Both the position numbers and the translations under genes were made by a program. The notes under the pieces are model-generated. The model did no database searches and was not told the origin of the DNA. It saw only the letters and a list, made by a program, of their open reading frames with translations. From Paenibacillus assamensis DSM 18201 (GTDB taxonomy: Bacteria > Bacillota > Bacilli > Paenibacillales > Paenibacillaceae), in NCBI RefSeq assembly GCF_000422445.1, contig NZ_AULU01000009.1, positions 1 to 64,000 on the forward strand: DNA of 64,000 nucleotides, written 5' to 3'. Shown piece by piece: positions 1 to 64,000 of the stretch. The number at the start of each line of letters is the position of its first letter. The stretch's first letter is position 1.

Positions 1-65
1 CGAATCCAAAAGGTTATGCTGGTGAATGATAGATAGGTTTCATAAGCACAATCTGTATCATTAAA

Positions 66-112
66 AAATCCCTCTACACGCCTGCTGATAGCAGCAACGT
101 TTAGAGGGATTT
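66..112 (-). terminator. Intrinsic terminator downstream of the U32 gene
   Basis: An 11-bp perfect inverted repeat (66-76 with 102-112, AAATCCCTCTA/TAGAGGGATTT) encloses a smaller CTGCT/AGCAG hairpin. On the minus strand it is followed by a T run (63-68). It lies beyond the hexamer array, so the array is probably transcribed as 3' UTR of the U32 gene. Confidence 0.7.
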
Positions 113-182
113 CAGCATTGTACGTATCTATTGCTTTCTCAAATAAGTTCTCTAGCAACGCACAACGCATACGTCTACATGT

Positions 183-266
183 ACATCTACATCTACATCT
201 ACATCTACATCTACATCTACATCTACATCTACATCTACATCTACATCTACATCTACATCTACATCT
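183..266. repeat. Tandem hexamer array, 14 copies of ACATCT
   Basis: Fourteen uninterrupted copies of ACATCT on the plus strand (AGATGT on minus) lie between the U32 stop codon and its terminator. The array is translatable as repeating His-Leu on the plus strand, but no gene context supports that. A hexamer keeps reading frame, and the array lies outside any credible CDS, so copy-number change would affect only the 3' UTR. Uninterrupted arrays of this kind usually vary in length between strains. Confidence 0.95.
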
Positions 267-287
267 ACACGTCAATTGTAGATGTAG
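259..287. repeat. Stem-loop capping the hexamer array
   Basis: CTACATCTACA (259-269) and TGTAGATGTAG (277-287) are perfect 11-bp complements with a 7-base loop. One arm lies within the last array units. In the U32 mRNA the free arm at 277-287 could pair with any unit of the array, giving alternative hairpins of different loop length. Confidence 0.75.
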
Positions 288-303
288 TTTAAGAAACGCT
301 CTA

Positions 304-2856
304 TTATTTCACCAACTGACCACGCGTAACACCAAGCTGATTCGTTGCTTTCAACTTACGCCATACTTGCGTACCGCTAACCTGTCCACGCAAAGCCTGC
401 TGATAAAGGTCAATAACCTCAGTTACCTGCTCTGGCGTCTCTTCCAAGAACTCAACGCGATAAGACGGCACGCCCAACTCCATAAAGTTGGCCAAGTATT
501 CTGCACCCGATTGCTCGATTGCATTATACACCGTATTACGGCAGCCTTCATCAACACGAACTGGGTGAGACATACCGATACGGTCACGCAAAGAGATGTT
601 GTGCTCTTCACAAGGACGGCCACAGTTCGTATAATCAGTACCTTCACTTAGGAATGTACAATACGTACAGTGCTCCGTATGGAACATCGGCAAATGCTGA
701 TGAATAACGATTTCAAGCTTAGACGTTTCAGAGCGCCCCAACATATCGACCATTTGCTGAATATTCAGGTCATACGAAGGTGTAATTTTGTCCAAACCTT
801 CTTCCATAAACAATTGAACCGTTTTATGATTCGCTACGTTCAAAGAGAAGTCACCTATAATTTGCGGGAACTTACCGTACTCCAGCTGAACATCAGCAGG
901 CACGATGCCTTCCGCTATTTGTCTCTCCCAATCCGCTTTCGCTTGTTGATAGAAATACAATGCTCCTGTATTACGCACCAACACTGCATCTGGCTTCAGC
1001 TTCAAAATGTTGCGATGGTATCCGTTCTCGTTCGGCATATGAATACGCGGTGTAACGAGCGCAATTGGCTTGCCAGCAGCACGACATGTTTCGATTGCAG
1101 CTGGGAATTGCTTAATGAATTCGAAGTCAGCGTAAATCATCGCTACATCGGTCTTCACCGCAGTTTGCACCTGCTCCAGCGTACGGCATAGCGCTGTTAG
1201 CTGCGCTTCGCCATAAGCGATACTAGTATGCTCAACAACCGCATCTGCCAATACATCCACGTCACGCTTCACATAGACAGGAGGCTTTGGTCGCTCGCCA
1301 GCCAAGTGATCTACAGCACGACGGCGAATCGCATTCAACTCGCGCATTGGTACGATAACGTCACCTTCCAGCGTTACGTCGATCTGTTCCAATTGGTACA
1401 CCGTACCGCCAAGGCGGCCAAATTGCTCTTCTAGCAAAGCTTTGTCCATAGGACGCTTCTGCGCCGCTTCTAACGCGATCTCAGAAACTACTTCAACAGT
1501 TGTACCCTTTTGCACATCTGTCCACCACGTGCGCATTGGCTCACCTACACGGCCTTCTACACGCACATGCATCGGGAATACCTTATAAGGCTTCTCCGTG
1601 TCAAACGTAGCACGCATACGCTTATCCAACGCCTGGTCACTTGTCTTCCAAATCTTATCGCCAACCTTAACTCGACGAAGATCCACATCGCTGCGCCCTG
1701 GTACAATGTCCACGAGCCAGCCTTCTTCCGCTTCGCCTTCGAGCTTAACGCCCTTGCGACGAAGGTCATAGATGCGGCCGCCTTCTTCCTTCTTCGTCGG
1801 GTCACCCGCATCAAAGCCAATACCATCTCCGCGCTTCAATGGCGCTTCGATCTTACACACGACGCCGTCACGCAGCACCTGCTCAACGCGTCCCACATAC
1901 ACACCGCGGCTCTTCGGGAACGTACCGTCTACGAGCTGCTTATTGTTCGTGCCGTTCAAGAAGCCATGCGTAAAGCCGCGAGAGAAGCTCTGCTGCAGCT
2001 CACGTACTTCTTCCTTCGTCGGGCCAGTCCAAGTATCTGCGAAGTAATCATCGATCGCTTTGCGATACTTGCTCACTACGTTAGCAACATATTCCGGCTG
2101 TTTCATACGGCCTTCAATTTTAAAGGAAACAACGCCCGCTTCGATCAAATCAGGCACAAGCTCAATCGCTGCCAAGTCCTTCGGTGACAACAAGTATGTG
2201 ATATCACCCATTGGCTGATGCTCACCGTCTACCATCATGTCATATGGCAAGCGACATGCTTGTGCACATTCACCGCGGTTCGCAGAGCGACCGCCCCACA
2301 TCTCGGACGTCAAACATTGTCCAGAGTAGGATACGCACAATGCACCGTGAACGAACACTTCAAGCGGTACATTAGCCGAATCAGCAATTTTCTTAATCTG
2401 CTTTAAGTTATTCTCACGACCAAGCACAACCCGCTCCATATCATACGGTTTCGTAAACTCAACCGCTTCAGGAGACGTTATCGTCATCTGAGTCGAACCA
2501 TGAATCGGGAAGTCTGGCGACATCTCACGAATCATTTTCACAAGACCCAAGTCCTGTACAATAACCGCGTCAACCCCAGCGTCGATACATGCATCAATTA
2601 GCGCTTGCGCGTCTTTTAATTCATCTTCAAATACAAGTATATTGAAAGTCAAAAACCCTTTAACTCCATAGCTATGCAAATAAGCCATAATGTCTGGTAG
2701 ATCATCCATGCGGAAGTTATTTGCACGCGCACGCGCATTGAACTTCTCTACACCAAAAAATATCGCATCTGCTCCGTTTGCAACGGCAGCTCGCATGCAA
2801 TCCCAATCTCCAGCCGGCGCCAACAACTCTATATCTTCTCGTCTAATATCTCTCAT
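304..2856 (-). CDS. U32 family protein (RlhA/TrhP-type RNA hydroxylation), two-module form
   Basis: About 850 residues. The N-terminal U32 module (ELLAPAGDW near the start; Cys cluster HGALC...GQC...GECAQACRLPY around residues 170-205) is followed by a DUF3656-like middle. A second TIM-barrel-like module carries its own Cys cluster (HCTYCTF...NCGRPCEEH, about 715-740). Family knowledge: U32 proteins RlhA and TrhP hydroxylate cytidine in 23S rRNA or uridine in tRNA using prephenate and an Fe-S cluster; protease activity is doubtful for most. The ATG at 2856 is chosen because GGAGG (2863-2867) directly abuts the upstream ATG at 2862 but is 6 nt from 2856. RNA target unknown. Confidence 0.85.
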   Translation of the reverse strand: MRDIRREDIELLAPAGDWDCMRAAVANGADAIFFGVEKFNARARANNFRMDDLPDIMAYLHSYGVKGFLTFNILVFEDELKDAQALIDACIDAGVDAVIVQDLGLVKMIREMSPDFPIHGSTQMTITSPEAVEFTKPYDMERVVLGRENNLKQIKKIADSANVPLEVFVHGALCVSYSGQCLTSEMWGGRSANRGECAQACRLPYDMMVDGEHQPMGDITYLLSPKDLAAIELVPDLIEAGVVSFKIEGRMKQPEYVANVVSKYRKAIDDYFADTWTGPTKEEVRELQQSFSRGFTHGFLNGTNNKQLVDGTFPKSRGVYVGRVEQVLRDGVVCKIEAPLKRGDGIGFDAGDPTKKEEGGRIYDLRRKGVKLEGEAEEGWLVDIVPGRSDVDLRRVKVGDKIWKTSDQALDKRMRATFDTEKPYKVFPMHVRVEGRVGEPMRTWWTDVQKGTTVEVVSEIALEAAQKRPMDKALLEEQFGRLGGTVYQLEQIDVTLEGDVIVPMRELNAIRRRAVDHLAGERPKPPVYVKRDVDVLADAVVEHTSIAYGEAQLTALCRTLEQVQTAVKTDVAMIYADFEFIKQFPAAIETCRAAGKPIALVTPRIHMPNENGYHRNILKLKPDAVLVRNTGALYFYQQAKADWERQIAEGIVPADVQLEYGKFPQIIGDFSLNVANHKTVQLFMEEGLDKITPSYDLNIQQMVDMLGRSETSKLEIVIHQHLPMFHTEHCTYCTFLSEGTDYTNCGRPCEEHNISLRDRIGMSHPVRVDEGCRNTVYNAIEQSGAEYLANFMELGVPSYRVEFLEETPEQVTEVIDLYQQALRGQVSGTQVWRKLKATNQLGVTRGQLVK

Positions 2857-2956
2857 TCTCATCCTCCGTAAGTTGCGTTAAGCACTAACTATATAGTTTA
2901 CCCCATTCCCCTGCTCCGATCTACCTAAAGTGATCATTTGCCATGAGTTCCATCAC

Positions 2957-2984
2957 AAAAAGACACCCCTAGGGGTGTCTTTTT
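2957..2984 (-). terminator. Intrinsic terminator of the first PepSY gene
   Basis: A perfect 28-bp palindrome: AAAAAGACACCCCT and its complement. Both sides end in A/T runs, so it could work in either direction. It lies 43 bases past the stop of the minus-strand PepSY gene. Confidence 0.85.
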
Positions 2985-3026
2985 AGTTTAAAACTCGCAA
3001 CGTTTAGCTATTGATATCGTGTCGAA

Positions 3027-3674
3027 TTAATCTTCCAATTCTACCTTAAGGACTTTACCTGTCTCAGCACTTACGTATACCGTAGCATCGTCACCTTTTT
3101 TCACATCAATTTCTACTTCATATACGTACTCATACACATGATTACGAAACTTTTTCTCAAGTTCAACCTCTTCAACTTTACCAGTTACTTGAGTTAAAGC
3201 TATTTTCTTAGCTTGCTCCTTGCTAATGTTCACTTTGCCTGTTGGTATGTTTTTCTTCTCATCACGATCATCGCGGTCATCATTATCATCGTCGTTATCA
3301 TCACGGTCGTCATGATCGTTATCGTCATCGTCGTTTTTGAAGTTCTTTTTAAAATCTTTTTCCCAAGTCACATGAGCTGTCGTTGCATCAATGATCACTT
3401 CATCTTCTTTATCTTTACGGTTCTCGAACTCAACATGATAAACGAGACGGCCATTGATTTTTTCCAATTCGATTTCATCAATTTTAGCATCCTTGTACAA
3501 GCCTTTAGCGATTATCTTCGCTTGTGCGAGAGATAGTTTTACTTCATTTTGATTAGCCGTTTGCACAGCTCTTGCCTTCGATTGGTCATTGTTATCCGCC
3601 ATGACTACCGAACCAAATCCTACGCCACCTACTAATACTGCTCCTGCAACTGTTGCTACTACCCAATTTTTCAT
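3027..3674 (-). CDS. Secreted protein with two PepSY domains and an Asp-rich linker
   Basis: 215 residues. A signal peptide (about 1-26, ending near VMADN) is followed by a first PepSY domain (about 45-105, LAQAKIIAK...VDEIELEK-like pattern ending in VTWEKDF). Then comes a roughly 40-residue linker made almost entirely of Asp, Asn and Arg, and a second PepSY domain (about 150-215, ISKEQAKKIAL...GKVLKVELED). PepSY domains are thought to inhibit or chaperone proteases or act in wall-associated propeptides; target unknown. SD AGGAGG lies 8 nt before the ATG. Paralogue of the next gene, which has the same promoter architecture. The acidic linker may bind cations (inference). Confidence 0.85.
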   Translation of the reverse strand: MKNWVVATVAGAVLVGGVGFGSVVMADNNDQSKARAVQTANQNEVKLSLAQAKIIAKGLYKDAKIDEIELEKINGRLVYHVEFENRKDKEDEVIIDATTAHVTWEKDFKKNFKNDDDDNDHDDRDDNDDDNDDRDDRDEKKNIPTGKVNISKEQAKKIALTQVTGKVEEVELEKKFRNHVYEYVYEVEIDVKKGDDATVYVSAETGKVLKVELED

Positions 3675-3780
3675 TTTGTTTTCCTCCTAATAATGTATCG
3701 TTTGAATTTTTAATTTGCGCTTATACTCATTTGGCTCTAAGATGCTGCCGTAAGTTCTTGTTGTTCTTTCCTATGACCTT

Positions 3781-3836
3781 ATATTAACGCTGCAAAATGA
3801 GAACACATGGATAGAAAGATGAGAAATTGATGAGAA
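3781..3836 (-). promoter_or_regulatory. Phased TTCTCAT operator plus -10 for the first PepSY gene
   Basis: Plus-strand ATGAGAA copies at 3797-3803, 3819-3825 and 3830-3836, spaced exactly 22 and 11 bp, read TTCTCAT toward the gene. Ten bases after the last copy is TAATAT (3781-3786), a likely -10. No good -35 is visible. The same arrangement recurs upstream of the neighbouring paralogue. An 11-bp period of direct repeats is typical of OmpR-family activators. Confidence 0.6.
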
Positions 3837-3919
3837 ATAAGCTATAAAAAATGAGATGCTTTATCATGATTGCAATAACTCTGTACAGGCTGTTCGCTCA
3901 TGTCTAAGCCCAAACATGC

Positions 3920-3949
3920 AAAAAAGACACCTCCTGGGGAAAGGTGCCT
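3920..3949 (-). terminator. Intrinsic terminator of the second PepSY gene
   Basis: On the minus strand an 8-bp stem (3942-3949 with 3925-3932, AGGCACCT/AGGTGTCT, one G-T pair) is followed by a six-base T run (3920-3925). It lies about 120 bases after the stop at 4072. Confidence 0.8.
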
Positions 3950-4071
3950 CTTATCAACCCTGCCAATTATATAAAAACAATCGCAATGACCTACATCGCA
4001 CTAGCTAGCTATAGCTGTTTTTGCAATTGTTTCATCTGACAGAACACATCGAATAACTAGACTTCTAAATC

Positions 4072-4608
4072 TTAATCTTCGTCACCGTCATCGTCGTTAT
4101 CATCATCTTGATCGTCATCGCTGTCGCCATTGTCGTCGTTGTCATCATCATCCTGATCATCATTGTCATCGTCTTGATCGTCGTTATCATCATGATCATC
4201 GCGGTCATCGTTTAGATCGTCATTGTCATCATTATCATCGTTGTCATCGCGATCATCATCGTCATTGTCATCATTCAATTTGAAATCTTTTTCGAATGTC
4301 ACACTTCCCGTATCTGCATCAATGTAAATCTCATCTTCTTTATCTTTACGATTCTCAAACTCGACATGATACACAAGACGACCATTTTTCTTTTCCAGCT
4401 CGATCTCTTCAATCTTGCCACCGTTATATACTTGATTCGCAATCTGTTTCGCCAATGCTAACGAAATTCGAACTTCATTCTTTTTCGAAGTTTGCACGAC
4501 CTTAGCTTGCTTATTATCATGATCTGCATTTACTACACTGCCATATCCAAGACCAAGTCCACTTACTACTAACGCACCTGCCACTGAAGTCGCAATCCAT
4601 TTTTTCAT
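4072..4608 (-). CDS. Secreted PepSY protein with a long Asp-rich C-terminal tail
   Basis: 178 residues: signal peptide (about 1-29), one PepSY domain (about 45-108, IANQVYNGGKIEEIELEK...GSVTFEKDF) and then about 65 residues of almost pure Asp with some Asn, Arg and Gln up to the stop. It is clearly a paralogue of the adjacent two-domain protein, but the second PepSY domain is absent and the acidic linker has become a terminal tail. The coding DNA is a degenerate GAT/GAC repeat, so slippage could have produced this. SD AAGGAGG precedes the ATG. Possible roles: divalent-cation binding or protease modulation at the wall; not provable here. Confidence 0.8.
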   Translation of the reverse strand: MKKWIATSVAGALVVSGLGLGYGSVVNADHDNKQAKVVQTSKKNEVRISLALAKQIANQVYNGGKIEEIELEKKNGRLVYHVEFENRKDKEDEIYIDADTGSVTFEKDFKLNDDNDDDDRDDNDDNDDNDDLNDDRDDHDDNDDQDDDNDDQDDDDNDDNGDSDDDQDDDNDDDGDED

Positions 4609-4685
4609 TTTACAATTCCTCCTTGAAAGTTGAATTTTCGTTATACTTCCTGCTGTACGTTTCTACTGTTCTTGCTTACATCCTC

Positions 4686-4741
4686 ATCATAGATGTTGAA
4701 AATGAGAAGAAAACAATAGCAAAATGAGAAATTGCTGAGAA
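4686..4741 (-). promoter_or_regulatory. Phased TTCTCAT operator plus -10 for the second PepSY gene
   Basis: Plus-strand ATGAGAA at 4702-4708 and 4724-4730 and CTGAGAA at 4735-4741: spacing 22 and 11 bp, as at the sister gene. TATGAT (4686-4691) lies exactly 10 bases downstream of the proximal copy, again as at the sister gene. Confidence 0.6.
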
Positions 4742-4800
4742 TATAAGACAACAAAAAACCTGCCCCGTGTAAAAACAGAAAGCAGGCATATACCATCTTC

Positions 4801-5838
4801 TTATTTTTTTCCTAACGTTACTTTCCTCTCAACTACTTTACCATTAACTCGCTGTTTCACCTTCACCTTAATCGTTTTACCCGGCAATACACCTTTTAGC
4901 GCCTCATTCACATCAACAATCGTTTGAACAGGTTGACCGTTTACAGCGAGCATTTTGTCTCCTTTACTCAAACCTGCCTTTTTGGCATTAGCCGCTTTTA
5001 CCTCTGTAATCGTTAATCCTTCTTTCGTCGGCAAACCATAAGAAGCAGCCCAACTCTCTTCCAACATAATCCCAATCGAAGCTCGTCTTACCTTACTATG
5101 TTGGAGCATTTCAGCTACTACCCATCTCACCGTATCTACAGGCACAGCAAATCCAAGCGTATCAACATCCTCACCGAATGCCTTCAACGTATTCACGCCA
5201 ATTACTTCACCACGTAAATTAACAAGGGGTCCACCACTATTACCTGGATTAATCGCTGCATCCGTTTGCAAATATCGATAGGGCTCATCAATGTTACGAT
5301 CCAATCCGCTTACAATACCTGCACTGACACTATTTCGCAGCTTCACTTGTAGAGGGACTCCGAAAGCAACAACCGTTTCACCAAGCTCCACTTTCGCGCG
5401 GTTGGAAGCCAGCTTCAACGTCCTCAAGTTCTTCGCGTTTATTTTAACTAGAGCAATATCTGTCTCTACATCTACAAGAGACTTCACTACATCGTACTTC
5501 TTCCCATCCTGAAAAATAACTTTTGCATCTTTGAGCCCTTTCACCACATGTGCATTTGTAACGATCCAACCATCACTAGCAATGACAAAGCCACTCCCAA
5601 ATCCTAATGCATCCCGCGGATCTTCCACTTCTTCTAATAGCAATGGATCTTGCCCAATAATCATCACTACCGCAGGGTTTACCTGTTTTACTAGATTCGG
5701 AATTACATGTGATGATACCTTCGATAAAGCAGCAGTAGATTGTGCAGCTCCCACAGAATGAGGCGTTACTGTTGCAGTTACAGCTATTACTAACGTTATT
5801 ATGATCGTGATTAATGGCCAATTTCTTATTCTTTTCAA
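4801..5838 (-). CDS. HtrA/DegP-like S1C serine protease with one PDZ domain
   Basis: About 345 residues: an N-terminal membrane anchor or signal (ITIIITLVIAVTATV), a trypsin-like domain with all triad motifs visible (TNAHVV for His, ETDIALVKI for Asp, GNSGGP for Ser) and a C-terminal PDZ domain (about 255-345). HtrA proteases degrade or chaperone misfolded secreted proteins. I choose the TTG at 5838, 8 nt after GGGAG. The open frame runs on to 5952 but crosses the terminator at 5917-5940, so that extension is not credible. Its neighbours, two PepSY proteins, suggest shared envelope-stress or protease-control functions (inference). Confidence 0.88.
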   Translation of the reverse strand: MKRIRNWPLITIIITLVIAVTATVTPHSVGAAQSTAALSKVSSHVIPNLVKQVNPAVVMIIGQDPLLLEEVEDPRDALGFGSGFVIASDGWIVTNAHVVKGLKDAKVIFQDGKKYDVVKSLVDVETDIALVKINAKNLRTLKLASNRAKVELGETVVAFGVPLQVKLRNSVSAGIVSGLDRNIDEPYRYLQTDAAINPGNSGGPLVNLRGEVIGVNTLKAFGEDVDTLGFAVPVDTVRWVVAEMLQHSKVRRASIGIMLEESWAASYGLPTKEGLTITEVKAANAKKAGLSKGDKMLAVNGQPVQTIVDVNEALKGVLPGKTIKVKVKQRVNGKVVERKVTLGKK

Positions 5839-5909
5839 AAACAACACTCCCACCATGCATATAATCATATTCTCATATCTATTATAAACGTTCTCCTCCG
5901 TTCGGAAAT

Positions 5910-5940
5910 AAAAAAACCCTTTGACGATAATCATCAAAGA
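5910..5940 (-). terminator. Intrinsic terminator after the small membrane protein gene
   Basis: On the minus strand CTTTGA...TCAAAG (5934-5939 with 5919-5924, extendable around mismatches) is followed by a seven-base T run (5910-5916). Confidence 0.75.
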
Positions 5941-6031
5941 GCTCAACACCATCCGACGTCTATGAATCGGTCCCCACTTGACCGAATTCTTCTATACATA
6001 TGCATGAGACTACTTTCTAACGGCTCCTACA

Positions 6032-6271
6032 CTACTTTAAAAAGAAGAAGTAATCTGGAGGAGTAATTCCAAGATATCCGCATACCATAACGACGTCTGC
6101 AAGAACAAATGTAAGCAAGCTTACTGCAGCAAACCCTAGTGCAAATAAGTTACGGGGACGCTGCTTCACTTGTCTAATCACTGCCCAGAACAAAATTAAA
6201 GTAAATGCGATCATAAATACATCGAACCAATCAAAGGCGACTTTGCCTGCCTCACCTGCAGCTATTAACAT
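6032..6271 (-). CDS. Small membrane protein with two predicted TM helices
   Basis: 79 residues from the ATG at 6271, which has GGGAGG 6 nt upstream; the open frame extends seven codons further without support. Two hydrophobic segments (about FDVFMIAFTLILFWAVI and FALGFAAVSLLTFVLADVV) are separated by a basic loop (RQVKQRPR). The pattern resembles small DUF2759-type proteins of Bacilli, but I cannot confirm the family by eye. Function unknown. It is probably monocistronic: a terminator follows it and about 270 bp of non-coding DNA precedes it. Confidence 0.7.
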   Translation of the reverse strand: MLIAAGEAGKVAFDWFDVFMIAFTLILFWAVIRQVKQRPRNLFALGFAAVSLLTFVLADVVMVCGYLGITPPDYFFFLK

Positions 6272-6545
6272 GGTGGACCTCCCTTTATGCAAAGAGTTTA
6301 CCTATCTTATCCCATGTTATATTTATCCATTCTATCTTGCAACATAAATGTTGGAAATCGAACTAGATTGTCACGATTTAGTCACATTTCAGAGTGACAT
6401 GTAAGCTGTATCGAGACTATATTTATGACCCCCACTGATTAACAACGTTAATTATATACTTCGTAAAACACTGAAGTTTACATGACATACGAATGCTCGC
6501 TATTTCAAAAAAAGAGATTTCGAATGAGCCGTAACATCTACTTAT

Positions 6546-7313
6546 CTATGGAAGCAGTTCAATCTCATCATAAGAGCGAATCATTACATCTGCTGATGCC
6601 GGCTTCTGCTGAAAAAGACCATCCTCATCAATGAAAATGTGCATCGCACAGCCTGCGCTAGCGCTCATTTCCATATCCCCAGTAGAGTCTCCAATGACTA
6701 CAACGTCCTTCGGCTCCAACCCAAGCTCCTCACAAGCCAAATACACCATATCTGGATATGGTTTGCCATGGGACACACAATCATCCCCAACCACACTATC
6801 AAAATGCTGACGAATCCCCATCTTCGTCAAATGATCTTGGGAAGGTTCTTTATCGTCGGCAGTAACTACGCCTAACTTCAAGCCAAGTTCTTTACAGCGC
6901 TCTAAGAACGCCACAACACCACGTACAGGCTCAATTTGAGCGTTCAATACATTATTTGCATTTGCATGTTCAAATACATCTGTAGCTCGACGCACCGCAT
7001 CATTCCAAGGGACACCAGCACGGTATAAGTAATAAGCTGCGATGCCTATCATCTGTGAAGGAGAACCCATCGCCAGCGGGCCAAAGCGGTCATGAGATAA
7101 TACGTTACGACCCTCATCAAGTTCAACACCTAGCAAAAAGCCAGGACCTTCAGGAAGTTCTGCCCCTTCTAGTCGCAGCTCCCGCTCCAAGCCATCTAGT
7201 ACAGTCTCTGCCCAACGTCCCCATAAACTTATAAACCGCAATAAAGTACCGTCCTTGTCTAAAAGTACACCTTTTACTTGCACACGATTGCCGCCAACAC
7301 TTAATTCTGCCAT
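6546..7313 (-). CDS. HAD-superfamily hydrolase (phosphoglycolate phosphatase-like)
   Basis: 255 residues. HAD motif I DKDGTLL (about 20-26) has the nucleophilic Asp, motif II is VVTADD (about 145), the motif III lysine is in HGKPYPD (about 190), and motif IV is VVIGDSTGDM (about 215). A large insertion after motif I forms a C1-type helical cap. Such enzymes hydrolyse small phosphate esters; the substrate cannot be read from sequence. The start is placed at ATG 7313 with AAGG about 9 nt upstream; the GTG at 7322 sits against the SD. It lies downstream of uvrA, separated by a strong terminator. Confidence 0.85.
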   Translation of the reverse strand: MAELSVGGNRVQVKGVLLDKDGTLLRFISLWGRWAETVLDGLERELRLEGAELPEGPGFLLGVELDEGRNVLSHDRFGPLAMGSPSQMIGIAAYYLYRAGVPWNDAVRRATDVFEHANANNVLNAQIEPVRGVVAFLERCKELGLKLGVVTADDKEPSQDHLTKMGIRQHFDSVVGDDCVSHGKPYPDMVYLACEELGLEPKDVVVIGDSTGDMEMSASAGCAMHIFIDEDGLFQQKPASADVMIRSYDEIELLP

Positions 7314-7734
7314 CTCTCTCACCCTTTATTCTGTAGTCCATTCGCGGGTATTTCGTCTATACTACGTGTTCGACATAAGTAGTGCATTTCCTTCCAAAAA
7401 TCGCCTTCCTTAGACAACAGTTTAAAAAGCTTGCGTACCCAACATGTAATAGGGACACTAGACTAAAGTCGCCAGCTAGTATGCAAACAGCTCATAAGAT
7501 GGTACGGACGCAGCCGACATCTGTACGCATATTAAAAGTGCGATGTAATCAGGAAAGGTTGCATAACACTCCCTTCCCTGTTACATCGCACTTTATCCAG
7601 ATCACGATTAACAGTCACCAATTCATATACACAGATAACAACCCCATGATGAATGGTGTCCTGATTATCGTTGATTATCAATCATCGAATTCCACTTACC
7701 TTCCTAACTCTGCTTAACTAGCCTTAATTAAACC
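7314..7734. other. Intergenic region between the HAD gene and uvrA
   Basis: About 420 bp with no credible gene. The only clear element is the long uvrA terminator stem at 7535-7594. The promoter of the HAD gene should lie in 7320-7530, but I see no convincing -35/-10 pair. Confidence 0.6.
7535..7594 (-). terminator. Long-stem terminator downstream of uvrA
   Basis: A 14-bp perfect inverted repeat (AAAGTGCGATGTAA at 7535-7548 with its complement at 7581-7594) is extendable by four pairs past one bulge. A T run follows on the minus strand. Confidence 0.8.
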
Positions 7735-10626
7735 TTACGTTGAACTGCCAACTTCTTCACCTTCATCAACTTGCTGACCTTCCAACTCAACTGTACGCTC
7801 ACGATCCCGCTCCATAATTGGCAGCAAATACTGTCCCGTATAAGACTCCTTTACTTGAACGACTTGTTCCGGTGTACCTTGTGCGACAATCATACCACCG
7901 CCACTTCCACCCTCTGGACCAAGGTCAATCATATAGTCAGCTGTCTTGATTACATCCAAGTTATGCTCAATAACAAGCACACTTTCACCTGACTCAACTA
8001 GACGATGCAGCACTTCCAATAATCGATCGATATCCGCCACATGCAGACCGGTAGTCGGCTCGTCCAAAATATACAGCGTCTTACCTGTACTTCGACGATA
8101 CAACTCAGAAGCGAGCTTCACACGCTGTGCCTCACCACCGGACAAAGTCGTTGCCGACTGTCCCAATGTCATATAGCCAAGTCCAACATCAAGTAGCGTC
8201 TGCAGCTTACGATGAATACGCGGCACGTTCTGGAAGAAGACAACCGAATCCTCGATAGTCATGCCTAAAATGTCAGCAATGTTTTTGCCTTTGTACTTCA
8301 CGTCCAACGTTTCACGATTGTAGCGTTTACCCTTGCACACTTCACAAGGCACATACACATCCGGTAGGAAGTGCATCTCAATCTTTATAATTCCGTCCCC
8401 GCGGCATGCTTCACAACGCCCGCCCTTCACGTTAAAGCTGAAGCGGCCTTTTTTATAGCCGCGAATCTTCGCTTCATTAGTCGTCGCGAACAGATCACGA
8501 ATATCATCAAAGACACCCGTATACGTTGCTGGATTAGAGCGCGGCGTACGTCCAATTGGTGACTGATCAATATCGATAACCTTCTCAATATGTTCAAGAC
8601 CTCGAATTTCACGATGCGCACCAGGACGAACTTTTGCCTTATGCAGATCACGTGCTAACGTCTTATAAAGAATTTCATTAATAAGTGTGGACTTACCTGA
8701 GCCAGATACTCCTGTCACAGCTGTAAAGACACCAAGAGGGATCTTCACATTAACGTTACGCAAGTTATTTTCCTTCGCACCGCAAATCTCAAGCCAGCGA
8801 TCATCAGTCTGACGCCGCTGCAACGGTACAGGAATAAATTTGCGCCCGCTCAAATATGCGCCTGTTAAGGATTGTTCATCCTGCATCACTTCCTGCGGTG
8901 TACCTTGGGATACAATCATACCACCGTGAATACCCGCTCCAGGACCAATATCAATAATATAGTCAGCGGCAAGCATCGTGTCTTCATCATGCTCAACAAC
9001 AATAAGCGTATTGCCCAAATTGCGCATATGCTCTAGCGTGCGAATCAAACGATCGTTATCACGCTGATGAAGTCCGATGCTCGGCTCGTCTAGAATATAC
9101 AGTACACCCATCAGACTGGAACCTATTTGTGTGGCAAGACGAATCCGCTGCGCCTCGCCACCTGACAATGTGCCAGCTGCACGATTTAGCGTCAAATATT
9201 GAAGCCCGACATTTACTAAGAAACCAAGTCGAGCATTAATTTCCTTCAAAATAAGGTTCGCAATCAGCAATTCCTTCTCTGTAAGTGTCAAGGACTCAAA
9301 CCATTGCTGTGCTTCACCAATCGACAATGCTGTCACGAATGCCATGTTCTGATCGTTAATCGTAACCGCTAGACTTTCTTTGCGTAGACGGTGACCTTTA
9401 CAGCCGCCGCATGGCTTCGCACTCATAAATCCTTCGATAAATTCGCGGATGCCTTCAGAAGCTGTCTCGCGATAGCGACGCTCTAAATTATGAATAACGC
9501 CTTCAAACGTAACTTGTGCTTCCTTGCGATGCCCGAAGTCATTTTCATAGACGAATCGAATCTTCTCAGCTCCTGTGCCATGAAGAATCTTCGTCATATG
9601 CTCAGGTTCCAGTTGTGAAACCGGAATGTCTGTCGGGATGGAATAATGTTCGCAAACAGCACGAAGAAACTGTGGATAATAATTCGACGTACTTCCCGCC
9701 CAAGCTTCGAATGCTCCATCATCAATTGATTTATCTCGATCCGGTACAAGCAGTTCAGCATCGACAATCATTTTCTGTCCCAGTCCATCACAATCTGAGC
9801 AAGCACCGAAAGGACTGTTAAATGAGAACATACGTGGTGCCAACTCATCAATGCTAAATCCACACTCTGGGCAAGCAAGGTTGGAACTAAATACAAGTTC
9901 TTCCTGATCGATAATATCAACGATAAGCTTGCCCCCGGACAAGTTCAACGCAGTTTCAATAGAATCTGCAAGTCGTGCTTCAATATCGTCCTTTACAACG
10001 ATACGGTCAACAACCACTTCGATATTGTGCTTCTTGTTCTTCTCTAACTCAATCGTATCAGACACTTCGCGCATTTCTCCGTCAACACGGACACGAACGA
10101 AACCTTGTTTTTGAATGTCAGCAAACACAGACTTATGCTCACCTTTACGCCCTGAAACGATAGGAGCAAGCAATTGCAGCTTCGTTCGTTCTGGATAAGT
10201 CATAATTCGATCGACCATTTGCTCAACCGTCTGAGATGTAATCTCAATACCGTGATCTGGACAGTGTGGACGACCAATTCGTGCAAATAGTAGACGAAGG
10301 TAGTCATAAATTTCCGTTACCGTGCCTACTGTAGAACGAGGATTACGGCTAGTTGTCTTCTGATCGATTGAAATCGCAGGCGAAAGCCCATCAATTGAAT
10401 CTACATCCGGCTTCTCCATTTGTCCAAGGAATTGACGTGCATAGGCAGACAAGGACTCTACATAACGACGCTGTCCTTCCGCATAAATCGTATCGAAAGC
10501 CAAAGATGACTTACCAGACCCACTCAAACCCGTCAATACGACAAACTTATCACGCGGGATCGTGACGTCAATATTTTTTAAGTTATGGGCTCTTGCCCCT
10601 TTTATGACGATATTCTCACTAGCCAA
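7735..10626 (-). CDS. uvrA: Excinuclease ABC subunit A
   Basis: 963 residues, normal length for UvrA. Two ABC ATPase modules: Walker [10 protein letters not shown] (about 33-41) and [10 protein letters not shown] (about 645), signatures LSGGEAQR in each half, and Walker B YILDEP in each half. Zinc-module cysteines are present (CPECGF...CSDCDG in the first half and CEACRG...CEVCKG in the second). UvrA finds bulky DNA lesions and loads UvrB. The start codon is TTG, fixed by GGAGGG 6 nt upstream. It follows uvrB by 112 bp and is likely co-transcribed. C-terminal tail (about 945-963) is acidic and probably disordered. Confidence 0.98.
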
Positions 10627-10687
10627 CTTACACCCTCCGCTCTAGGTTCGCGCGAACCACAATTTCAAGCTTCTATATCATTCAAGT

Positions 10688-10705
10688 AGAACGAAATATC
10701 GTTCT
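10688..10705. repeat. Inverted repeat between uvrB and uvrA
   Basis: AGAACGA (10688-10694) and TCGTTCT (10699-10705) are separated by 4 bp. It could be an operator or a small hairpin in the uvrBA mRNA. It is not a canonical LexA box, because GAAC and GTTC are 8 bp apart instead of 4. Confidence 0.5.
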
Positions 10706-10738
10706 TACCTATTCATAACTTCGTTAATTACTTATTAC

Positions 10739-12736
10739 TTAATCCATTGCACGCAATTCCAACAATGCATCACGCAGCTCCGCAGCACGTTCGAACTGCA
10801 AGTTTTTCGCAGCTTCTTTCATATCCTGCTCTAAGCGCTCAATGACAGCATGGCGATCCTTCTTCGACATCTTCTCGATTGGCTTGTTTGTTGTATACTC
10901 TTCCTTCGATTCAGCAGCCTTCGTTGCTTCGATCACATCCCGCACTTTCTTGCGGATCGTTTGCGGCGTAATGCCATGCTTCTCATTGTATGCGATCTGA
11001 ATCGCACGGCGGCGTGCTGTTTCTTTAAGTGCCTTATCCATCGAATCTGTAATCTTATCACCGTACATGATTACGAATCCGTCCGCATTACGCGCCGCAC
11101 GTCCAATCGTCTGAATGAGTGATCGTTCCGCACGCAGGAATCCCTCTTTATCTGCATCGAGAATGGCCACCAATGATACCTCTGGCAAATCCAATCCTTC
11201 TCGCAGCAAGTTAATGCCGACTAATACATCAACAACACCGAGACGCAGATCACGCAGAATCATCATCCGCTCTAACGTCTTAATATCCGAGTGCAAATAC
11301 TTAACCTTAATTCCTATCTCTTTCAAATACTCGGTCAAGTCCTCTGACATCTTCTTCGTCAACGTTGTAACGAGTACACGCTCATCCTTATCAATGCGCG
11401 CGCGTATTTCTCCAATAAGATCATCGATTTGCCCCTTCGTAGGACGAACCTCGATAACAGGATCAAGCAATCCTGTTGGACGAATAATTTGCTGTACCAT
11501 CACTGGTGTATGCTCTAACTCAAACGGTCCTGGTGTTGCCGAAATAAACAAAGCTTGGCTCACTTTACCCTCGAATTCCTCGAACCTAAGTGGTCGATTG
11601 TCCAGCGCAGATGGCAAACGGAAGCCATGATCAACTAGAACGGTCTTCCTTGCTCGGTCACCATTGTACATACCTCGAATTTGCGGAAGCGTTACATGTG
11701 ACTCATCGACAACAACAACAAAGTCATCAGGGAAGTAATCCAACAAGGTGTATGGCGTTGCACCAGGCTCACGGAACGTGAGCGGACCCGAATAGTTCTC
11801 AATACCAGAACAGAAGCCCATCTCCTGCATCATCTCAATATCATAGCGCGTACGCTGTTCAAGACGCTGAGCTTCTAATAACTTATTCTCACTGCGCAGC
11901 ACTTGCAGGCGCTCTTCCAATTCACGCTCGATATTAACGAGCGCCACCTTCATCGTTTCCGAAGCTGTAACGAAGTGAGATGCTGGGAATATCGCCACAT
12001 GATCACGTTCGCCAATAATTTCACCCGTAAGCACATCAATTTCCGTAATGCGCTCAATCTCATCGCCAAACAACTCGACTCTAATGGCCTGCTCTCCCTT
12101 AGACGCTGGGAAAATCTCGATTACATCGCCTCTAACACGGAATGTTCCACGCACGAAATTCAAGTCATTGCGCTGATATTGAATATCTACCAGCCTAGAC
12201 AGGATTTCATTGCGCGACCGTTCCATACCCGTTCGTATAGAAAATACTAGATTCCCGTATTCAATCGGAGAACCCAAACCATAAATACAAGATACACTCG
12301 CCACGATAATAACATCCCGACGCTCAAATAGAGATGATGTTGCAGAGTGACGCAGCTTATCGATCTCTTCATTAATACTTGAATCTTTCTCAATATACGT
12401 ATCCGATGATGGAATATAGGCTTCAGGCTGGAAGTAATCATAGTAACTTACGAAGTATTCCACTGCATTGTTAGGGAAAAATTCCTTGAACTCGCTGCAC
12501 AACTGAGCAGCCAATGTCTTATTATGTGCGATGACAAGTGTAGGTCGATTGAGCTGGGCAATCGTGTGAGCAATCGTAAATGTCTTACCCGTACCTGTTG
12601 CACCAAGCAGCGTTTGATATCGCTTCCCCTCATGGACGCCCTTTACCAGTTCTTCAATCGCCTGCGGCTGGTCTCCTTGGGGGCTAAAATCCGACACTAA
12701 CTCAAACGACTTCGAACTCATCTGAATATGTTCCAT
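10739..12736 (-). CDS. uvrB: Excinuclease ABC subunit B
   Basis: 665 residues, typical of UvrB. N-terminal [15 protein letters not shown], Walker A GATGTGKT (about 44-51), beta-hairpin region [20 protein letters not shown] (about 97-116), helicase motifs DESHV and QTIGRAARN, and a C-terminal UVR domain (about 625-660, [22 protein letters not shown]). UvrB verifies damage and recruits UvrC. First gene of the uvrBA pair. The SD in front of the annotated ATG is weak (AAGCGAG); the ATG five codons downstream is an alternative. A possible weak LexA-like site lies about 235 bp upstream. Confidence 0.97.
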
Positions 12737-13046
12737 ACTCGCTTATCACCGCACCCTTCATCATTAATCCTAATCTAGTATTGCCGTGCTTCTAGGTCTT
12801 GAGATTCATTTCCCTCAACCACCGTCATTATGCTAAAGTTTCGCTTCCGAACACCCGATATATGAAACAGTATAGCCTTATCACAACAGCAAATATCAAT
12901 GCTCAACAGCTATATTTGAAATGAGCGGATTTATTAGTAATCCATCATCACTTACATATGTTAAAATAAGAATGTTTGTTCCCTTTTATTATACTCCTAA
13001 CACGGTTTGGATGCAAATGGGAACTTCATTTAGGAGGATATGATTT
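12737..13046. other. Divergent promoter region between uvrB and motA
   Basis: About 310 bp with no gene. It must hold both divergent promoters. On the minus strand TTGATA and TATACT occur with a 19-bp spacer, which is suboptimal. No sigma-D signature is visible ahead of motA. A LexA-like site is listed separately. Confidence 0.5.
12969..12982 (-). promoter_or_regulatory. Weak LexA/DinR-like box
   Basis: On the minus strand GGAACAAACATTCT matches 11 of 14 positions of the Firmicute SOS consensus CGAACRNRYGTTYC. uvrB is SOS-controlled in Bacillus. However, the site is distant from the uvrB start and has mismatches in the conserved half-sites. Confidence 0.3.
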
Positions 13047-13859
13047 ATGGACAAAACGACGATAATCGGAATTGCCGCTGGGCTCATCGCACTTATCGGC
13101 GGATTTATTATGGAAGGCGGACATTTGAGCGGTTTGTGGGAAAGCACAGCAGCTATCATCGTATTTGGCGGTACGATTGCTGCAGTCGTTGTCAGCTTCC
13201 CAGCCAATCGTTTGCGCACGATACCTGATGCGTTGAAGATGGCTTTCACACAGCCTAAGTCAGAAATGCCTCAACTAATTGATGATATGGTTGCCATGGC
13301 TACGCAAGCGCGTCGAGATGGTGTACTCGTTCTGGAAGATGCAGCACACAAACACAACAATCCCTTCCTGAAAGAAGGGCTGCTGCTCGTCGTTGACGGC
13401 ACAGAAGCGGAAACGGTGAAAGAACTGACTGATTTAGATATCGACGCTATTGAACAAAAGCACGAAGGCTATGCCAAAATTTTCGAAGCTGCAGGTGGAT
13501 ATGCTCCAACTATGGGGATTATCGGTACGGTTATGGGTCTTATTCACGTACTAAGCAGCTTGAATGATCCTGCCAACCTTGGACCTGCCATTGCAGTTGC
13601 ATTTACAGCTACTTTGTATGGGGTAGCGACAGCCAATGTCATCTACTTGCCGGTATGCTCCAAGATCAAAGTTCGCAGCAGTCAAGTCATTCGAGAAATG
13701 GAAATGATCCAATACGGTGTTCTTTCTATTCAAGCAGGTGAAAATCCACAGATCATCCGCAAAAAACTAAGTTCCTTTATGCTGACTGAAACTTCTCATC
13801 AACCGTTAGCTCGTATGCCAGAAATGAAGCGAGGGATGAAGGTTGAGACGCAGAAGTAG
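13047..13859 (+). CDS. motA: Flagellar stator protein MotA/MotP family
   Basis: 270 residues with four TM segments (about 5-23, 31-50, 150-170, 180-200) and a cytoplasmic loop carrying ARRDGVLVLEDAA, the region that contacts FliG. MotA with MotB forms the ion channel that powers flagellar rotation. SD TAGGAGG precedes the ATG. The C-terminal TM segment (ATLYGVATANVIYLP) resembles the MotP/PomA branch more than B. subtilis MotA, so sodium coupling is possible, but ion choice cannot be settled by eye. Overlaps motB by 17 nt. Confidence 0.93.
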   Translation: MDKTTIIGIAAGLIALIGGFIMEGGHLSGLWESTAAIIVFGGTIAAVVVSFPANRLRTIPDALKMAFTQPKSEMPQLIDDMVAMATQARRDGVLVLEDAAHKHNNPFLKEGLLLVVDGTEAETVKELTDLDIDAIEQKHEGYAKIFEAAGGYAPTMGIIGTVMGLIHVLSSLNDPANLGPAIAVAFTATLYGVATANVIYLPVCSKIKVRSSQVIREMEMIQYGVLSIQAGENPQIIRKKLSSFMLTETSHQPLARMPEMKRGMKVETQK

Positions 13860-14709
13860 AAGGCGCGGACAAGCCGCTGCAGCGGAAAATCAAGAAAGAT
13901 GGCTCATCACCTACGCCGACCTGATTACGCTGCTTATGATTTTCTTTGTCGTTATGTATGCAATGAGTCAGGTTGACTTAACGAAATATGAATCTCTATC
14001 CTCCACCCTTTCATCTACTTTTAGTGACGGTGGAGGCACAGGCCCACTTCCTGACGGAAGCGGTATTTTAGAAGGTGCCCACTCTAAGCCAGGAGAAACA
14101 AGCGGATTAGAAACGAAGGTGGACGGGGGTTCTGGCGACCAGAACACGGACAATCGCGACGGCAAGCAGCCAGCATCGAGCCAAGGCGTTATGATCGGTC
14201 AAATTACACAGCAAGATTTGGCTTTCCGCAAGCAAGAGCAGCAGCTTCAAGACACGATGAAGAAGATCCAGCAATATATCGATGAAAATGATTTGCAAAA
14301 TTCCATCAGCGTCAACGATGTGCCTAAAGGAATCGAAATTCGTCTAAGTGACCGACTATTATTCAGTCTCGGACAATCCGAGCTAACTGCTCAAGCAGAG
14401 CCAACACTTAAAAAGCTTGCTTCCCTGTTCAGTCAACTTGACTCTATGATTAGTATTGAAGGTCATACAGACAATTTACCATTTGCTTCAGGCAGCCGTT
14501 ACAAAGATAACTGGGAGCTGTCAGCTGAACGCGCATTGTCTGTGCTTCGCTTCTTTATTACAGAGCATAACTTAAAGACCGAACAATTCCAGATCGCAGG
14601 TTATGGAGACACACGACCTGTAGCAACTAACGATACGCTAGAAGGACGACAAAAAAATAGACGTGTAGAAATTATCATTCTACGAAACGTCATGCGCCCA
14701 ACTTCATAA
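13843..14709 (+). CDS. motB: Flagellar stator protein MotB/MotS family
   Basis: 288 residues. A basic N-terminus (RRRSRRRG) leads into one TM helix containing the ion-binding aspartate (WLITYADLITLL, Asp26). A Gly/Ser/Asp-rich linker (about 50-120) follows, then a C-terminal OmpA-like peptidoglycan-binding domain (IEGHTDNLPF, NWELSAERA, NRRVEIIIL). The protein anchors the stator to the wall. The start is TTG, overlapping motA, with GAGGG 7 nt upstream, so translation is probably coupled. A strong terminator follows. The MSQVDL segment after the TM is closest to MotS-type proteins. Confidence 0.93.
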   Translation: MRRRSRRRGQAAAAENQERWLITYADLITLLMIFFVVMYAMSQVDLTKYESLSSTLSSTFSDGGGTGPLPDGSGILEGAHSKPGETSGLETKVDGGSGDQNTDNRDGKQPASSQGVMIGQITQQDLAFRKQEQQLQDTMKKIQQYIDENDLQNSISVNDVPKGIEIRLSDRLLFSLGQSELTAQAEPTLKKLASLFSQLDSMISIEGHTDNLPFASGSRYKDNWELSAERALSVLRFFITEHNLKTEQFQIAGYGDTRPVATNDTLEGRQKNRRVEIIILRNVMRPTS

Positions 14710-14725
14710 TGGTATAACCAACAAC

Positions 14726-14754
14726 GCACCGGGGATAACCCTCGGTGCTTTTTT
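14726..14754 (+). terminator. Intrinsic terminator of motAB
   Basis: GCACCGGGG (14726-14734) pairs with CCCTCGGTGC (14739-14748) around one bulge, followed by six T. Confidence 0.9.
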
Positions 14755-14779
14755 CTTCCATTTTTACATTACACACATT

Positions 14780-14902
14780 TTATCCACATTTTCACACAAC
14801 TTATTCACATATACTTTTTGGTTATACACATTATCCACTTACTTATGCACAAACATTGAATAACTTCTGTGTATATTCCATGAAAGCACTTTCTTATCCA
14901 CA
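14780..14902 (+). promoter_or_regulatory. DnaA-box cluster (six boxes, same orientation)
   Basis: Nonamers matching TTATNCACA: TTATCCACA 14780-14788, TTATTCACA 14801-14809, TTATACACA 14822-14830, TTATCCACT 14831-14839, TTATGCACA 14843-14851 and TTATCCACA 14894-14902. A seventh, inverted ATATACACA lies at 14868-14876. Two are perfect consensus DnaA boxes. The first three start exactly 21 bp apart. The cluster sits between two convergent terminators with no replication genes nearby, so it resembles the non-oriC DnaA-box clusters that modulate initiation in B. subtilis. Confidence 0.75.
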
Positions 14903-14934
14903 AAAATGCCCTGATTCCTTATTGGAGTCAGGGC
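14903..14934 (-). terminator. Intrinsic terminator of the minJ-like gene
   Basis: GCCCTGA (14908-14914) and TCAGGGC (14928-14934) form a 7-bp stem, followed on the minus strand by ATTTTT. Confidence 0.7.
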
Positions 14935-14977
14935 ATAAATGACACTATTAACAGCTTATTAAGAATTAATAAGAAAA

Positions 14978-16273
14978 TTAAGAAAGCATTTGTTCTTCCG
15001 AAGCTTGCTCGAGCCGTTTATTGGATTTTCTCCACGGAGATAAGAACAACTGGCGCACAGATAACGGCTTCATTGCAGCAACATAAGATACGTTGTCGTC
15101 TGGAGCTAATAGAACACCTAATTGATGATGCTCATCCGCATACATAGCACGTTGTACGAACTTCACGTCCCCGTTTCCATTTAACACTTCAAGCTTACAA
15201 AAGGCCGCATTTGCACGTAACGCCTGATGTAACGCTTCTTTCGTATGAACAGGGATACCGTTGACTTTCGAAATAATTTCTCCCGGCTGAAGCTTCAATT
15301 CCTCCGCTGGGCTTCCAGGCAGCACCGCTTGAATAAGCAACCCTCGCTTGTCATGCGTATAGATCGGGCTTCGCCCTAACTCCTCGCTGCGGCTTTGATA
15401 AACAAGCCATTCATGCATCGCTATAGCTACTAGCGCTCCAATCGGAGCTAACGGATACCACCAGTTGGATAGCAATGCCGCTGCCAGCAAAGCTGCGGCA
15501 TACATATACAACCTGGATGCTGTTACTTTTGCTTTATCCTGCGGTAAATACGTATAGGTCATATCGCTAAATCCAATGACAATTGGCAGCGCAGCAAACG
15601 CCCATCCCGAAGTCCCAAGCCCTTCTGCAAACAAAGGAATCCAAGGTAGCGTCAATCCATCGGTTGCAGGAACGAGCAGCAACAAGGGCATCGGCCAGAA
15701 CATGTTCATCTGATAACCACCTACGATGCGACCACGCTTACTATCCATATAGAAAGGACTTGCAAAGCGTGCTGCTTGCTTGCGCACAAGCCAAGCCTCC
15801 GCTCCATGAACGAGCGCGATAATGACGAGCAGGCCTGCTGCATTCATGTCTCTTAGATCCGTTACCCACGATGCCATCCACCCTGCTGGCTGCCAATCTG
15901 GCATAAGCCGCAATAAAAGCTGTAGAAGCACAAGTGCTCCGCCTGCATAAGCGAGACAGATCCAACGCACACGAAACAGTACAAGTACAAAAGTTATTAT
16001 CCAAAGTAATATCATGACAGAGCTAGGAATGAGTGCACCAAGCCCTACAGCTGCAAAGCTGACAATGACTCCGGCCACTAGTCCCCCAAGCCAAGCCCTC
16101 CATGTCTGCTCAAGCCAGCTCCGCATCTTAACTGCATATAACCGTCGCTCCAACAGCATTTGACGACGATATTGTATCGCTATAAACACAATTGCTAACC
16201 AATAAAATGGATTCAACAACCCTAATAGGATTGCTTGAGCGATTCGAGTACCGAATGCAACGATGAGGTCCAC
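14978..16273 (-). CDS. minJ: MinJ-like polytopic membrane protein with PDZ domain
   Basis: About 431 residues: roughly eight hydrophobic segments over residues 1-310, then a cytoplasmic PDZ domain (about 315-395, containing PGSPAEELKLQPGEIISKVNG). In B. subtilis MinJ (YvjD) links DivIVA to MinCD to block polar division, and its gene lies next to ctpB near uvrBA, as here. Topology and synteny support the call; overall sequence likeness is judged only by eye. The GTG at 16273 is preferred because AAGGAAGGGG precedes it by 8 nt. A TTG nine codons upstream also exists. Confidence 0.72.
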   Translation of the reverse strand: MDLIVAFGTRIAQAILLGLLNPFYWLAIVFIAIQYRRQMLLERRLYAVKMRSWLEQTWRAWLGGLVAGVIVSFAAVGLGALIPSSVMILLWIITFVLVLFRVRWICLAYAGGALVLLQLLLRLMPDWQPAGWMASWVTDLRDMNAAGLLVIIALVHGAEAWLVRKQAARFASPFYMDSKRGRIVGGYQMNMFWPMPLLLLVPATDGLTLPWIPLFAEGLGTSGWAFAALPIVIGFSDMTYTYLPQDKAKVTASRLYMYAAALLAAALLSNWWYPLAPIGALVAIAMHEWLVYQSRSEELGRSPIYTHDKRGLLIQAVLPGSPAEELKLQPGEIISKVNGIPVHTKEALHQALRANAAFCKLEVLNGNGDVKFVQRAMYADEHHQLGVLLAPDDNVSYVAAMKPLSVRQLFLSPWRKSNKRLEQASEEQMLS

Positions 16274-16349
16274 ATCTTTCGCCCCTTCCTTATCTGACAA
16301 CCTTTTTTACCTTACCATATAAAATAAACGAACCGATACCAACCAAACA

Positions 16350-16390
16350 AAAAAGAGAAGGCACAAGCCGAAGCCCGCAACCTTCTCTTT
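16350..16390 (-). terminator. Intrinsic terminator of ctpB
   Basis: On the minus strand AAAGAGAAGG and CCTTCTCTTT form the stem, with an inner GC-rich hairpin, followed by a T run. Confidence 0.85.
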
Positions 16391-16402
16391 ATTCGACAAC
16401 GA

Positions 16403-17839
16403 CTAGCGAATTTCCTTCTGTACCGCTTTAATTGCAGCATCCAATTGTGCATCGTTCTTCGGATCACGGATCGCTTTAATAACCGCTTGTTCCAACTTCT
16501 CCGCAGTCAGCTTATTCACTTCCCCCGTTACCGGAACATGATGATCGCGCTGGAACTTCTCTACAGCCACTTTCGTATCGGGCGAGAAGTAACCATCTAC
16601 TCGATCAACCGAATAGCCAATGCCCTTTAAAATGTGTTGAACGTTCGCCACATCTGCGGATGTCAAATTAAGCTTCAATGTTTTATCTTTGGGAATAGGC
16701 GCTGCTTGGAAGTAGCTTGGCTGAGCTACCTTCACATCAGGTTCAATTCCTTTTTCATGTATCCACTTACCCTCCGGCGTCAGCCATTTCGCAATAGTAA
16801 GTTTGATAAGATCCCCATCGTTTTTGGATACAAGATGACTTGATTGCACCGTACCTTTGCCAAAAGTGTTATCCCCTACAAGAATGGCACCAGCCGACTC
16901 TTGCAAAGCAGCTGCCATAATTTCCGACGCGCTAGCGCTACCTTTATTCGTTAGCACCGCAATCGGATATGGTTTCACATCTTTCGCACCTTTGGACTTG
17001 TATACATCCCGCTTCTTATCTCTATACTCTATTTGCAAAATAGGCTTACCAACTGGAACAAAGTGCTCTGTCATTTGCTTAACCGTATCCAGCACTCCAC
17101 CCGGATTGTTTCGAACATCGATAATAAGCCCTTTCATCTGCTTCGCTTCAAGCTCTTTAAGTGCCTTCTCGAAGCGTTCCGCTGTATTCGCAGAGTATTG
17201 ACGAAGCTCAATATAACCGATGTTACCTTCCAACATCGATGGATATACCGTCTCTAAGTCTACCTTATCCCGCTTAATTTGGAATACCATAACTTGCTCA
17301 TGGCCAGGTCGCTTCACCTCAATCTTAACGGTAGAACCTTTAGGACCGCGGATTTTGCTAACCGCCTCCGTCAACGTTTTGCCATCAAGACTTTCGCCAT
17401 CAACCGTTAGGAGTACATCCTTAGGCTGCAAGCCTGCTTTCTCAGCTGGAGAGTTCTTGATAGGAGAAACGACCGTCACCGCACCATCCTCTAAAGAAAC
17501 TTCAGCCCCGATTCCTGTAAACTCTCCCTCCACACTTTCATTAAAGGAAGTAGCTTCACTTCTTCTCATATAAGTGGAATAAGGATCTTTCAATACAGCA
17601 AACATTCCGTCCAACGCACCAGACAATAACTTTTCCCGTTCAACTGGCTCTATATAATTGCTCTCAATAGTATGAAGCACAGAGTTAAGCTTCTGCATCT
17701 GCTGCGATGAGAACCCCGTACCTGTTGCATTCACATGGCCGGAAAGAGCCGGTACGTTCATTACAGCCACCGTCAGTAGGCTGCTCAACACGATTGCACT
17801 GCCTACCATGAGCGCTACTGTCCGTCCTTTGAATGACAT
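16403..17839 (-). CDS. ctpB: S41 C-terminal processing protease CtpB with peptidoglycan-binding domain
   Basis: 478 residues: N-terminal membrane anchor (about 8-32), PDZ domain (about 105-190, KDVLLTVDGESL) and S41 catalytic core. The core contains NKGSASASEIMA (nucleophile Ser) and NTFGKGTVQ (general-base Lys), followed by a C-terminal peptidoglycan-binding repeat (about 395-455, VQHILKGIGYSVDRVDGYF). In B. subtilis CtpB cleaves SpoIVFA to help activate pro-sigma-K during sporulation. Upstream neighbours are the M23 hydrolase and ftsEX, the same order as in Bacillus. SD GGTGAG precedes the ATG. Confidence 0.92.
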   Translation of the reverse strand: MSFKGRTVALMVGSAIVLSSLLTVAVMNVPALSGHVNATGTGFSSQQMQKLNSVLHTIESNYIEPVEREKLLSGALDGMFAVLKDPYSTYMRRSEATSFNESVEGEFTGIGAEVSLEDGAVTVVSPIKNSPAEKAGLQPKDVLLTVDGESLDGKTLTEAVSKIRGPKGSTVKIEVKRPGHEQVMVFQIKRDKVDLETVYPSMLEGNIGYIELRQYSANTAERFEKALKELEAKQMKGLIIDVRNNPGGVLDTVKQMTEHFVPVGKPILQIEYRDKKRDVYKSKGAKDVKPYPIAVLTNKGSASASEIMAAALQESAGAILVGDNTFGKGTVQSSHLVSKNDGDLIKLTIAKWLTPEGKWIHEKGIEPDVKVAQPSYFQAAPIPKDKTLKLNLTSADVANVQHILKGIGYSVDRVDGYFSPDTKVAVEKFQRDHHVPVTGEVNKLTAEKLEQAVIKAIRDPKNDAQLDAAIKAVQKEIR

Positions 17840-17908
17840 CTGCTCACCGCCTTCATGAATTAGAGCTTGTAATATGCTCCACCATTGTAGTATATGTCTA
17901 TGTCTATC

Positions 17909-19150
17909 TTATCCATTCAAATAATTTTCTGGATCTACCTTATTTCCATTTAAACGAACTTCAAAATGAAGGTGGTTACCTGTCGAGCGGCCTGTTGTTC
18001 CAACCTCAGCAATCTTCTGCCCTCGGCTCACAACATCACCCTTACTTACTTTGATACCACCGTTGCGAATATGGCCATAAAGCGTCCACAAACCGTTGCC
18101 GTGGTCAATAATGACTGTATTGCCGTATCCATTCCACAACTCTGCCATAATGACAGTACCACCCTCAGCAGCATAGATTGGTGTACCTGAAGGAGCAGCC
18201 ATATCTATACCACTGTGATTAGAAGCTCGACCTGTAATTGGGTCCGAGCGCCCTCCGAAACGAGAAGTCAGCGTATAGCCATCTTTTAGCGGAACTGCTA
18301 GTTTACCGCCGCTATATGTTGGTACACTCGTCACATAAGAAGTTGTCGATTTTTTCGCTCGCTCTGCAGCTTCACGCTTTCTGCGCGCATCTTCTGCTGC
18401 TTTCTCTTTCAACAATTTAGAACGTTCCATCGCGAACTCTACAAGCATTTTATCTTGTTCTTCACTCAAACCGTGAGCCTCTTCAATTTGCTTATCGAGA
18501 CTTGCGATCATGACTTCCTTTTCGCGCTCTTTCTGCATAAGATCCTGCTTCGTTTCATCTAACTGAGCGTACAGGCTTTTGACACGTTTAAGATCCTGCT
18601 CAATTTCTTTTTTCTTCTCAATGACAAGCAGCTTATCCTTTTCATGATCCTCTAGAATCTTCTGATCTTGGTTTGCGATCATTTCTAATGAATCAAGACG
18701 ATCTAAGAAATCTTTAAAGCTAGTCGCGCTAAATATAACATCTAAATAAGAAACATTGCCACTCGTATACATCAGCTTCACACGTGTATCCAACATTTTG
18801 CTCCGCTCATCAATACGTCGATTTGCTTCTTCTAATTGGAATGCATTCTCGCTCAACTTAAGCTCAGTCTTATCAATATCAAGCGAAACTTTGGTCATTT
18901 CTGCTACCTTAGATTCGATCTGACCAGAAATTGCTTTCATATCCGCTTGGGTCTTTTTTTTACTTTTAGCTGCCTTAGCAGCCTTAGCATCAGCATTTTG
19001 CTGGACTTGCTCGGCTTTACGCATTTCCTGTTGTAAATCTTTTAACTTGCGGTCAATGGAACCAGCCTGAGAAGCTTCTGTGACTGCAGCAGGTGTCATC
19101 GTAAGCAGCATAGCTCCGCACAAAGCAACCGCGATACTTTTCTTCTTCAA
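17909..19150 (-). CDS. Murein hydrolase of the EnvC/CwlO-like class: coiled coil plus M23 (LytM) domain
   Basis: 413 residues: signal peptide (about 1-26), long coiled coil (about 30-260, heptad-rich KDLQQEMRKAEQ...) and a C-terminal M23 domain (about 300-413). Zinc ligands are intact: NHSGID (His, Asp) and HLHFE (His), with a further His in LYGH. It is therefore probably an active endopeptidase, unlike degenerate E. coli EnvC. It lies directly after ftsEX, whose complex activates coiled-coil hydrolases (EnvC in E. coli, CwlO in B. subtilis), so it is the likely FtsEX partner (inference). The start is TTG with AGGAGGAG about 8 nt upstream. Confidence 0.88.
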   Translation of the reverse strand: MKKKSIAVALCGAMLLTMTPAAVTEASQAGSIDRKLKDLQQEMRKAEQVQQNADAKAAKAAKSKKKTQADMKAISGQIESKVAEMTKVSLDIDKTELKLSENAFQLEEANRRIDERSKMLDTRVKLMYTSGNVSYLDVIFSATSFKDFLDRLDSLEMIANQDQKILEDHEKDKLLVIEKKKEIEQDLKRVKSLYAQLDETKQDLMQKEREKEVMIASLDKQIEEAHGLSEEQDKMLVEFAMERSKLLKEKAAEDARRKREAAERAKKSTTSYVTSVPTYSGGKLAVPLKDGYTLTSRFGGRSDPITGRASNHSGIDMAAPSGTPIYAAEGGTVIMAELWNGYGNTVIIDHGNGLWTLYGHIRNGGIKVSKGDVVSRGQKIAEVGTTGRSTGNHLHFEVRLNGNKVDPENYLNG

Positions 19151-19225
19151 CCAAGTCTCCTCCTCTTTCCATTACATCGATATAACGATTGTCCAAGCTA
19201 TATCCGCTGTAGGATTGAATCCAGC

Positions 19226-20143
19226 TTACACTTTCAAGAACTTGCGAATCGAAATGGTACTTCCCCATACTCCGATCAAAATTCCTAAAGCCAGCAAGCT
19301 ACCAAATGCAAACACCCAAATGTCGCTCAAAGGCAGCATATCTATAAACTGAATGCCCATCGTATTCGCCGTAAGTGCAAACAACTGGTTGTAAGCTAAG
19401 AATAAAATAGCAATCGTTACAACAGAGCCTATAAGTCCAATCAATGCACCTTCAACAAAGAACGGCCAGCGGATAAATGAGTTTGTTGCACCTACCATTT
19501 TCATGATGCTAATCTCACGCTGACGCGCCATAATCGTAATCTTGATCGTGTTCGCAATTAAGAACATAGCCGTGAAGCCTAATCCGATAACAAGAATTAA
19601 GCCAAAGTTACGGATCATCTCTGTCAGTTTGAATAGTTTCTCTACATGACCTTGTCCATAGTTAACAATATCGATAGGCTTGTCCTTATTCGTTTCGTTC
19701 AGAGCTTGAATCTTCTTCGCTACCATCGGAACCGTCTCTGGCTTGTATACCTCAACGGTGAATGAATCAGGAAGTGGATTCGTCTCAGGCGTATATCCTT
19801 TAACAAGATCCTTTCCTTTATCGCCAAGCTTCTTCTCTAGAATCTTCAACCCCTCTGCTTTAGGGATAAGTGTCACTTGGCTCACTTCCGACATATTTCC
19901 GATGTCGGTTTCCAGCAGATCAACTTGTTCTTTAGATGTTCCGACTTTTAGATATACACTTATCGTAATCTTACTATCAACCTGACTCATCAAATGGTTC
20001 AAGTTAAATGACAATAGAATAAATACACCTAAAATAAACAATGAAATAACGATAGAACTTATAGAAGCAACTGACATCCAGCCGTTGCGCACAATGCTTT
20101 TGCTTCCTTCTCTAAGATGGCGGGATATTGTATTAAGTGTCAT
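19226..20143 (-). CDS. ftsX: Cell division ABC transporter-like permease FtsX
   Basis: 305 residues from the ATG at 20143, giving the usual FtsX length; the frame extends 20 codons further into ftsE without support. Four TM segments: one after the N-terminal REGSKSIVRNGWM motif, then three in the C-terminal half with the FtsX domain (about 180-300). A large extracytoplasmic loop (about 65-170) should contact the M23 hydrolase. The ATG overlaps the ftsE stop by 11 nt (ATGACACTTAA) and has GGGGGG upstream, so the two are translationally coupled. Confidence 0.95.
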   Translation of the reverse strand: MTLNTISRHLREGSKSIVRNGWMSVASISSIVISLFILGVFILLSFNLNHLMSQVDSKITISVYLKVGTSKEQVDLLETDIGNMSEVSQVTLIPKAEGLKILEKKLGDKGKDLVKGYTPETNPLPDSFTVEVYKPETVPMVAKKIQALNETNKDKPIDIVNYGQGHVEKLFKLTEMIRNFGLILVIGLGFTAMFLIANTIKITIMARQREISIMKMVGATNSFIRWPFFVEGALIGLIGSVVTIAILFLAYNQLFALTANTMGIQFIDMLPLSDIWVFAFGSLLALGILIGVWGSTISIRKFLKV

Positions 20144-20819
20144 AACCGTAATCCCCCCGAACCTCATCGCGCACAATCGTACCTTCTTCAATCGCAATGA
20201 CACGACGCCGTATTCGGTTGACGATGTCTTTGTTATGCGTTGCCATAATAATGGTAGTGCCTCGATAATTAATCTCTTCTAACAGTTTCATAATCTCCCA
20301 CGATGTTTCAGGATCCAAGTTCCCTGTAGGCTCATCCGCCACAAGTACTGCAGGATTATTAACGATCGCACGTGCAATCGCTACACGCTGCTGCTCTCCA
20401 CCTGAAAGCTGAGATGGCAAGCAGTTCATCTTCTGCTTCAAACCAACCAATTCCAGCACTTCTGGGACACGACGTTTAATCACTTTCTTAGGGGCTTCAA
20501 TAACCTCCATCGCAAATGCGACATTTTCATATGCCGTCAGCTTCGGAAGCAATCTGAAATCTTGGAAAATGACGCCGATATTGCGGCGTACATATGGAAT
20601 TTTGCGCTGCTTCAATTTCCCAATGTTAAATCCATTTACGAAGAGCTGGCCCTTCGTAGGCACTTCTTCTCTATAAATTAACTTCATAAATGTAGATTTA
20701 CCCGCTCCTGATGGACCAACTAGGTATACGAACTCATCTTTGTCAATGAGGACATTGACGCCGCGCAATGCATGCGAGCCGTTCGTATAGGTCTTCCAAA
20801 TATCTTGCATCTCAATCAA
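20133..20819 (-). CDS. ftsE: Cell division ATP-binding protein FtsE
   Basis: 228 residues with Walker A GPSGAGKST (about 35-43), signature LSGGEQQR (about 138), Walker B VLVADEPTGNLD (about 160) and the H-loop TH. With FtsX it forms the complex that controls peptidoglycan hydrolysis (asymmetric division at sporulation or side-wall growth in Bacilli). The start is TTG with AGGAAG upstream; an in-frame ATG three codons later is less well spaced. First gene of ftsEX-M23-ctpB. Confidence 0.96.
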   Translation of the reverse strand: MIEMQDIWKTYTNGSHALRGVNVLIDKDEFVYLVGPSGAGKSTFMKLIYREEVPTKGQLFVNGFNIGKLKQRKIPYVRRNIGVIFQDFRLLPKLTAYENVAFAMEVIEAPKKVIKRRVPEVLELVGLKQKMNCLPSQLSGGEQQRVAIARAIVNNPAVLVADEPTGNLDPETSWEIMKLLEEINYRGTTIIMATHNKDIVNRIRRRVIAIEEGTIVRDEVRGDYGYDT

Positions 20820-21122
20820 AAGTTATCACTTCCTATGTGTATAAGATCAGCCCTTATATATTCGACACTAGGCCGCTAAATCCTCTTCAATTATTACAAT
20901 TTCTACACCATTTTGCAGTTGACAGGTAAGAAATTCATTATTTCCCGGGAAAATGTCTTAACATGTCCAACATTAGCCAAATAAATCGATATAAATGGAA
21001 TAATCACCCTTATTTAAATAGACTTATAATAGTTCTAAATGGCTTTAATCGATATGGAAATATTCACAGCTTATCCGCATAAGATGGGGAAGACGACCTT
21101 GATGGACAGGGGGTAGCTTCCT
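20820..21122. other. Divergent promoter region between ftsE and the VanW gene
   Basis: About 300 bp with no gene. A perfect 12-bp palindrome TTTCCCGGGAAA lies at 20941-20952. A TTGACA (about 20918) lacks a matching -10 at 17 bp. Promoters for both sides should be here but are not obvious. Confidence 0.5.
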
Positions 21123-22562
21123 ATGCTAAAAAAATGGTATGCATGGATAGTTGGTATTTCACTTCTTTTCGTCCTTTCGTGCGCTGCCTTATGGTACTGG
21201 GCTGAACGTTATACACAATCTAATACCATCCCCGCACATGTGCAGTTATCCGGCTGGCTAATCAGTGGAATGGATATCCCAACATTCGAGCAACAACTAG
21301 CTGAACGAGTACGCAAACTCGAGCAAAGGCCGATTGTATTCACTTTCGATGCCGCTAAGCTCCCTCCCGTTCGGACCACGCTTGCAGATATTGGCGTACG
21401 TTATCAAGCTGCAGCACTCGTGGAGCAGCTTAAGCAATTACAGCAAGGTTCTTTATGGCAGAAAATACACAAACGAGTACACTTCCAAGAAAAGTGGTCG
21501 CTAACATTTGATTGGGAGCAGTCTATTTGGAGAAAAAGATTCACTCCACAATGGGAATCAAAAGCATTTGGTACACCTATCTCTGCTGAGCGAATCATCA
21601 CAGCAAGCGATACGATTGAGTACAAAGCAGATATGCCTGTTTATCGCCTCGACCGAATACAGATGGAGCAAACCATTCGGGCTGCCTTACCAGCTCAATG
21701 GACCACAACCCATTCTGTCATGGTAGAGGTACCGCTTCAGCGATATGACGCACCTGTTACCCTTCGCTCCCTACAAGCAGAAGGGATCGAACGCAAAATT
21801 ATGGAGTTCTCGACAACTTTTGTTCAAGAAGAAGACGGAAGAACCCATAACGTCAAAGCAGCGGCTCAAACGATTAACAATATGATACTCAAGCCCGGTG
21901 ACATTTTTGACTATGATCGCATTATTGTTGACACCGAACGACAACATGGCTTTAAGGAAGCCCCCGTCATCTTCAATGGAAAATTAGTACCGGGGGTGGG
22001 CGGCGGAATCTGCCAAGTTTCGAGCACGCTGTACAATGCTGTACTACGTTCAGGGCTCCACATCGTAGAACGCAGAAACCATTCCTTACCTGTGAAATAT
22101 ATTCCACTAGGATTAGACGCCACTTTTTCACAAGGATATATTAATTTCAAGTTTAAAAATACGACTGGTAAACACCTACTTATTCGAACAGCAACAGAAG
22201 AGGAGCGGCTCACGATTAAGCTCTTTGGAACGATGGATTCAAACGTACAGTACAAAATGGAGACGAAAACGATTAAAATCATGAAACCAGATGTCAAATA
22301 CGTACGGAATAATCAACTTACACCCGGAACACAAGAATTGCTACAGCCTGGAAAGAACGGCTTCCAAGTCGAGACCTACCGTTTAAAGCTCGTAGACGGT
22401 AAAGAAGTATCACGTGAACGAGTTTCGTTAGATACATACAAACCACAGCCTTCCTTAATTGCTGTCAATAATGGAGGCACGCCTGAACGTGAAAAGACAG
22501 AAGAGCGCAAGCCAATTGTAGAAGATGGCTTACATGGTCCAAACTTTGATCAAGGCAGATAA
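21123..22562 (+). CDS. VanW-family protein (YoaR-like), membrane-anchored
   Basis: 479 residues: N-terminal signal anchor (about 8-30), a peptidoglycan-binding-like extracellular stretch (about 30-235) and a VanW domain (about 245-375, with PGVGGGICQVSSTLYNAVL and ERRNHSLPV). A G5-like beta-rich tail (about 385-460) and an acidic end follow. VanW domains occur in glycopeptide-resistance clusters and in YoaR-type proteins of Bacilli; the biochemical role is unknown. No vanA/H/X genes are nearby, so resistance is not implied. GGGGG lies about 9 nt before the ATG. Single gene on the plus strand among minus-strand operons. Confidence 0.88.
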   Translation: MLKKWYAWIVGISLLFVLSCAALWYWAERYTQSNTIPAHVQLSGWLISGMDIPTFEQQLAERVRKLEQRPIVFTFDAAKLPPVRTTLADIGVRYQAAALVEQLKQLQQGSLWQKIHKRVHFQEKWSLTFDWEQSIWRKRFTPQWESKAFGTPISAERIITASDTIEYKADMPVYRLDRIQMEQTIRAALPAQWTTTHSVMVEVPLQRYDAPVTLRSLQAEGIERKIMEFSTTFVQEEDGRTHNVKAAAQTINNMILKPGDIFDYDRIIVDTERQHGFKEAPVIFNGKLVPGVGGGICQVSSTLYNAVLRSGLHIVERRNHSLPVKYIPLGLDATFSQGYINFKFKNTTGKHLLIRTATEEERLTIKLFGTMDSNVQYKMETKTIKIMKPDVKYVRNNQLTPGTQELLQPGKNGFQVETYRLKLVDGKEVSRERVSLDTYKPQPSLIAVNNGGTPEREKTEERKPIVEDGLHGPNFDQGR

Positions 22563-22586
22563 AGAGAAGCTTTTCTAAAATAAACG

Positions 22587-22635
22587 AAACAGCACGCGTT
22601 AGCGCCTCACGGGACGCTATTAACGCGTGCTGTTT
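22587..22635. terminator. Bidirectional terminator between the VanW gene and argH
   Basis: A 15-bp perfect inverted repeat (AAACAGCACGCGTTA at 22587-22601, complement at 22621-22635) with an inner GCG/CGC. The T run is short on the plus strand and interrupted on the minus strand. It separates two convergent genes. Confidence 0.75.
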
Positions 22636-22705
22636 CTAGTGAGCATCATGCTGCCCTTGAATTAGTTACCTAACCCTAAGCATAATGCTGATTAAATTCT
22701 GTACC

Positions 22706-24154
22706 TCATCCCTTTGCAGTCACGGGTTGAACTTGGGCTGCAACTGCTTCAGCTTGCTTCTGCTCACTCCAAGCAATCGTAACTTGCAAAGCCTCCATTG
22801 CACGAACAATCGCCGCTTCCACTTGCGGCTTAGCCGTTCCGCCGTAAACATTTCGTGCATTCACGACCTGCTCAGGCTGCAGTACATTATAAATCTTCTC
22901 ATCGAACAACGGAGAGAACTGCTGGAATTCCTCAAGCGACAAGTCCAGCAAGTAAACGCCTTTTTGAATACAATACAGCACCGACTTGCCAATAACTTCA
23001 TGCGCTTGGCGGAAAGGCAAACCCTTGTTCACAAGAAAATCTGCAATATCCGTCGCGTTTGAGAAGTCTTGGTTAACCGCTTGACGCATGCGGCCACGGT
23101 TTACTTTCATCGTAGCAATCATTGGAGCAAACAGACGCAATGCACCATCCAACGTTGCAACCGTATCAAACATGCCCTCTTTGTCTTCCTGCATATCTTT
23201 GTTATAAGCTAGCGGAAGTGCCTTTAGTACCGTCAACATACCGATAAGATTGCCATATACACGTCCTGTCTTGCCTCGTACAAGCTCGGGTACGTCTGGG
23301 TTCTTCTTCTGCGGCATAATGCTAGATCCCGTGCAGAAAGCATCATCCAATTCAATGAATTGAAACTCTGTACTGGACCACAGTACAAGCTCTTCACACA
23401 ATCGCGATAAGTGCGTCATAATAAGCGAAGCATTGGCTAGAAACTCCACAATGAAGTCTCTATCGCTGACCGCATCTAGACTGTTCTCGTAAATACGCTC
23501 GAATCCAAGCTGCTCAGCAACAAAATGGCGGTCAATCGGGAATGTCGTCCCCGCCAAGGCCCCTGCGCCTAATGGCAGCGTGTTGATACGCTTGTAACTG
23601 TCTTTCAATCGCTCAATATCACGTTCAAACATGGATACATAAGCCAATAGATGATGTGCAAATAGAATTGGCTGCGCACGCTGGAGATGTGTATAACCCG
23701 GAATAATGGTGTCCACATTCTCCTTCGCCTGTGCGATTAGCGCTTCTTGTACATCGCCTAACAACTCAACGAATTGAACAACATGCTTGCGCAAATAAAG
23801 ATGCATATCCGTAGCAACCTGGTCGTTGCGGCTGCGACCTGTATGCAGCTTGCCCCCAACAGGTCCGATCAGCTCAATCAGCTTCTTCTCGATATTCATA
23901 TGAATATCTTCATCCGACACCGAGTACTCCATCTCACCTGCTTGAATTAGTGCCAGCACTTGCAGCAGCCCATCCTTGATGCGATCCGCATCCTGCTGCG
24001 GCACGATTCCGCAGCGACCGAGCATCGTAATATGAGCGAGACTGCCTTGTATATCTTCTTCAGCCATCTTCTTATCGAACGTAATCGATGCCGTATATTG
24101 TTCCACCAGTTCATCCGTCTGCTTCGTAAAACGTCCGCCCCAAAGCTTACTCAC
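22706..24154 (-). CDS. argH: Argininosuccinate lyase
   Basis: 482 residues, slightly long because of a Gln/Ala-rich C-terminal tail (about 462-482). The fumarase/aspartase-superfamily signature [12 protein letters not shown] (about 280-291) carries the catalytic serine loop, and HTGRSRNDQ is the substrate-binding motif (about 107). It cleaves argininosuccinate to arginine and fumarate, the last step of arginine synthesis. The start is GTG with AGGAGGGG upstream. Last gene of the arg operon, 107 bp after argG. Confidence 0.97.
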
Positions 24155-24261
24155 ACTGTCCCCTCCTGCCCATGAGAATATCTGTCTACATCCGAATCCG
24201 AATGGTATGCTCTCCTACAATACATATCACATATCGTTACGAGTTACGGTCCGTATAATGC

Positions 24262-25542
24262 TCAATTCGTGTATACCGCTTCAGCCGATTGCTTTGGAAC
24301 TGCTGCCGTCAAGTTCGCACCGTGCACTCCAGCAGATACTTTCAAGCGCAATGCATTCAACTGAATAAAGCCAGTTGCATCATTCTGATCGTAAGCCTGC
24401 GTCGGATCAGCTTCCATCGTTGCAATATCTGGATTATAAAGGCTGACTGGACTCTTAACCCCAGCACCAATCACATTTCCTTTATAAAGCTTCAAACGCA
24501 CCGTACCTGTAACGTTTTTCTGACTTTCTTGCACCAATGCTTGAATAGCCAAGCGCTCTGGCGCAAACCAAAAACCGTTATAAACGATATTGCTATATTT
24601 CGCAATTAATGAATCACGCAAATGCATTACTTCGCGATCCATCGTCAACGACTCCATCTTACGATGAGCCGTAAATAAAATCGTTCCGCCCGGCGTCTCA
24701 TACACTCCGCGACTCTTCATGCCTACGAAGCGATTTTCAACCATATCCACACGACCAACGCCATGCTTGCCGCCGAGTTCATTCAATTTCTCCATTACTT
24801 GCAGTGGCGTAAGAGCAGCACCATTGATCGCAACGCAATTCCCCTGTTCAAATGATAGTTCAACATATTCAGCCGTATCTGGCGCATCTTCCGGAGATAC
24901 ACTCAATACGAACATTTCCTTGTTCTCATCCGAACTTGGGTCGAACCAAGGGTCCTCTAAAATGCCGCTTTCGAAGCTAATATGAAGCAAGTTACGGTCC
25001 ATGGAATAAGGCTTCGCAGCAGAAGCTTGCACAGGAATGCCATGTTTCTCCGCATAAGCGATCATTTCAGCACGGCCCGGGAACTGCTCCCGGAAAGCTT
25101 CAGAACGCCAAGGGGCAATTACTTTAATTTCTGGCGCAAGTGCAGCCGCAGTAAGCTCAAAACGCACTTGGTCATTCCCTTTGCCAGTCGCGCCATGCGC
25201 AATAGCAGTGGCTCCTTCTGCACGGGCAATCTCAACCATACGCTTTGCAATAAGTGGGCGAGCAATACTCGTTCCTAGCAAGTATTGTCCCTCATAAAGA
25301 GCACCTGCTTGGAACATCGGTTGAATGAAATCGCTCGCGAACTCATCGCGCAAATCATCGATATATACTTTAGAAGCACCTGTCGCTAGTGCCTTCTCCT
25401 CTAAGCCATCCAACTCTTCTTTTTGCCCAATATCTGCAGTAAAAGCGATAATTTCAGCATCATACGTTTCTTTCAACCACTTCAAAATAACGGATGTATC
25501 CAACCCACCAGAGTAGGCCAGCACTATTTTCTCCTTCGCCAT
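24262..25542 (-). CDS. argG: Argininosuccinate synthase
   Basis: 426 residues from the ATG at 25542 (AGGAG 8 nt upstream); the upstream GTG-type extension MRGAG is rejected. The ATP pyrophosphatase P-loop [11 protein letters not shown] is at about 8-18, with [13 protein letters not shown] (about 120) and [12 protein letters not shown] (about 185). It condenses citrulline and aspartate using ATP. About 20 residues longer than many Bacillus ArgG at the C-terminus ([14 protein letters not shown]). Member of argCJBDFGH. Confidence 0.97.
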
Positions 25543-25587
25543 CGTTCCCGCTCCTCTCAAACGTCCACTACAAAGTCTATAGAAATA

Positions 25588-26535
25588 CTAGTCGCGCATA
25601 ATAGCGGCCATAATCGCTTTTTGTGCATGCAGTCGATTTTCAGCTTCATCAAACACTACAGAATGCGGGCCATCGATGATACCCTCACTCACTTCTTCCC
25701 CACGATGAGCAGGCAAACAATGCATGAACAAATAATCTGACTTTGCATATTTCACAAGTGACTCATTCACTTGAAAGTTCTTGAATGCTTTTTCGCGCTT
25801 CTCTTGTTCAGACTCAAAGCCCATACTCGCCCATACATCAGTGTAAATAAAATCTGCATCCGCTGCCGCTTCCTGTGGATCGCTCGTCAACGTTATCGCT
25901 GCTCCGTAAAGTTCAGCTTGTTCTTTGGACTGTTTAATCACATCCGAATCCGGCCCATAACCTTCTGGTGTTGCTACTGCGATGTGCATACCCAACTTAG
26001 CAGCACCCATCATAAGTGAATGTGCCATATTGTTGCCATCACCGATATAAGCAATCTTCAGCCCTTCCAATTTGCCCTTCTTCTCATAAGCAGTCATATA
26101 GTCAGCTAACGCTTGACACGGGTGATTCAAATCAGACAATCCGTTAATAACCGGAACGGTTGCACTGCGTGCTAAATCAATAACGGTGCTGTGCGCAAAT
26201 GTACGAATCATAATGCCGTCCACATAACGTGACAAGGTTTGCGCCGTATCGGAAATCGTTTCGCCACGACCAATTTGGATATCATTTTTACTCAAAAACA
26301 ACGCCGTTCCACCTAACTGGAACATTCCCACTTCAAAGGATACCCGTGTCCGAGTGGAAGACTTTTCGAATATCATCGCAAGTGATTTGCCTTTAAGAGG
26401 CTGGGACGGTGTACCCGCCTTTTGCAGCTGCTTCAGTTCAATAGCATCATGTATCAAGGCATATATTTCTTCTTGTGTATAATCTGCAAGAGCGACAAAA
26501 TCCCGCCCTTTCAAGTCCAATTGAGTCGTTGTCAT
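25588..26535 (-). CDS. argF: Ornithine carbamoyltransferase
   Basis: 315 residues. The carbamoyl-phosphate site is SSTRTRVSF (about 56-64), with HPCQALADY (about 133) and the ornithine-binding HCLPAHRGEE (about 270). It makes citrulline from ornithine and carbamoyl phosphate. GGAGG is 10 nt before the ATG. No arc genes (deiminase or carbamate kinase) are adjacent, so it is the anabolic enzyme. No carAB genes lie in this operon. Confidence 0.97.
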   Translation of the reverse strand: MTTTQLDLKGRDFVALADYTQEEIYALIHDAIELKQLQKAGTPSQPLKGKSLAMIFEKSSTRTRVSFEVGMFQLGGTALFLSKNDIQIGRGETISDTAQTLSRYVDGIMIRTFAHSTVIDLARSATVPVINGLSDLNHPCQALADYMTAYEKKGKLEGLKIAYIGDGNNMAHSLMMGAAKLGMHIAVATPEGYGPDSDVIKQSKEQAELYGAAITLTSDPQEAAADADFIYTDVWASMGFESEQEKREKAFKNFQVNESLVKYAKSDYLFMHCLPAHRGEEVSEGIIDGPHSVVFDEAENRLHAQKAIMAAIMRD

Positions 26536-26660
26536 AGGGCTTATGCCTCCGTTTCAAACCATTTCTGTGGCTTCATCTATATTTTTATAGCTGGCGTAGA
26601 GCCAACTTGCTAAGTCATTCTATCCTTTTTTCACAGCTAGGCTGCTCTGATTACATGCAA

Positions 26661-27866
26661 CTAACCGACTTGAGCTGGTTGCTCTGTCAGTACACGTTCT
26701 ATGATTGCTACAGCTGCATTGATTTCTTCTTTCGTGACACGCAAACTTGGCAGCAGTCGAATCACATTCGGACCCGCAGGTACCACTAACAATCCTTCTT
26801 GGTGCATTTGAGCAATCATTTCTCCTGCCGCACCATCGTATTCAATACCGACGATAAGCCCCATTCCCCGAATTACTTTCACCTTCGGATGTGCACCCAG
26901 TTTCTGATGAAGCTGCGCCAATAAATAACTACTGATCTCAGCTACTCGTTCTGGAATGCGCTCTTCAATATGCGTTTCTAATGTACCGAGAACGGCTGCC
27001 ATAGCAATTGGTGTTCCACCAAACGTCGTACCATGGGTACCAGGACCAAATGCATCGCGTAAATATTGCTTCGCTAACATTGCTCCAACTGGGAATCCAC
27101 TGCCCAATCCTTTAGCTACTGTAAAAATATCTGGTTTCAATCCAAAATGCTCATGGGCAAACCAGCGTCCTGTACGTCCGACTCCTGTCTGCACCTCGTC
27201 AATAATGAGCAGCAGCCCATGCACAGTACATAGATTGGCCACACCTTCAGCAAACTCAGCTGTAATCGGAATAACGCCACCTTCTGCTTGCACCATTTCC
27301 AGCATGATAGCGCATGTTTTATCCGTGATCGCTGCTTCAAGCGCTTGGATGTCGTTATAAGGTGCATAGCGGAATCCCTCAGGTAACGGTGTGAAACCAT
27401 CCTTCACCTTGTCTTGACCTGTCGCTGTCAGCGTTGCCAATGTCCGTCCATGGAACGACTGTTCAAACGTAATCACTTCATAGCGTCCTGTATTCGCAAT
27501 TTTTTGGTGATAGCGACGAGCAAGTTTGATTGCCGCCTCATTCGCTTCAGCACCACTGTTGCAGAAGAACACGGCATCCGCACAGCTGTGCTCGGTTAGC
27601 AGCTTTGCCGCCTGTTCTTGCTGCGGGATATGAAACAAGTTCGAGACATGCCACAACGCATCCAACTGTTCGGTCAGACGTGCTTTGACCTGTTCAGGTA
27701 CATGACCAAGATTTGTTACAGCAAGCCCGCTCATAAAGTCCAAATATTCTCGCCCGTTCTCATCCCACAGTCTGCTGCCTTCCCCTTTTACAAGCGTAAT
27801 CGGGTAACGGTTATATGTAGGAAATAAAGAACTATTGTTGGATACGCCTATCATATTATTGCTCAT
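26661..27866 (-). CDS. argD: Acetylornithine aminotransferase
   Basis: 401 residues, class-III PLP aminotransferase. The PLP lysine is in TVAKGLGSGFPVG (about 250), IIDEVQTGVGRTG lies about 218, and NSGAEANEAAIKLAR at about 102. It converts N-acetylglutamate semialdehyde to N-acetylornithine. GGGAGGG precedes the ATG. A 125-bp gap to argF is the largest in the operon; I see no terminator in it. Confidence 0.96.
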   Translation of the reverse strand: MSNNMIGVSNNSSLFPTYNRYPITLVKGEGSRLWDENGREYLDFMSGLAVTNLGHVPEQVKARLTEQLDALWHVSNLFHIPQQEQAAKLLTEHSCADAVFFCNSGAEANEAAIKLARRYHQKIANTGRYEVITFEQSFHGRTLATLTATGQDKVKDGFTPLPEGFRYAPYNDIQALEAAITDKTCAIMLEMVQAEGGVIPITAEFAEGVANLCTVHGLLLIIDEVQTGVGRTGRWFAHEHFGLKPDIFTVAKGLGSGFPVGAMLAKQYLRDAFGPGTHGTTFGGTPIAMAAVLGTLETHIEERIPERVAEISSYLLAQLHQKLGAHPKVKVIRGMGLIVGIEYDGAAGEMIAQMHQEGLLVVPAGPNVIRLLPSLRVTKEEINAAVAIIERVLTEQPAQVG

Positions 27867-27908
27867 CGACTATCCCTCCCTAATTGAAAGTACGAATTAC
27901 TACGAATT

Positions 27909-28730
27909 CTATACGATAGAAACGGATTCACGTACAATTCTAGTACCGATCGCTTCTCCCACTGCTAATTTTCGAATCACATTCGGCTCTGTCCCATGCG
28001 CGATAATTACTTCAGCTACGCCGCCTTCCATACACTTCATAGCCGCTCGCACCTTCGGGATCATACCTCCGTATATTTCACCACTAGTAATCATGGCTTC
28101 GATCTCCTCTGTCGTAACGACAGGAAGCACTTGCTTCTCTCCATCCACAACTCGCATAATACCCGGCACATCCGTAATGACTAGGAGCTGCTGCACACCT
28201 AGATGGTCTGCCACCGCACCCGCCGCTGTATCAGCATTGATGTTATAGCGCTGGCCTGCCGCATCAATTCCGATCGGTGCAACAACTGGCATATATCCCA
28301 TTTCAATAATGCCGTTAATGATTTCTGCTTGCACACCAACCACATCGCCAACAAAACCAATTTCAGCTGCGTTCGAGACAGGCTGGGCCACAATTAGCCC
28401 TCCATCTGTGCCAGATAACCCAATAGAGCTTGCACCTAGTCGGTTCAGTCTGCGCACGATTTGCTTGTTCATACTGCCGGCTAGTACCATTTCTACCACA
28501 TCGAGTACTTCTTCACTCGTCTTGCGCAAGCCATTGACGAATTCCGTCTCAATACCAAGCTTGCTCAGCGTCTCTGAAATGGCAGGGCCTCCACCATGCA
28601 CAATAATCGGCATCGTTCCCGATTGCTGTACCTCTCTTAATTGTTCGTAGAAGCTGTCGGGCAAATCAGCAAGTGTGCTGCCCCCGCACTTCATCACGAA
28701 TCGCCTCAACTTCCCTGCTGAATGTCCCAT
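27909..28730 (-). CDS. argB: Acetylglutamate kinase
   Basis: 273 residues of the amino-acid kinase family: VMKCGGSTL (about 12-20, catalytic Lys), IIVHGGGPAIS (about 41) and the C-terminal GGMIPKVRAA (about 220). It phosphorylates N-acetylglutamate and is usually the arginine-feedback or acetyl-cycle control point. It lacks the N-terminal helix of the arginine-sensitive hexameric type, so feedback inhibition may lie elsewhere (inference). It starts 14 bp after argJ. Confidence 0.96.
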   Translation of the reverse strand: MGHSAGKLRRFVMKCGGSTLADLPDSFYEQLREVQQSGTMPIIVHGGGPAISETLSKLGIETEFVNGLRKTSEEVLDVVEMVLAGSMNKQIVRRLNRLGASSIGLSGTDGGLIVAQPVSNAAEIGFVGDVVGVQAEIINGIIEMGYMPVVAPIGIDAAGQRYNINADTAAGAVADHLGVQQLLVITDVPGIMRVVDGEKQVLPVVTTEEIEAMITSGEIYGGMIPKVRAAMKCMEGGVAEVIIAHGTEPNVIRKLAVGEAIGTRIVRESVSIV

Positions 28731-28744
28731 ACGACTTCTCCTCT

Positions 28745-30031
28745 CTATGTTCGATATGCCGCGTTAATACGGACATAATCATATGTGAGATCACAACCCC
28801 ATGCAGTTGCACTTCCTTGCCCCATATGGAGATCAATCATAAATACGATCGTATCTTCCTTCAAATAAACCAACGCCTGTTCCTCGTCAAACACAACGGG
28901 AGTAGACTGTTTCAATACAGGGATCGGTCCTAGGAAAATATCTACGGAATCCGTGTTCACCGCTTCACCTGAGTACCCGACAGCCGCAATAACGCGGCCC
29001 CAGTTCGCATCAGCTCCAAACACAGCTGACTTTACAAGACTGCTGCCGACCACACTTTTCGCAATGGCGCGAGCGGCTTGATCATGCACCGCCCCGTTAA
29101 CCCGGACTTCGATCAGCTTCGTTGCTCCCTCTCCGTCACGAGCGATGGCTTTAGCCAATACTTCGTTCACATAGTGGAAAGCTGCCGCAAAGGAAGACCA
29201 ATCTGGATGCTCGGCATGCAGCGGCTGATTGCCTGCCACCCCACTTGCCATAACGACCAGCATATCATTGGTGCTTGTATCGCCATCGACGGTAATCATG
29301 TTGTACGTTGCATCCGTCGTCTGCTTGAGTAGAACATGAAGTACGTCCGACGACACGACCGCATCTGTCGTAACAAAGCCAAGCATTGTCGCCATGTTCG
29401 GATGGATCATGCCCGAGCCTTTGGCTGCGCCTGCGATTGTCACCAACTGGCCGTCGACCTGAACCGTTACACATACTTCCTTCTTCACGAGGTCGGTGGT
29501 TAGTATCGCCTGGCAAAATTGCTCGGCACCGTCTCGCGCCGAGCTAAGCTCAGCTGGGAGCGCCGCAATGCCGCGCTCTACGCAATCCATCTTCAGCGGC
29601 TCGCCGATGACGCCTGTCGAGGCTACCGCTACTTGATGCGCGGGCACGCCGAGCTGCTCGGCGAAGGCATCGCGCATTCGGTACGCGTCCTCCTCACCTT
29701 GCACACCTGTGCAGGCATTCGCGTTGCCGCTGTTGACGATGACGGCGCTAAGCTTACCTTCCGCCGCTAAGCTTGCACGTGTCACGTGAAGCGGCGCCGC
29801 TTGGAACGCGTTCAGCGTGTACACAGCTGCCGCCGTTGCAGGAACATCGCACACGATCGCGCCGATGTCGTTGCGGCTCGTCTTTTTCAATCCACAATGA
29901 AGACCTGCTGCCCGGAACCCCGCCGGGCTTGTAATCGAGCCGTCTACAACTGCAAATGGCTGTTGCCCGCTCCCACTCTGATCTGCACCATCGGCAACCG
30001 TTGCCGACTCAGATATCGCCTTACTCGTCAT
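28745..30031 (-). CDS. argJ: Bifunctional ornithine acetyltransferase / N-acetylglutamate synthase
   Basis: 428 residues. The self-cleavage site is visible in [10 protein letters not shown] (about 212-221), where the Thr becomes the N-terminal nucleophile of the beta chain. It recycles acetyl groups from acetylornithine to glutamate. In Bacilli it can also use acetyl-CoA, which fits the absence of argA here. The N-terminal 20 residues are extra and low-complexity. GGAGGG precedes the ATG. The middle of the gene is visibly GC-rich. Confidence 0.96.
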
Positions 30032-30103
30032 AGCTATCCCTCCGCCTACTCTATATCCAACTGCTTTATATCTAATGGATACTGGTCCGTATCGATCTAA
30101 CGA

Positions 30104-31171
30104 TTACGGATAAACAGGTACATAGGACAGTCCTGTTGTTTCATCCCAGCCCATCATTACGTTCAAGTTCTGAATGGCCTGCCCAGCCGCACCTTTCACC
30201 ACATTATCAATGACGCTAATAATGGTTACTCTCTGCGTGCGCTTATCTACGCTAAAGCCAATATCGCAATAGTTAGAGCCGTACACTTCCTTCGTTGCGG
30301 GCCAAGTGCCCTCTGGACGGACTCGAACGAACGGACGACCCGCATAATGCTCACTGTACAATTGCACAAAGTCTTGATCGGTATAGCTGCCGTTCAATTT
30401 GGCATACATGGTGCACATAATTCCACGCGTCATCGGCGTCAAATGCGTTGTGAACGTAACCGTCACTGGCTGCCCATGCACATCTTGCAACACTTGCTCA
30501 ATCTCAGGAATGTGCTGATGTCGATTAACTTTATATGCTTTGAGATTCTCATTAATCTCCGCATAATGGCTGGTCAAGCTAACTCCCCGCCCTGCACCCG
30601 ATACACCTGATTTCCCATCAATAATGATAGAATCTGCATCAATCCAGCCTGCCTGAAGAGCCGGCCCAAGCCCTAACAGCGTCGCGGTAGGATAACAGCC
30701 AGGATTGGAAATAAAAGAAGAGCCTACCACATCGTTACCGTACCATTCACATAGTCCATACACAGCAGCGTTCAACAATTCATTGGATGCTGGCTCATGT
30801 TTATACCACTGCTCATATTGCCCACCATTTTTTAATCGGAAGTCTCCTGATAGATCAATTACTTTCAGCCCGACAGCCAGCAGCTGTGGTACCAACTTTG
30901 TACTCACACCAGAAGGCGTAGCCGTAAATACAACATCTGCCTTTGTTTTTATTTCAACGGGATCAACACCGTCCAACGTATTCATCAAAATTTGATTCAA
31001 ATGCGGATAGCCCGCCGCAATCGATTCTCCTGCGCTCGATGCTGAGATTACTGATGTAATTTCTACTCCTAGATGATGGACCAAAAATCGAATAAGCTCG
31101 ACACCCCCGTACCCTGTCGAACCGACAATTGCAACTTTCACTTTTGATTGAACTTGCTCTGTTGTATGCAA
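30104..31171 (-). CDS. argC: N-acetyl-gamma-glutamyl-phosphate reductase
   Basis: 355 residues. The NADP-binding GSTGYGGVEL is at about 17-26, and the catalytic Cys is in SNPGCYPTAT (about 163). It reduces N-acetylglutamyl phosphate to the semialdehyde. First gene of argCJBDFGH. The start is TTG with GGAGGG and GAGG upstream. A good sigma-A promoter lies 105-130 bp upstream, with ArgR-like palindromic DNA beyond it. Confidence 0.96.
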   Translation of the reverse strand: MHTTEQVQSKVKVAIVGSTGYGGVELIRFLVHHLGVEITSVISASSAGESIAAGYPHLNQILMNTLDGVDPVEIKTKADVVFTATPSGVSTKLVPQLLAVGLKVIDLSGDFRLKNGGQYEQWYKHEPASNELLNAAVYGLCEWYGNDVVGSSFISNPGCYPTATLLGLGPALQAGWIDADSIIIDGKSGVSGAGRGVSLTSHYAEINENLKAYKVNRHQHIPEIEQVLQDVHGQPVTVTFTTHLTPMTRGIMCTMYAKLNGSYTDQDFVQLYSEHYAGRPFVRVRPEGTWPATKEVYGSNYCDIGFSVDKRTQRVTIISVIDNVVKGAAGQAIQNLNVMMGWDETTGLSYVPVYP

Positions 31172-31272
31172 CTACCTCTCTCCCTCCATTTGACACTCTG
31201 GAATCCAACCGCCCGCTGGCTCCAAATAAGTATCTATTCAACTATGTATTACCGATTTAGAAGTTATGCATT

Positions 31273-31301
31273 ATTATACTTACTATGTTATATAGATACA
31301 A
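31273..31301 (-). promoter_or_regulatory. Sigma-A promoter of the arg operon
   Basis: On the minus strand TTGTAT (31296-31301) and a perfect TATAAT (31273-31278) are separated by 17 bp. Start of transcription is expected near 31266, giving a leader of about 95 nt. Confidence 0.7.
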
Positions 31302-31423
31302 CAACTTTTTTGCTCAGCTTGTCGTATAAAATGAGTAAAAACAGACGAAAAGCAAAACAAAACCCTTATGTAACAGCGTTTTTACGAATTCATAATTTCT
31401 ATAAAATTTTTATTTATGAATGC

Positions 31424-31451
31424 ACATTATTCATTTATGTATGAATAATGT
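31424..31451. promoter_or_regulatory. argR site (putative): Candidate ArgR/AhrC operator region
   Basis: A perfect palindrome with 11-bp arms, ACATTATTCAT (31424-31434) and ATGAATAATGT (31441-31451). Further TATGAAT and GAATTCAT half-sites lie at 31386-31422. ArgR boxes use TGAAT/ATTCA half-sites, so this fits in content. The arms point outward rather than in the canonical TGAAT-N4-ATTCA arrangement, so the assignment is tentative. Confidence 0.4.
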
Positions 31452-31508
31452 ATAACATAAAAAGTGAATCTCTCTTATCCAACTAGCCTCATTTTAAAAA
31501 TGAGCATT

Positions 31509-31533
31509 AAAAAAGGACCGTCTGCACGGTCCT
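31509..31533 (-). terminator. Intrinsic terminator of the YitT-family gene
   Basis: On the minus strand AGGACCGT and ACGGTCCT (8 bp, 4-base loop) are followed by six T. Confidence 0.92.
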
Positions 31534-31614
31534 ACGTAGTCCAACAATACAACAATTGCATTAGTAGTATTCTTTTGGGGTCAAAATAGGTAAGCCCCTA
31601 CCTCACGCATCATT

Positions 31615-32508
31615 TTATGCTGGAATTTTAAAGCCCTCACCTAACACTTCATTTGTATCGCTTATAATAACAAATGCATTTGCATCAACACTCTGCACAA
31701 GCTGCTTGAGCTTAATGACTTCCGTTTGGCCGACTACTACCATTAGCACAATACGTCCTTCACCGGTATAGCCACCTTCACCCTGCAACTTCGTCAAACC
31801 ACGGTTTAAGTCCTTCAAGATCGCACTGCTCATCTCATCTGTCTTATCCGTAATGATAAATGCTACTTTCGTATAGCTGAATCCGACTTGCACGACATCA
31901 AGTGTCTTGCTCATGACAAACAAACCAATCAGGGCATACATTGCATCCTCAAACGACAATAATACGCCCGCCAAAATAATGACGATCCCATCACACATCG
32001 CGATTGCGAGCGGCCTGCTGACACCTAGATACGTATGAATAAGTTGAGCCGTAATTGCATTCCCGCCTGTTGAGCCACGACCATGGAACACAAGTCCAAG
32101 ACCAAGACCAATTCCGATACCACCAAAAATCGAAGCCAGCAATGGATTATATGTAGCAGCCGGCAAATCTGAGGTTAAAAAAATGAATGATGGCATAGCG
32201 ATTGAGCCGATCAATGTTCGAATACCAAATTGCTTGCCTAGCAACATGACACCTAAAATAAAGAGCGGGATGTTAAATGCATACTGAGTGATTGCTGGCA
32301 CCCATCCAAATACTTCTTCCAAGACGATCGACAATCCAGAAATACCTCCGGAAGCAATCTTATTCGGCAATTGAAACATATTGAATGTAATACCCATAAT
32401 GAAGGCTCCGAACAAGATTAATCCGTAATCTAACACAACACGAATCGGGTGATTGACCGGAAATAGCGGAGCTCCTCGTCGTTCACGCTTTAATGACCAA
32501 GATGACAT
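31615..32508 (-). CDS. YitT/YvjA-family membrane protein (DUF161 + DUF2179)
   Basis: 297 residues: about five to six TM helices (about 28-200, with PNKIASGGISGLSIVL and GRGSTGGNAITAQL) and a cytoplasmic C-terminal DUF2179 domain (about 212-290). The family is widespread in Firmicutes; transport has been suggested but no substrate is established. In B. subtilis the paralogue yvjA lies in this same chromosomal neighbourhood. AGAGGAG lies about 12 nt before the ATG, a long spacer. Single gene with its own terminator. Confidence 0.88.
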   Translation of the reverse strand: MSSWSLKRERRGAPLFPVNHPIRVVLDYGLILFGAFIMGITFNMFQLPNKIASGGISGLSIVLEEVFGWVPAITQYAFNIPLFILGVMLLGKQFGIRTLIGSIAMPSFIFLTSDLPAATYNPLLASIFGGIGIGLGLGLVFHGRGSTGGNAITAQLIHTYLGVSRPLAIAMCDGIVIILAGVLLSFEDAMYALIGLFVMSKTLDVVQVGFSYTKVAFIITDKTDEMSSAILKDLNRGLTKLQGEGGYTGEGRIVLMVVVGQTEVIKLKQLVQSVDANAFVIISDTNEVLGEGFKIPA

Positions 32509-32657
32509 AAGTATACATTCTCCTCTTTTATAATACTGCTTACATTTTCACACCTCAACATGTCATATCTCAAAATATACCGATACGGCCCACTTCACAT
32601 GTAGTATGCGCATCTATTCAATGAGCATTCTTTGTTAAGGTACAGCGTTCAAGCATA

Positions 32658-32693
32658 CAAAAAAAACCTGCCCCGACAATGTCGGCGCAGGTT
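32658..32693 (-). terminator. Intrinsic terminator of prfB
   Basis: On the minus strand AACCTGC...GCAGGTT with an inner CCGACA/TGTCGG stem is followed by an eight-base T run. Confidence 0.9.
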
Positions 32694-32709
32694 CATTTTA
32701 AAGTTACTA

Positions 32710-33826
32710 TTAGCTTTCCGAAGAAGATACAATCCTAGTGCGCAAATAGGCTTCAATGAACATGTCGAGGTCACCATCCATGACGGCGCCGACATTGCCA
32801 GTTTCCGCTGATGTGCGGTGGTCTTTGACCATGCTATACGGGTGGAATACGTAAGAACGGATTTGACTGCCCCAGCCAATCTCCATTTGCTCTCCACGTA
32901 TTTCCGCCAGATGCTTCTGCTGCTCTTCGATCTTCCGCTCAACGAGTTTGGAGCGAAGATGCGTCATCGCACGTTCACGGTTCTTGATCTGAGAACGTTC
33001 TGTTTGACAGGTAACAACGACACCAGTAGGGATATGCGTAATCCTTACCGCAGAGTCTGTTGTATTGATGTGCTGTCCACCCGCACCACTTGCACGGTAC
33101 GTATCGACCTTCAAATCTTCTGTACGAATTTCTACCGTTGTATCATCCGTAATCTCAGGTACAACATCACAGGAAACGAACGATGTATGTCGACGTCCAG
33201 AGGAGTCAAATGGCGATATACGAACGAGTCGATGAACACCCTTCTCTGCTTTCAAATACCCGTAAGCATTAAAGCCTTTGATGAGAAGTGTAACACTCTT
33301 AATTCCCGCTTCGTCGCCAGGCAAATAATCAACGACTTCAACCTTAAAGCCACGCTTCTCTGCCCATCTCGTGTACATACGCAGTAGCATTTGTCCCCAA
33401 TCTTGAGACTCCGTACCACCAGCTCCGGGATGCAACTCTAGAATTGCATTAAATTTATCATATGGCTCGCTCAATAACAATTGCAGCTCAAAGCTTTCTA
33501 CCTTATCAAGCAGTTGCTTTACTGAGGATTCCAACTCAGTCGCAAGCGATTGATCCTGTTCTTCCTCGGCCAACTCCAGCATCATAGCTACGTCTTCATG
33601 TTCCTGAGACAAAGCCTGATATTGGTCAGCAATGCCTTTCACACCGTTAAGTTCAGCAATCAGGCCTTGCGCACGTTCGTTATCGTCCCAAAAGTCAGGT
33701 GCAGCCATTTTTTCTTCATAGTTCGCAATCTGCTCCAACTTAAGGTCTAAGTCAAAGAGACCCCCTAAGATTTGTGAGCTTGGATGCGATATCTCGCAGT
33801 TGATGACGGACATTTGGATCGATCAT
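32710..33826 (-). CDS. prfB: Peptide chain release factor 2, expressed by programmed +1 frameshift
   Basis: RF2 recognises UGA/UAA and releases the peptide. The long frame (32710-33813) begins with residues unlike RF2. The true N-terminus is in the other frame: ATG at 33826 (TGAGGTG 7 nt upstream) encodes [16 protein letters not shown] up to LRGSL, then in-frame TGA at 33752-33754. The site reads AGGGGGT-CT-CTTTGAC: internal Shine-Dalgarno-like sequence, CTT slippery codon, TGA, C. The +1 shift joins it to DLDLKLEQI, giving about 371 residues. Anticodon-mimic SPF (RISPFDSSG) and catalytic GGQ ([10 protein letters not shown]) are intact. Lies between secA and a terminator. Confidence 0.97.
33751..33766 (-). 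promoter_or_regulatory. prfB programmed frameshift site
   Basis: Minus strand: AGGGGGTCTCTTTGAC. The internal SD and the CTT-TGA-C context are the classical autoregulatory +1 shift signal: low RF2 lets UGA stall and the ribosome shift. Confidence 0.97.
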
Positions 33827-33861
33827 CATAATTCACCTCACTAAATATTTATGCACATAAC

Positions 33862-33888
33862 AACGGGCACCCAATGCGGCTGCCCGTT
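33862..33888 (-). terminator. Weak hairpin between secA and prfB
   Basis: AACGGGCA (33862-33869) and TGCCCGTT (33881-33888) form an 8-bp stem. No T run follows on the minus strand, so it may attenuate rather than terminate secA-prfB read-through. Confidence 0.45.
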
Positions 33889-33995
33889 GCTACATACAGT
33901 TATACCTCTAGTAAGAATCGTAACGCACACCAGTCAATTAAACTTCTGCCTACATATGAAGGCTATCCGCTCTCAGACTAGTCATTGCACGTCAC

Positions 33996-36497
33996 TTACT
34001 TACCGTGGCACTGTTTATATTTCTTGCCGCTGCCGCAAGGACAAGCGTCATTACGTCCAACTTCTTCGTCCTTTTGTACAGGACGCTTCACGCCAGGTTC
34101 AGCATTCGTAGAGATTTTACTCTCATCAATGACAGCTTGACGCTCTACTTTTTGCTCTACTTGAGACTTCATCACGAGTGTCGATACTTCTTCCTGAATC
34201 GCTGCAATCATTTGATGGAACATTTCGTAACCCTCAAATTGATATTCACGAAGCGGATCTGTACCGCCGTATGCACGAAGATGAATACCTTGACGAAGGT
34301 GATCCATCGCATCAATGTGATCCATCCACTTCGAATCTACCGCACGTAGCACGATAACTTTCTCGAATTCACGCACAAGCTCTTCGCCCATCGTTTCTTC
34401 GCGCTCAATATATTTAGCTTCAACTTTCTTGAAGAGGAACTCTTTAATCTCCTCTTTCTCTTTGCCCCAAAGATCGTCCTTCGTAACTGAACCATCCTCA
34501 AGCAAATGAAGGTGCATATATTTCACAATTTCTTCGTAGTCCCAGTTCTCTGGAACTTCTTCATCGTTACAATGTGCTTCTACAATACGATCGACACAAG
34601 GTGAAATCATATCCATAACGATTTGGCGGATATTCTCTGCTTCTAGCACCTCACGACGCTGCTTGTAGATGATCTCACGCTGTTGGTTCATCACATCGTC
34701 ATATTGAAGAACGACTTTACGCATATCGAAGTTGTTACCTTCAACACGCTTCTGTGCGGACTCAACAGCCTTCGTAATCAACTTCGACTCGATCGGCTGA
34801 TCTTCTTCAAAGCCCATACGCTCCATCATTGCCATAATGTTATCAGCACCGAAACGGCGCATTAGCTCGTCTTCAAGAGACAAGTAGAACTGAGAAGAAC
34901 CTGGGTCACCTTGACGTCCAGCACGACCACGCAACTGATTATCGATACGACGGCTTTCATGACGCTCTGTACCGATAATGTGCAGACCACCCTTTTCAGC
35001 GACACCTTCGCCTAGCAAGATGTCCGTACCACGGCCTGCCATGTTCGTGGCAATTGTAACGGAGTTCGGCTGACCTGCACGAGAAATAATTTCTGCCTCT
35101 TCCGCATGGAACTTGGCATTCAACACTTTATGCTGAATACCTTTCTTACGGAGCATGTCAGATAAGCGCTCTGAATTTTCAATGGAAACCGTACCTACTA
35201 GTACTGGCTGTCCCTTCTTGTTACATTCAACGATTTGCTCAACCGCAGCCTTAAACTTGCCGTTAACTGACTTGTAAACGACATCCGGTATATCTTTACG
35301 TTGATTCGTTTTATTCGTTGGAATCTGAATAACTTCAAGACCGTAAATGCTCTTGAATTCTTCTTCTTCTGTTTTCGCTGTACCTGTCATACCCGCCAAC
35401 TTGCGATACATACGGAAGTAGTTCTGGAATGTGATCGTAGCAAGAGTCATGCTCTCGTTCTGAACTTCCATTCCTTCCTTCGCCTCAATCGCTTGGTGCA
35501 AGCCATCGCTGTAACGACGTCCAGCCATCATACGTCCTGTAAACTCATCGACGATAACAATCTCGCCATCATTAACTACATAGTCTACATCAAGACGCAT
35601 AATATAATGCGCACGAAGTGCTTGCTGAATATGATGATTTAGCGTTACATTCTTCACATCGTACATATTTTCGATACCAAAAGCTTTTTCAGCCTTCGCC
35701 ACACCAGCCTCTGTAAGAGACACCTGACGCGTCTTCACATCGATGGAGTAGTCTTCCTCCACCAAGCGACGGATAAAGCGATCTGCTCCAAAGTATAATT
35801 CAGCAGACTTTGCAGCCTGTCCCGAAATAATAAGTGGTGTACGTGCTTCATCGACCAAAATAGAGTCTACCTCATCGATGATCGCAAAGTTCAAAGGACG
35901 CTGAGTCATTTGTTCTTTATACAACACCATGTTGTCACGCAAATAATCGAAGCCGAACTCATTGTTCGTTCCGTACGTAATATCACAAGCGTATGCTTCC
36001 TGCTTATCATCAGGATCCATATTCGCCAAGTTCAAACCTACTGTCATCCCGAGAAAGTTATAAACCTGAGACATAATCTCGCTATCACGAGTTGCCAAAT
36101 AGTCATTGACTGTAACGACGTGCACGCCTTTACCTGCCAACGCATTCAAATAAACCGGCAAAGTTCCAACAAGCGTTTTACCTTCACCCGTTTTCATTTC
36201 CGCGATCTTGCCCTCATGAAGTACCATACCACCAAGTAGCTGTACATCATAATGACGCATACCCAGGGTACGCTTCGCAGCTTCTCGAACAGTAGCGAAC
36301 GCTTCCGGTAAAAGCTGATCCAATGAATCACCTTTCTCGATACGCGCACGGAACTCATCCGTTTTCGCACGAACCTGTTCATCCGTTAATTTTTCGAACT
36401 CCGGTTCCAAGCCATTAATGAACTCAACGGTCTTCATTAACCGTTTTACTTCACGTTCATTGGCATCTCCGAATATTTTTTTCACAAGTCCTAGCAT
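33996..36497 (-). CDS. secA: Preprotein translocase ATPase SecA
   Basis: 833 residues. Helicase motor with Walker [10 protein letters not shown] (about 100-108), [19 protein letters not shown] (about 207), [10 protein letters not shown] (about 430) and [10 protein letters not shown] (about 530), then helical scaffold and wing domains. A C-terminal zinc-binding SEC-C motif [14 protein letters not shown] follows. SecA drives post-translational export through SecYEG and binds membrane and ribosome. AAAGGGG precedes the ATG. Its own sigma-A promoter is visible upstream. Conserved hpf-secA-prfB order. Confidence 0.98.
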
Positions 36498-36597
36498 GGT
36501 TAGCCCCTTTCACGCAAAACAGAACGTATTCTCACGGCTTATCTTGCTAAATTAGGCCTGCAACAGAGAACTTGTTCGTTGACTCGTTTTGCAATAA

Positions 36598-36626
36598 ATT
36601 GTAACATTTTCATGGGATTGTCGCAA
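36598..36626 (-). promoter_or_regulatory. Sigma-A promoter of secA
   Basis: On the minus strand TTGCGA (36621-36626) and TACAAT (36598-36603) are spaced 17 bp, about 100 bp before the secA start. Confidence 0.55.
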
Positions 36627-36678
36627 CCGTCCCAGCCCCGTCTCGGGGATCTATAAGTCTTATAATCTATTATACGTG

Positions 36679-36712
36679 AAAAGAGCCCATTCCGTTGTGG
36701 GAAATAGGCTCT
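36679..36712 (-). terminator. Intrinsic terminator of hpf
   Basis: On the minus strand AGAGCC and GGCTCT with inner pairing (ATT/AAT, CC/GG) are followed by TTTT. Confidence 0.75.
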
Positions 36713-36767
36713 AATCTTCATAAATTAGGGACGTCGTCCTTTATAATTAGAAAGTGCGCCTTATCAA

Positions 36768-37325
36768 TTAGCCTTGCTCAATGAGGCCGTAGCGACCGTC
36801 ATTGCGGCGATATACGACGTTGACTTCCTTCGTGTCAGCATTAGAGAAGACAAAGAAATTATGTCCAATCATATTCATCTGGAGAATCGCTTCCTCCACA
36901 TCCATCGGCTTCAGTGTGAAACGTTTCGTTCGAACGAGCTCTAGCTCATCCTCTTGTTCCTGGACTTGTACGGCTGAATGTGCAGCATCCCCATCAGTAA
37001 ACAATTGCTTCAATCCACCGTCATGACGCTGGCGGAACTTACGGTTTACTTTGGTCTTATGCTTGCGTATTTGACGCTCTAGCTTATCAACTACTGCATC
37101 AACGGATGCATACATGTCTTTGCTGCGGTCTTCCGCACGCAATAGTAAACCTGGCATTGGAATTGTGACTTCAACACCGTGTAAATCACGGGTAACGCTT
37201 AGCGTTACGTTCAAGTCAGAAGTAGGTGCTTCAAAATAGCGTTCAAGTCGGCTTAGCTTCTTCTCCACATACTCGCGGAGAGCGTCAGTAACTTCAATCT
37301 GTTGGCCTCGAATGCTGTAATTCAT
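36768..37325 (-). CDS. hpf: Long ribosome hibernation promoting factor
   Basis: 185 residues: N-terminal S30AE domain (about 1-105, YSIRGQQIEVTDALREYVEKKL) and a C-terminal dimerisation domain (about 125-182, RTKRFTLKPMDVEEAILQMNMIGHNFFVF) joined by an acidic linker. The long form binds the 30S decoding centre and dimerises ribosomes into inactive 100S particles in stationary phase. Good SD (AGGAG) before the ATG. Same position relative to secA as yvyD in B. subtilis. In Bacillus it is controlled by sigma-B/H; I cannot identify such a promoter here. Confidence 0.95.
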   Translation of the reverse strand: MNYSIRGQQIEVTDALREYVEKKLSRLERYFEAPTSDLNVTLSVTRDLHGVEVTIPMPGLLLRAEDRSKDMYASVDAVVDKLERQIRKHKTKVNRKFRQRHDGGLKQLFTDGDAAHSAVQVQEQEDELELVRTKRFTLKPMDVEEAILQMNMIGHNFFVFSNADTKEVNVVYRRNDGRYGLIEQG

Positions 37326-37747
37326 AGGGCACTCCTCCTTTGCTTACCTCTATTATATCATATGGGCACACATGATTTCAAAAGAACGTTTACGATTGTA
37401 AGAACTTTATTTCATTACATGTACCCGTTCTGAATGAGGATTGAAACAATAAGAGGACATCTTAATGAACATAGATGATCAAACGTGCTGTATTATGAAA
37501 TTGCAGAAAGAAGCCGCATATTTCAAGTGAAATACACCCTAACCTTAATACAGATAAAATGGGTGCCAATGAGTGAAATGTTGAGGAGGAGTAGGAGTAT
37601 AAAGAGCAACAGTAAGGCTAACAATACTATACAATTCCAACTAGGATAAGTTGTTCGACTACTATGTAATATAGACAGAAAAACCCTCTGAACAAGTCAG
37701 AGGGTTTAGCTACCGTATCATATATTATTCGGCAATTGCCGGTATAA
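37326..37747. other. Intergenic region between hpf and the cold-shock gene
   Basis: About 420 bp, AT-rich, with no credible gene. The csp terminator occupies 37681-37707. The hpf promoter must lie in 37330-37600, but no clear sigma signature stands out. Confidence 0.6.
37681..37707 (-). terminator. Intrinsic terminator of the cold-shock gene
   Basis: On the minus strand AAACCCTCTGA and TCAGAGGGTTT (11 bp, 5-base loop) are followed by TTT. Confidence 0.9.
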
Positions 37748-37945
37748 TTACAATTTGATTACGTTAGCTGCTTGTGGTCCGCGAGCGCCTTCCACGATAT
37801 CAAACTCAACTGCTTGACCTTCTTCTAGTGTCTTGAAGCCATCAGTTTGGATAGCGGAGAAGTGAACGAACACGTCGTTACCTTCAGCTGTTTCGATGAA
37901 ACCGTAACCTTTTTCTGCGTTGAACCATTTAACTTTACCTTGCAT
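37748..37945 (-). CDS. Cold-shock protein, CspA/CspB family
   Basis: 65 residues from the ATG at 37945, the normal Csp length; the eight-codon upstream extension is unsupported. RNP1 KGYGFIE and RNP2 VFVHFSAI line the single-stranded nucleic-acid surface. Csp proteins act as RNA chaperones. AAGGGA lies about 10 nt upstream of the ATG. It has its own strong promoter (TTGACA-17-TATAGT), so it is not part of the accessory operon that ends just upstream. Confidence 0.96.
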
Positions 37946-37998
37946 CTTTATACATCCCTTCATCTTCAAGTACCGTGAAGTTTATCTTCACAATATCG

Positions 37999-38027
37999 AC
38001 TATATCACCAGGTGGAAGCGGTGTCAA
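37999..38027 (-). promoter_or_regulatory. Sigma-A promoter of the cold-shock gene
   Basis: On the minus strand TTGACA (38022-38027) and TATAGT (37999-38004) are spaced 17 bp. It starts about 20 bp past the stop codon of the GNAT gene. Confidence 0.85.
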
Positions 38028-38047
38028 TGAAAAATTGTTATATGTTT

Positions 38048-38839
38048 CTAGTCCGATGTTTTCACCAACTTCGCCCAACTCGACACAATTTCAAACCCCA
38101 CCTTTTCATGCATTTTATGTGCTTGGAAGGTGTAATAATAAGCAAACACTTCTTTTCCTTCACGCAGCAAATCTGAGCAAAGTTTACAATAAATCGAGTA
38201 AGCGTACCCCTTGCCTCTTTCCTCCGGTTTAGTAAATAACCCAGAAGTCACACCTAATTGATTGGTTTGCGCATAAGTTGCACAATGAGAAATAATAGTT
38301 CCGTTACTCTTTACCACATAATTCCTACCGAATCCTTCAGCATGTCGCTCTTTTAATTGATGCTCTAGCAAAGTAGCATCGTAATGCCCTCCCAGCCCCT
38401 CATCTTCAATCAATAACCTTGAAATTTCATACATATCGTCTATTGAAGCTATCTCGATATTGCTGGAATCAAGATTAACGACATTTTTTATTTGTCCAAC
38501 ACTTCCAAACTCAGCTTCATATTCTGGCAGATACTCTTGAATATGGTTAATAATTTGTCCCGTTCCTGTAATAATGGAGGGGTTATTGGCGCCAATAAAC
38601 TCTACAATATCATCCAGCGCATAAGCAGCATGATGGCTATAAATATGGATGCCAGTATAGTATTTGGCCATCAATGCATTTATTTCACCATTGTCATCCA
38701 AACTAACCCAGACATTAAAGTTGCTATTATTAAATCCATATTTATTTAGATTTATATATAAGTATAAACACTTAGAATAATCGTCTCCAATATACTCTAG
38801 CACAGGGGTTCTCCATGACATATCACATTGCATTAGCAT
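38048..38839 (-). CDS. GNAT-family N-acetyltransferase (accessory island)
   Basis: 263 residues. The C-terminal GNAT fold contains an acetyl-CoA loop-like stretch TKPEERGKGYAYSIYCKL (about 207-224) preceded by VTSGLF, and ends with MHEKVGFEIVSSW. The N-terminal half (about 1-130) looks like a degenerate second GNAT-like domain. Predicted to acetylate an amino group; substrate unknown. Last gene of the six-gene operon, 39 bp after the methyltransferase, with AAGGGGGGGG before the ATG. Context suggests acetylation of a modified sugar or amino-alcohol (inference). Confidence 0.75.
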   Translation of the reverse strand: MLMQCDMSWRTPVLEYIGDDYSKCLYLYINLNKYGFNNSNFNVWVSLDDNGEINALMAKYYTGIHIYSHHAAYALDDIVEFIGANNPSIITGTGQIINHIQEYLPEYEAEFGSVGQIKNVVNLDSSNIEIASIDDMYEISRLLIEDEGLGGHYDATLLEHQLKERHAEGFGRNYVVKSNGTIISHCATYAQTNQLGVTSGLFTKPEERGKGYAYSIYCKLCSDLLREGKEVFAYYYTFQAHKMHEKVGFEIVSSWAKLVKTSD

Positions 38840-38878
38840 TCCGTCCCCCCCCTTTCTTGTTATATCAAAAAATCCGGG

Positions 38879-39640
38879 CTACTTCTTCTTTCTTTGTAAA
38901 ACAAACATCCATTGCTTTGTTTCTTTCTGAGCTTTAATGTCCTCATAGAAAAACTCTTCGTTAGTCTTCAATTCAAAGCCTGCATTATACCAGACTTCAA
39001 ACATGTCTTGATATTCTGCCTTTGTTCTATAAATTGCACTATACTCATTCTCCAAGTCTTCAGAATAAAACTTATTCAGAGTGAGCCTTCCATCCAATGC
39101 AATCGGCTCCGATAAATAGATCAAGCACTCATCATCAAATCGTTCAACAAGTTTACTCATCACTTCTTTGGCATCATCATCATTTATGTACATCAATACA
39201 CCACCTGATATGACAAAGCGGTTGAATTTCTTTTTAATAGGAAACGAAACAGTTTCATCTACAAACTCTTGGATAGAAGAATGAACAAAATAGGTCGTAT
39301 CTTTTTTTTCTATATCCTCTCGCAGTTGTATGATATTGATGAATTCCTTTATATAATCTAAACCGACAAAAGTATCTGCAATTGGAGTTATATACTTAGA
39401 TATTCGACCTGTCCCACAGCCTGCTTCAAGAACAACACTATTCTCATCCAGCTCCAACAAAGGAAATCGGTGTTCTAATTCAAAATTTGTCCATGCCTCT
39501 ATCTTGCTTTTATCTTTATCGCCACACAACACTACCGGCGCATCTATATCAATAGAAATTTTATCTACTGCTCTTTTTTTATAAAAGTCTTTCAAACTCT
39601 CTGGATCAATGTGAACATGCTCTTTATATATTCTTTCCAA
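38879..39640 (-). CDS. Class I SAM-dependent methyltransferase (accessory island)
   Basis: 253 residues. SAM-binding motif I VVLEAGCGTGRIS (about 69-81), acidic end of strand 2 in FVGLDYIKE (about 91), and a motif-IV-like FVISGGVLMYI (about 135). It could N- or O-methylate a small substrate; methylation of the amino compound made by the neighbouring PLP enzyme is an attractive guess. The start is TTG with AGGAGGGGGG upstream. Overall composition is AT-rich like the rest of the operon. Confidence 0.8.
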   Translation of the reverse strand: MERIYKEHVHIDPESLKDFYKKRAVDKISIDIDAPVVLCGDKDKSKIEAWTNFELEHRFPLLELDENSVVLEAGCGTGRISKYITPIADTFVGLDYIKEFINIIQLREDIEKKDTTYFVHSSIQEFVDETVSFPIKKKFNRFVISGGVLMYINDDDAKEVMSKLVERFDDECLIYLSEPIALDGRLTLNKFYSEDLENEYSAIYRTKAEYQDMFEVWYNAGFELKTNEEFFYEDIKAQKETKQWMFVLQRKKK

Positions 39641-39678
39641 CAGCCGTCCCCCCTCCTAAACACATATGCTTGCTATAG

Positions 39679-40521
39679 CTATAGCTTTAGTTCAGTCCCA
39701 TCCAGAAATTTAATATACGTCGCATAAGTATGTCCATGCCGTTTCTCTTCTGGAGGCAGCTTCATATACTCTCCATAAATATAAGTCAAAATTTCATCGT
39801 AGCCTTTAGGTGCATCAAAAGTATGTCCTTCAAATTCAACCTTTATCGTCTCAGAAAACCACTCACGTTTAAATATGTATCCCGACATATAGTTGTGAGA
39901 GGCAAGTAACGCTGTTTCATTTTTATTATCTAAATGAGCAAAAAACTCAAACACACGTATAACTAGCTTTCGTGGAATAAAGGAAAGAACGGTGTATAAC
40001 GCTTTACTAAAAGGATTACTTAACGTTTTCTTGCCAACAGGAGCCCATAAAAGTTTTCTACATATTTTACTCATAAACATAGATAGCTTCTGCTTATGCT
40101 TATTACGAGACATGTTGTCTAGCGGAAAAATATCAATGAATATCCCATCTAGTTGTTTGAGATGTTCTTGTCCATATCGAATAAAAGACGTATCCTTCAA
40201 TTTCAACTTTCCATAAACCCAATTGTAGTGCTTATCCGTTTGCTGATTTTGCAAAAAGAACTTGGTATCATCTAGTTCAACACTGCAAATTTCGCAAAAT
40301 TTATCATAATCTCCCCTACTCATTTCGATATCTATATCATCATCCCAAGGAATAAATCCTTTATGTCTAATTGCACCGATTAACGTTCCATATGATAAAT
40401 AATATCGAATATTATGTTTTTTACATATTCGATCTACTTCAATTAATAGAGACAACATTTCCATTTGAAGCTTTTTTAACTGTTCATCCGTTAGCTTAAT
40501 ATAATCTATTCCTTGTCTCAT
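39679..40521 (-). CDS. LicD-family phosphotransferase (accessory island)
   Basis: 280 residues. The LicD/fukutin signature is complete: YGTLIGAIRHKGFIPWDDD (about 44-62) followed by IDIEM, giving the metal-binding aspartates of a nucleotidyltransferase-fold. LicD proteins move phosphocholine (or related phospho-alcohols) from a CDP-linked donor onto glycans. It sits 12 bp after an NTP transferase that could make such a donor. No choline kinase or choline transporter (licA/licB) is present in this window, so the donor may be something other than choline. Confidence 0.87.
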   Translation of the reverse strand: MRQGIDYIKLTDEQLKKLQMEMLSLLIEVDRICKKHNIRYYLSYGTLIGAIRHKGFIPWDDDIDIEMSRGDYDKFCEICSVELDDTKFFLQNQQTDKHYNWVYGKLKLKDTSFIRYGQEHLKQLDGIFIDIFPLDNMSRNKHKQKLSMFMSKICRKLLWAPVGKKTLSNPFSKALYTVLSFIPRKLVIRVFEFFAHLDNKNETALLASHNYMSGYIFKREWFSETIKVEFEGHTFDAPKGYDEILTYIYGEYMKLPPEEKRHGHTYATYIKFLDGTELKL

Positions 40522-40533
40522 ATCCCACCTATA

Positions 40534-41247
40534 CTAAACAACCTTTACTTTATTTATGTGTGCAATGATTCTTTCATAATCATCAAAATAATCAATTTCC
40601 GACCAAAACATTCCGCTAATATCAATCGTTTCTATGTTCTTCTTTTCTTCTTCGACTAATGAATATAATATATTTTCCCACCACAATTGGTGCTGTTGAG
40701 TTCCTATTAAATATTCTAATTTCTCTGTGAACTCTGCTAAAAATGCCTTTCTTATTTTTCCAATCCCTACATATTCGCAAGTTCGTTCTTTTAAAGGTAG
40801 ATCTTTACCATATTTCTTAATGTATCCATTCTCTAGCATTAAGAAGTAATCACCTTCTACTGTCCTACCCGTGTCCACCATTAATGCACAATCTTTCTTC
40901 GTCTCTATAATTAAATCTAAAATATCATCTTCAATATACACATCACCATTCATAATTATCGTATCATCTGTTAGCTCTTCTCTGGCAAACCAGAAAGAAG
41001 CGATACTATTCGTCACATTATAGAACGGATTAAAATAGTAGGTGACATCCAAACCTTCCAAAGCTTCATAAATTTTAGTTTCACGATAACCGACGCAAAC
41101 AATTGGTTGAATATTTCGCTCCAATAACATCATTACACTTCTTCTAATTAACGGCATTCCACTAACAGGTAATACAGATTTGGGGATTTCCTCTATCATT
41201 CTTGATATTCTTGTTCCTCTTCCTGCTGCCAACAAAATAGCCTTCAT
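40534..41247 (-). CDS. Sugar/alcohol-phosphate nucleotidyltransferase, LicC-like
   Basis: 237 residues. Nucleotide-binding signature LAAGRGTRISR (about 6-16), IPKSVLPV with the conserved Lys (about 21-28), and IIMNGDVYIEDD (metal Asp, about 97). The C-terminal pattern IETIDISGMFWSEIDYFDDYERI resembles LicC-type CTP:phosphocholine cytidylyltransferases and their ethanolamine-phosphate or phosphonate relatives. Predicted to make a CDP-activated alcohol for the LicD and TagB/F-like neighbours. Base (CTP or other) is not provable by eye. Confidence 0.8.
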   Translation of the reverse strand: MKAILLAAGRGTRISRMIEEIPKSVLPVSGMPLIRRSVMMLLERNIQPIVCVGYRETKIYEALEGLDVTYYFNPFYNVTNSIASFWFAREELTDDTIIMNGDVYIEDDILDLIIETKKDCALMVDTGRTVEGDYFLMLENGYIKKYGKDLPLKERTCEYVGIGKIRKAFLAEFTEKLEYLIGTQQHQLWWENILYSLVEEEKKNIETIDISGMFWSEIDYFDDYERIIAHINKVKVV

Positions 41248-41274
41248 GAGCTCGTATCCCCCTCTATACTGAAT

Positions 41275-42348
41275 CTATGTACATATCACATCATTAACTT
41301 GATCCACTTCTTTAAACTGCTCCCAAAATATGCGCATAGTATCAATGCTGCCAGTAGTTACTCTAATCCAATCCGACAAAATAGGTGCATGATAAGTCTT
41401 TATTAAAATATTTCTCTGCTTCAATGCTTCAAAAATTTCTTTCGGTTTCTTATTGCTTTTAATTAGTACATAATTACCGTAATTAAAATGATATTTATAG
41501 TTATACTGTTCAAGCTGCGATAATAAATAATCTCGACCATGTTTCTCTATCTCAATTAAATCATCAATAATTTTTGTATCCTCCAGTAGCATTTCAGCGA
41601 ATCGAATTGCAAAACAGTTAACAGGATACGTTGAACACGCTTTTTTTATTTCACTAATCAATTGATCATTTGAAATGATAAATCCAACTCGACATCCAGC
41701 AATAGATAGCATTTTTGAAAATGTTCGAAATACCATAACATTATCGTATTCATTCACAACATGTAAAAATGTTGTAGGATTGAAATAATAATAGGCCTCA
41801 TCGATGACAACTACTGCATTGTTTTCTCTCGCTTTTTCTATTACAGCTCTTACTTCCATTTCCGTCCAAGAAGCTCCGACAGGACTATTAGGATTCAATA
41901 AAACAACGATTCCCGTATCAGAATCAACGGTGGCGAGTATATCATCTAGACTCACTTCGAATTTTTCATTATAAGGAACAGGTGAATGCAGCATTCCGTA
42001 CATATTTATGTACACAGCGTACATTTCGAAGCTTGGGCTAACTGAAACCACCTTTTTCCCAGGCTCACCAAATACTTCGAACAACAATCGAATCGCATCA
42101 TCTGAGCCGTTTGTTAAGCAAATATTAGTTGGTTCACAATGCAAATACCCTGCTAAACGTCCGATTAACGAAGCCATTTCAGGATATGTGGCAACATACT
42201 CAGGAGTTATACTATTCATTACTTTCTCAAAAAATGGAGTAGGTAGCCCTTCTGGGTTCTCATTCATATCCAATCTAAGATAATTTTTTCGACTTTCACT
42301 ATATGATGTTCTATATAATTTTTTTATATTTGGATTAACATAATACAT
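41275..42348 (-). CDS. Fold-type I PLP enzyme, HisC/CobD-like (aminotransferase or decarboxylase)
   Basis: 357 residues from the ATG at 42348 (AAGGAAGG about 10 nt upstream, 7 bp after the previous stop); the longer frame overlaps the upstream gene. The PLP lysine is in FRTFSKMLSIAGCRVGF, with LNPNSPVGA and VVIDEAYYYF, and substrate-binding DMNENPEG near the start. Relatives include histidinol-phosphate aminotransferase, threonine-phosphate decarboxylase (CobD), and capsule enzymes that make ethanolamine phosphate or serinol phosphate in Campylobacter. No his genes are nearby, so a role in making an amino-alcohol phosphate is likelier than histidine synthesis (inference). Confidence 0.8.
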   Translation of the reverse strand: MYYVNPNIKKLYRTSYSESRKNYLRLDMNENPEGLPTPFFEKVMNSITPEYVATYPEMASLIGRLAGYLHCEPTNICLTNGSDDAIRLLFEVFGEPGKKVVSVSPSFEMYAVYINMYGMLHSPVPYNEKFEVSLDDILATVDSDTGIVVLLNPNSPVGASWTEMEVRAVIEKARENNAVVVIDEAYYYFNPTTFLHVVNEYDNVMVFRTFSKMLSIAGCRVGFIISNDQLISEIKKACSTYPVNCFAIRFAEMLLEDTKIIDDLIEIEKHGRDYLLSQLEQYNYKYHFNYGNYVLIKSNKKPKEIFEALKQRNILIKTYHAPILSDWIRVTTGSIDTMRIFWEQFKEVDQVNDVICT

Positions 42349-42355
42349 GTTAATT

Positions 42356-43831
42356 CTACCTTCCTTCATGTAGCGCAAATAATTTTTGAAGCACTTCTTT
42401 CTTAATACTTTGATGAATCTTTTGTCCCGATGTACCATCCGCATTACTTATGCTGTTTATAAATCTGGAAATACGCTCTTCTTTATTAACATCTTCATTA
42501 TTCTCTACCATTTCGACAAATTGTGATACAGTTGTATTTTTACCAGTAAAGTAACAGCCTAAATAGTCAGCATAATAATACCTATTAGGTTCCAACATGT
42601 GTTCACTTAAGAGGCCTAATACCGGCTTCTCCGTCACAATGTATTGCAGCATAACAGAACTATAATCACTTATGATTGCGTCAGATGCAGCTACTGCTGG
42701 ATAAATATCACTACTATAATCAATAGTTATATTAGCAGCTTGCTTCAACTGTTCTTCCATCTTCTCAAATGCATCAACTAGATGCGGCCGCATTGTCTGT
42801 AATGTGACTTTCGTAAGCGGGTGCGGGCGCCAAATTAATGCACTTTTCTTATGAGAAATAAAATAATTTAAAACATGCACAATTTGTTCAAACCAGCTGC
42901 TAGTAGATAAGAGATCAGCTATACCTGTATTAAATAAAAATACTTTCTTATCTTTCATCGTTTCTTTCCAAGAAACCGGAAGCTCTTTATGCTCTTTCAT
43001 TACTGCCAACGTAGCATCAAGTTTAGGAGACCCTAAATTCAATACTTTATTAGCCCCAACTCCGTTTATAAGAAAAGCATCTTTTGTACGATTTGATTGC
43101 GCAATAATTTTAGTTACATTTCTGAAAGCTGGGAAAGCGGGTATATCTGGTTTCTCCGAACTACCAGCCATATAATAAGGAACATAAACTAACATATCTG
43201 TATACCGGGCGAGATTATCCGTAAAGAAGCGCGGGTTAACCATCGTAAGTGTATTGTATCTATCATATGGATTGTGTATATAGATAATATCCGGACATCT
43301 ATTTTCGAAATCATACTTCTCATATGACACAACATTTAAATCCTTGGGAAATTGATCTCCTTCATAGCAAACCTCAGAAAATTGCCCTTCAGAGTTCTTT
43401 TCATAGTACGGAATTGGCACGACATAGCAAGAACAATTTAGATCCTGCTCAGCTTCTCTGTAAATGCTTTCTAACGAGTCCCACATAGACACCTTGTATG
43501 GCATAAACGCTATTTCTATATCGGTCCTCACATCATCTACAATCATAGATTTTATATTAATTAATATATGCTTTATTTTTTCTAAATGAGAGATATAGAA
43601 TTGAGGTTCTACTGTATCTAACATTGCCAAAGAAATAGTGTTGATTGCTTGCTTAAGAAGTACACATACTGCATGCTCTTCACTCATTAAATTAGTCAAA
43701 AATACTAATCCATCATGACAATCCCGTAGTATGACAATTTCTTGCTTATTATCAATTTTTGCAGCATAATCTACGCCGTTCTCTATCGTAGCAACAAGAT
43801 CTAATATTTGTTGTTTTTGACTTAATCTCAT
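42356..43831 (-). CDS. CDP-glycerol glycerophosphotransferase-like protein (TagB/TagF family)
   Basis: 491 residues. The C-terminal half carries family motifs: IWRPHPLTK (about 343), IIAQSNRTKDAF (about 250) and SDAIISDYSSVMLQYI (about 400-415) followed by KPVL. The N-terminal 190 residues are helical and not recognised. TagB/F enzymes move a phospho-alcohol from a CDP donor. Related proteins occur in flagellin-modification loci of Clostridioides difficile, where a GlcNAc on flagellin carries a phosphodiester-linked amino acid derivative. First gene of the six-gene operon; AGAGAGG precedes the ATG. Confidence 0.8.
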   Translation of the reverse strand: MRLSQKQQILDLVATIENGVDYAAKIDNKQEIVILRDCHDGLVFLTNLMSEEHAVCVLLKQAINTISLAMLDTVEPQFYISHLEKIKHILINIKSMIVDDVRTDIEIAFMPYKVSMWDSLESIYREAEQDLNCSCYVVPIPYYEKNSEGQFSEVCYEGDQFPKDLNVVSYEKYDFENRCPDIIYIHNPYDRYNTLTMVNPRFFTDNLARYTDMLVYVPYYMAGSSEKPDIPAFPAFRNVTKIIAQSNRTKDAFLINGVGANKVLNLGSPKLDATLAVMKEHKELPVSWKETMKDKKVFLFNTGIADLLSTSSWFEQIVHVLNYFISHKKSALIWRPHPLTKVTLQTMRPHLVDAFEKMEEQLKQAANITIDYSSDIYPAVAASDAIISDYSSVMLQYIVTEKPVLGLLSEHMLEPNRYYYADYLGCYFTGKNTTVSQFVEMVENNEDVNKEERISRFINSISNADGTSGQKIHQSIKKEVLQKLFALHEGR

Positions 43832-44034
43832 CTCATGTATCCTCTCTAAATTAAGAACTTATGATCATATAATATTAGTTTTCGTAATAAAGAAATAATT
43901 AAATGGAATTCGATACCTTACCTGTATTATCGACAAAATAGAACAAAAAGATGAATAGTTTTTCCCCTCTGCCTATCTATACACCTTATTCGCAGAGCTA
44001 TATTTCAATAGTGTCTCCTATTCCATGAACAAAT

Positions 44035-44060
44035 AAAAAAACGACACCTAAAAAGGCGTC
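44035..44060 (-). terminator. Intrinsic terminator downstream of the GT2-TPR gene
   Basis: On the minus strand GACGCCT and AGGTGTC (7 bp, one G-T pair, 4-base loop) are followed by G and seven T. Confidence 0.8.
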
Positions 44061-44071
44061 CATATTGTGAA

Positions 44072-44104
44072 AAAGCCTGTCCTTTGTAAGATGAGACAGG
44101 CTTT
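44072..44104. terminator. Second terminator-like stem
   Basis: AAAGCCTGTC (44072-44081) and GACAGGCTTT (44095-44104) form a 10-bp perfect stem. Short T runs flank it on both strands, so it may act in either direction. Confidence 0.7.
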
Positions 44105-44146
44105 CTTTGCTCCAAACTGTTTAATTTTTTAAAGATGAGACATTTA

Positions 44147-44290
44147 TTACATCGTCAGAGGAAATCCAAGTGGATCTCCATTTTCATCATAATCTGCACG
44201 ACAGTTGTTATCAAGACTTGTTCCCTGATATATAAGGGAACAAGTACATGTCTCTAAAATATTCGAGCATATTTTTATTATTCTGTATAG
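44147..44290 (-). pseudogene. Possible C-terminal gene remnant
   Basis: On the minus strand a 48-codon stretch without stops, ending at TAA 44147-44149, gives a plausible protein end (NNCRADYDENGDPLGFPLTM). It has no start codon or SD and begins just after the GT2 stop, in another frame. I do not recognise the family. It could be the tail of a gene lost from the island, or chance. Confidence 0.25.
44217..44244. repeat. Inverted repeat, 10-bp arms
   Basis: CTTGTTCCCT (44217-44226) and AGGGAACAAG (44235-44244) with an 8-base AT loop and no T run. It is located 60-85 bases past the GT2-TPR stop. It could stabilise the mRNA end. Confidence 0.5.
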
Positions 44291-44302
44291 ATGACATATG
44301 AC

Positions 44303-45397
44303 TTAACGTGTGAGTATCTTTAATCGGTCATTTGCAACATCATATCCGTCAAGAGCTGCACACTGATAATGATGCTTCGCACGCGATATATCTCCAACAA
44401 TTTCCCAGTACACGCCTAAATTGAAATGCGCCTTGAACGTACCTACTCCTTTTGAAGTTTCATAGTTCGAGGAGTTGGTCTCACCTAGAGCTAGACAATG
44501 CATAAACACATCTGGAATTAATTCTAGGGCCGACGAATGCCCCATACTGGTCAAAGTAAGTCCATATACAAAATACAAATCTGTATAGTCAGGATACAAT
44601 TCGATCGCATTCATAACTATTTTCAATACGTCGTTATATTGTTTTAAGTAAAATAGAGAATAACATAATGAAAGCCATGCATTAGACATATAAGCAACCG
44701 TCTTTTGCTCATCCATAGGAAGCAGCTGGATGGCATTATATAGATGCTGTACAGCCTTCTCATACTGTTTACCAACAAAATATGTTTGGCCAAGTTGATA
44801 TTGCGTATATGGATTGCTCTGATCCTGACACTCTGCTTCCAACAGTAAACGTAGGTTGCGTTCCAATTTACCGCGTTCCGCAATGGCACTGTCTGTATAT
44901 CCTAGATGTAAGAGACTAACCGAGGTCATAATCGACGAAGGCTGTATTCCATTACAATTCAATTGTTCATGAATTTTACCCTCGTATCTATAACTAGGAG
45001 TATTTGGGAACAAACGTGTTACCTGGCTGTATACTACACTCCCATCCTCTTTAACATTTTCAACTTTTACTTTACCCGGACTGCTTGTGCCAGATTGAAC
45101 ATATCCCTGTAATGCATCTATCGAACTCTCTATCAACCGCTCATCAGCATCCATTATAAGTATATAGGGTTGGGTGGCAAGCTCAATAACAGCATTTCTA
45201 GCAGTTGCGAAGCAATCTTTCCAAAGTATCGGTATCGTTTGAATTCCATATTGCCGTGCAACACCCTCTGTATTGTCTGTAGATCCTGTGTCCCCAATAA
45301 CTATTTCATTAACAACATCGGCTACAGACGATAAACATTGTGCAAGCATATCCTCTTCATTTTTTACGATCATACACACAGATATCGGTAGCTTCAC
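44303..45397 (-). CDS. Family 2 glycosyltransferase with C-terminal TPR region (candidate flagellin glycosyltransferase)
   Basis: 364 residues. GT-A domain (about 1-170) with SVCMIVKNEEDML, GDTGSTDNT and the metal motif MDADER (about 82-87), followed by TPR-like helical repeats (about 195-360: YQLGQTYFVGKQYEKAVQHLYNAI and similar). The same build occurs in protein O- and S-glycosyltransferases such as SunS and in flagellin glycosyltransferases. It probably glycosylates a protein acceptor; flagellin is the best candidate given FliB 16 bp upstream and hag nearby. Acceptor and sugar are not demonstrated. Confidence 0.83.
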   Translation of the reverse strand: MKLPISVCMIVKNEEDMLAQCLSSVADVVNEIVIGDTGSTDNTEGVARQYGIQTIPILWKDCFATARNAVIELATQPYILIMDADERLIESSIDALQGYVQSGTSSPGKVKVENVKEDGSVVYSQVTRLFPNTPSYRYEGKIHEQLNCNGIQPSSIMTSVSLLHLGYTDSAIAERGKLERNLRLLLEAECQDQSNPYTQYQLGQTYFVGKQYEKAVQHLYNAIQLLPMDEQKTVAYMSNAWLSLCYSLFYLKQYNDVLKIVMNAIELYPDYTDLYFVYGLTLTSMGHSSALELIPDVFMHCLALGETNSSNYETSKGVGTFKAHFNLGVYWEIVGDISRAKHHYQCAALDGYDVANDRLKILTR

Positions 45398-45413
45398 TCA
45401 ACGGCCCTCACTT

Positions 45414-46661
45414 CTACATATTTTTATCTTTGACAAGCGTAGCCAAATGAGCCAAAGTATCGAATCCATTCTCTTTAAACAGCTTCGATATTTGTACAAG
45501 GTAAGTTGTATTATGTTCAATAACTCGCGAGAAGTTCTGAATAATAAACACCGCATATTCAGGCGTAAGATTTTTATGAAATCCTGAAATGCCTATCATG
45601 TGCATCTTCAGGACAGAGAACAAAATACATATTTTTGTATAGTCTTCAAATATTTTATTAGAACTTGTATTTGGGAAAAGACTCTCATATAAATAATTAA
45701 CCAAATAATTTTCAAGGATATATTCGTATTTTTCTAGAAATGGTTGGTAAAATTGCTTGTAATTCTCAATATAAACTTTCTCTAAATCACTCAATTCAAT
45801 ACCAACTTGTTCTTGTATGTTTAATCCTTGTATCATTTCATTAAGACACTTCGTATATCTTTCGTTACTAATACCCATGTTATTTCTAATTTGCACCATT
45901 TCTATAATCATTTTAACCTGGAAAGTAGTACTAATCGAAATTTTCTCTAAACTGTTTATATAATCAGGGTGGTTCATTTTCATTCTATATTCTTCAATTA
46001 TATGCGGTACAACATCTAATTGATTATTGTCTAATTTTTGTTGGACATTATTTATAAATATCCCTAAGAAAATAAGTCTGTCACCAATTTTCATGCTTCG
46101 ATTTTGTATAATTTCAATAGAAAACATCCGTAAGCCCCAGAAAAGCTGCTCAGCAAACCTAGGATGCTGCGTATTTAAACGGTAATTCAATCCCCAGTCA
46201 GAATTAATATCAAACTCTAGTTGTTCAAACTCTATTCCATCTGGATTTAGCAAAGCTAGTCTAGCAATTTCTGGACAAGATAATTTGGCTGATAATTCAA
46301 TCGTACTGTCAACTTGATTGACAACCCTCGGATAGGTAGTACAAGTAGAACATAGCGCTTTTTCCCCTAAATTTAACTGAATCCTACATAGTTTATTTTC
46401 ATCAAGCATCGGACATGCAGCAGTCTTAGCATCTAATATGAATGATGCATACTTTACATCTGATGCTGTATCGTTCTTTATGCGTTTCATCCCTTTATTG
46501 AGTAAGTTAGTAAGAGTAGGGTGCTTTACACTTTTATATTTTTTATACGTTTTCTTATCAATTGAAATTCCCCAACCCGCACAGCAAGTATCTTCGCACT
46601 CACTTCCTATACACGCAAAGGACTTCATATATAATGGGATTAACACTTGTTTCTTCATCAT
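45414..46661 (-). CDS. fliB: Flagellin lysine-N-methylase FliB
   Basis: 415 residues. The diagnostic Cys-rich N-terminus FACIGSECEDTCCAGW (Cys17, 22, 26, 27) and a second cluster ACPMLDENKLC...ALCSTC (about 90-115) probably bind an Fe-S cluster. FliB methylates surface lysines of flagellin in Salmonella. The C-terminal half (about 150-415) is helical and typical of the family. SD AAGGAG precedes the ATG. It forms an operon with the GT2-TPR gene. The substrate is presumably the flagellin encoded about 6 kb away, which carries several Lys in its variable centre. Confidence 0.9.
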   Translation of the reverse strand: MMKKQVLIPLYMKSFACIGSECEDTCCAGWGISIDKKTYKKYKSVKHPTLTNLLNKGMKRIKNDTASDVKYASFILDAKTAACPMLDENKLCRIQLNLGEKALCSTCTTYPRVVNQVDSTIELSAKLSCPEIARLALLNPDGIEFEQLEFDINSDWGLNYRLNTQHPRFAEQLFWGLRMFSIEIIQNRSMKIGDRLIFLGIFINNVQQKLDNNQLDVVPHIIEEYRMKMNHPDYINSLEKISISTTFQVKMIIEMVQIRNNMGISNERYTKCLNEMIQGLNIQEQVGIELSDLEKVYIENYKQFYQPFLEKYEYILENYLVNYLYESLFPNTSSNKIFEDYTKICILFSVLKMHMIGISGFHKNLTPEYAVFIIQNFSRVIEHNTTYLVQISKLFKENGFDTLAHLATLVKDKNM

Positions 46662-46690
46662 TTCACTTCCTACTCCTTATTACTTGAAAG

Positions 46691-46717
46691 AAAGGGACCT
46701 AAAGAAGGTCCCTTTCT
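46691..46717 (-). terminator. Terminator after the VWA-IPT/TIG gene
   Basis: GAAAGGGACC (46691-46700) and GGTCCCTTTC (46708-46717) form a 10-bp perfect stem. The following T run is short on the minus strand. Confidence 0.65.
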
Positions 46718-46723
46718 TAAGTA

Positions 46724-49700
46724 TTACTTGTACTCAAAATTAAGAGAGCTACTTGATTGTTTACCATCAGGATTTACTACTGTAAAGCTGACAATACCTG
46801 GAGCAGTTGCACTTGGGACTGTAAAGTATATTCTTCTTGAATTTACATACTCAGCCTTATACTCAATACCATTAAAGATAATTTTGATGCCTTTTACGAA
46901 ATTGGAACCATCAATATATATCGTGGTTCCACCAGCAACAGGACCAGAAGATGGTGACACAGAACGCAGTTGCGGTGCCGGTACTTCAGGTGGTGCCTCG
47001 TAAGTAAATACCGTACTTGTTGAGTTACCTGATGGATTTGTCACTGTAATCGTAATTTCACCTGGTGTAGTTGACGCAGGAGTATTGAAAAAAATCCGAG
47101 TGCTGTTTACTAAAGTATAAGGTATCGTTTGGTTATTCATAGTTACAACAAGTCCAGACTCTAGGTATCTGCCGTCTACATAGACAGTTGTCCCCCCTGC
47201 CATTGGACCTTTATTTGGAGTGATACGTGTAATTTCTGGCTTAGCTTCTTCATACGTATATCCATTTGCTACTTTAACTTGATTACCATCTGGATTCGTT
47301 AACGTAACATCCACACTTCCAGCAGTAGGAGAAGCAGGTACATAAACTCTTACTGATGTTGTCCCCAAGAAAGCGGCTAAATCAACTGTTTGAGTACCAA
47401 AAGTAACTTTTGCTCCTTTTTGGAAATCGGTACCTACAATATCAATTAAGCCTCCCCCTCTTTTATTTCCACTATTAGGGGTAATGCTTTTAATTGTTGG
47501 TGGAAGAATCTCTGGCGGTTTATCGTAAGTGAACCCATTTGGCAATTCGCCAAACTTAGTGTCCGGATTTACAATTTTGATCGTAACCGGACCATGGGAA
47601 GTAACAGCCGGAGTAGTAGCATACATACGAGTTGCATTAACAAAAGTCGCGTTCAAATCAATTTCCTGACCATTATGGATCATGTACATTTTTGCCCCAG
47701 AACGAATACCGCTACCATCTACGTAAATCGTAGTACCTCCAATAATCGGGCCATTCTTTGGGCTAACAGCTCTAACTTTTGGTGCTTCAAATTCTAACGG
47801 CTTGTCATAAGTAAATGTTTCAGGAGCAAGGCCGGATTGAGTATCCGGATTAGTAACTTTTAGAGAAACACCTTCCGATACGCTCCACTTTGGAGAAAGT
47901 ACTGAAAGGCGATTTGAATTAATAAAGTCCGCCTCAAGTTCAATTTGCTCTCCCCACAGCACTTTAGCACCTTTTACAAAGTTAGAACCATCAATATATA
48001 CAGTGGTTCCACCCTCAAGCGGTCCATTTTTAGGACTTATCCCTGAAACCTTTGGTGCTGGTGGTGGAGGTGGCAAAATATATTTAAAGCCTTTTTCAAG
48101 AACTGACACAGTACCATCTGGGTTTTGAACCTTTACATCAACAATGTCCACAGTTGGCCATACAGGTGTCTCAACCGTTAACTTATTTGAAGAGAAATAA
48201 GTTAGTTTAGGTGCTTCTACCGTACCGAAAAATACTTTTGCATTTCTATCAAATAATTGACCATTAAGTGTAATTGTTTCATTACCAGTTGTCACACCTT
48301 CAGCTGGTGTAATCGACTTCAACTCCATCTTGGGAGGCTCTTCATAGCGGAATGCATCTGTTACTAGCACTTGTGTGCCATCAGGATTTTCAACTGTAAC
48401 ATTTACTAGTCCTGGTTGTTGTCCAGCCGGTGTTACTGCCTGCATGTATATGCTTGTGTGATAAGTAACGCTTGGAGAATAATTCTCCCCCACCTTTATC
48501 TTAACACCTGGCATAAAGTTTTTCCCTGCAATAGTTATCTGCGTTCCACCAGCTAATGGACCTGAAGACGGTGAAATACTTGAAACTTCTGGGTCAGCGA
48601 AATAAGCAAACGGTGCAGTAGCTTCCTGGTTGTCATCATTTACAACTTTTAAAGTAGTCTCGCCTTGTTTTCCTACTGGAACAACTGCCTCAATTTCCTT
48701 ATCATTAATGAATGTTACGTTTGTAGCAAATCCGCCACCTACTGGAACATTCAGATTTGGGCGGAAATGTTCACCTACGATTTTTATCTTTTCCCCACCA
48801 GCTATGTGACTTTTTGCTGGAGTTACTGACATAATAATAGGGGCTGGATATTTAACTTCTAGAGTAGTAGCAGGAGGTGAGTAAATTCTATTCGCTCCTG
48901 TGTAATCCTTATACGTAATTTTGGAGTCTGCAGTCGTCACTTGAACTTTGCCCGCGCCTCTATCAGCCTTATGTCTGATTTTATAAGTAAAATCAAGCTT
49001 ATCATTTTTTAATTCTAGGAATTTCCAAGTCAATGTGTTACCATTTACAACTGGCTTAGGAATGTTATGTTCATACGATCCCGGAACAATTTCGAAAGCG
49101 TCATTCACAACTTCCGTAACGGTTACATCATAAGCACTTGCAAGTCCAATCTCCTTAACAATCGCAGAATAAATCTCTGCTAATCCCGTTGACCCCAAAA
49201 CAAAATGATGGTGATGGGAGGTCGTAGCCATGTCCATCATCAATTTGTTTGGAGCACTGTTATTAGGATCATCATTTTTCGACAACAATGCAATGGTATA
49301 AAAAACAATACCTGCATTTTTAGCGTCTTCTGCTTTCTTAAGCGCATACTTATAAGGATCCAGTCCATCTCCACCTACAGTAGCCGCACCGTCAGTCATG
49401 AGAACAATAACAGGCTGTGCATCAGGACGATGATTCGTCAGTTCCGCTATTGCCTTATCAATGGAAGCTCCTGTAGCCGTGCTTCCATTTGCTATGATCG
49501 TATCAATATAATTTTTAGCAGCCACTGCATCTGATGTTAGTGGAAAGCTTGTTGCAGCAGAACTAAAGTCTACTACCCCTACTCTATGCTTTGAAAGATC
49601 CATAAGATCAATAAAGCCTTTCGCAGCATCAAGGGCATTTTTCATTTTATCTTCACCATTATTGGCACCAGGACTCATACTGCCTGATTTGTCAATTACC

Positions 49701-49915
49701 AAAATAACATCATTAGGCTTTACAACATTGACAGGAGGTGTACCCTGGATACTTAGTTTCACTTCTGCTTCTTGTCCTACAATGATGCTGTTTGGATTGA
49801 CACTTCTTGAAGCACTAACATAATTTGTCGAAGCCTGTACAGTTGACAAAGGTATCTGTACAAATAAGACAATAAATGTGAGCACAAGAGTAAAAATGTG
49901 CTTCATCTTCCTCAC
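46724..49915 (-). CDS. Large secreted protein: VWA domain plus eight IPT/TIG repeats
   Basis: 1063 residues. A signal peptide (about 1-29, ending VQA-S) and short linker lead into a von Willebrand A domain (about 65-250). The domain has a complete MIDAS (VIDKSGSMS, Asp75/Ser77/Ser79; later TGASID and MTDGAA). A beta-rich stretch and eight IPT/TIG repeats of about 85-90 residues follow (each opening like SISPSSGPLAGGTQITI and closing like VENPDG). No LPXTG, SLH or TM anchor is visible. It resembles adhesins. Start GTG with GGGGG upstream, 39 bp after the fliT-position gene, so it may be co-expressed with late flagellar genes. Confidence 0.88.
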   Translation of the reverse strand: MRKMKHIFTLVLTFIVLFVQIPLSTVQASTNYVSASRSVNPNSIIVGQEAEVKLSIQGTPPVNVVKPNDVILVIDKSGSMSPGANNGEDKMKNALDAAKGFIDLMDLSKHRVGVVDFSSAATSFPLTSDAVAAKNYIDTIIANGSTATGASIDKAIAELTNHRPDAQPVIVLMTDGAATVGGDGLDPYKYALKKAEDAKNAGIVFYTIALLSKNDDPNNSAPNKLMMDMATTSHHHHFVLGSTGLAEIYSAIVKEIGLASAYDVTVTEVVNDAFEIVPGSYEHNIPKPVVNGNTLTWKFLELKNDKLDFTYKIRHKADRGAGKVQVTTADSKITYKDYTGANRIYSPPATTLEVKYPAPIIMSVTPAKSHIAGGEKIKIVGEHFRPNLNVPVGGGFATNVTFINDKEIEAVVPVGKQGETTLKVVNDDNQEATAPFAYFADPEVSSISPSSGPLAGGTQITIAGKNFMPGVKIKVGENYSPSVTYHTSIYMQAVTPAGQQPGLVNVTVENPDGTQVLVTDAFRYEEPPKMELKSITPAEGVTTGNETITLNGQLFDRNAKVFFGTVEAPKLTYFSSNKLTVETPVWPTVDIVDVKVQNPDGTVSVLEKGFKYILPPPPPAPKVSGISPKNGPLEGGTTVYIDGSNFVKGAKVLWGEQIELEADFINSNRLSVLSPKWSVSEGVSLKVTNPDTQSGLAPETFTYDKPLEFEAPKVRAVSPKNGPIIGGTTIYVDGSGIRSGAKMYMIHNGQEIDLNATFVNATRMYATTPAVTSHGPVTIKIVNPDTKFGELPNGFTYDKPPEILPPTIKSITPNSGNKRGGGLIDIVGTDFQKGAKVTFGTQTVDLAAFLGTTSVRVYVPASPTAGSVDVTLTNPDGNQVKVANGYTYEEAKPEITRITPNKGPMAGGTTVYVDGRYLESGLVVTMNNQTIPYTLVNSTRIFFNTPASTTPGEITITVTNPSGNSTSTVFTYEAPPEVPAPQLRSVSPSSGPVAGGTTIYIDGSNFVKGIKIIFNGIEYKAEYVNSRRIYFTVPSATAPGIVSFTVVNPDGKQSSSSLNFEYK

Positions 49916-49954
49916 CGTAATTCCCCCATATCAAAAAAATATTTCCTGATCCCT

Positions 49955-50272
49955 CTACCATTTGCGGTCTACAAAATAAGCATCATTAGGTTGTGCGTAT
50001 GAATCATACGACACTTCTTTCATCCTCTTACTTAAGGCTTGCTTTCGCTGCAAAAGCTGCTCTACTTGCTTATTAAGTTGATGCAATTCTATATAGAGTA
50101 ATTGAATTGGCTCAGACAGCTGTATGTCTCCCCTAGCTATTGCGTCCCCTTGTAAGTATCCATACAGCTCATCTAATTCATCTTCATACTGGAAGTAAGA
50201 ATCAACCTTAGATGCATTTAAAATTATTGTATAAATCTCTTTTATGCGACTCGCGGCTTCGAGTGTATTCAT
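49955..50272 (-). CDS. fliT: FliT-position flagellar chaperone-like protein
   Basis: 105 residues, mostly alpha-helical with heptad patterns (IELHQLNKQVEQLLQRKQALSKRM). The ATG at 50272 shares its A with the fliS stop (TAATG), so translation is coupled; a longer frame into fliS is rejected. Immediate position after fliD-fliS and size match FliT, the export chaperone of the filament cap FliD. Sequence similarity itself is too weak to judge by eye, so the name rests on synteny. Confidence 0.6.
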   Translation of the reverse strand: MNTLEAASRIKEIYTIILNASKVDSYFQYEDELDELYGYLQGDAIARGDIQLSEPIQLLYIELHQLNKQVEQLLQRKQALSKRMKEVSYDSYAQPNDAYFVDRKW

Positions 50273-50655
50273 TATGCATTCCCCGTTTTGACAATATGCA
50301 GTGCTTGTTTCCAAGTTTCAGCATATTCTTTTGCAAATTGAATAACCTCTTCAAGCACCTCCTCATCTTTAGTAACGATAAAGTCGGTAATACGACGCAA
50401 GTAATAGTCATACAAAGCGTGAAGTTGCTGTGAAATCTCATAATCCATGTTCAAAGTCGTAATGAGCTCATACATAATCTCGCGTGCACCATGCAATTTT
50501 TGCAGCATTTCCCCTTGCAGCTTCTGTTGATTCAGTTTTTTGGCCATGTTCAACTTTCTAAACAATTCTTCGTATAAAAGGAGTGTCAATTCACCTGGAC
50601 TTGCGGTCTCTACCTTTGTTTTTAAATACTGCTGCTGATAATTCATCGGTTTCAT
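50272..50655 (-). CDS. fliS: Flagellin export chaperone FliS
   Basis: 127 residues from the ATG at 50655 (GGGAG 7 nt upstream). All-helical. The N-terminus NYQQQYLKTKVETASPGELTLLLY and DYYLRRITDFIV are typical of FliS, which caps flagellin monomers and prevents premature polymerisation; in B. subtilis it also contributes to the FliW-CsrA feedback. Placed directly after fliD with a 48-bp gap. Confidence 0.95.
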   Translation of the reverse strand: MKPMNYQQQYLKTKVETASPGELTLLLYEELFRKLNMAKKLNQQKLQGEMLQKLHGAREIMYELITTLNMDYEISQQLHALYDYYLRRITDFIVTKDEEVLEEVIQFAKEYAETWKQALHIVKTGNA

Positions 50656-50703
50656 GAAACATCTCCCTTTACACAAATCATTCTGAATTGTTTACATATA
50701 AGT

Positions 50704-52179
50704 TTAACCTTGACCTAATTGCTGCGATAACCAAGATCCTTGACTATTTAGCTTTTGTAGAGCTTTCTCCATAGCGGTAAACTGTTTGTAATACCGTGTC
50801 TCCGCCATGCTGGCTCTTCGTTCAAGAGAATCCATCTTGTTGTTCATTTCGTATAATCTTTTACCCATTAGGCTGTTGTCTAATGCTTCTGAAGATTTCC
50901 CAGATCCTATTTTTTTCGTAATTTTATTAATGGAATTCGTAAGTGATTCATATACTCTCTCAGCAAAGCCCATTTCAAGCTTACGATCCGGATCTTTTTT
51001 ATCCTTCGTGCTCGTTTTCGTAAACAATTCCATAACAGCATTTGGGTCTTTATTGATCGCATCTTGAAGCTTTTGCTCGTTCAACTCTAGTTTTCCGAGT
51101 TCTTTAGTTCCGCCCATCTCGAACTTTTTAAATGTAATCCCAATATCCTCTAATGAATCCATGGATTTAGGTAGTCCTTTAACGCCATTAAGCAAATCTT
51201 GACGCAAAGATCTCATTGCATCTTGTAAAATATCATCCCGGTACATTAATCCAGCCTTCGCTTTAGACTCCCATAGATCGATCTGCTTGTCAGTCATAGC
51301 CGCTTTTTCTTCTTCACTTAGAGGCTTATAGTTGCGATTTGGCTTTTCTGTCGTTTCGGACTGTAATTTATCTACAAGATCATTGTATTTATTTACAAAA
51401 TCTTTAATTTGGTTGGTTAAATTTTGCGTATCTCTATTTACCGAAACTGTAACCTCAGAAGTAGAAACACCTTTCAAATCAAATCTAACTCCGTTGAATT
51501 CAAAAGCATTATTAGCCAACTCCATGCTAGCACCATTTACAGTTACCTTAGCATTTTGACCAGCCTTTGTTTTGGCAGCTGCTAGATTAAAGTTACCCGC
51601 TAACACGCCCGAACTGTCATCAATTGCAAATGAAGAGGATTGCCCTGTACTCGTAGAGGTCAACATGAATCTTCCATTAATACTGTCAAAACTCATGCGC
51701 ACACCAATATTGGCTTTATTTACTTCGGCCATTACAGATTCACGCGTAGAATCAGCAGTAACTTTGAATTCGCGACCTGCAATTTTGAACGTTCCTGCAG
51801 TAAGACCCTTTGCTTTCAGATCTACAGCCGCAGGAAAAGCATCTCCAACATTCGTCGAAGACGTAGCCAAAGCATCAACTTTAATAACATAACTACCATT
51901 ACCAGCTGAAATAGATGCATCAGCCGTTATTACAGTCGAATCGCTACTTGTAGCTGATAATTTATTAAAGGATGCTGAAAATCTCAAATCACCTGCAAGT
52001 TTTTGAAAGCTAGACAATGTCGAGTTCATGTTTCTATATTCTTCACGCTGCCACATGAGTGTTTGCTTTTGTTGATTCAGCTTATCTATCGGCATACGCT
52101 CAACTTTCATCAAATCACTGATGAGTTTGTCCGTATCTAATCCCGATGCCATACCACCGAATCGAATAGGGTTAATCAT
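50704..52179 (-). CDS. fliD: Flagellar filament cap protein FliD
   Basis: 491 residues. The N-terminal D0/D1 segment (IRFGGMASGLDTDKLISDLMKVERMPIDKLNQQK split over about 4-38) and a C-terminal helical region ending in LNSQGSWLSQQLGQG are typical of hook-associated protein 2. The cap drives flagellin folding at the filament tip. AAAGGAGGG precedes the ATG. 15 bp after flaG, in operon with fliS and the fliT-position gene. Confidence 0.95.
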   Translation of the reverse strand: MINPIRFGGMASGLDTDKLISDLMKVERMPIDKLNQQKQTLMWQREEYRNMNSTLSSFQKLAGDLRFSASFNKLSATSSDSTVITADASISAGNGSYVIKVDALATSSTNVGDAFPAAVDLKAKGLTAGTFKIAGREFKVTADSTRESVMAEVNKANIGVRMSFDSINGRFMLTSTSTGQSSSFAIDDSSGVLAGNFNLAAAKTKAGQNAKVTVNGASMELANNAFEFNGVRFDLKGVSTSEVTVSVNRDTQNLTNQIKDFVNKYNDLVDKLQSETTEKPNRNYKPLSEEEKAAMTDKQIDLWESKAKAGLMYRDDILQDAMRSLRQDLLNGVKGLPKSMDSLEDIGITFKKFEMGGTKELGKLELNEQKLQDAINKDPNAVMELFTKTSTKDKKDPDRKLEMGFAERVYESLTNSINKITKKIGSGKSSEALDNSLMGKRLYEMNNKMDSLERRASMAETRYYKQFTAMEKALQKLNSQGSWLSQQLGQG

Positions 52180-52194
52180 CTACTACTCCCTCCT

Positions 52195-52542
52195 TTATCT
52201 CTTTTCATCAACGAAAATTCCAAGTTGTTCACACAAATTGTAAACGAGATCAAGAATCTTCTCTGGAGGTACTTCCTTTACAACCTCATCTGTATCCTTG
52301 TTCATAATCTTCACAACAATTTGTTGTGTCTTTTCATGTACAGATACTTTGAGATACGTATTGGTATTTTGTAATGGCTTATTGCTCTGCTCTAATATAT
52401 TGATAAGCGTTTGCTCTCCAACAGGCATGAAGCGTTTTTCTTGAAGGGTTTGTAGATTAGGTAAGCCTGAATCTACTATTTTATTTGCCTGAGTTGGCGA
52501 ATGCGTTGACTGCAGAGCAGAATTTGTATCCACTCTCATCAT
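52195..52542 (-). CDS. flaG: FlaG family protein
   Basis: 115 residues: a disordered N-terminus (about 1-50), then the FlaG domain (about 60-115, LKVSVHEKTQQIVVKIMNKD ... VPPEKILDLVYNLCEQLGIFVDEKR). FlaG affects filament length in several species; the mechanism is not settled. The start is set at ATG 52542, 6 nt after AAAAGGGG (the TTG one codon upstream is less likely). It lies just after the hag terminator and starts the flaG-fliD-fliS group. Confidence 0.92.
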   Translation of the reverse strand: MMRVDTNSALQSTHSPTQANKIVDSGLPNLQTLQEKRFMPVGEQTLINILEQSNKPLQNTNTYLKVSVHEKTQQIVVKIMNKDTDEVVKEVPPEKILDLVYNLCEQLGIFVDEKR

Positions 52543-52585
52543 CAAATGCCCCTTTTTCCACTTATTTTACTATTTAGATAGTAAA

Positions 52586-52615
52586 GAAGCCGACCGGTAT
52601 AAACCGGCCGGCTTC
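52586..52615 (-). terminator. Intrinsic terminator of hag
   Basis: GAAGCCGACCGGT (52586-52598) pairs with ACCGGCCGGCTTC (52603-52615) with one mismatch and a 4-base loop; TTTACT follows on the minus strand. Confidence 0.88.
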
Positions 52616-52624
52616 AAGAAAATC

Positions 52625-53446
52625 TTAACGAAGCAATTGAAGTACGCCTTGAGGCTGTTGGTTAGCTTGTGCCAACATTGCAGTAGCAGCTTGGTTAAGG
52701 ATGTTGTTTTTCGTGAATGTGGACATTTCTTTCGCCATGTCAACGTCACGAATACGAGATTCTGCAGATTGCAAGTTCTCAGCAGTTGTACCAAGGTTGT
52801 TAATTGTGTGCTCCAAACGGTTTTGCACAGCACCCAAGCCGGAACGGATCTCGGAAACTTGGTTAAGTGCCGCTTGAACTTTCTCAAGGTTACCTGTTGC
52901 TGTAGCATTTGCACCATCAAGTTTAGTCAAGTTATTAACTTTAAGTTCAGCAGCTGTAGCTTTAGAAAGAGTCAACTTGATAGTTTCGTCTTTGTTAGCT
53001 CCTACTTGGAATACGATTTCTGCTGGAGCAGAAGCACCAAGCAAGTTCTTCGTATTGAAGCTTGTTTGAGTAGCAACAGCATCGATTTGCTCAGTCAACT
53101 GTTTAACTTCAGCATCAATTTTAGCTGTATCAGAAGTTGTTAGAACTTCGTTCGCACCTTGCGTGTAAAGCTCAGCCATACGTTGAAGCATAGCATGAGT
53201 TTCGTTCAAAGCACCTTCAGCTGTTTGGATCAAGGAAATGCCGTCCAAAGCATTCTTGGAAGCTTGCTCCAAGCCGCGGATTTGGTTACGCATTTTCTCG
53301 GAGATTGCAAGACCTGCTGCATCGTCAGCTGCACGGTTGATACGGTAGCCAGAAGACAATTTCTCCAAAGATTTACCTTGTTGAGTGTTGTTGAAAGATA
53401 GTTGACGGTGTGCATTGTATGCACTCATATTGTGATTAATACGCAT
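52625..53446 (-). CDS. hag: Flagellin
   Basis: 273 residues. Conserved D0/D1 ends: MRINHNMSAYNAHRQL at the start, SSGYRINRAADDAAGLAISE (about 31-50), and the C-terminal DVDMAKEMSTFTKNNILNQA ending QGVLQLLR. The central D2/D3 region is very short (about 140-190, KDETIKLTLSKATAAELKVN region), so the filament is minimal. That stretch contains several Thr/Ser and Lys, potential sites for the glycosyltransferase and FliB encoded nearby (inference). Expressed from a perfect sigma-D promoter. Its leader carries two GGA motifs for CsrA control. No second flagellin gene in the window. Confidence 0.98.
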   Translation of the reverse strand: MRINHNMSAYNAHRQLSFNNTQQGKSLEKLSSGYRINRAADDAAGLAISEKMRNQIRGLEQASKNALDGISLIQTAEGALNETHAMLQRMAELYTQGANEVLTTSDTAKIDAEVKQLTEQIDAVATQTSFNTKNLLGASAPAEIVFQVGANKDETIKLTLSKATAAELKVNNLTKLDGANATATGNLEKVQAALNQVSEIRSGLGAVQNRLEHTINNLGTTAENLQSAESRIRDVDMAKEMSTFTKNNILNQAATAMLAQANQQPQGVLQLLR

Positions 53447-53453
53447 GATTAAG

Positions 53454-53492
53454 TTCCTCCCTGGAATCGTGTTATGGTGTTCGCTTCCTTGC
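53454..53492 (-). promoter_or_regulatory. Putative CsrA binding sites in the hag leader
   Basis: CAGGGAGGAA (53463-53454) overlaps the hag SD, and GCAAGGAAGC (53492-53483) lies about 20 nt upstream; both hold the CsrA core GGA. In B. subtilis CsrA represses hag by binding two leader sites, one over the SD, until FliW sequesters it. Confidence 0.6.
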
Positions 53493-53559
53493 TTACACCC
53501 TACTGGTCAACGTATGTTCTTCGGCCGATAGAATCATTACGTTTGACCTACTAATTTAT

Positions 53560-53586
53560 ATATCGGCGGCATATTTGCGAAGTTTA
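53560..53586 (-). promoter_or_regulatory. Sigma-D promoter of hag
   Basis: On the minus strand TAAA (53583-53586), a 15-bp spacer and GCCGATAT (53560-53567): an exact match to the B. subtilis sigma-D consensus. Leader length is about 105 nt. Confidence 0.95.
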
Positions 53587-53612
53587 TAGCAGAAGAAGAA
53601 TTTTTTCATTTT

Positions 53613-53855
53613 TTATCGTTTTTTCTGTGAAATGCTGTCGCTTATAGCACCCCAATCATCCATAGACAAACTTTCCTTCGAAGCAGCTTCATTTTGCGCC
53701 TTAATACTTAGGAAAATTTCCTCTCGATATACCGAAATATCAACTGGTGCATCTACGCCGAGACGAACTTGATCACCATTCACTTCCACCACCGTTAATA
53801 CGATATCATTGCCAATCATAATTTTTTGGCCTTTAGCCCTCGTTAATACAAGCAT
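53613..53855 (-). CDS. csrA: Carbon storage regulator CsrA
   Basis: 80 residues. The canonical start MLVLTRAKGQKIMIG and RLGVDAP...SVYREEIF form the RNA-binding dimer. The C-terminal 20 residues are a variable acidic tail. CsrA blocks translation of hag mRNA and is antagonised by FliW. Its ATG shares a base with the fliW stop (TAATG), and GGAGG lies in the end of fliW, so the two are translationally coupled. The hag promoter starts 27 bp after its stop. Confidence 0.97.
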   Translation of the reverse strand: MLVLTRAKGQKIMIGNDIVLTVVEVNGDQVRLGVDAPVDISVYREEIFLSIKAQNEAASKESLSMDDWGAISDSISQKKR

Positions 53856-54283
53856 TACGATTCGCCTCCAATCGGATGCTGTACATCATAAGGCACACCT
53901 TCTAGTACAATCTGAGCTGCTTGTTGAGTTGTTATATTAATAACGAGTGGAGCTTTTAAATTGGTTGTCATTCGCTCTCCTCCTCTTATCGTCATTATGG
54001 TTCTAACCCCCACTTGTTGATCGGATTCAATCATGAGTTTATCTTTCCAAATCGTTGATAATTCAAACCCATACTCCGGTTCATACTTAAACGGGTTTAT
54101 GACAATAAAGGTCAAATCAGCGTCATCCACGCTTTGCAGCAAATCAATCTCCATTTTAAATCCAACGGCCTGCAGCCAAACATACTCTTTATATTCAGAG
54201 AACCCCAAAATTCCTTCCTCAAATCGAATAATATCTGATGAATCAACTTCCAAGACACCTAATCTTGTAGACTGTACTTCCAT
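53855..54283 (-). CDS. fliW: Flagellar assembly factor FliW
   Basis: 142 residues. Typical FliW: FEEGILGFSEYKEYVWL (about 20-36), FIVINPFKYEPEYGFEL (about 60-76), and APLVINITTQQAAQIVL near the end. FliW binds flagellin or CsrA; when flagellin is exported FliW frees itself and releases hag mRNA from CsrA. Immediately upstream of csrA. A stretch of about 65 bp separates it from the yviE-like gene. Confidence 0.96.
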   Translation of the reverse strand: MEVQSTRLGVLEVDSSDIIRFEEGILGFSEYKEYVWLQAVGFKMEIDLLQSVDDADLTFIVINPFKYEPEYGFELSTIWKDKLMIESDQQVGVRTIMTIRGGERMTTNLKAPLVINITTQQAAQIVLEGVPYDVQHPIGGES

Positions 54284-54348
54284 CTCTGTCGTTCCTCCTC
54301 GAAATAAAAATAGCTATAAAGAACAAAGTTCTATATAGCTAGATCTTA

Positions 54349-54921
54349 TTACATGACCGCATCTAACTGCTGTCCTGTAGCATTAAAAAATATAAAATTC
54401 TTCTGTATTAAGTACGGATTGATTTTACCCGGATAATAATCTATAGAGGGCTTCGTACGCTCGAATTCAAAACTGACGCCCCCTGGCTTTACATTAGTTT
54501 GTAATTGCCCAGGTGTGTAGGTAACATCGACATTGTCGTAATCTGGCTCACCTGCAATATTGATAGGGTACGCCCTAAACATCTTCTCACGAGCAATCTC
54601 GGCAAAAGCATTGCTTTTTTGATGAGATGCCATCATTCGATCGCCTTCTTGAGCCAGGTTAGCAATGTTTTGCATTGAAATCTGTAACGACTGTTGTGCA
54701 ATGCGGTCCGTTACTTCTTCAAAGCGCCCTCTGCTAAGAGCTGACCAAGCTTTACGTGAATCAATTGTTAGATCATCTTTGCTGTGAGAAAGCTCCACCG
54801 TTACATGCTCTTGATGAATTTGAAGCTCAGGTGAAGGCGTCTCTATTTTCAGCTGTCCGGACTGCCGTTCAAGTCCCAATCGAGAAAACTGCTGATTAAT
54901 TTCTATGCGCGGCAAATTCAT
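54349..54921 (-). CDS. YviE-like protein (DUF6470)
   Basis: 190 residues. No catalytic motif. Conserved features of the family are the N-terminal IEINQQFSRLGLE and a His/Ser-rich middle; no TM or signal sequence. It occupies the yviE position between flgL and fliW in Bacilli. Function unknown; location suggests a minor role in flagellar assembly. 10 bp after flgL. Confidence 0.82.
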   Translation of the reverse strand: MNLPRIEINQQFSRLGLERQSGQLKIETPSPELQIHQEHVTVELSHSKDDLTIDSRKAWSALSRGRFEEVTDRIAQQSLQISMQNIANLAQEGDRMMASHQKSNAFAEIAREKMFRAYPINIAGEPDYDNVDVTYTPGQLQTNVKPGGVSFEFERTKPSIDYYPGKINPYLIQKNFIFFNATGQQLDAVM

Positions 54922-54931
54922 TCCGCATCAC

Positions 54932-55822
54932 CTACCGTAGGAAATCAAGCAAACTTGGACGTGAAACACGCGCAATTGTATCCAAGGAAGCTTGGAATAT
55001 ACTTTCTGCTGTTTTCAGTTCTGTAATTACTTTAGGCATATCAATATCTTCCGTCTTTGATTGGAGACCGATATAATTCAAATTGAGATCTTCTAGTCGA
55101 CTTGTTGTAAACTCCAATCGGTTTTGTTTCGCACCTACCTCTGCCTGCGCCAACGTCAGTCGTTCTAAATTAGCCTGCAACTGAGGAATGGTAGCAGCAA
55201 TACCAGCAGTATTGTCATCCACAAGTGCCTTTCGCATATCATCGACAACTTTGAACATGCTTTCTGCACCGAATTTGCCAAATACTTTATCTCCAAGCAA
55301 ATTAACATCCACGTAAAGCCCTGCTCCAACTTGATATTGTACTACACCTTGATCCAATTCATAGTTTTCTCTAGCTGGGTCTGCTGGGTAAGGTGGTTGA
55401 TCGATCCTTTGCCCGTTAAAAATATATTTCCCTTTAAATTGAGAGTTACCGAGTGATACTAAATGTTCATATAGCTGTTCGACTTCACGCGCAATATTTT
55501 CACGTGCATCTTTTGGCACTGTTTCAGATGAGCCTTGTACAGCAAGCTCAGCTAATTTTTGAATAACTTGAGTAGCTTCACCCAATACCTCATCAGTGTA
55601 TTTCATAAAGCTGTCTGCATCTTGTACATTATCCGTAAACTGTGTTGTCGCACTAATTTCCGCACGATAATGCAGCGCGCTCGCTACACCAACTGGATCA
55701 TCAGAAGGACGATTCAAGCGACGGTTTGTCATAAGTTGTTCTTGATACTTATCAAGTCGTTTGAAGTTGCCTTGTAGGTTCTTCATCATAGAATCACCCA
55801 TCATGGACTGTGTAATGCGCAT
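54932..55822 (-). CDS. flgL: Flagellar hook-filament junction protein FlgL
   Basis: 296 residues. Flagellin-like D0/D1 ends: MRITQSMMGDSMMKNLQ, RRLNRPSDDPVGVASALHYR (about 34-53), and the C-terminal LKTAESIFQASLDTIARVS. With FlgK it joins hook to filament. AGGAGG precedes the ATG, and it begins 15 bp after flgK. Confidence 0.96.
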   Translation of the reverse strand: MRITQSMMGDSMMKNLQGNFKRLDKYQEQLMTNRRLNRPSDDPVGVASALHYRAEISATTQFTDNVQDADSFMKYTDEVLGEATQVIQKLAELAVQGSSETVPKDARENIAREVEQLYEHLVSLGNSQFKGKYIFNGQRIDQPPYPADPARENYELDQGVVQYQVGAGLYVDVNLLGDKVFGKFGAESMFKVVDDMRKALVDDNTAGIAATIPQLQANLERLTLAQAEVGAKQNRLEFTTSRLEDLNLNYIGLQSKTEDIDMPKVITELKTAESIFQASLDTIARVSRPSLLDFLR

Positions 55823-55837
55823 CTAGCTTACCTCCTT

Positions 55838-57406
55838 CTATCTACCAACGACACCCGTGCCGTTTATAAGCTTGTCAAGCATTTCATCCATTGTCGTCAT
55901 TACACGTGCAGATGCACTGTAAGCATGTTGGAACTTAATCATGTTAGCCATTTCTTCATCTAACGAAACACTGCTTACAGACTTACGAAGATTATCCGCA
56001 TGTCCTGTTAGCAACTCACTGTTCTCAACCATTTTCATAGCATGATCTGACTCATTACCAAGTTGGGCAACAACCGACTGTACATATCCATTAATAGTTG
56101 CTGAGTTTGTAACCGACCCTGGCTGTGTGAAGCTATATACTCGCTCACTTAAACCAGCAATAAGCAATGCCATGTCACCATTACCTTGCAGGGCAACTTC
56201 AACCTGCGCACCACCGGGTTGTGTACGCATTTCCGTTCTCATAGACACGCCGATATTTTTCACATCATCCTTAATAGAAGTGTGCAGAACGATATTATCA
56301 GCCGTAATCGTCGCACTTCCATCTTTCGTAGTGAAGAATGGAATACCTGATTGTGCTGGTGATTGCAAATTATAACCTAGTGCATGAAGTCCATTCAAGC
56401 CGTTCACCGTATGTTTCGCATCTGCCAGTAATCGACGTGGGTTTGCAGGGTCCATTTGCGCTCCAGGAATCGTTACTCCTTGTGGAAGAATCGATCCTGC
56501 TGGCAGTGTTACTTCAACCGGACCCGTTGCAATCGTGTTCGCAATAATGTCCAACTGCTTGCGATAGTTTGCAACATGGATATCACGAGAATCGACATAT
56601 CCCTTGATTTCACCATTAGTTAAGGCACCAGTATCACCGACTGTTATTGGTGTGGACACCATATTGTCTACAACCATTGTACCGCCAAAAGTAATCTGGT
56701 AATCCGCAGCTGTTTCCGTTACAGTGACGTTACCTAATCCAGACAGTTGATCCACCAACAAATCTCGCTTGTCACGCAAATCATTTGCATGATCGCCAAG
56801 TCCTTCGATACGTTTAATCATCGTCGTCAAATCAGAAATTTGTTGAATGTAATTATTAGCTTCAGACACCTTCACGTTAATACGTTCAGTTAAGTTACTC
56901 TCTAGTACCTTCAACTGACTTGAAATGTGTCCAAAAGTTTCTGTCAAAGAAATCGCCTTCTGCTGAACAAGTGTACGAGCCGATAAGTCAGAGTTACCAG
57001 GATTCTTACTCAGCAACTGCCAAGAATTCCAGAACTCTGAAAGATTTTTGGCAATACTATTATCCGATGGCTCATTGAAAATACCTTCAATGTTGCGCAG
57101 TGTTTCTTGCTGTACTTTCCATGTGGACTGCACAGTGTTCTGATTGCGGTACTCAATATCTAGCAGAAAATCTCGAATGCGATAAACGCTTTCAGCTTCA
57201 ACACCCATCCCCATCTGGTTAGGGAGCTTTGAATTATTATGAAGTCCCGGATAATCAATTGGACGAGCCGCAACTAGTCGAGTTGCCTGTCGCGAAAATC
57301 CTGGTGTATTAGCATTCGTTATGTTATGGCCTGTCGTTGCTAGTGATAGTTGATGGGCAGCGACGCCGCGCTTACCGATTTCTAACGTATGAAAAGTTGA
57401 ACGCAT
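55838..57406 (-). CDS. flgK: Flagellar hook-associated protein FlgK
   Basis: 522 residues. N-terminal GKRGVAAHQLSLATTGHNI then NANTPGFSRQ (about 12-42), and C-terminal VSLDEEMANMIKFQHAYSASARV (about 480-503), both hallmarks of FlgK/rod-hook proteins. It forms the first junction ring on the hook. GGGAGG precedes the ATG. A 174-bp gap to flgN is the largest in this block; no clear sigma-D promoter is seen there. Confidence 0.96.
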   Translation of the reverse strand: MRSTFHTLEIGKRGVAAHQLSLATTGHNITNANTPGFSRQATRLVAARPIDYPGLHNNSKLPNQMGMGVEAESVYRIRDFLLDIEYRNQNTVQSTWKVQQETLRNIEGIFNEPSDNSIAKNLSEFWNSWQLLSKNPGNSDLSARTLVQQKAISLTETFGHISSQLKVLESNLTERINVKVSEANNYIQQISDLTTMIKRIEGLGDHANDLRDKRDLLVDQLSGLGNVTVTETAADYQITFGGTMVVDNMVSTPITVGDTGALTNGEIKGYVDSRDIHVANYRKQLDIIANTIATGPVEVTLPAGSILPQGVTIPGAQMDPANPRRLLADAKHTVNGLNGLHALGYNLQSPAQSGIPFFTTKDGSATITADNIVLHTSIKDDVKNIGVSMRTEMRTQPGGAQVEVALQGNGDMALLIAGLSERVYSFTQPGSVTNSATINGYVQSVVAQLGNESDHAMKMVENSELLTGHADNLRKSVSSVSLDEEMANMIKFQHAYSASARVMTTMDEMLDKLINGTGVVGR

Positions 57407-57580
57407 GTGGCAATATCCTCCCTCTCTTAAATTAGTTCCTCTATGTATGATCGTCGCGTATAAAAGCGAACAGATCTCTAATTTTCTATCATTCTATTTA
57501 AAGTTTGCTTGCACGAACTAAGGCTTAAGCAATAAAAATTGTATTTCATGTGCTCATTACATCCGTATGTTCATAATTTA

Positions 57581-58078
57581 TTACGCTCTTGTATCAAACA
57601 TACTGCGCCCAATTTTGGACTGTGGCTGCTGTGGATGACGATACAATGATTCATCCTCTGGGCGGCTCGTCATAATATTGAGCGAATAGTCAACAAAATC
57701 CAATGACTGCTGTAGCAGCTCACGGATGAAATTATTTTCTTCCTTCAACCGATTCAATAGGCCATTCAAAGATCGCTGCGCTTCTTGCAACTGCAATCGC
57801 TCTTCCGGCTGGAAGACCAGACGAGAAAGCTCTGATACCGTCAAACGAAGATTCGAGCGAATCCCCTTCTCTTGGACAAAAGCTAACGATGCCGCCACTC
57901 GCTCATCATCAGCTTCCGTTACAAGCTTCAAAATTCTATTTTCCTTCGAGGTTAAGCTTGCTAGCGCTTGAACATCGTTGCGAGTAATAACACCTTTCTT
58001 CTGTTCAGCTATTTCTAATAACTGTTCATGCAGCACGCGCAACGTGTCCAATGCTGTGATAACTCGCTGTATACTCAT
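57581..58078 (-). CDS. flgN: Flagellar export chaperone FlgN
   Basis: 165 residues, helical throughout: long N-terminal coiled coil (about 5-125, ALDTLRVLHEQLLEIAEQKKGVI) and a polar C-terminal tail. FlgN binds the C-termini of FlgK and FlgL for export. 8 bp after flgM and in the standard flgM-flgN-flgK-flgL order. Confidence 0.93.
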   Translation of the reverse strand: MSIQRVITALDTLRVLHEQLLEIAEQKKGVITRNDVQALASLTSKENRILKLVTEADDERVAASLAFVQEKGIRSNLRLTVSELSRLVFQPEERLQLQEAQRSLNGLLNRLKEENNFIRELLQQSLDFVDYSLNIMTSRPEDESLYRHPQQPQSKIGRSMFDTRA

Positions 58079-58086
58079 ATCATCAC

Positions 58087-58374
58087 CTATTTCTTCATAT
58101 CGCGACTAAATATCGGCAGCAACTTCTCTGCAATTTTGTTCGCATCAACATGGTATGTTCCAGTAGAAACAGCTTGCTTAAGCTCCTGAATGCGCTCCGC
58201 TTTGCTGCTATCCTGCGTACGAGTGTTGGCGTCTAACAACTGCTTCGCTTCTGTAGAGATTGTAACCTCATCTTTGCGTTTAGCAGGCTTAGCTGTATGG
58301 GAAATCGATTGCTGACGCTGATATTGTTGAGCCGCTCCAATTCGCTGTGTATCATTTATTTTCAACGTAGTCAC
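58087..58374 (-). CDS. flgM: Anti-sigma-D factor FlgM
   Basis: 95 residues. The N-terminal half is disordered and rich in Gln/Lys. The C-terminal half has the sigma-binding helices (about 60-92, ERIQELKQAVSTGTYHVDANKIAEKLL), the FlgM signature. It holds sigma-D inactive until hook completion. GAGGTGA precedes the start. A sigma-D promoter upstream gives autoregulation. Confidence 0.95.
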   Translation of the reverse strand: MTTLKINDTQRIGAAQQYQRQQSISHTAKPAKRKDEVTISTEAKQLLDANTRTQDSSKAERIQELKQAVSTGTYHVDANKIAEKLLPIFSRDMKK

Positions 58375-58390
58375 CTCATTTCAAATCAAA

Positions 58391-58422
58391 AAGCCGACGA
58401 CCTTTACTAAGATTATCGGCTT
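58391..58422 (-). terminator. Terminator between yvyF and flgM, one arm shared with the sigma-D -10
   Basis: On the minus strand AAGCCGA (58422-58416) pairs with TCGGCTT (58397-58391), 18-base loop, followed by TTT. The first arm includes most of the flgM -10 element GCCGATAA. Confidence 0.6.
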
Positions 58423-58440
58423 GATGTCAACAATTATTTA
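58413..58440 (-). promoter_or_regulatory. Sigma-D promoter of flgM
   Basis: On the minus strand TAAA (58437-58440), a 16-bp spacer and GCCGATAA (58413-58420). The expected start of transcription, near 58406, falls in the loop of the overlapping terminator. Confidence 0.75.
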
Positions 58441-58500
58441 GCTATCCAAAAAAAGAAAATTCACATTGCAGGATAAATATAGCTTGTTAGAAGCAATCTA

Positions 58501-58905
58501 CTACGCTTTATCAATGATTCGATACGTCGCTCCACTGTTCTTATTCACAGCATTCGCTTGTGACTCTGTCTCGTTTTTCGCCTGGGAAAGATCATTAAGT
58601 AAACGGCGACGACAGCTCTCGCACATATGCCCCTCTTGAATAAAGCCTCCGCATACTTCACATGGATAAGAAAGATTAGGCATATTCAATACAGATATAC
58701 GTCCCTCACGAATAAATTGAGTAATCTGCCGCACGCTAACCCCTGTATCATCCGATAGTTCGGTCATCGTCGCTTGTCTATGTTTTCGCAAATAATCTGC
58801 GCAAAGCTTGTAATCCGCTTCGATGTCTTTTAGGCAGTTGGGGCATATATCTTTATATACTTTCGCGAACAGTCGCCCGCAACGATTGCAATTGCTTAAT
58901 TCCAT
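58501..58905 (-). CDS. yvyF: YvyF-like flagellar-operon zinc-ribbon protein (TIGR03826 type)
   Basis: 134 residues from the ATG at 58905 (GAGGTG 6 nt upstream); the open frame extends 45 codons further without support. An N-terminal zinc ribbon (CNRCGRLF...CPNC, about 5-28) is followed by a MerR/HTH-like segment (about 45-75, MTELSDDTGVSVRQITQFIREGRI) and a second ribbon (CEVCGG...CESCRRR, about 85-108). Suggested role in flagellar regulation; no function proven. It lies between comFC and flgM, as in B. subtilis. Confidence 0.85.
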   Translation of the reverse strand: MELSNCNRCGRLFAKVYKDICPNCLKDIEADYKLCADYLRKHRQATMTELSDDTGVSVRQITQFIREGRISVLNMPNLSYPCEVCGGFIQEGHMCESCRRRLLNDLSQAKNETESQANAVNKNSGATYRIIDKA

Positions 58906-59100
58906 CTTCGACACCTCTTTACCTTTATCTGATTCCATCATAACGCATGTTGGAACAGATGACGAGAGGAGCTTTTTAAACAATATTGAAAAATGTCGAT
59001 CTCTGTTGGGATAAGACGGATAGAATGATATTTGCCACACCTACATAAGTAAATGGGACTGGACAGGCAAGTGAAATTGTTCCCACCCAAACAACGATTT

Positions 59101-60018
59101 TCAGGCACGTGCCCATGTGTAACTGCAAATAATTGATGAAATTCCATAGTTACGGAGAGCTCCCGTCAATGCTCCTGCACAAGCCCGAACAGTACTTCCC
59201 GTTGTATATACGTCATCTACGAGTAGGATATAGAGTGGGGATTTGTTTGACGTATTTATATTTACGCAAAGTGTTTGCAGAGCCTGGGTATGGCAGCAGT
59301 AAGCGCCTGATAGCGCTAGTTCTCTACCACTGCGCCCCAGATGGCTCTGCCTTCCTTGATCGGTCATCCGTGTGAGCAAAGGCATGACCGGGCAGTTCCA
59401 CGCTGTTGCTAGCAGCGTAGCAAGTCGTTCTGCTGGGTTAAAGCCGCGATCTATCAATCGCTCTACCGTGGATGGAACAAAGGTGACGACGTCCGGATAT
59501 GGGACAGACGGAAGCTGATACAACCAGCGCCGTAGACGCTCATAAAGAGGCAATGGCGGAACAGTGATCTGATGATGAAAGTTGGAAATTGTTGCAGCTA
59601 GCAGCTCATAACGTTGCAGCATCATGCCCGCCATGATAGCAGCATAGCCTGTATCGCCTTGAAATTTATAACGATGAAGCCATGCTTTCATCGCCTCGCT
59701 ATAGGCAACGGCACTTCGATTTGCCGTAAGACCATGAACAAAGAGTGGATGTCGCTCGCAATCCGTGCAGCGAACTGCTCTCCCACAATGCGGGCAGCCA
59801 ATTTGTTCAATATAAGATATGGATGATCGACATAATGCACACAATTGCCTACTCCACGATCTAACAGAATATGTCGAGGATCTGTGCGATCGACTTCTAC
59901 TTTCTAGCTCCTTCTCAGTATTTCGTGCCGACACATACGGAATCTTCACCTCACAACCTATACATATACCAAAACGGGGCATACTTACACCTTCATACCA
60001 GCCTTTTGGCGCATTCAT
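59101..60018 (-). CDS. comFC: Competence protein ComFC (PRTase-like)
   Basis: 305 residues. The N-terminal zinc-finger region CALCRSS...CPHCGR...CTDCERHP (about 60-95) is followed by HRYKFQGDTG (about 125) and the C-terminal PRPP-binding signature ILLVDDVYTTGSTV (about 262-275). ComFC works with the ComFA helicase to take single-stranded DNA into the cell. The ATG at 60018 is chosen (GGAG 7 nt upstream). Longer than B. subtilis ComFC because of about 50 extra N-terminal residues including a possible additional CIGC pair. comFB is absent between comFA and comFC. Confidence 0.88.
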   Translation of the reverse strand: MNAPKGWYEGVSMPRFGICIGCEVKIPYVSARNTEKELESRSRSHRSSTYSVRSWSRQLCALCRSSISYIEQIGCPHCGRAVRCTDCERHPLFVHGLTANRSAVAYSEAMKAWLHRYKFQGDTGYAAIMAGMMLQRYELLAATISNFHHQITVPPLPLYERLRRWLYQLPSVPYPDVVTFVPSTVERLIDRGFNPAERLATLLATAWNCPVMPLLTRMTDQGRQSHLGRSGRELALSGAYCCHTQALQTLCVNINTSNKSPLYILLVDDVYTTGSTVRACAGALTGALRNYGISSIICSYTWARA

Positions 60019-60168
60019 GTTGCATCTCCACCCCTTCATTCATGGATCATATCATGCATATAAGGTCTTTTTTATTTTAATAATCTCAAATATGTAACAT
60101 AGAGCATGATCATCATTCCAAGATGCTAGATGCTATTTGAGATAGTAGATGACCGGTTATTCCATATT

Positions 60169-62211
60169 TCACAGCGCGCCCTCCGTTCTTAAATAACCTC
60201 CGCGCTTGGCAAGTCTATTCATTCGTTTAATCTGAGCCACTGCCTCTCGCTGTGGCTTAGTCCATTGTGGAGCTGCAAAATAAACGAGACCGTGCGGATC
60301 ATCCTTAGACCGTCCAGCGCGACCTGCCATCTGTACAAGTGAGGATGCATCAAATAATTTGTCATCTGCATCCAATACAATAACATCACTTTTAGGGACA
60401 GTAACACCACGTTCCAAAATGGTTGTCGTGACTAACAATGTAATGGCTCCATTACGAAACTGTTGCACTTTTTCTGTCCGCCCCTCATCAGCAGCAGACG
60501 TGCCTTCAACAGCATATCCAGGCAACGCAGCACGCAGCAGGTGTACGATGCCCTCTATATGGCGAATGCGCGCAGCAAATATAAATAGCTGCGCGCCCCG
60601 CTCCAGCGACTGGTGTATCACCTTCACCAGTCGCCCATGCAGCCGCCCACCTGCAATCTGGCGGGCCACTGCTGGCATCGTGAGCCGCTCCGGCACAGGC
60701 AGCGGCTCACGATGATACCGCACAGGTACAATCGCCTGTGCGAGTCGGTTCCGCCGCACGGCGCGCTGCATCGCCTTCGGCGGCGTTGCCGACAAATACA
60801 CAAACGCTCCGCCAGGCGCGCACGCCTGCCTGGCGGCTTGCTCAAGCATCGGGTTGTTGTGGAACGGAAACGCATCCAGCTCGTACACCACAACCAAATC
60901 AAACGCCTCGCGAAACCGCATCAACTGATGCGTTGTCGCAAGCGTCACCTCGCCCAGGTCCCACCGCTCTTCGCTGCCGCCGTAGAGCGTTACGACCCGT
61001 ACATTTGCAAATGCTTTCGCTATACGGGGCTTTAGCTCCAGCACAACATCACGCCGCGGCGTAGCAATGCAGACGCGTCCGCCTCGATGAAGCGCATGCG
61101 CAACAAGCGGATACATCATCTCCGTCTTCCCCGCCCCCGTTACTGCCCACAGAAGAAACTCTCCCTTAGCTTCTCGCTCAAGCTGCCAGTGCTTCTCCAA
61201 GTATCGAAGTGCCAATTGGCTCGCATCACGCTGAGCAGGAGCAAGCCCAAAGCGCTCAAGTAGTTCTTTGATATACAACTCCTCCGTATCATGACTAACG
61301 GCGGCCGCTGCGACCTGATCATGTAAACGCGCGTCCTTTCGTTTTCCAATAATCAGCAACCCACATGTTCGGCTTCGTCCTAATTGCAAACAACCAAGAC
61401 AGGTATAGCATCTGTCGGAACCACATCTTTCGCAGTTTGTGCCCCTCAGCTGCTCACCTCTACTACCACAGCGCCGACAACGCTCTGATCGTTGAATCAA
61501 CCCCGGTCTGCCCTGTGCAGGATTAGAACATATAGCAGAAACCATTTTTCTAAACTGCCTACTCAGTGCACTTTTAGCTCCACCCTCATCACTATCGCTT
61601 CCAGTTACTCCATTTGTCAGTTCAATGTGCCCGTCCAATGCACCTTGCTGCAACAAACCTAACAGTTGCTCATCACTTAACACAAATTGATGATGCTCGA
61701 CCACGCTTCTTATTTCACTTTCAAGCAGTGCTTTCCCTGACAGCAAGGACATGAAGCGATCATATACAGACATCTGACTTTCCAATGTTTCGCCTACAGC
61801 GCGCACACGTATATGTGCACCTCCATTTTTTCCAAACTCTAAGTGCTTACTACGCAGCAACTGCGCAGCCATCGCTATCATTTCACCATTGGTAAATATC
61901 CTAGCCTTAAGACATACATAACCGTTCAATCTTTTTAATTGTTCACCAAATGAGTTTACTAATGCCTCACCATACATGTTCCAACTATCTTCATCCCAAC
62001 GATCCATCCCCGATTGCTGCGTAAACTTTGCCACGGCATATAAAGCTACATCAATAGGTACTTTTGAATACCACATCACTATTTTGTAATCGTCCAAGCA
62101 AACTGTCTCCTCACACGAAGTAGTTCCCCAATGACATACATCCACTCGCCAATCCAATGAAAATCTCAGTTCCCAACGTCCTACTAGCTTAATTGCGTAT
62201 AGCCATAACAT
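60169..62211 (-). CDS. comFA: Competence DNA-translocation ATPase ComFA, altered Walker B
   Basis: About 680 residues from the ATG at 62211 (AAGGAGG 8 nt upstream, beyond the terminator at 62257-62297). The N-terminal 200 residues are poorly conserved, then a zinc finger CRRCGSRGEQ...CERC...CYTCLGC, then DEAD-type helicase motifs: Walker A AVTGAGKTE (about 355), YLSATPP, TTTILERGVTVP, and QMAGRAGRS. The Walker B box reads VVYELDAFP where ComFA has DEVDAFP: the first Asp is Tyr (codon TAC at 60885-60883). ComFA pulls incoming DNA inward. The frame is otherwise intact. Helicase part is noticeably GC-rich. Confidence 0.9.
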   Translation of the reverse strand: MLWLYAIKLVGRWELRFSLDWRVDVCHWGTTSCEETVCLDDYKIVMWYSKVPIDVALYAVAKFTQQSGMDRWDEDSWNMYGEALVNSFGEQLKRLNGYVCLKARIFTNGEMIAMAAQLLRSKHLEFGKNGGAHIRVRAVGETLESQMSVYDRFMSLLSGKALLESEIRSVVEHHQFVLSDEQLLGLLQQGALDGHIELTNGVTGSDSDEGGAKSALSRQFRKMVSAICSNPAQGRPGLIQRSERCRRCGSRGEQLRGTNCERCGSDRCYTCLGCLQLGRSRTCGLLIIGKRKDARLHDQVAAAAVSHDTEELYIKELLERFGLAPAQRDASQLALRYLEKHWQLEREAKGEFLLWAVTGAGKTEMMYPLVAHALHRGGRVCIATPRRDVVLELKPRIAKAFANVRVVTLYGGSEERWDLGEVTLATTHQLMRFREAFDLVVVYELDAFPFHNNPMLEQAARQACAPGGAFVYLSATPPKAMQRAVRRNRLAQAIVPVRYHREPLPVPERLTMPAVARQIAGGRLHGRLVKVIHQSLERGAQLFIFAARIRHIEGIVHLLRAALPGYAVEGTSAADEGRTEKVQQFRNGAITLLVTTTILERGVTVPKSDVIVLDADDKLFDASSLVQMAGRAGRSKDDPHGLVYFAAPQWTKPQREAVAQIKRMNRLAKRGGYLRTEGAL

Positions 62212-62542
62212 ATGTGTTACCTCCTTATTTAGCAAAGTCATCTGAGTAAAATAAAAAAGCACACTCGCTCTGATTGCCATCAGGGCGATGTGTGCTTCAC
62301 ATCACTTAAATATTCAAGATATCCATACCAAATGCTCAAGTATGAGATATAAATCTCAACTACCGATTTAACTGGAGTATTCCACCATTCCAACAATTCG
62401 TATGTTATTGCGATATGCTTCTAGCTTGAAAGCATCCATTCTGCTCACATTCAATCGACCGTATGAGCAGATGCATGCTTTCATTGCAACTTGAATCCGC
62501 TCTCATCGACGCCTGCGGCGTACCCAACGACGCCAGCGCCGC
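62212..62542. other. Region upstream of comFA
   Basis: About 330 bp with no gene. It holds a strong minus-strand terminator (62253-62297) for the gene at 62543. I find no AAAA-N5-TTTT ComK box near comFA. Confidence 0.6.
62253..62297 (-). terminator. Intrinsic terminator upstream of comFA
   Basis: AAGCACAC...CTGA (62257-62272) pairs with TCAG...GTGTGCTT (62280-62297) with two mismatches; six T follow on the minus strand. Confidence 0.85.
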
Positions 62543-62986
62543 CTACACCGTGCTGCCAGCCAAAAAGGGAAGCTTCCGCCAATCATCTTGACGGTGCAAA
62601 TAAAGAATGATTTGCGTCTCCTCTGCTTCTTTGGCTTGCTGTAACTCCACGACACGTTCATCACGTGCCTTCACTGTTGATTCGTTCATAACATGACAAA
62701 CGACTCCATATCGCCCCATCATGCGATTGACAATCAATAGAGTCTCATCCGTCGATCCGCCATCCAATACCGATATCTCCAAACGCTTGCCTTTGAACCA
62801 AGCATACCAACAGTAAGCACGTATAATCCATTCCAAATGACGCTCATCATTTTGCGCAACAATAACAACATGTATCCAAGGTTGCGGACGATTTCCCCGC
62901 AGTTTCTTCGTAAGCCGGTGTGCTAGATGAACAGCCACTGCCGCCAATCCGTAGCACAATACGATCCAACCCAACATCGTGATCAT
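62543..62986 (-). CDS. Short membrane-anchored protein resembling the N-terminal half of a family 2 glycosyltransferase
   Basis: 147 residues from the ATG at 62986 (AAGGAGG 8 nt upstream). One TM helix (about 4-20) and a basic linker precede a Rossmann-like GT-A start: IHVVIVAQNDERHLEWII and LEISVLDGGSTDETLLIVNRMM, the DGGSTDxT nucleotide-sugar signature. The protein ends before the acceptor part and DxD motif of a full enzyme, so it is either a truncated glycosyltransferase or a small non-catalytic relative. Located between degU and comFA, where B. subtilis has degV. Confidence 0.65.
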   Translation of the reverse strand: MITMLGWIVLCYGLAAVAVHLAHRLTKKLRGNRPQPWIHVVIVAQNDERHLEWIIRAYCWYAWFKGKRLEISVLDGGSTDETLLIVNRMMGRYGVVCHVMNESTVKARDERVVELQQAKEAEETQIILYLHRQDDWRKLPFLAGSTV

Positions 62987-63263
62987 GCGGCCCACCTCCT
63001 TACTACCAAGTGTATGCCGCGAAATGCGCTACGGTGACGGACAAGCGTCGTCATTTTTCACTTTTTTTCTAGAAGTTGTACACCGCAATCGGAACTACTA
63101 TCATTTGTTTCCTTTGCCCGCCAATTCTAGAAGTGAAATAAATGCATGATACAATGAAACCTCATTCTTAATTTCAGTACATATAATGGCGTGTTCCTGC
63201 CTCTTATCATCGTTCATACGTAACAAATATGTATCGACGATTACATCACATAACCTGCTTCAC

Positions 63264-63986
63264 TTACAATGTCACCCAACCATTTTTGATCGAGTTTATA
63301 ACGGCCTGCGTCCGATCATCAACTTCCATCTTCTGCAGGATGCTACTCACATGGTTTTTGACCGTCTTTTCACTAATAAATAAATATTCACCAATCATCT
63401 TATTGCTCTTTCCTTCCGCCATAAGACGAAGGACTTCAGCTTCTCGACGTGTTAGCGGATTACCTTCAATATGATTAAGTCGAACCCCAGACTCTCTCAC
63501 AACATCTTCATCCATAATGCCGCGCTCATCCAACAACGTCATACGACGCAACTGCTGAATCAACTTACCTGTCACTTTTGGGTGAATAAAAGCATGGCCT
63601 GCAACAACGGAGCGAATAGCATTAATGAGTGAATCGGCTTCCATATCTTTAAGCAGGTAACCGGTAGCACCTTTGCGGAGCGTTTCGAAGACATAACTTT
63701 CATCATCGTGGATCGATAAAATAATGACCTTAACATTAGGGAATATATCTTTCATTCGTTCCGTTGCAACTACTCCATTTTCAACAGGCATGTTAATATC
63801 CATCAATACTACGTCCGGCACCTCGTGGTTGCAAAACTCTAATACCTGTATCCCATCACCGCACTCCCCAATTACTTCCAAATCATCTTCCATATTGAGA
63901 ATGCGTTTCAATCCTTCACGGAACAGCTGATGATCGTCAGCAAGGAGTACTTTGATTGTACTTCTACCCGTCTTACGACTCTCCAT
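63264..63986 (-). CDS. degU: Response regulator DegU
   Basis: 240 residues. Receiver domain (about 10-125) with acidic pocket DDH (17-19) and phospho-acceptor Asp63 in LMDINMP. The C-terminal LuxR/NarL-type HTH (about 170-235, NPLTRREAEVLRLMAEGKSNKMIGE) is present. DegS-DegU controls exoenzymes, motility, competence and biofilm in Bacilli. It begins at the right edge, with AGAGGAG before the ATG; degS would lie just outside. Position upstream of comF matches Bacillus. Confidence 0.95.
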   Translation of the reverse strand: MESRKTGRSTIKVLLADDHQLFREGLKRILNMEDDLEVIGECGDGIQVLEFCNHEVPDVVLMDINMPVENGVVATERMKDIFPNVKVIILSIHDDESYVFETLRKGATGYLLKDMEADSLINAIRSVVAGHAFIHPKVTGKLIQQLRRMTLLDERGIMDEDVVRESGVRLNHIEGNPLTRREAEVLRLMAEGKSNKMIGEYLFISEKTVKNHVSSILQKMEVDDRTQAVINSIKNGWVTL

Positions 63987-64000
63987 ACACTTACTCCTCT

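Follow-up and report, generated by a model that had tools for sequence, protein, structure and literature searches.

What does a compact six-gene operon contribute to the flagellin cluster of Paenibacillus assamensis DSM 18201? The window, a 64,000-nucleotide stretch of contig NZ_AULU01000009.1, had been predicted to contain a flagellin-modification island with phosphodiester-type chemistry, and the eight open reading frames assigned to this island are confirmed. The operon lies at 38048-43831 on the minus strand, as do the hairpins and the genes for GT2-TPR, FliB, the CmoA-like protein and flagellin described below. Its first gene encodes a putative TagF-like (CD0244-type) CDP-alcohol phosphotransferase (491 aa, 42356..43831), followed by a HisC-superfamily PLP enzyme (357 aa, 41275..42348), a LicC/PntC-like NTP (probably CTP) transferase (NTPT, 237 aa, 40534..41247), a putative LicD-family phosphotransferase (280 aa, 39679..40521), a SAM methyltransferase with a TTG start (253 aa, 38879..39640) and a GNAT N-acetyltransferase (263 aa, 38048..38839), which is the last and variable gene of the cassette. 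The mechanically called frame of the PLP enzyme extends to 42444; aligned orthologues back Met-33 (42348) as its start, and with this start the intergenic gaps are 7, 27, 12, 38 and 39 bp, as the predicted range of 7-39 bp had it.

Upstream, separated by 471 bp, lie the genes for a GT2-TPR glycosyltransferase (364 aa, 44303..45397), the putative first-sugar transferase for flagellin, and for the flagellin lysine N-methylase FliB (415 aa, 45414..46661). Between fliT and fliB sits the gene of a CmoA-like secreted protein with a VWA domain and eight TIG domains (1063 aa, 46724..49915), an architecture described in PMC5072692. The flagellin gene hag (273 aa, 52625..53446), which encodes the proposed acceptor, has a sigma-D-type promoter matching at 12/12 positions and starting at 53586. 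Terminator-like hairpins occupy 44043..44110 in the interval between the GT2-TPR gene and the operon, with a scan stem at 44060-44043 and a second, longer hairpin just upstream identified by eye; overall the scan returned 10 terminator-like sites versus 8.4 in shuffles, which proves nothing alone. Before the TagF gene the best sigma-D-type match reaches 8/12, a value attained by 495 of 500 shuffles, and none beats chance. The low GC content of the cassette (33-37%) recurs in the nearby fliB (32%) and therefore does not single the cassette out. A cold-shock gene (about 37748-37945) sits between the GNAT gene and hpf. Like the 471-bp gap with its hairpins and the CmoA-like gene, it did not figure in the original prediction.

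Profile searches bear out the family calls for the TagB/F-like protein (PF04464, 49.5 bits, cut-off 22.1; placed in a cassette group in the tree), the NTPT (PF12804, 43.3 bits, cut-off 27), the methyltransferase (PF13649, 29.4 bits, cut-off 27), the GNAT protein (PF00583, 27.9 bits, cut-off 20.7), the GT2-TPR enzyme (PF00535, 66.2 bits, besides its TPRs) and FliB, which has no Pfam match and scores 311.7 bits with NF038110 (cut-off 85). LicD belongs to its family at 161.8 bits (PF04991, cut-off 22.6) and is the only PF04991 match of the genome, while the PLP enzyme matches PF00155 at 146.5 bits. The solved relatives that cover the length of the NTPT are led by LicC (1jyk, a near-full-length profile match), with 6pd1 (PntC), a fusion of NTPT and aminotransferase, in second place. 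The single TagF sequence had no match in the PDB up to E 1, its profile gave weak matches only, the best being an epimerase and TarL (TarL E 0.005), and the GNAT protein had none up to E 0.01. AlphaFold models were poor and lend no support (mean pLDDT 57.2 for TagF from 5 sequences and 46.5 for the NTPT from 4).

The original prediction did not recognise this combination of genes. The combination nevertheless recurs: the core set, defined as TagF, PLP enzyme, NTPT and LicD, is intact in eight genomes (that of the window and seven others) and decayed in two, one of which lacks the LicC-like NTPT. Because of this recurrence the six-gene set is not a chance assembly, and as judged from its distribution it is a rare yet portable, recurring cassette. 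At E<=1e-40 an NTPT search over 398 genomes of the phylum returned the window as its sole match. The synteny survey that had been proposed places six of the eight intact copies inside flagellar clusters (the window, G102, G170, G093, G346 and E. tenue). The other two lie away from flagellar genes, G269 next to a gene for an LPXTG-type surface protein and G273 next to one for a kinase/AAA/LuxR-type protein. Two genomes encode TagF and GT2-TPR as a single fusion protein, G170 (GT 11-336, TagF 643-1038) and G093 (1-330 and 648-1132). G093 carries both sets, the cassette and a HAD-NTPT-methyltransferase trio ordered as in cd0241-cd0243, between hag and flaG. Where the window has its methyltransferase, E. 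tenue carries another family, so this gene is not invariant in the cassette.

The PLP enzyme had been called HisC/CobD-like. It belongs to the HisC superfamily as a distinct group, and its score against the HisC model TIGR01141, 257.2 bits, stays below the cut-off of 276.6. CobD identity is ruled out by its score (TIGR01140, 160.7 bits, cut-off 290.6), by a tree in which the CobD and cassette groups are distinct with 100% bootstrap each, and by missing CobD sequence features. At one alignment position all five cassette rows carry lysine, in contrast to the arginine of 23 of the 24 remaining rows. In G269, G273 and G346 an AepZ-like class V aminotransferase stands in place of the HisC-like enzyme, beside an NTPT that is 79-88% identical to that of the window. 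The nearest NCBIfam model for this replacement is PhnW-AepZ in G269 (136 bits) and BhcA in G346 (146 bits, followed by PhnW-AepZ at 140), the PhnW-AepZ cut-off being 361. Another flagellar locus, L046, has an SHMT-fold PLP domain fused to an NTPT, with LicD adjoining. Because the NTPT of G269, G273 and G346 stays so similar despite the exchange for a non-homologous aminotransferase, the two enzymes probably make the same amino-phosphate, and this pattern is consistent with the predicted chain from PLP enzyme through NTPT to transferase. The product of the PLP enzyme is likely to be the substrate of the NTPT; an amino-alcohol type is somewhat favoured over an amino-acid type, and serinol phosphate specifically is a doubtful candidate.

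Our best reading is a type-A-like phosphodiester modification of flagellin with a new, predicted amino-alcohol donor. A flagellin modification of the phosphodiester type is likely, and it is probable that the operon is a portable cassette operating like C. difficile type A with an exchanged donor module. Homology and context are the basis of every step proposed here. GT2-TPR would attach the first sugar to flagellin Ser/Thr in the cytoplasm, with lysine methylation by FliB occurring separately. The PLP enzyme would provide an amino-alcohol phosphate, most likely by transaminating a small ketone that bears a phosphate (DHAP, for instance, would give serinol phosphate). The LicC-like enzyme would convert this amino-alcohol phosphate to a CDP-amino-alcohol, and the methyltransferase would N-methylate it. 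The TagF-like protein would then move the phosphoryl group to the flagellin-linked sugar to form the phosphodiester, LicD would perform a second such transfer or act at another position, and GNAT would acetylate an amine. As the genome of the window has no TagD match, and a search for a CD0242-like NTPT gave only a weak match to the operon's own NTPT (29% over about 120 aa), the latter is the likeliest donor source. We infer both the division of labour between TagF and LicD and the product of the PLP enzyme; that TagF acts first and LicD second is a tentative ordering. A bolder extension, which we regard as speculative, is a previously undescribed zwitterionic flagellin tag in which each glycan would bear two amino-alcohol phosphates, the first added by TagF and the second by LicD through the free serinol hydroxyl, with N-methyl or N-acetyl groups depending on the last gene; bacteria would swap the donor module as a cassette, making filament chemistry interchangeable.

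Several observations count against this best explanation. The operon and GT2-TPR are separated by 471 bp with hairpins, no sigma-D-type promoter better than chance precedes the operon, and GT2-TPR and TagF are separate genes in the window. Two of the copies are non-flagellar, a CD0242-like NTPT is absent, none of the six genes encodes a CD0241-like HAD phosphatase, and the methyltransferase varies.

The donor could be read differently. The PLP enzyme might turn phosphoserine or phosphothreonine into ethanolamine phosphate or aminopropanol phosphate: CobD, a member of the HisC superfamily, is a decarboxylase, and ethanolamine phosphate resembles phosphocholine, the substrate of LicC. We consider this unlikely, since the cassette enzymes fall outside the CobD group and the class V aminotransferase that fills the same slot in three genomes is not expected to decarboxylate. 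A 2-aminoethylphosphonate donor activated by a PntC-like NTPT would fit the rank of 6pd1 among the solved relatives and the nearness of the alternative aminotransferase to PhnW-AepZ in G269 and G346, but PEP mutase (TIGR02320) is over cut-off in none of nine cassette genomes, in a search without a positive control (none of 14 control genomes either). The one weak match, in G093, reaches 42.8 bits against a cut-off of 319.6, and PF13714 matches in the genome of the window stay under cut-off (21.8 and 20.1 versus 31.5 bits). The phosphonate donor was rejected on these grounds as highly improbable.

The acceptor might not be flagellin. TagF, LicD and the LicC-like enzyme are classical teichoic acid and phosphocholine families, the weak solved relatives of TagF include TarL, and L090, one of ten mapped NTPT-match loci outside the family, is of capsule type and encodes a 40% identical NTPT together with LCP, Wzz, a flippase and a CDP-alcohol phosphotransferase, all of which would suit an operon that decorates a teichoic-acid-like polymer or capsule and lies beside flagellin incidentally. 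Against this, the GT2-TPR/TagF fusion adjoins hag, flagellar clusters hold most intact copies, the six genes include none for polymer export or ligation, and TagD (TIGR01518) is over cut-off in 0/8 cassette genomes and 2/14 control genomes. A glycerol-teichoic reading was discarded, as TagD, the source of CDP-glycerol, has no match in the genome of the window. A different glycoprotein as acceptor, either surface-bound or secreted (S-layer, CmoA or an adhesin), is suggested by the non-flagellar copies, one of them adjoining the LPXTG-type protein, and by the CmoA-like gene within the flagellar cluster of the window. However, the maps of the five other flagellar copies show no CmoA match, the GT2-TPR/TagF fusions speak for flagellin, and homologous type A loci act on flagellin according to the available part of PMC10714395. 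Both alternatives are improbable in our judgement.

If phosphodiester modification of flagellin holds, the type A-like system would be a chassis (GT2 and TagF, usually with a methyltransferase) that takes varied CDP-donor modules. The Paenibacillus group would join the carriers of phosphodiester flagellin glycans, chemistry known from pathogens could be studied in a different setting, a new CDP-amino-alcohol would be predicted, and the split between TagF and LicD would become testable.

Known systems share parts of this design. The lic1 phosphocholine system comprises LicC and LicD, and here too a LicC-like NTPT adjoins LicD; the six genes of the window include no choline kinase or transporter and have a PLP enzyme in their place. 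Campylobacter jejuni Cj1437 is a PLP enzyme of the HisC type. According to the accessible part of PMC12096443, its route likewise starts from DHAP, whose transamination yields an amino-alcohol phosphate destined for a surface glycan; the link there is an amide in a capsule rather than the phosphodiester to flagellin proposed here. Comparable CDP-glycerol-type phosphotransferases have been proposed for the flagellin glycan of Enterobacterales flag-2 loci with TagB/TagD; there the donor comes from TagD, and the terms LicD and aminotransferase are absent from the text of PMC6993521. In P. aeruginosa b-type (pa1088-pa1091), PA1091 is reported to combine a GT2 with a TagF-like domain (PMC10714395, in part), the architecture of the two fusions named above (loci L038 and L039), and the flagellin is described as carrying a dimethyl-threonine phosphate (PMC11833859, in part). 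For pa1088 an early requirement has been reported, and the methyltransferase of the cassette might likewise be needed at an early step. Its four genes, as far as these sources describe them, include no PLP enzyme, LicD or GNAT, unlike the window.

With C. difficile type A (cd0240-cd0244, a gene order present in L096-L099) the window shares a GT2 glycosyltransferase beside flagellin, a TagF-like (CD0244) transferase and a CD0243-like methyltransferase. The window TagF matches those of L096-L099 at 30-36% and falls on the same side of a 94/88 branch, and its methyltransferase aligns over 250-252 aa with those of three of the four type A-like loci tested, at 34-36% identity (E 1e-44 to 1e-48). 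These homologies, together with the GT2-TPR/TagF fusions, uphold the predicted parallel with C. difficile and P. aeruginosa, and the interpretation of the original prediction is supported at the level of sequence. The phosphatase/NTPT pair of type A is replaced here by a PLP enzyme, LicD and a LicC-like NTPT from a different subfamily, whose match to the CD0242-like enzyme in G093 has 29% identity across some 120 aa, and the cassette also adds GNAT. Type A flagellin bears a sugar-P-(N-methyl)Thr; its donor, CDP-threonine, is presumably not the one used here. Most likely, the modification is related to that of C. difficile and carries a different chemical group.

On the minus strand, the window reads from right to left hag, flaG, fliD, fliS, fliT, the gene for a 1063-aa protein with a VWA and eight TIG domains, fliB and a GT2-TPR glycosyltransferase gene. 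After 471 bp these are followed by the genes for the TagF-like protein, the PLP enzyme, the LicC-like nucleotidyltransferase (NTPT), LicD, a methyltransferase (MT) and a GNAT protein (38048-43831), and then by csp, hpf and secA; the names flaG, fliD, fliS, fliT, hpf, secA and csp were assigned by eye from sequence. The six genes are spaced by 7, 27, 12, 38 and 39 bp, confirming the gene order and the tight six-gene operon beside the flagellin cluster (gaps of 7-39 bp) described in the original prediction. The cassette genes have 33-37% GC, below the 43% of the window as a whole and the 45-47% of secA and hpf, and fliB is also low (32%). A sigma-D-type promoter for hag at 53586 matches 12 of 12 positions, and the best such match upstream of TagF scores 8 of 12 and was equalled in 495 of 500 shuffles, both scores referring to the sigma-D-type consensus.

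Two further features of the cluster were observed. The middle region of flagellin holds 6-8 Lys in four FliB-bearing loci versus 2-4 in five whose maps show no FliB match, in a small sample made up of the window's hag (52625-53446) and loci L112, L122, L109, L042, L037, L038, L039 and L034. The 1063-aa protein (46724-49915) resembles, in domain architecture and length, CmoA, which the excerpt of PMC5072692 describes as a collective-motility factor of Paenibacillus sp. NAIST15-1 with 1,064 aa, a VWA and eight TIG domains.

Within the window's family, 39 of 394 genomes (window counted) have a match to the TagF-like protein at E<=1e-10, and in the Eubacterium tenue family 8 of 71 have one at E<=1e-8. 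A scan of named genomes gave four further loci, two of which coincide, judging by contig coordinates, with the loci of Paenibacillus sp. ACRRX (G269) and P. taiwanensis (G273). A first mapping covered 24 loci (20 of the 36 remaining family matches and the four from the named-genome scan), 13 of which match a window flagellar protein by BLAST at E<=1e-5; a second covered 16, six reached via TagF and ten via NTPT matches. The core of TagF, PLP-type aminotransferase, NTPT and LicD is intact in eight genomes, namely the window, G102, G170, G093, G346, E. tenue (L034), G269 and G273, with 72-88% identity to the window for NTPT and 58-69% for LicD. All except the G269 and G273 copies, that is six of eight, lie within flagellar clusters; FliF is downstream in L034 and L095. 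Genome G258 holds a decayed cassette outside any flagellar cluster, and G445 holds, inside one, decayed TagF, PLP and LicD pieces with a CD0241/CD0242-like pair, no LicC-like NTPT being found at that locus. The cassette is rare: of 398 class genomes two, the window among them, hold an NTPT above 70% identity, and at E<=1e-40 the window gives the sole match among 398 phylum genomes.

The site beside hpf was surveyed by mapping 20 kb in 18 other same-genus genomes. In G269 this region encodes CmoA (70%), FliB (74%) and GT2-TPR (68%) in the window's order, and the six-gene operon is absent there; between GT2-TPR and csp-hpf (L112, about 1640-1940) lies a decayed TagD-like gene with internal stops, left over from a module that once occupied this slot. 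Near hpf, G272 has CmoA and FliB and lacks both GT2-TPR and the operon, and others carry different GT2-TPR proteins or long gene runs without a match in the query set. Given how slot contents vary, the window operon seems to have been inserted where flagellin-modification genes turn over.

The PLP enzyme belongs to the HisC superfamily, yet falls below both curated cut-offs. A 29-row tree was built from five intact cassette enzymes and the top 24 non-cassette matches (midpoint root, for drawing only). In it, the cassette rows form one group (100/100) on a long stem (3.07), nearest to three HisC-like rows (97/89), and six CobD rows form a separate group, also with 100% bootstrap. The cassette enzymes retain the C-terminal Arg and the FSK motif, which holds the catalytic lysine, and place Lys at the position of a 1fg3 Arg, residue 322, in 5/5 cases as against 1/24 other rows. 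Genomes G269, G273 and G346 have instead a class V aminotransferase (72-96% identical to one another, near PhnW-AepZ and BhcA) and an NTPT 79-88% identical to that of the window. That one kind of NTPT accompanies two unrelated aminotransferase-type enzymes points to a single predicted amino-phosphate product made by transamination. The best solved relatives of NTPT across its length are LicC and PntC, which act on small amine phosph(on)ates. A phosphonate donor is unlikely because PEP mutase is above cut-off in 0/9 genomes, but it is also so in 0/14 control genomes. Cj1437 converts DHAP to serinol phosphate, as stated in the excerpt of PMC12096443.

The window's genome has a single LicD, no match to TagD and no CD0242-like NTPT, and TagF and LicD therefore probably use one common CDP donor, as judged against TagD and CD0242-like sources. 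At three other loci with flagellar genes, relatives of TagF and LicD are accompanied by different donor genes, namely an IspD-like NTPT together with a pyruvyltransferase and an epimerase (L041, L042), or fusions of CTP_transf_like with GFO_IDH and of NTPT with SHMT (L046); these support a modular logic. The latter fusion (L046, 3030-5336) has 768 aa, joins an NTP transferase to an SHMT-fold PLP domain and adjoins LicD and the cytidylyltransferase-oxidoreductase fusion. A second set of TagF relatives (L046-L055 and L100) has open frames of about 840-890 aa; the L046 member gives no Pfam match at 0.001, yet shares 36% identity with the window's TagF across 428 aa.

The tail of the cassette varies. 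GNAT is the last gene in three of the eight intact cassettes (window, G102, G170) and a second methyltransferase family (57-94% identical) in four (G269, G273, G346, E. tenue), and in G093 the tail contains a HAD-NTPT-MT trio beside the cassette. The window-type methyltransferase is present in 7/8, E. tenue having the second family alone.

We found no report of this gene combination within the literature searched, where the flagellin islands met were type A, b-type, Geobacillus and Enterobacterales, among others; titles retrieved for 'flagellin' with 'LicD' indicated nothing on flagellin modification. TagB/TagD-made groups on flag-2 flagellin have already been proposed, according to the excerpt of PMC6993521. 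In G102 the cassette sits between hag and flaG-fliD, downstream of a GT2-TPR gene; a 489-aa protein between cassette and flaG (L037, 2013-3482) has no Pfam match at 0.001. GT2-TPR and TagF are joined in a single protein in G170 and G093 (1049 and 1146 aa), and the excerpt of PMC10714395 describes PA1091 of the b-type system as GT2 and phosphotransferase in one protein and full type A modification as requiring CD0244. In the E. tenue family, the four loci L096-L099 encode hag, GT2-TPR, SerB-like HAD, NTPT, MT and TagF in the order of C. difficile cd0240-cd0244. The window's MT shares 34-36% identity with the MTs of three of them, the shorter L096 ORF being omitted. In a 28-row TagF tree, from which decayed copies and some of the large relatives (L054, for example) were excluded, the eight cassette rows form one group (100/99) enclosing one Clostridiaceae MAG row, and share one side of a 94/88 branch with the four type A-like rows. 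The phosphodiester-type flagellin modification originally proposed for the operon is thus a well-supported prediction from homology and context, through the GT2-TPR/TagF fusions and the type A homologies, and the cassette is a new variant within type A-like flagellin modification rather than a new kind of system.
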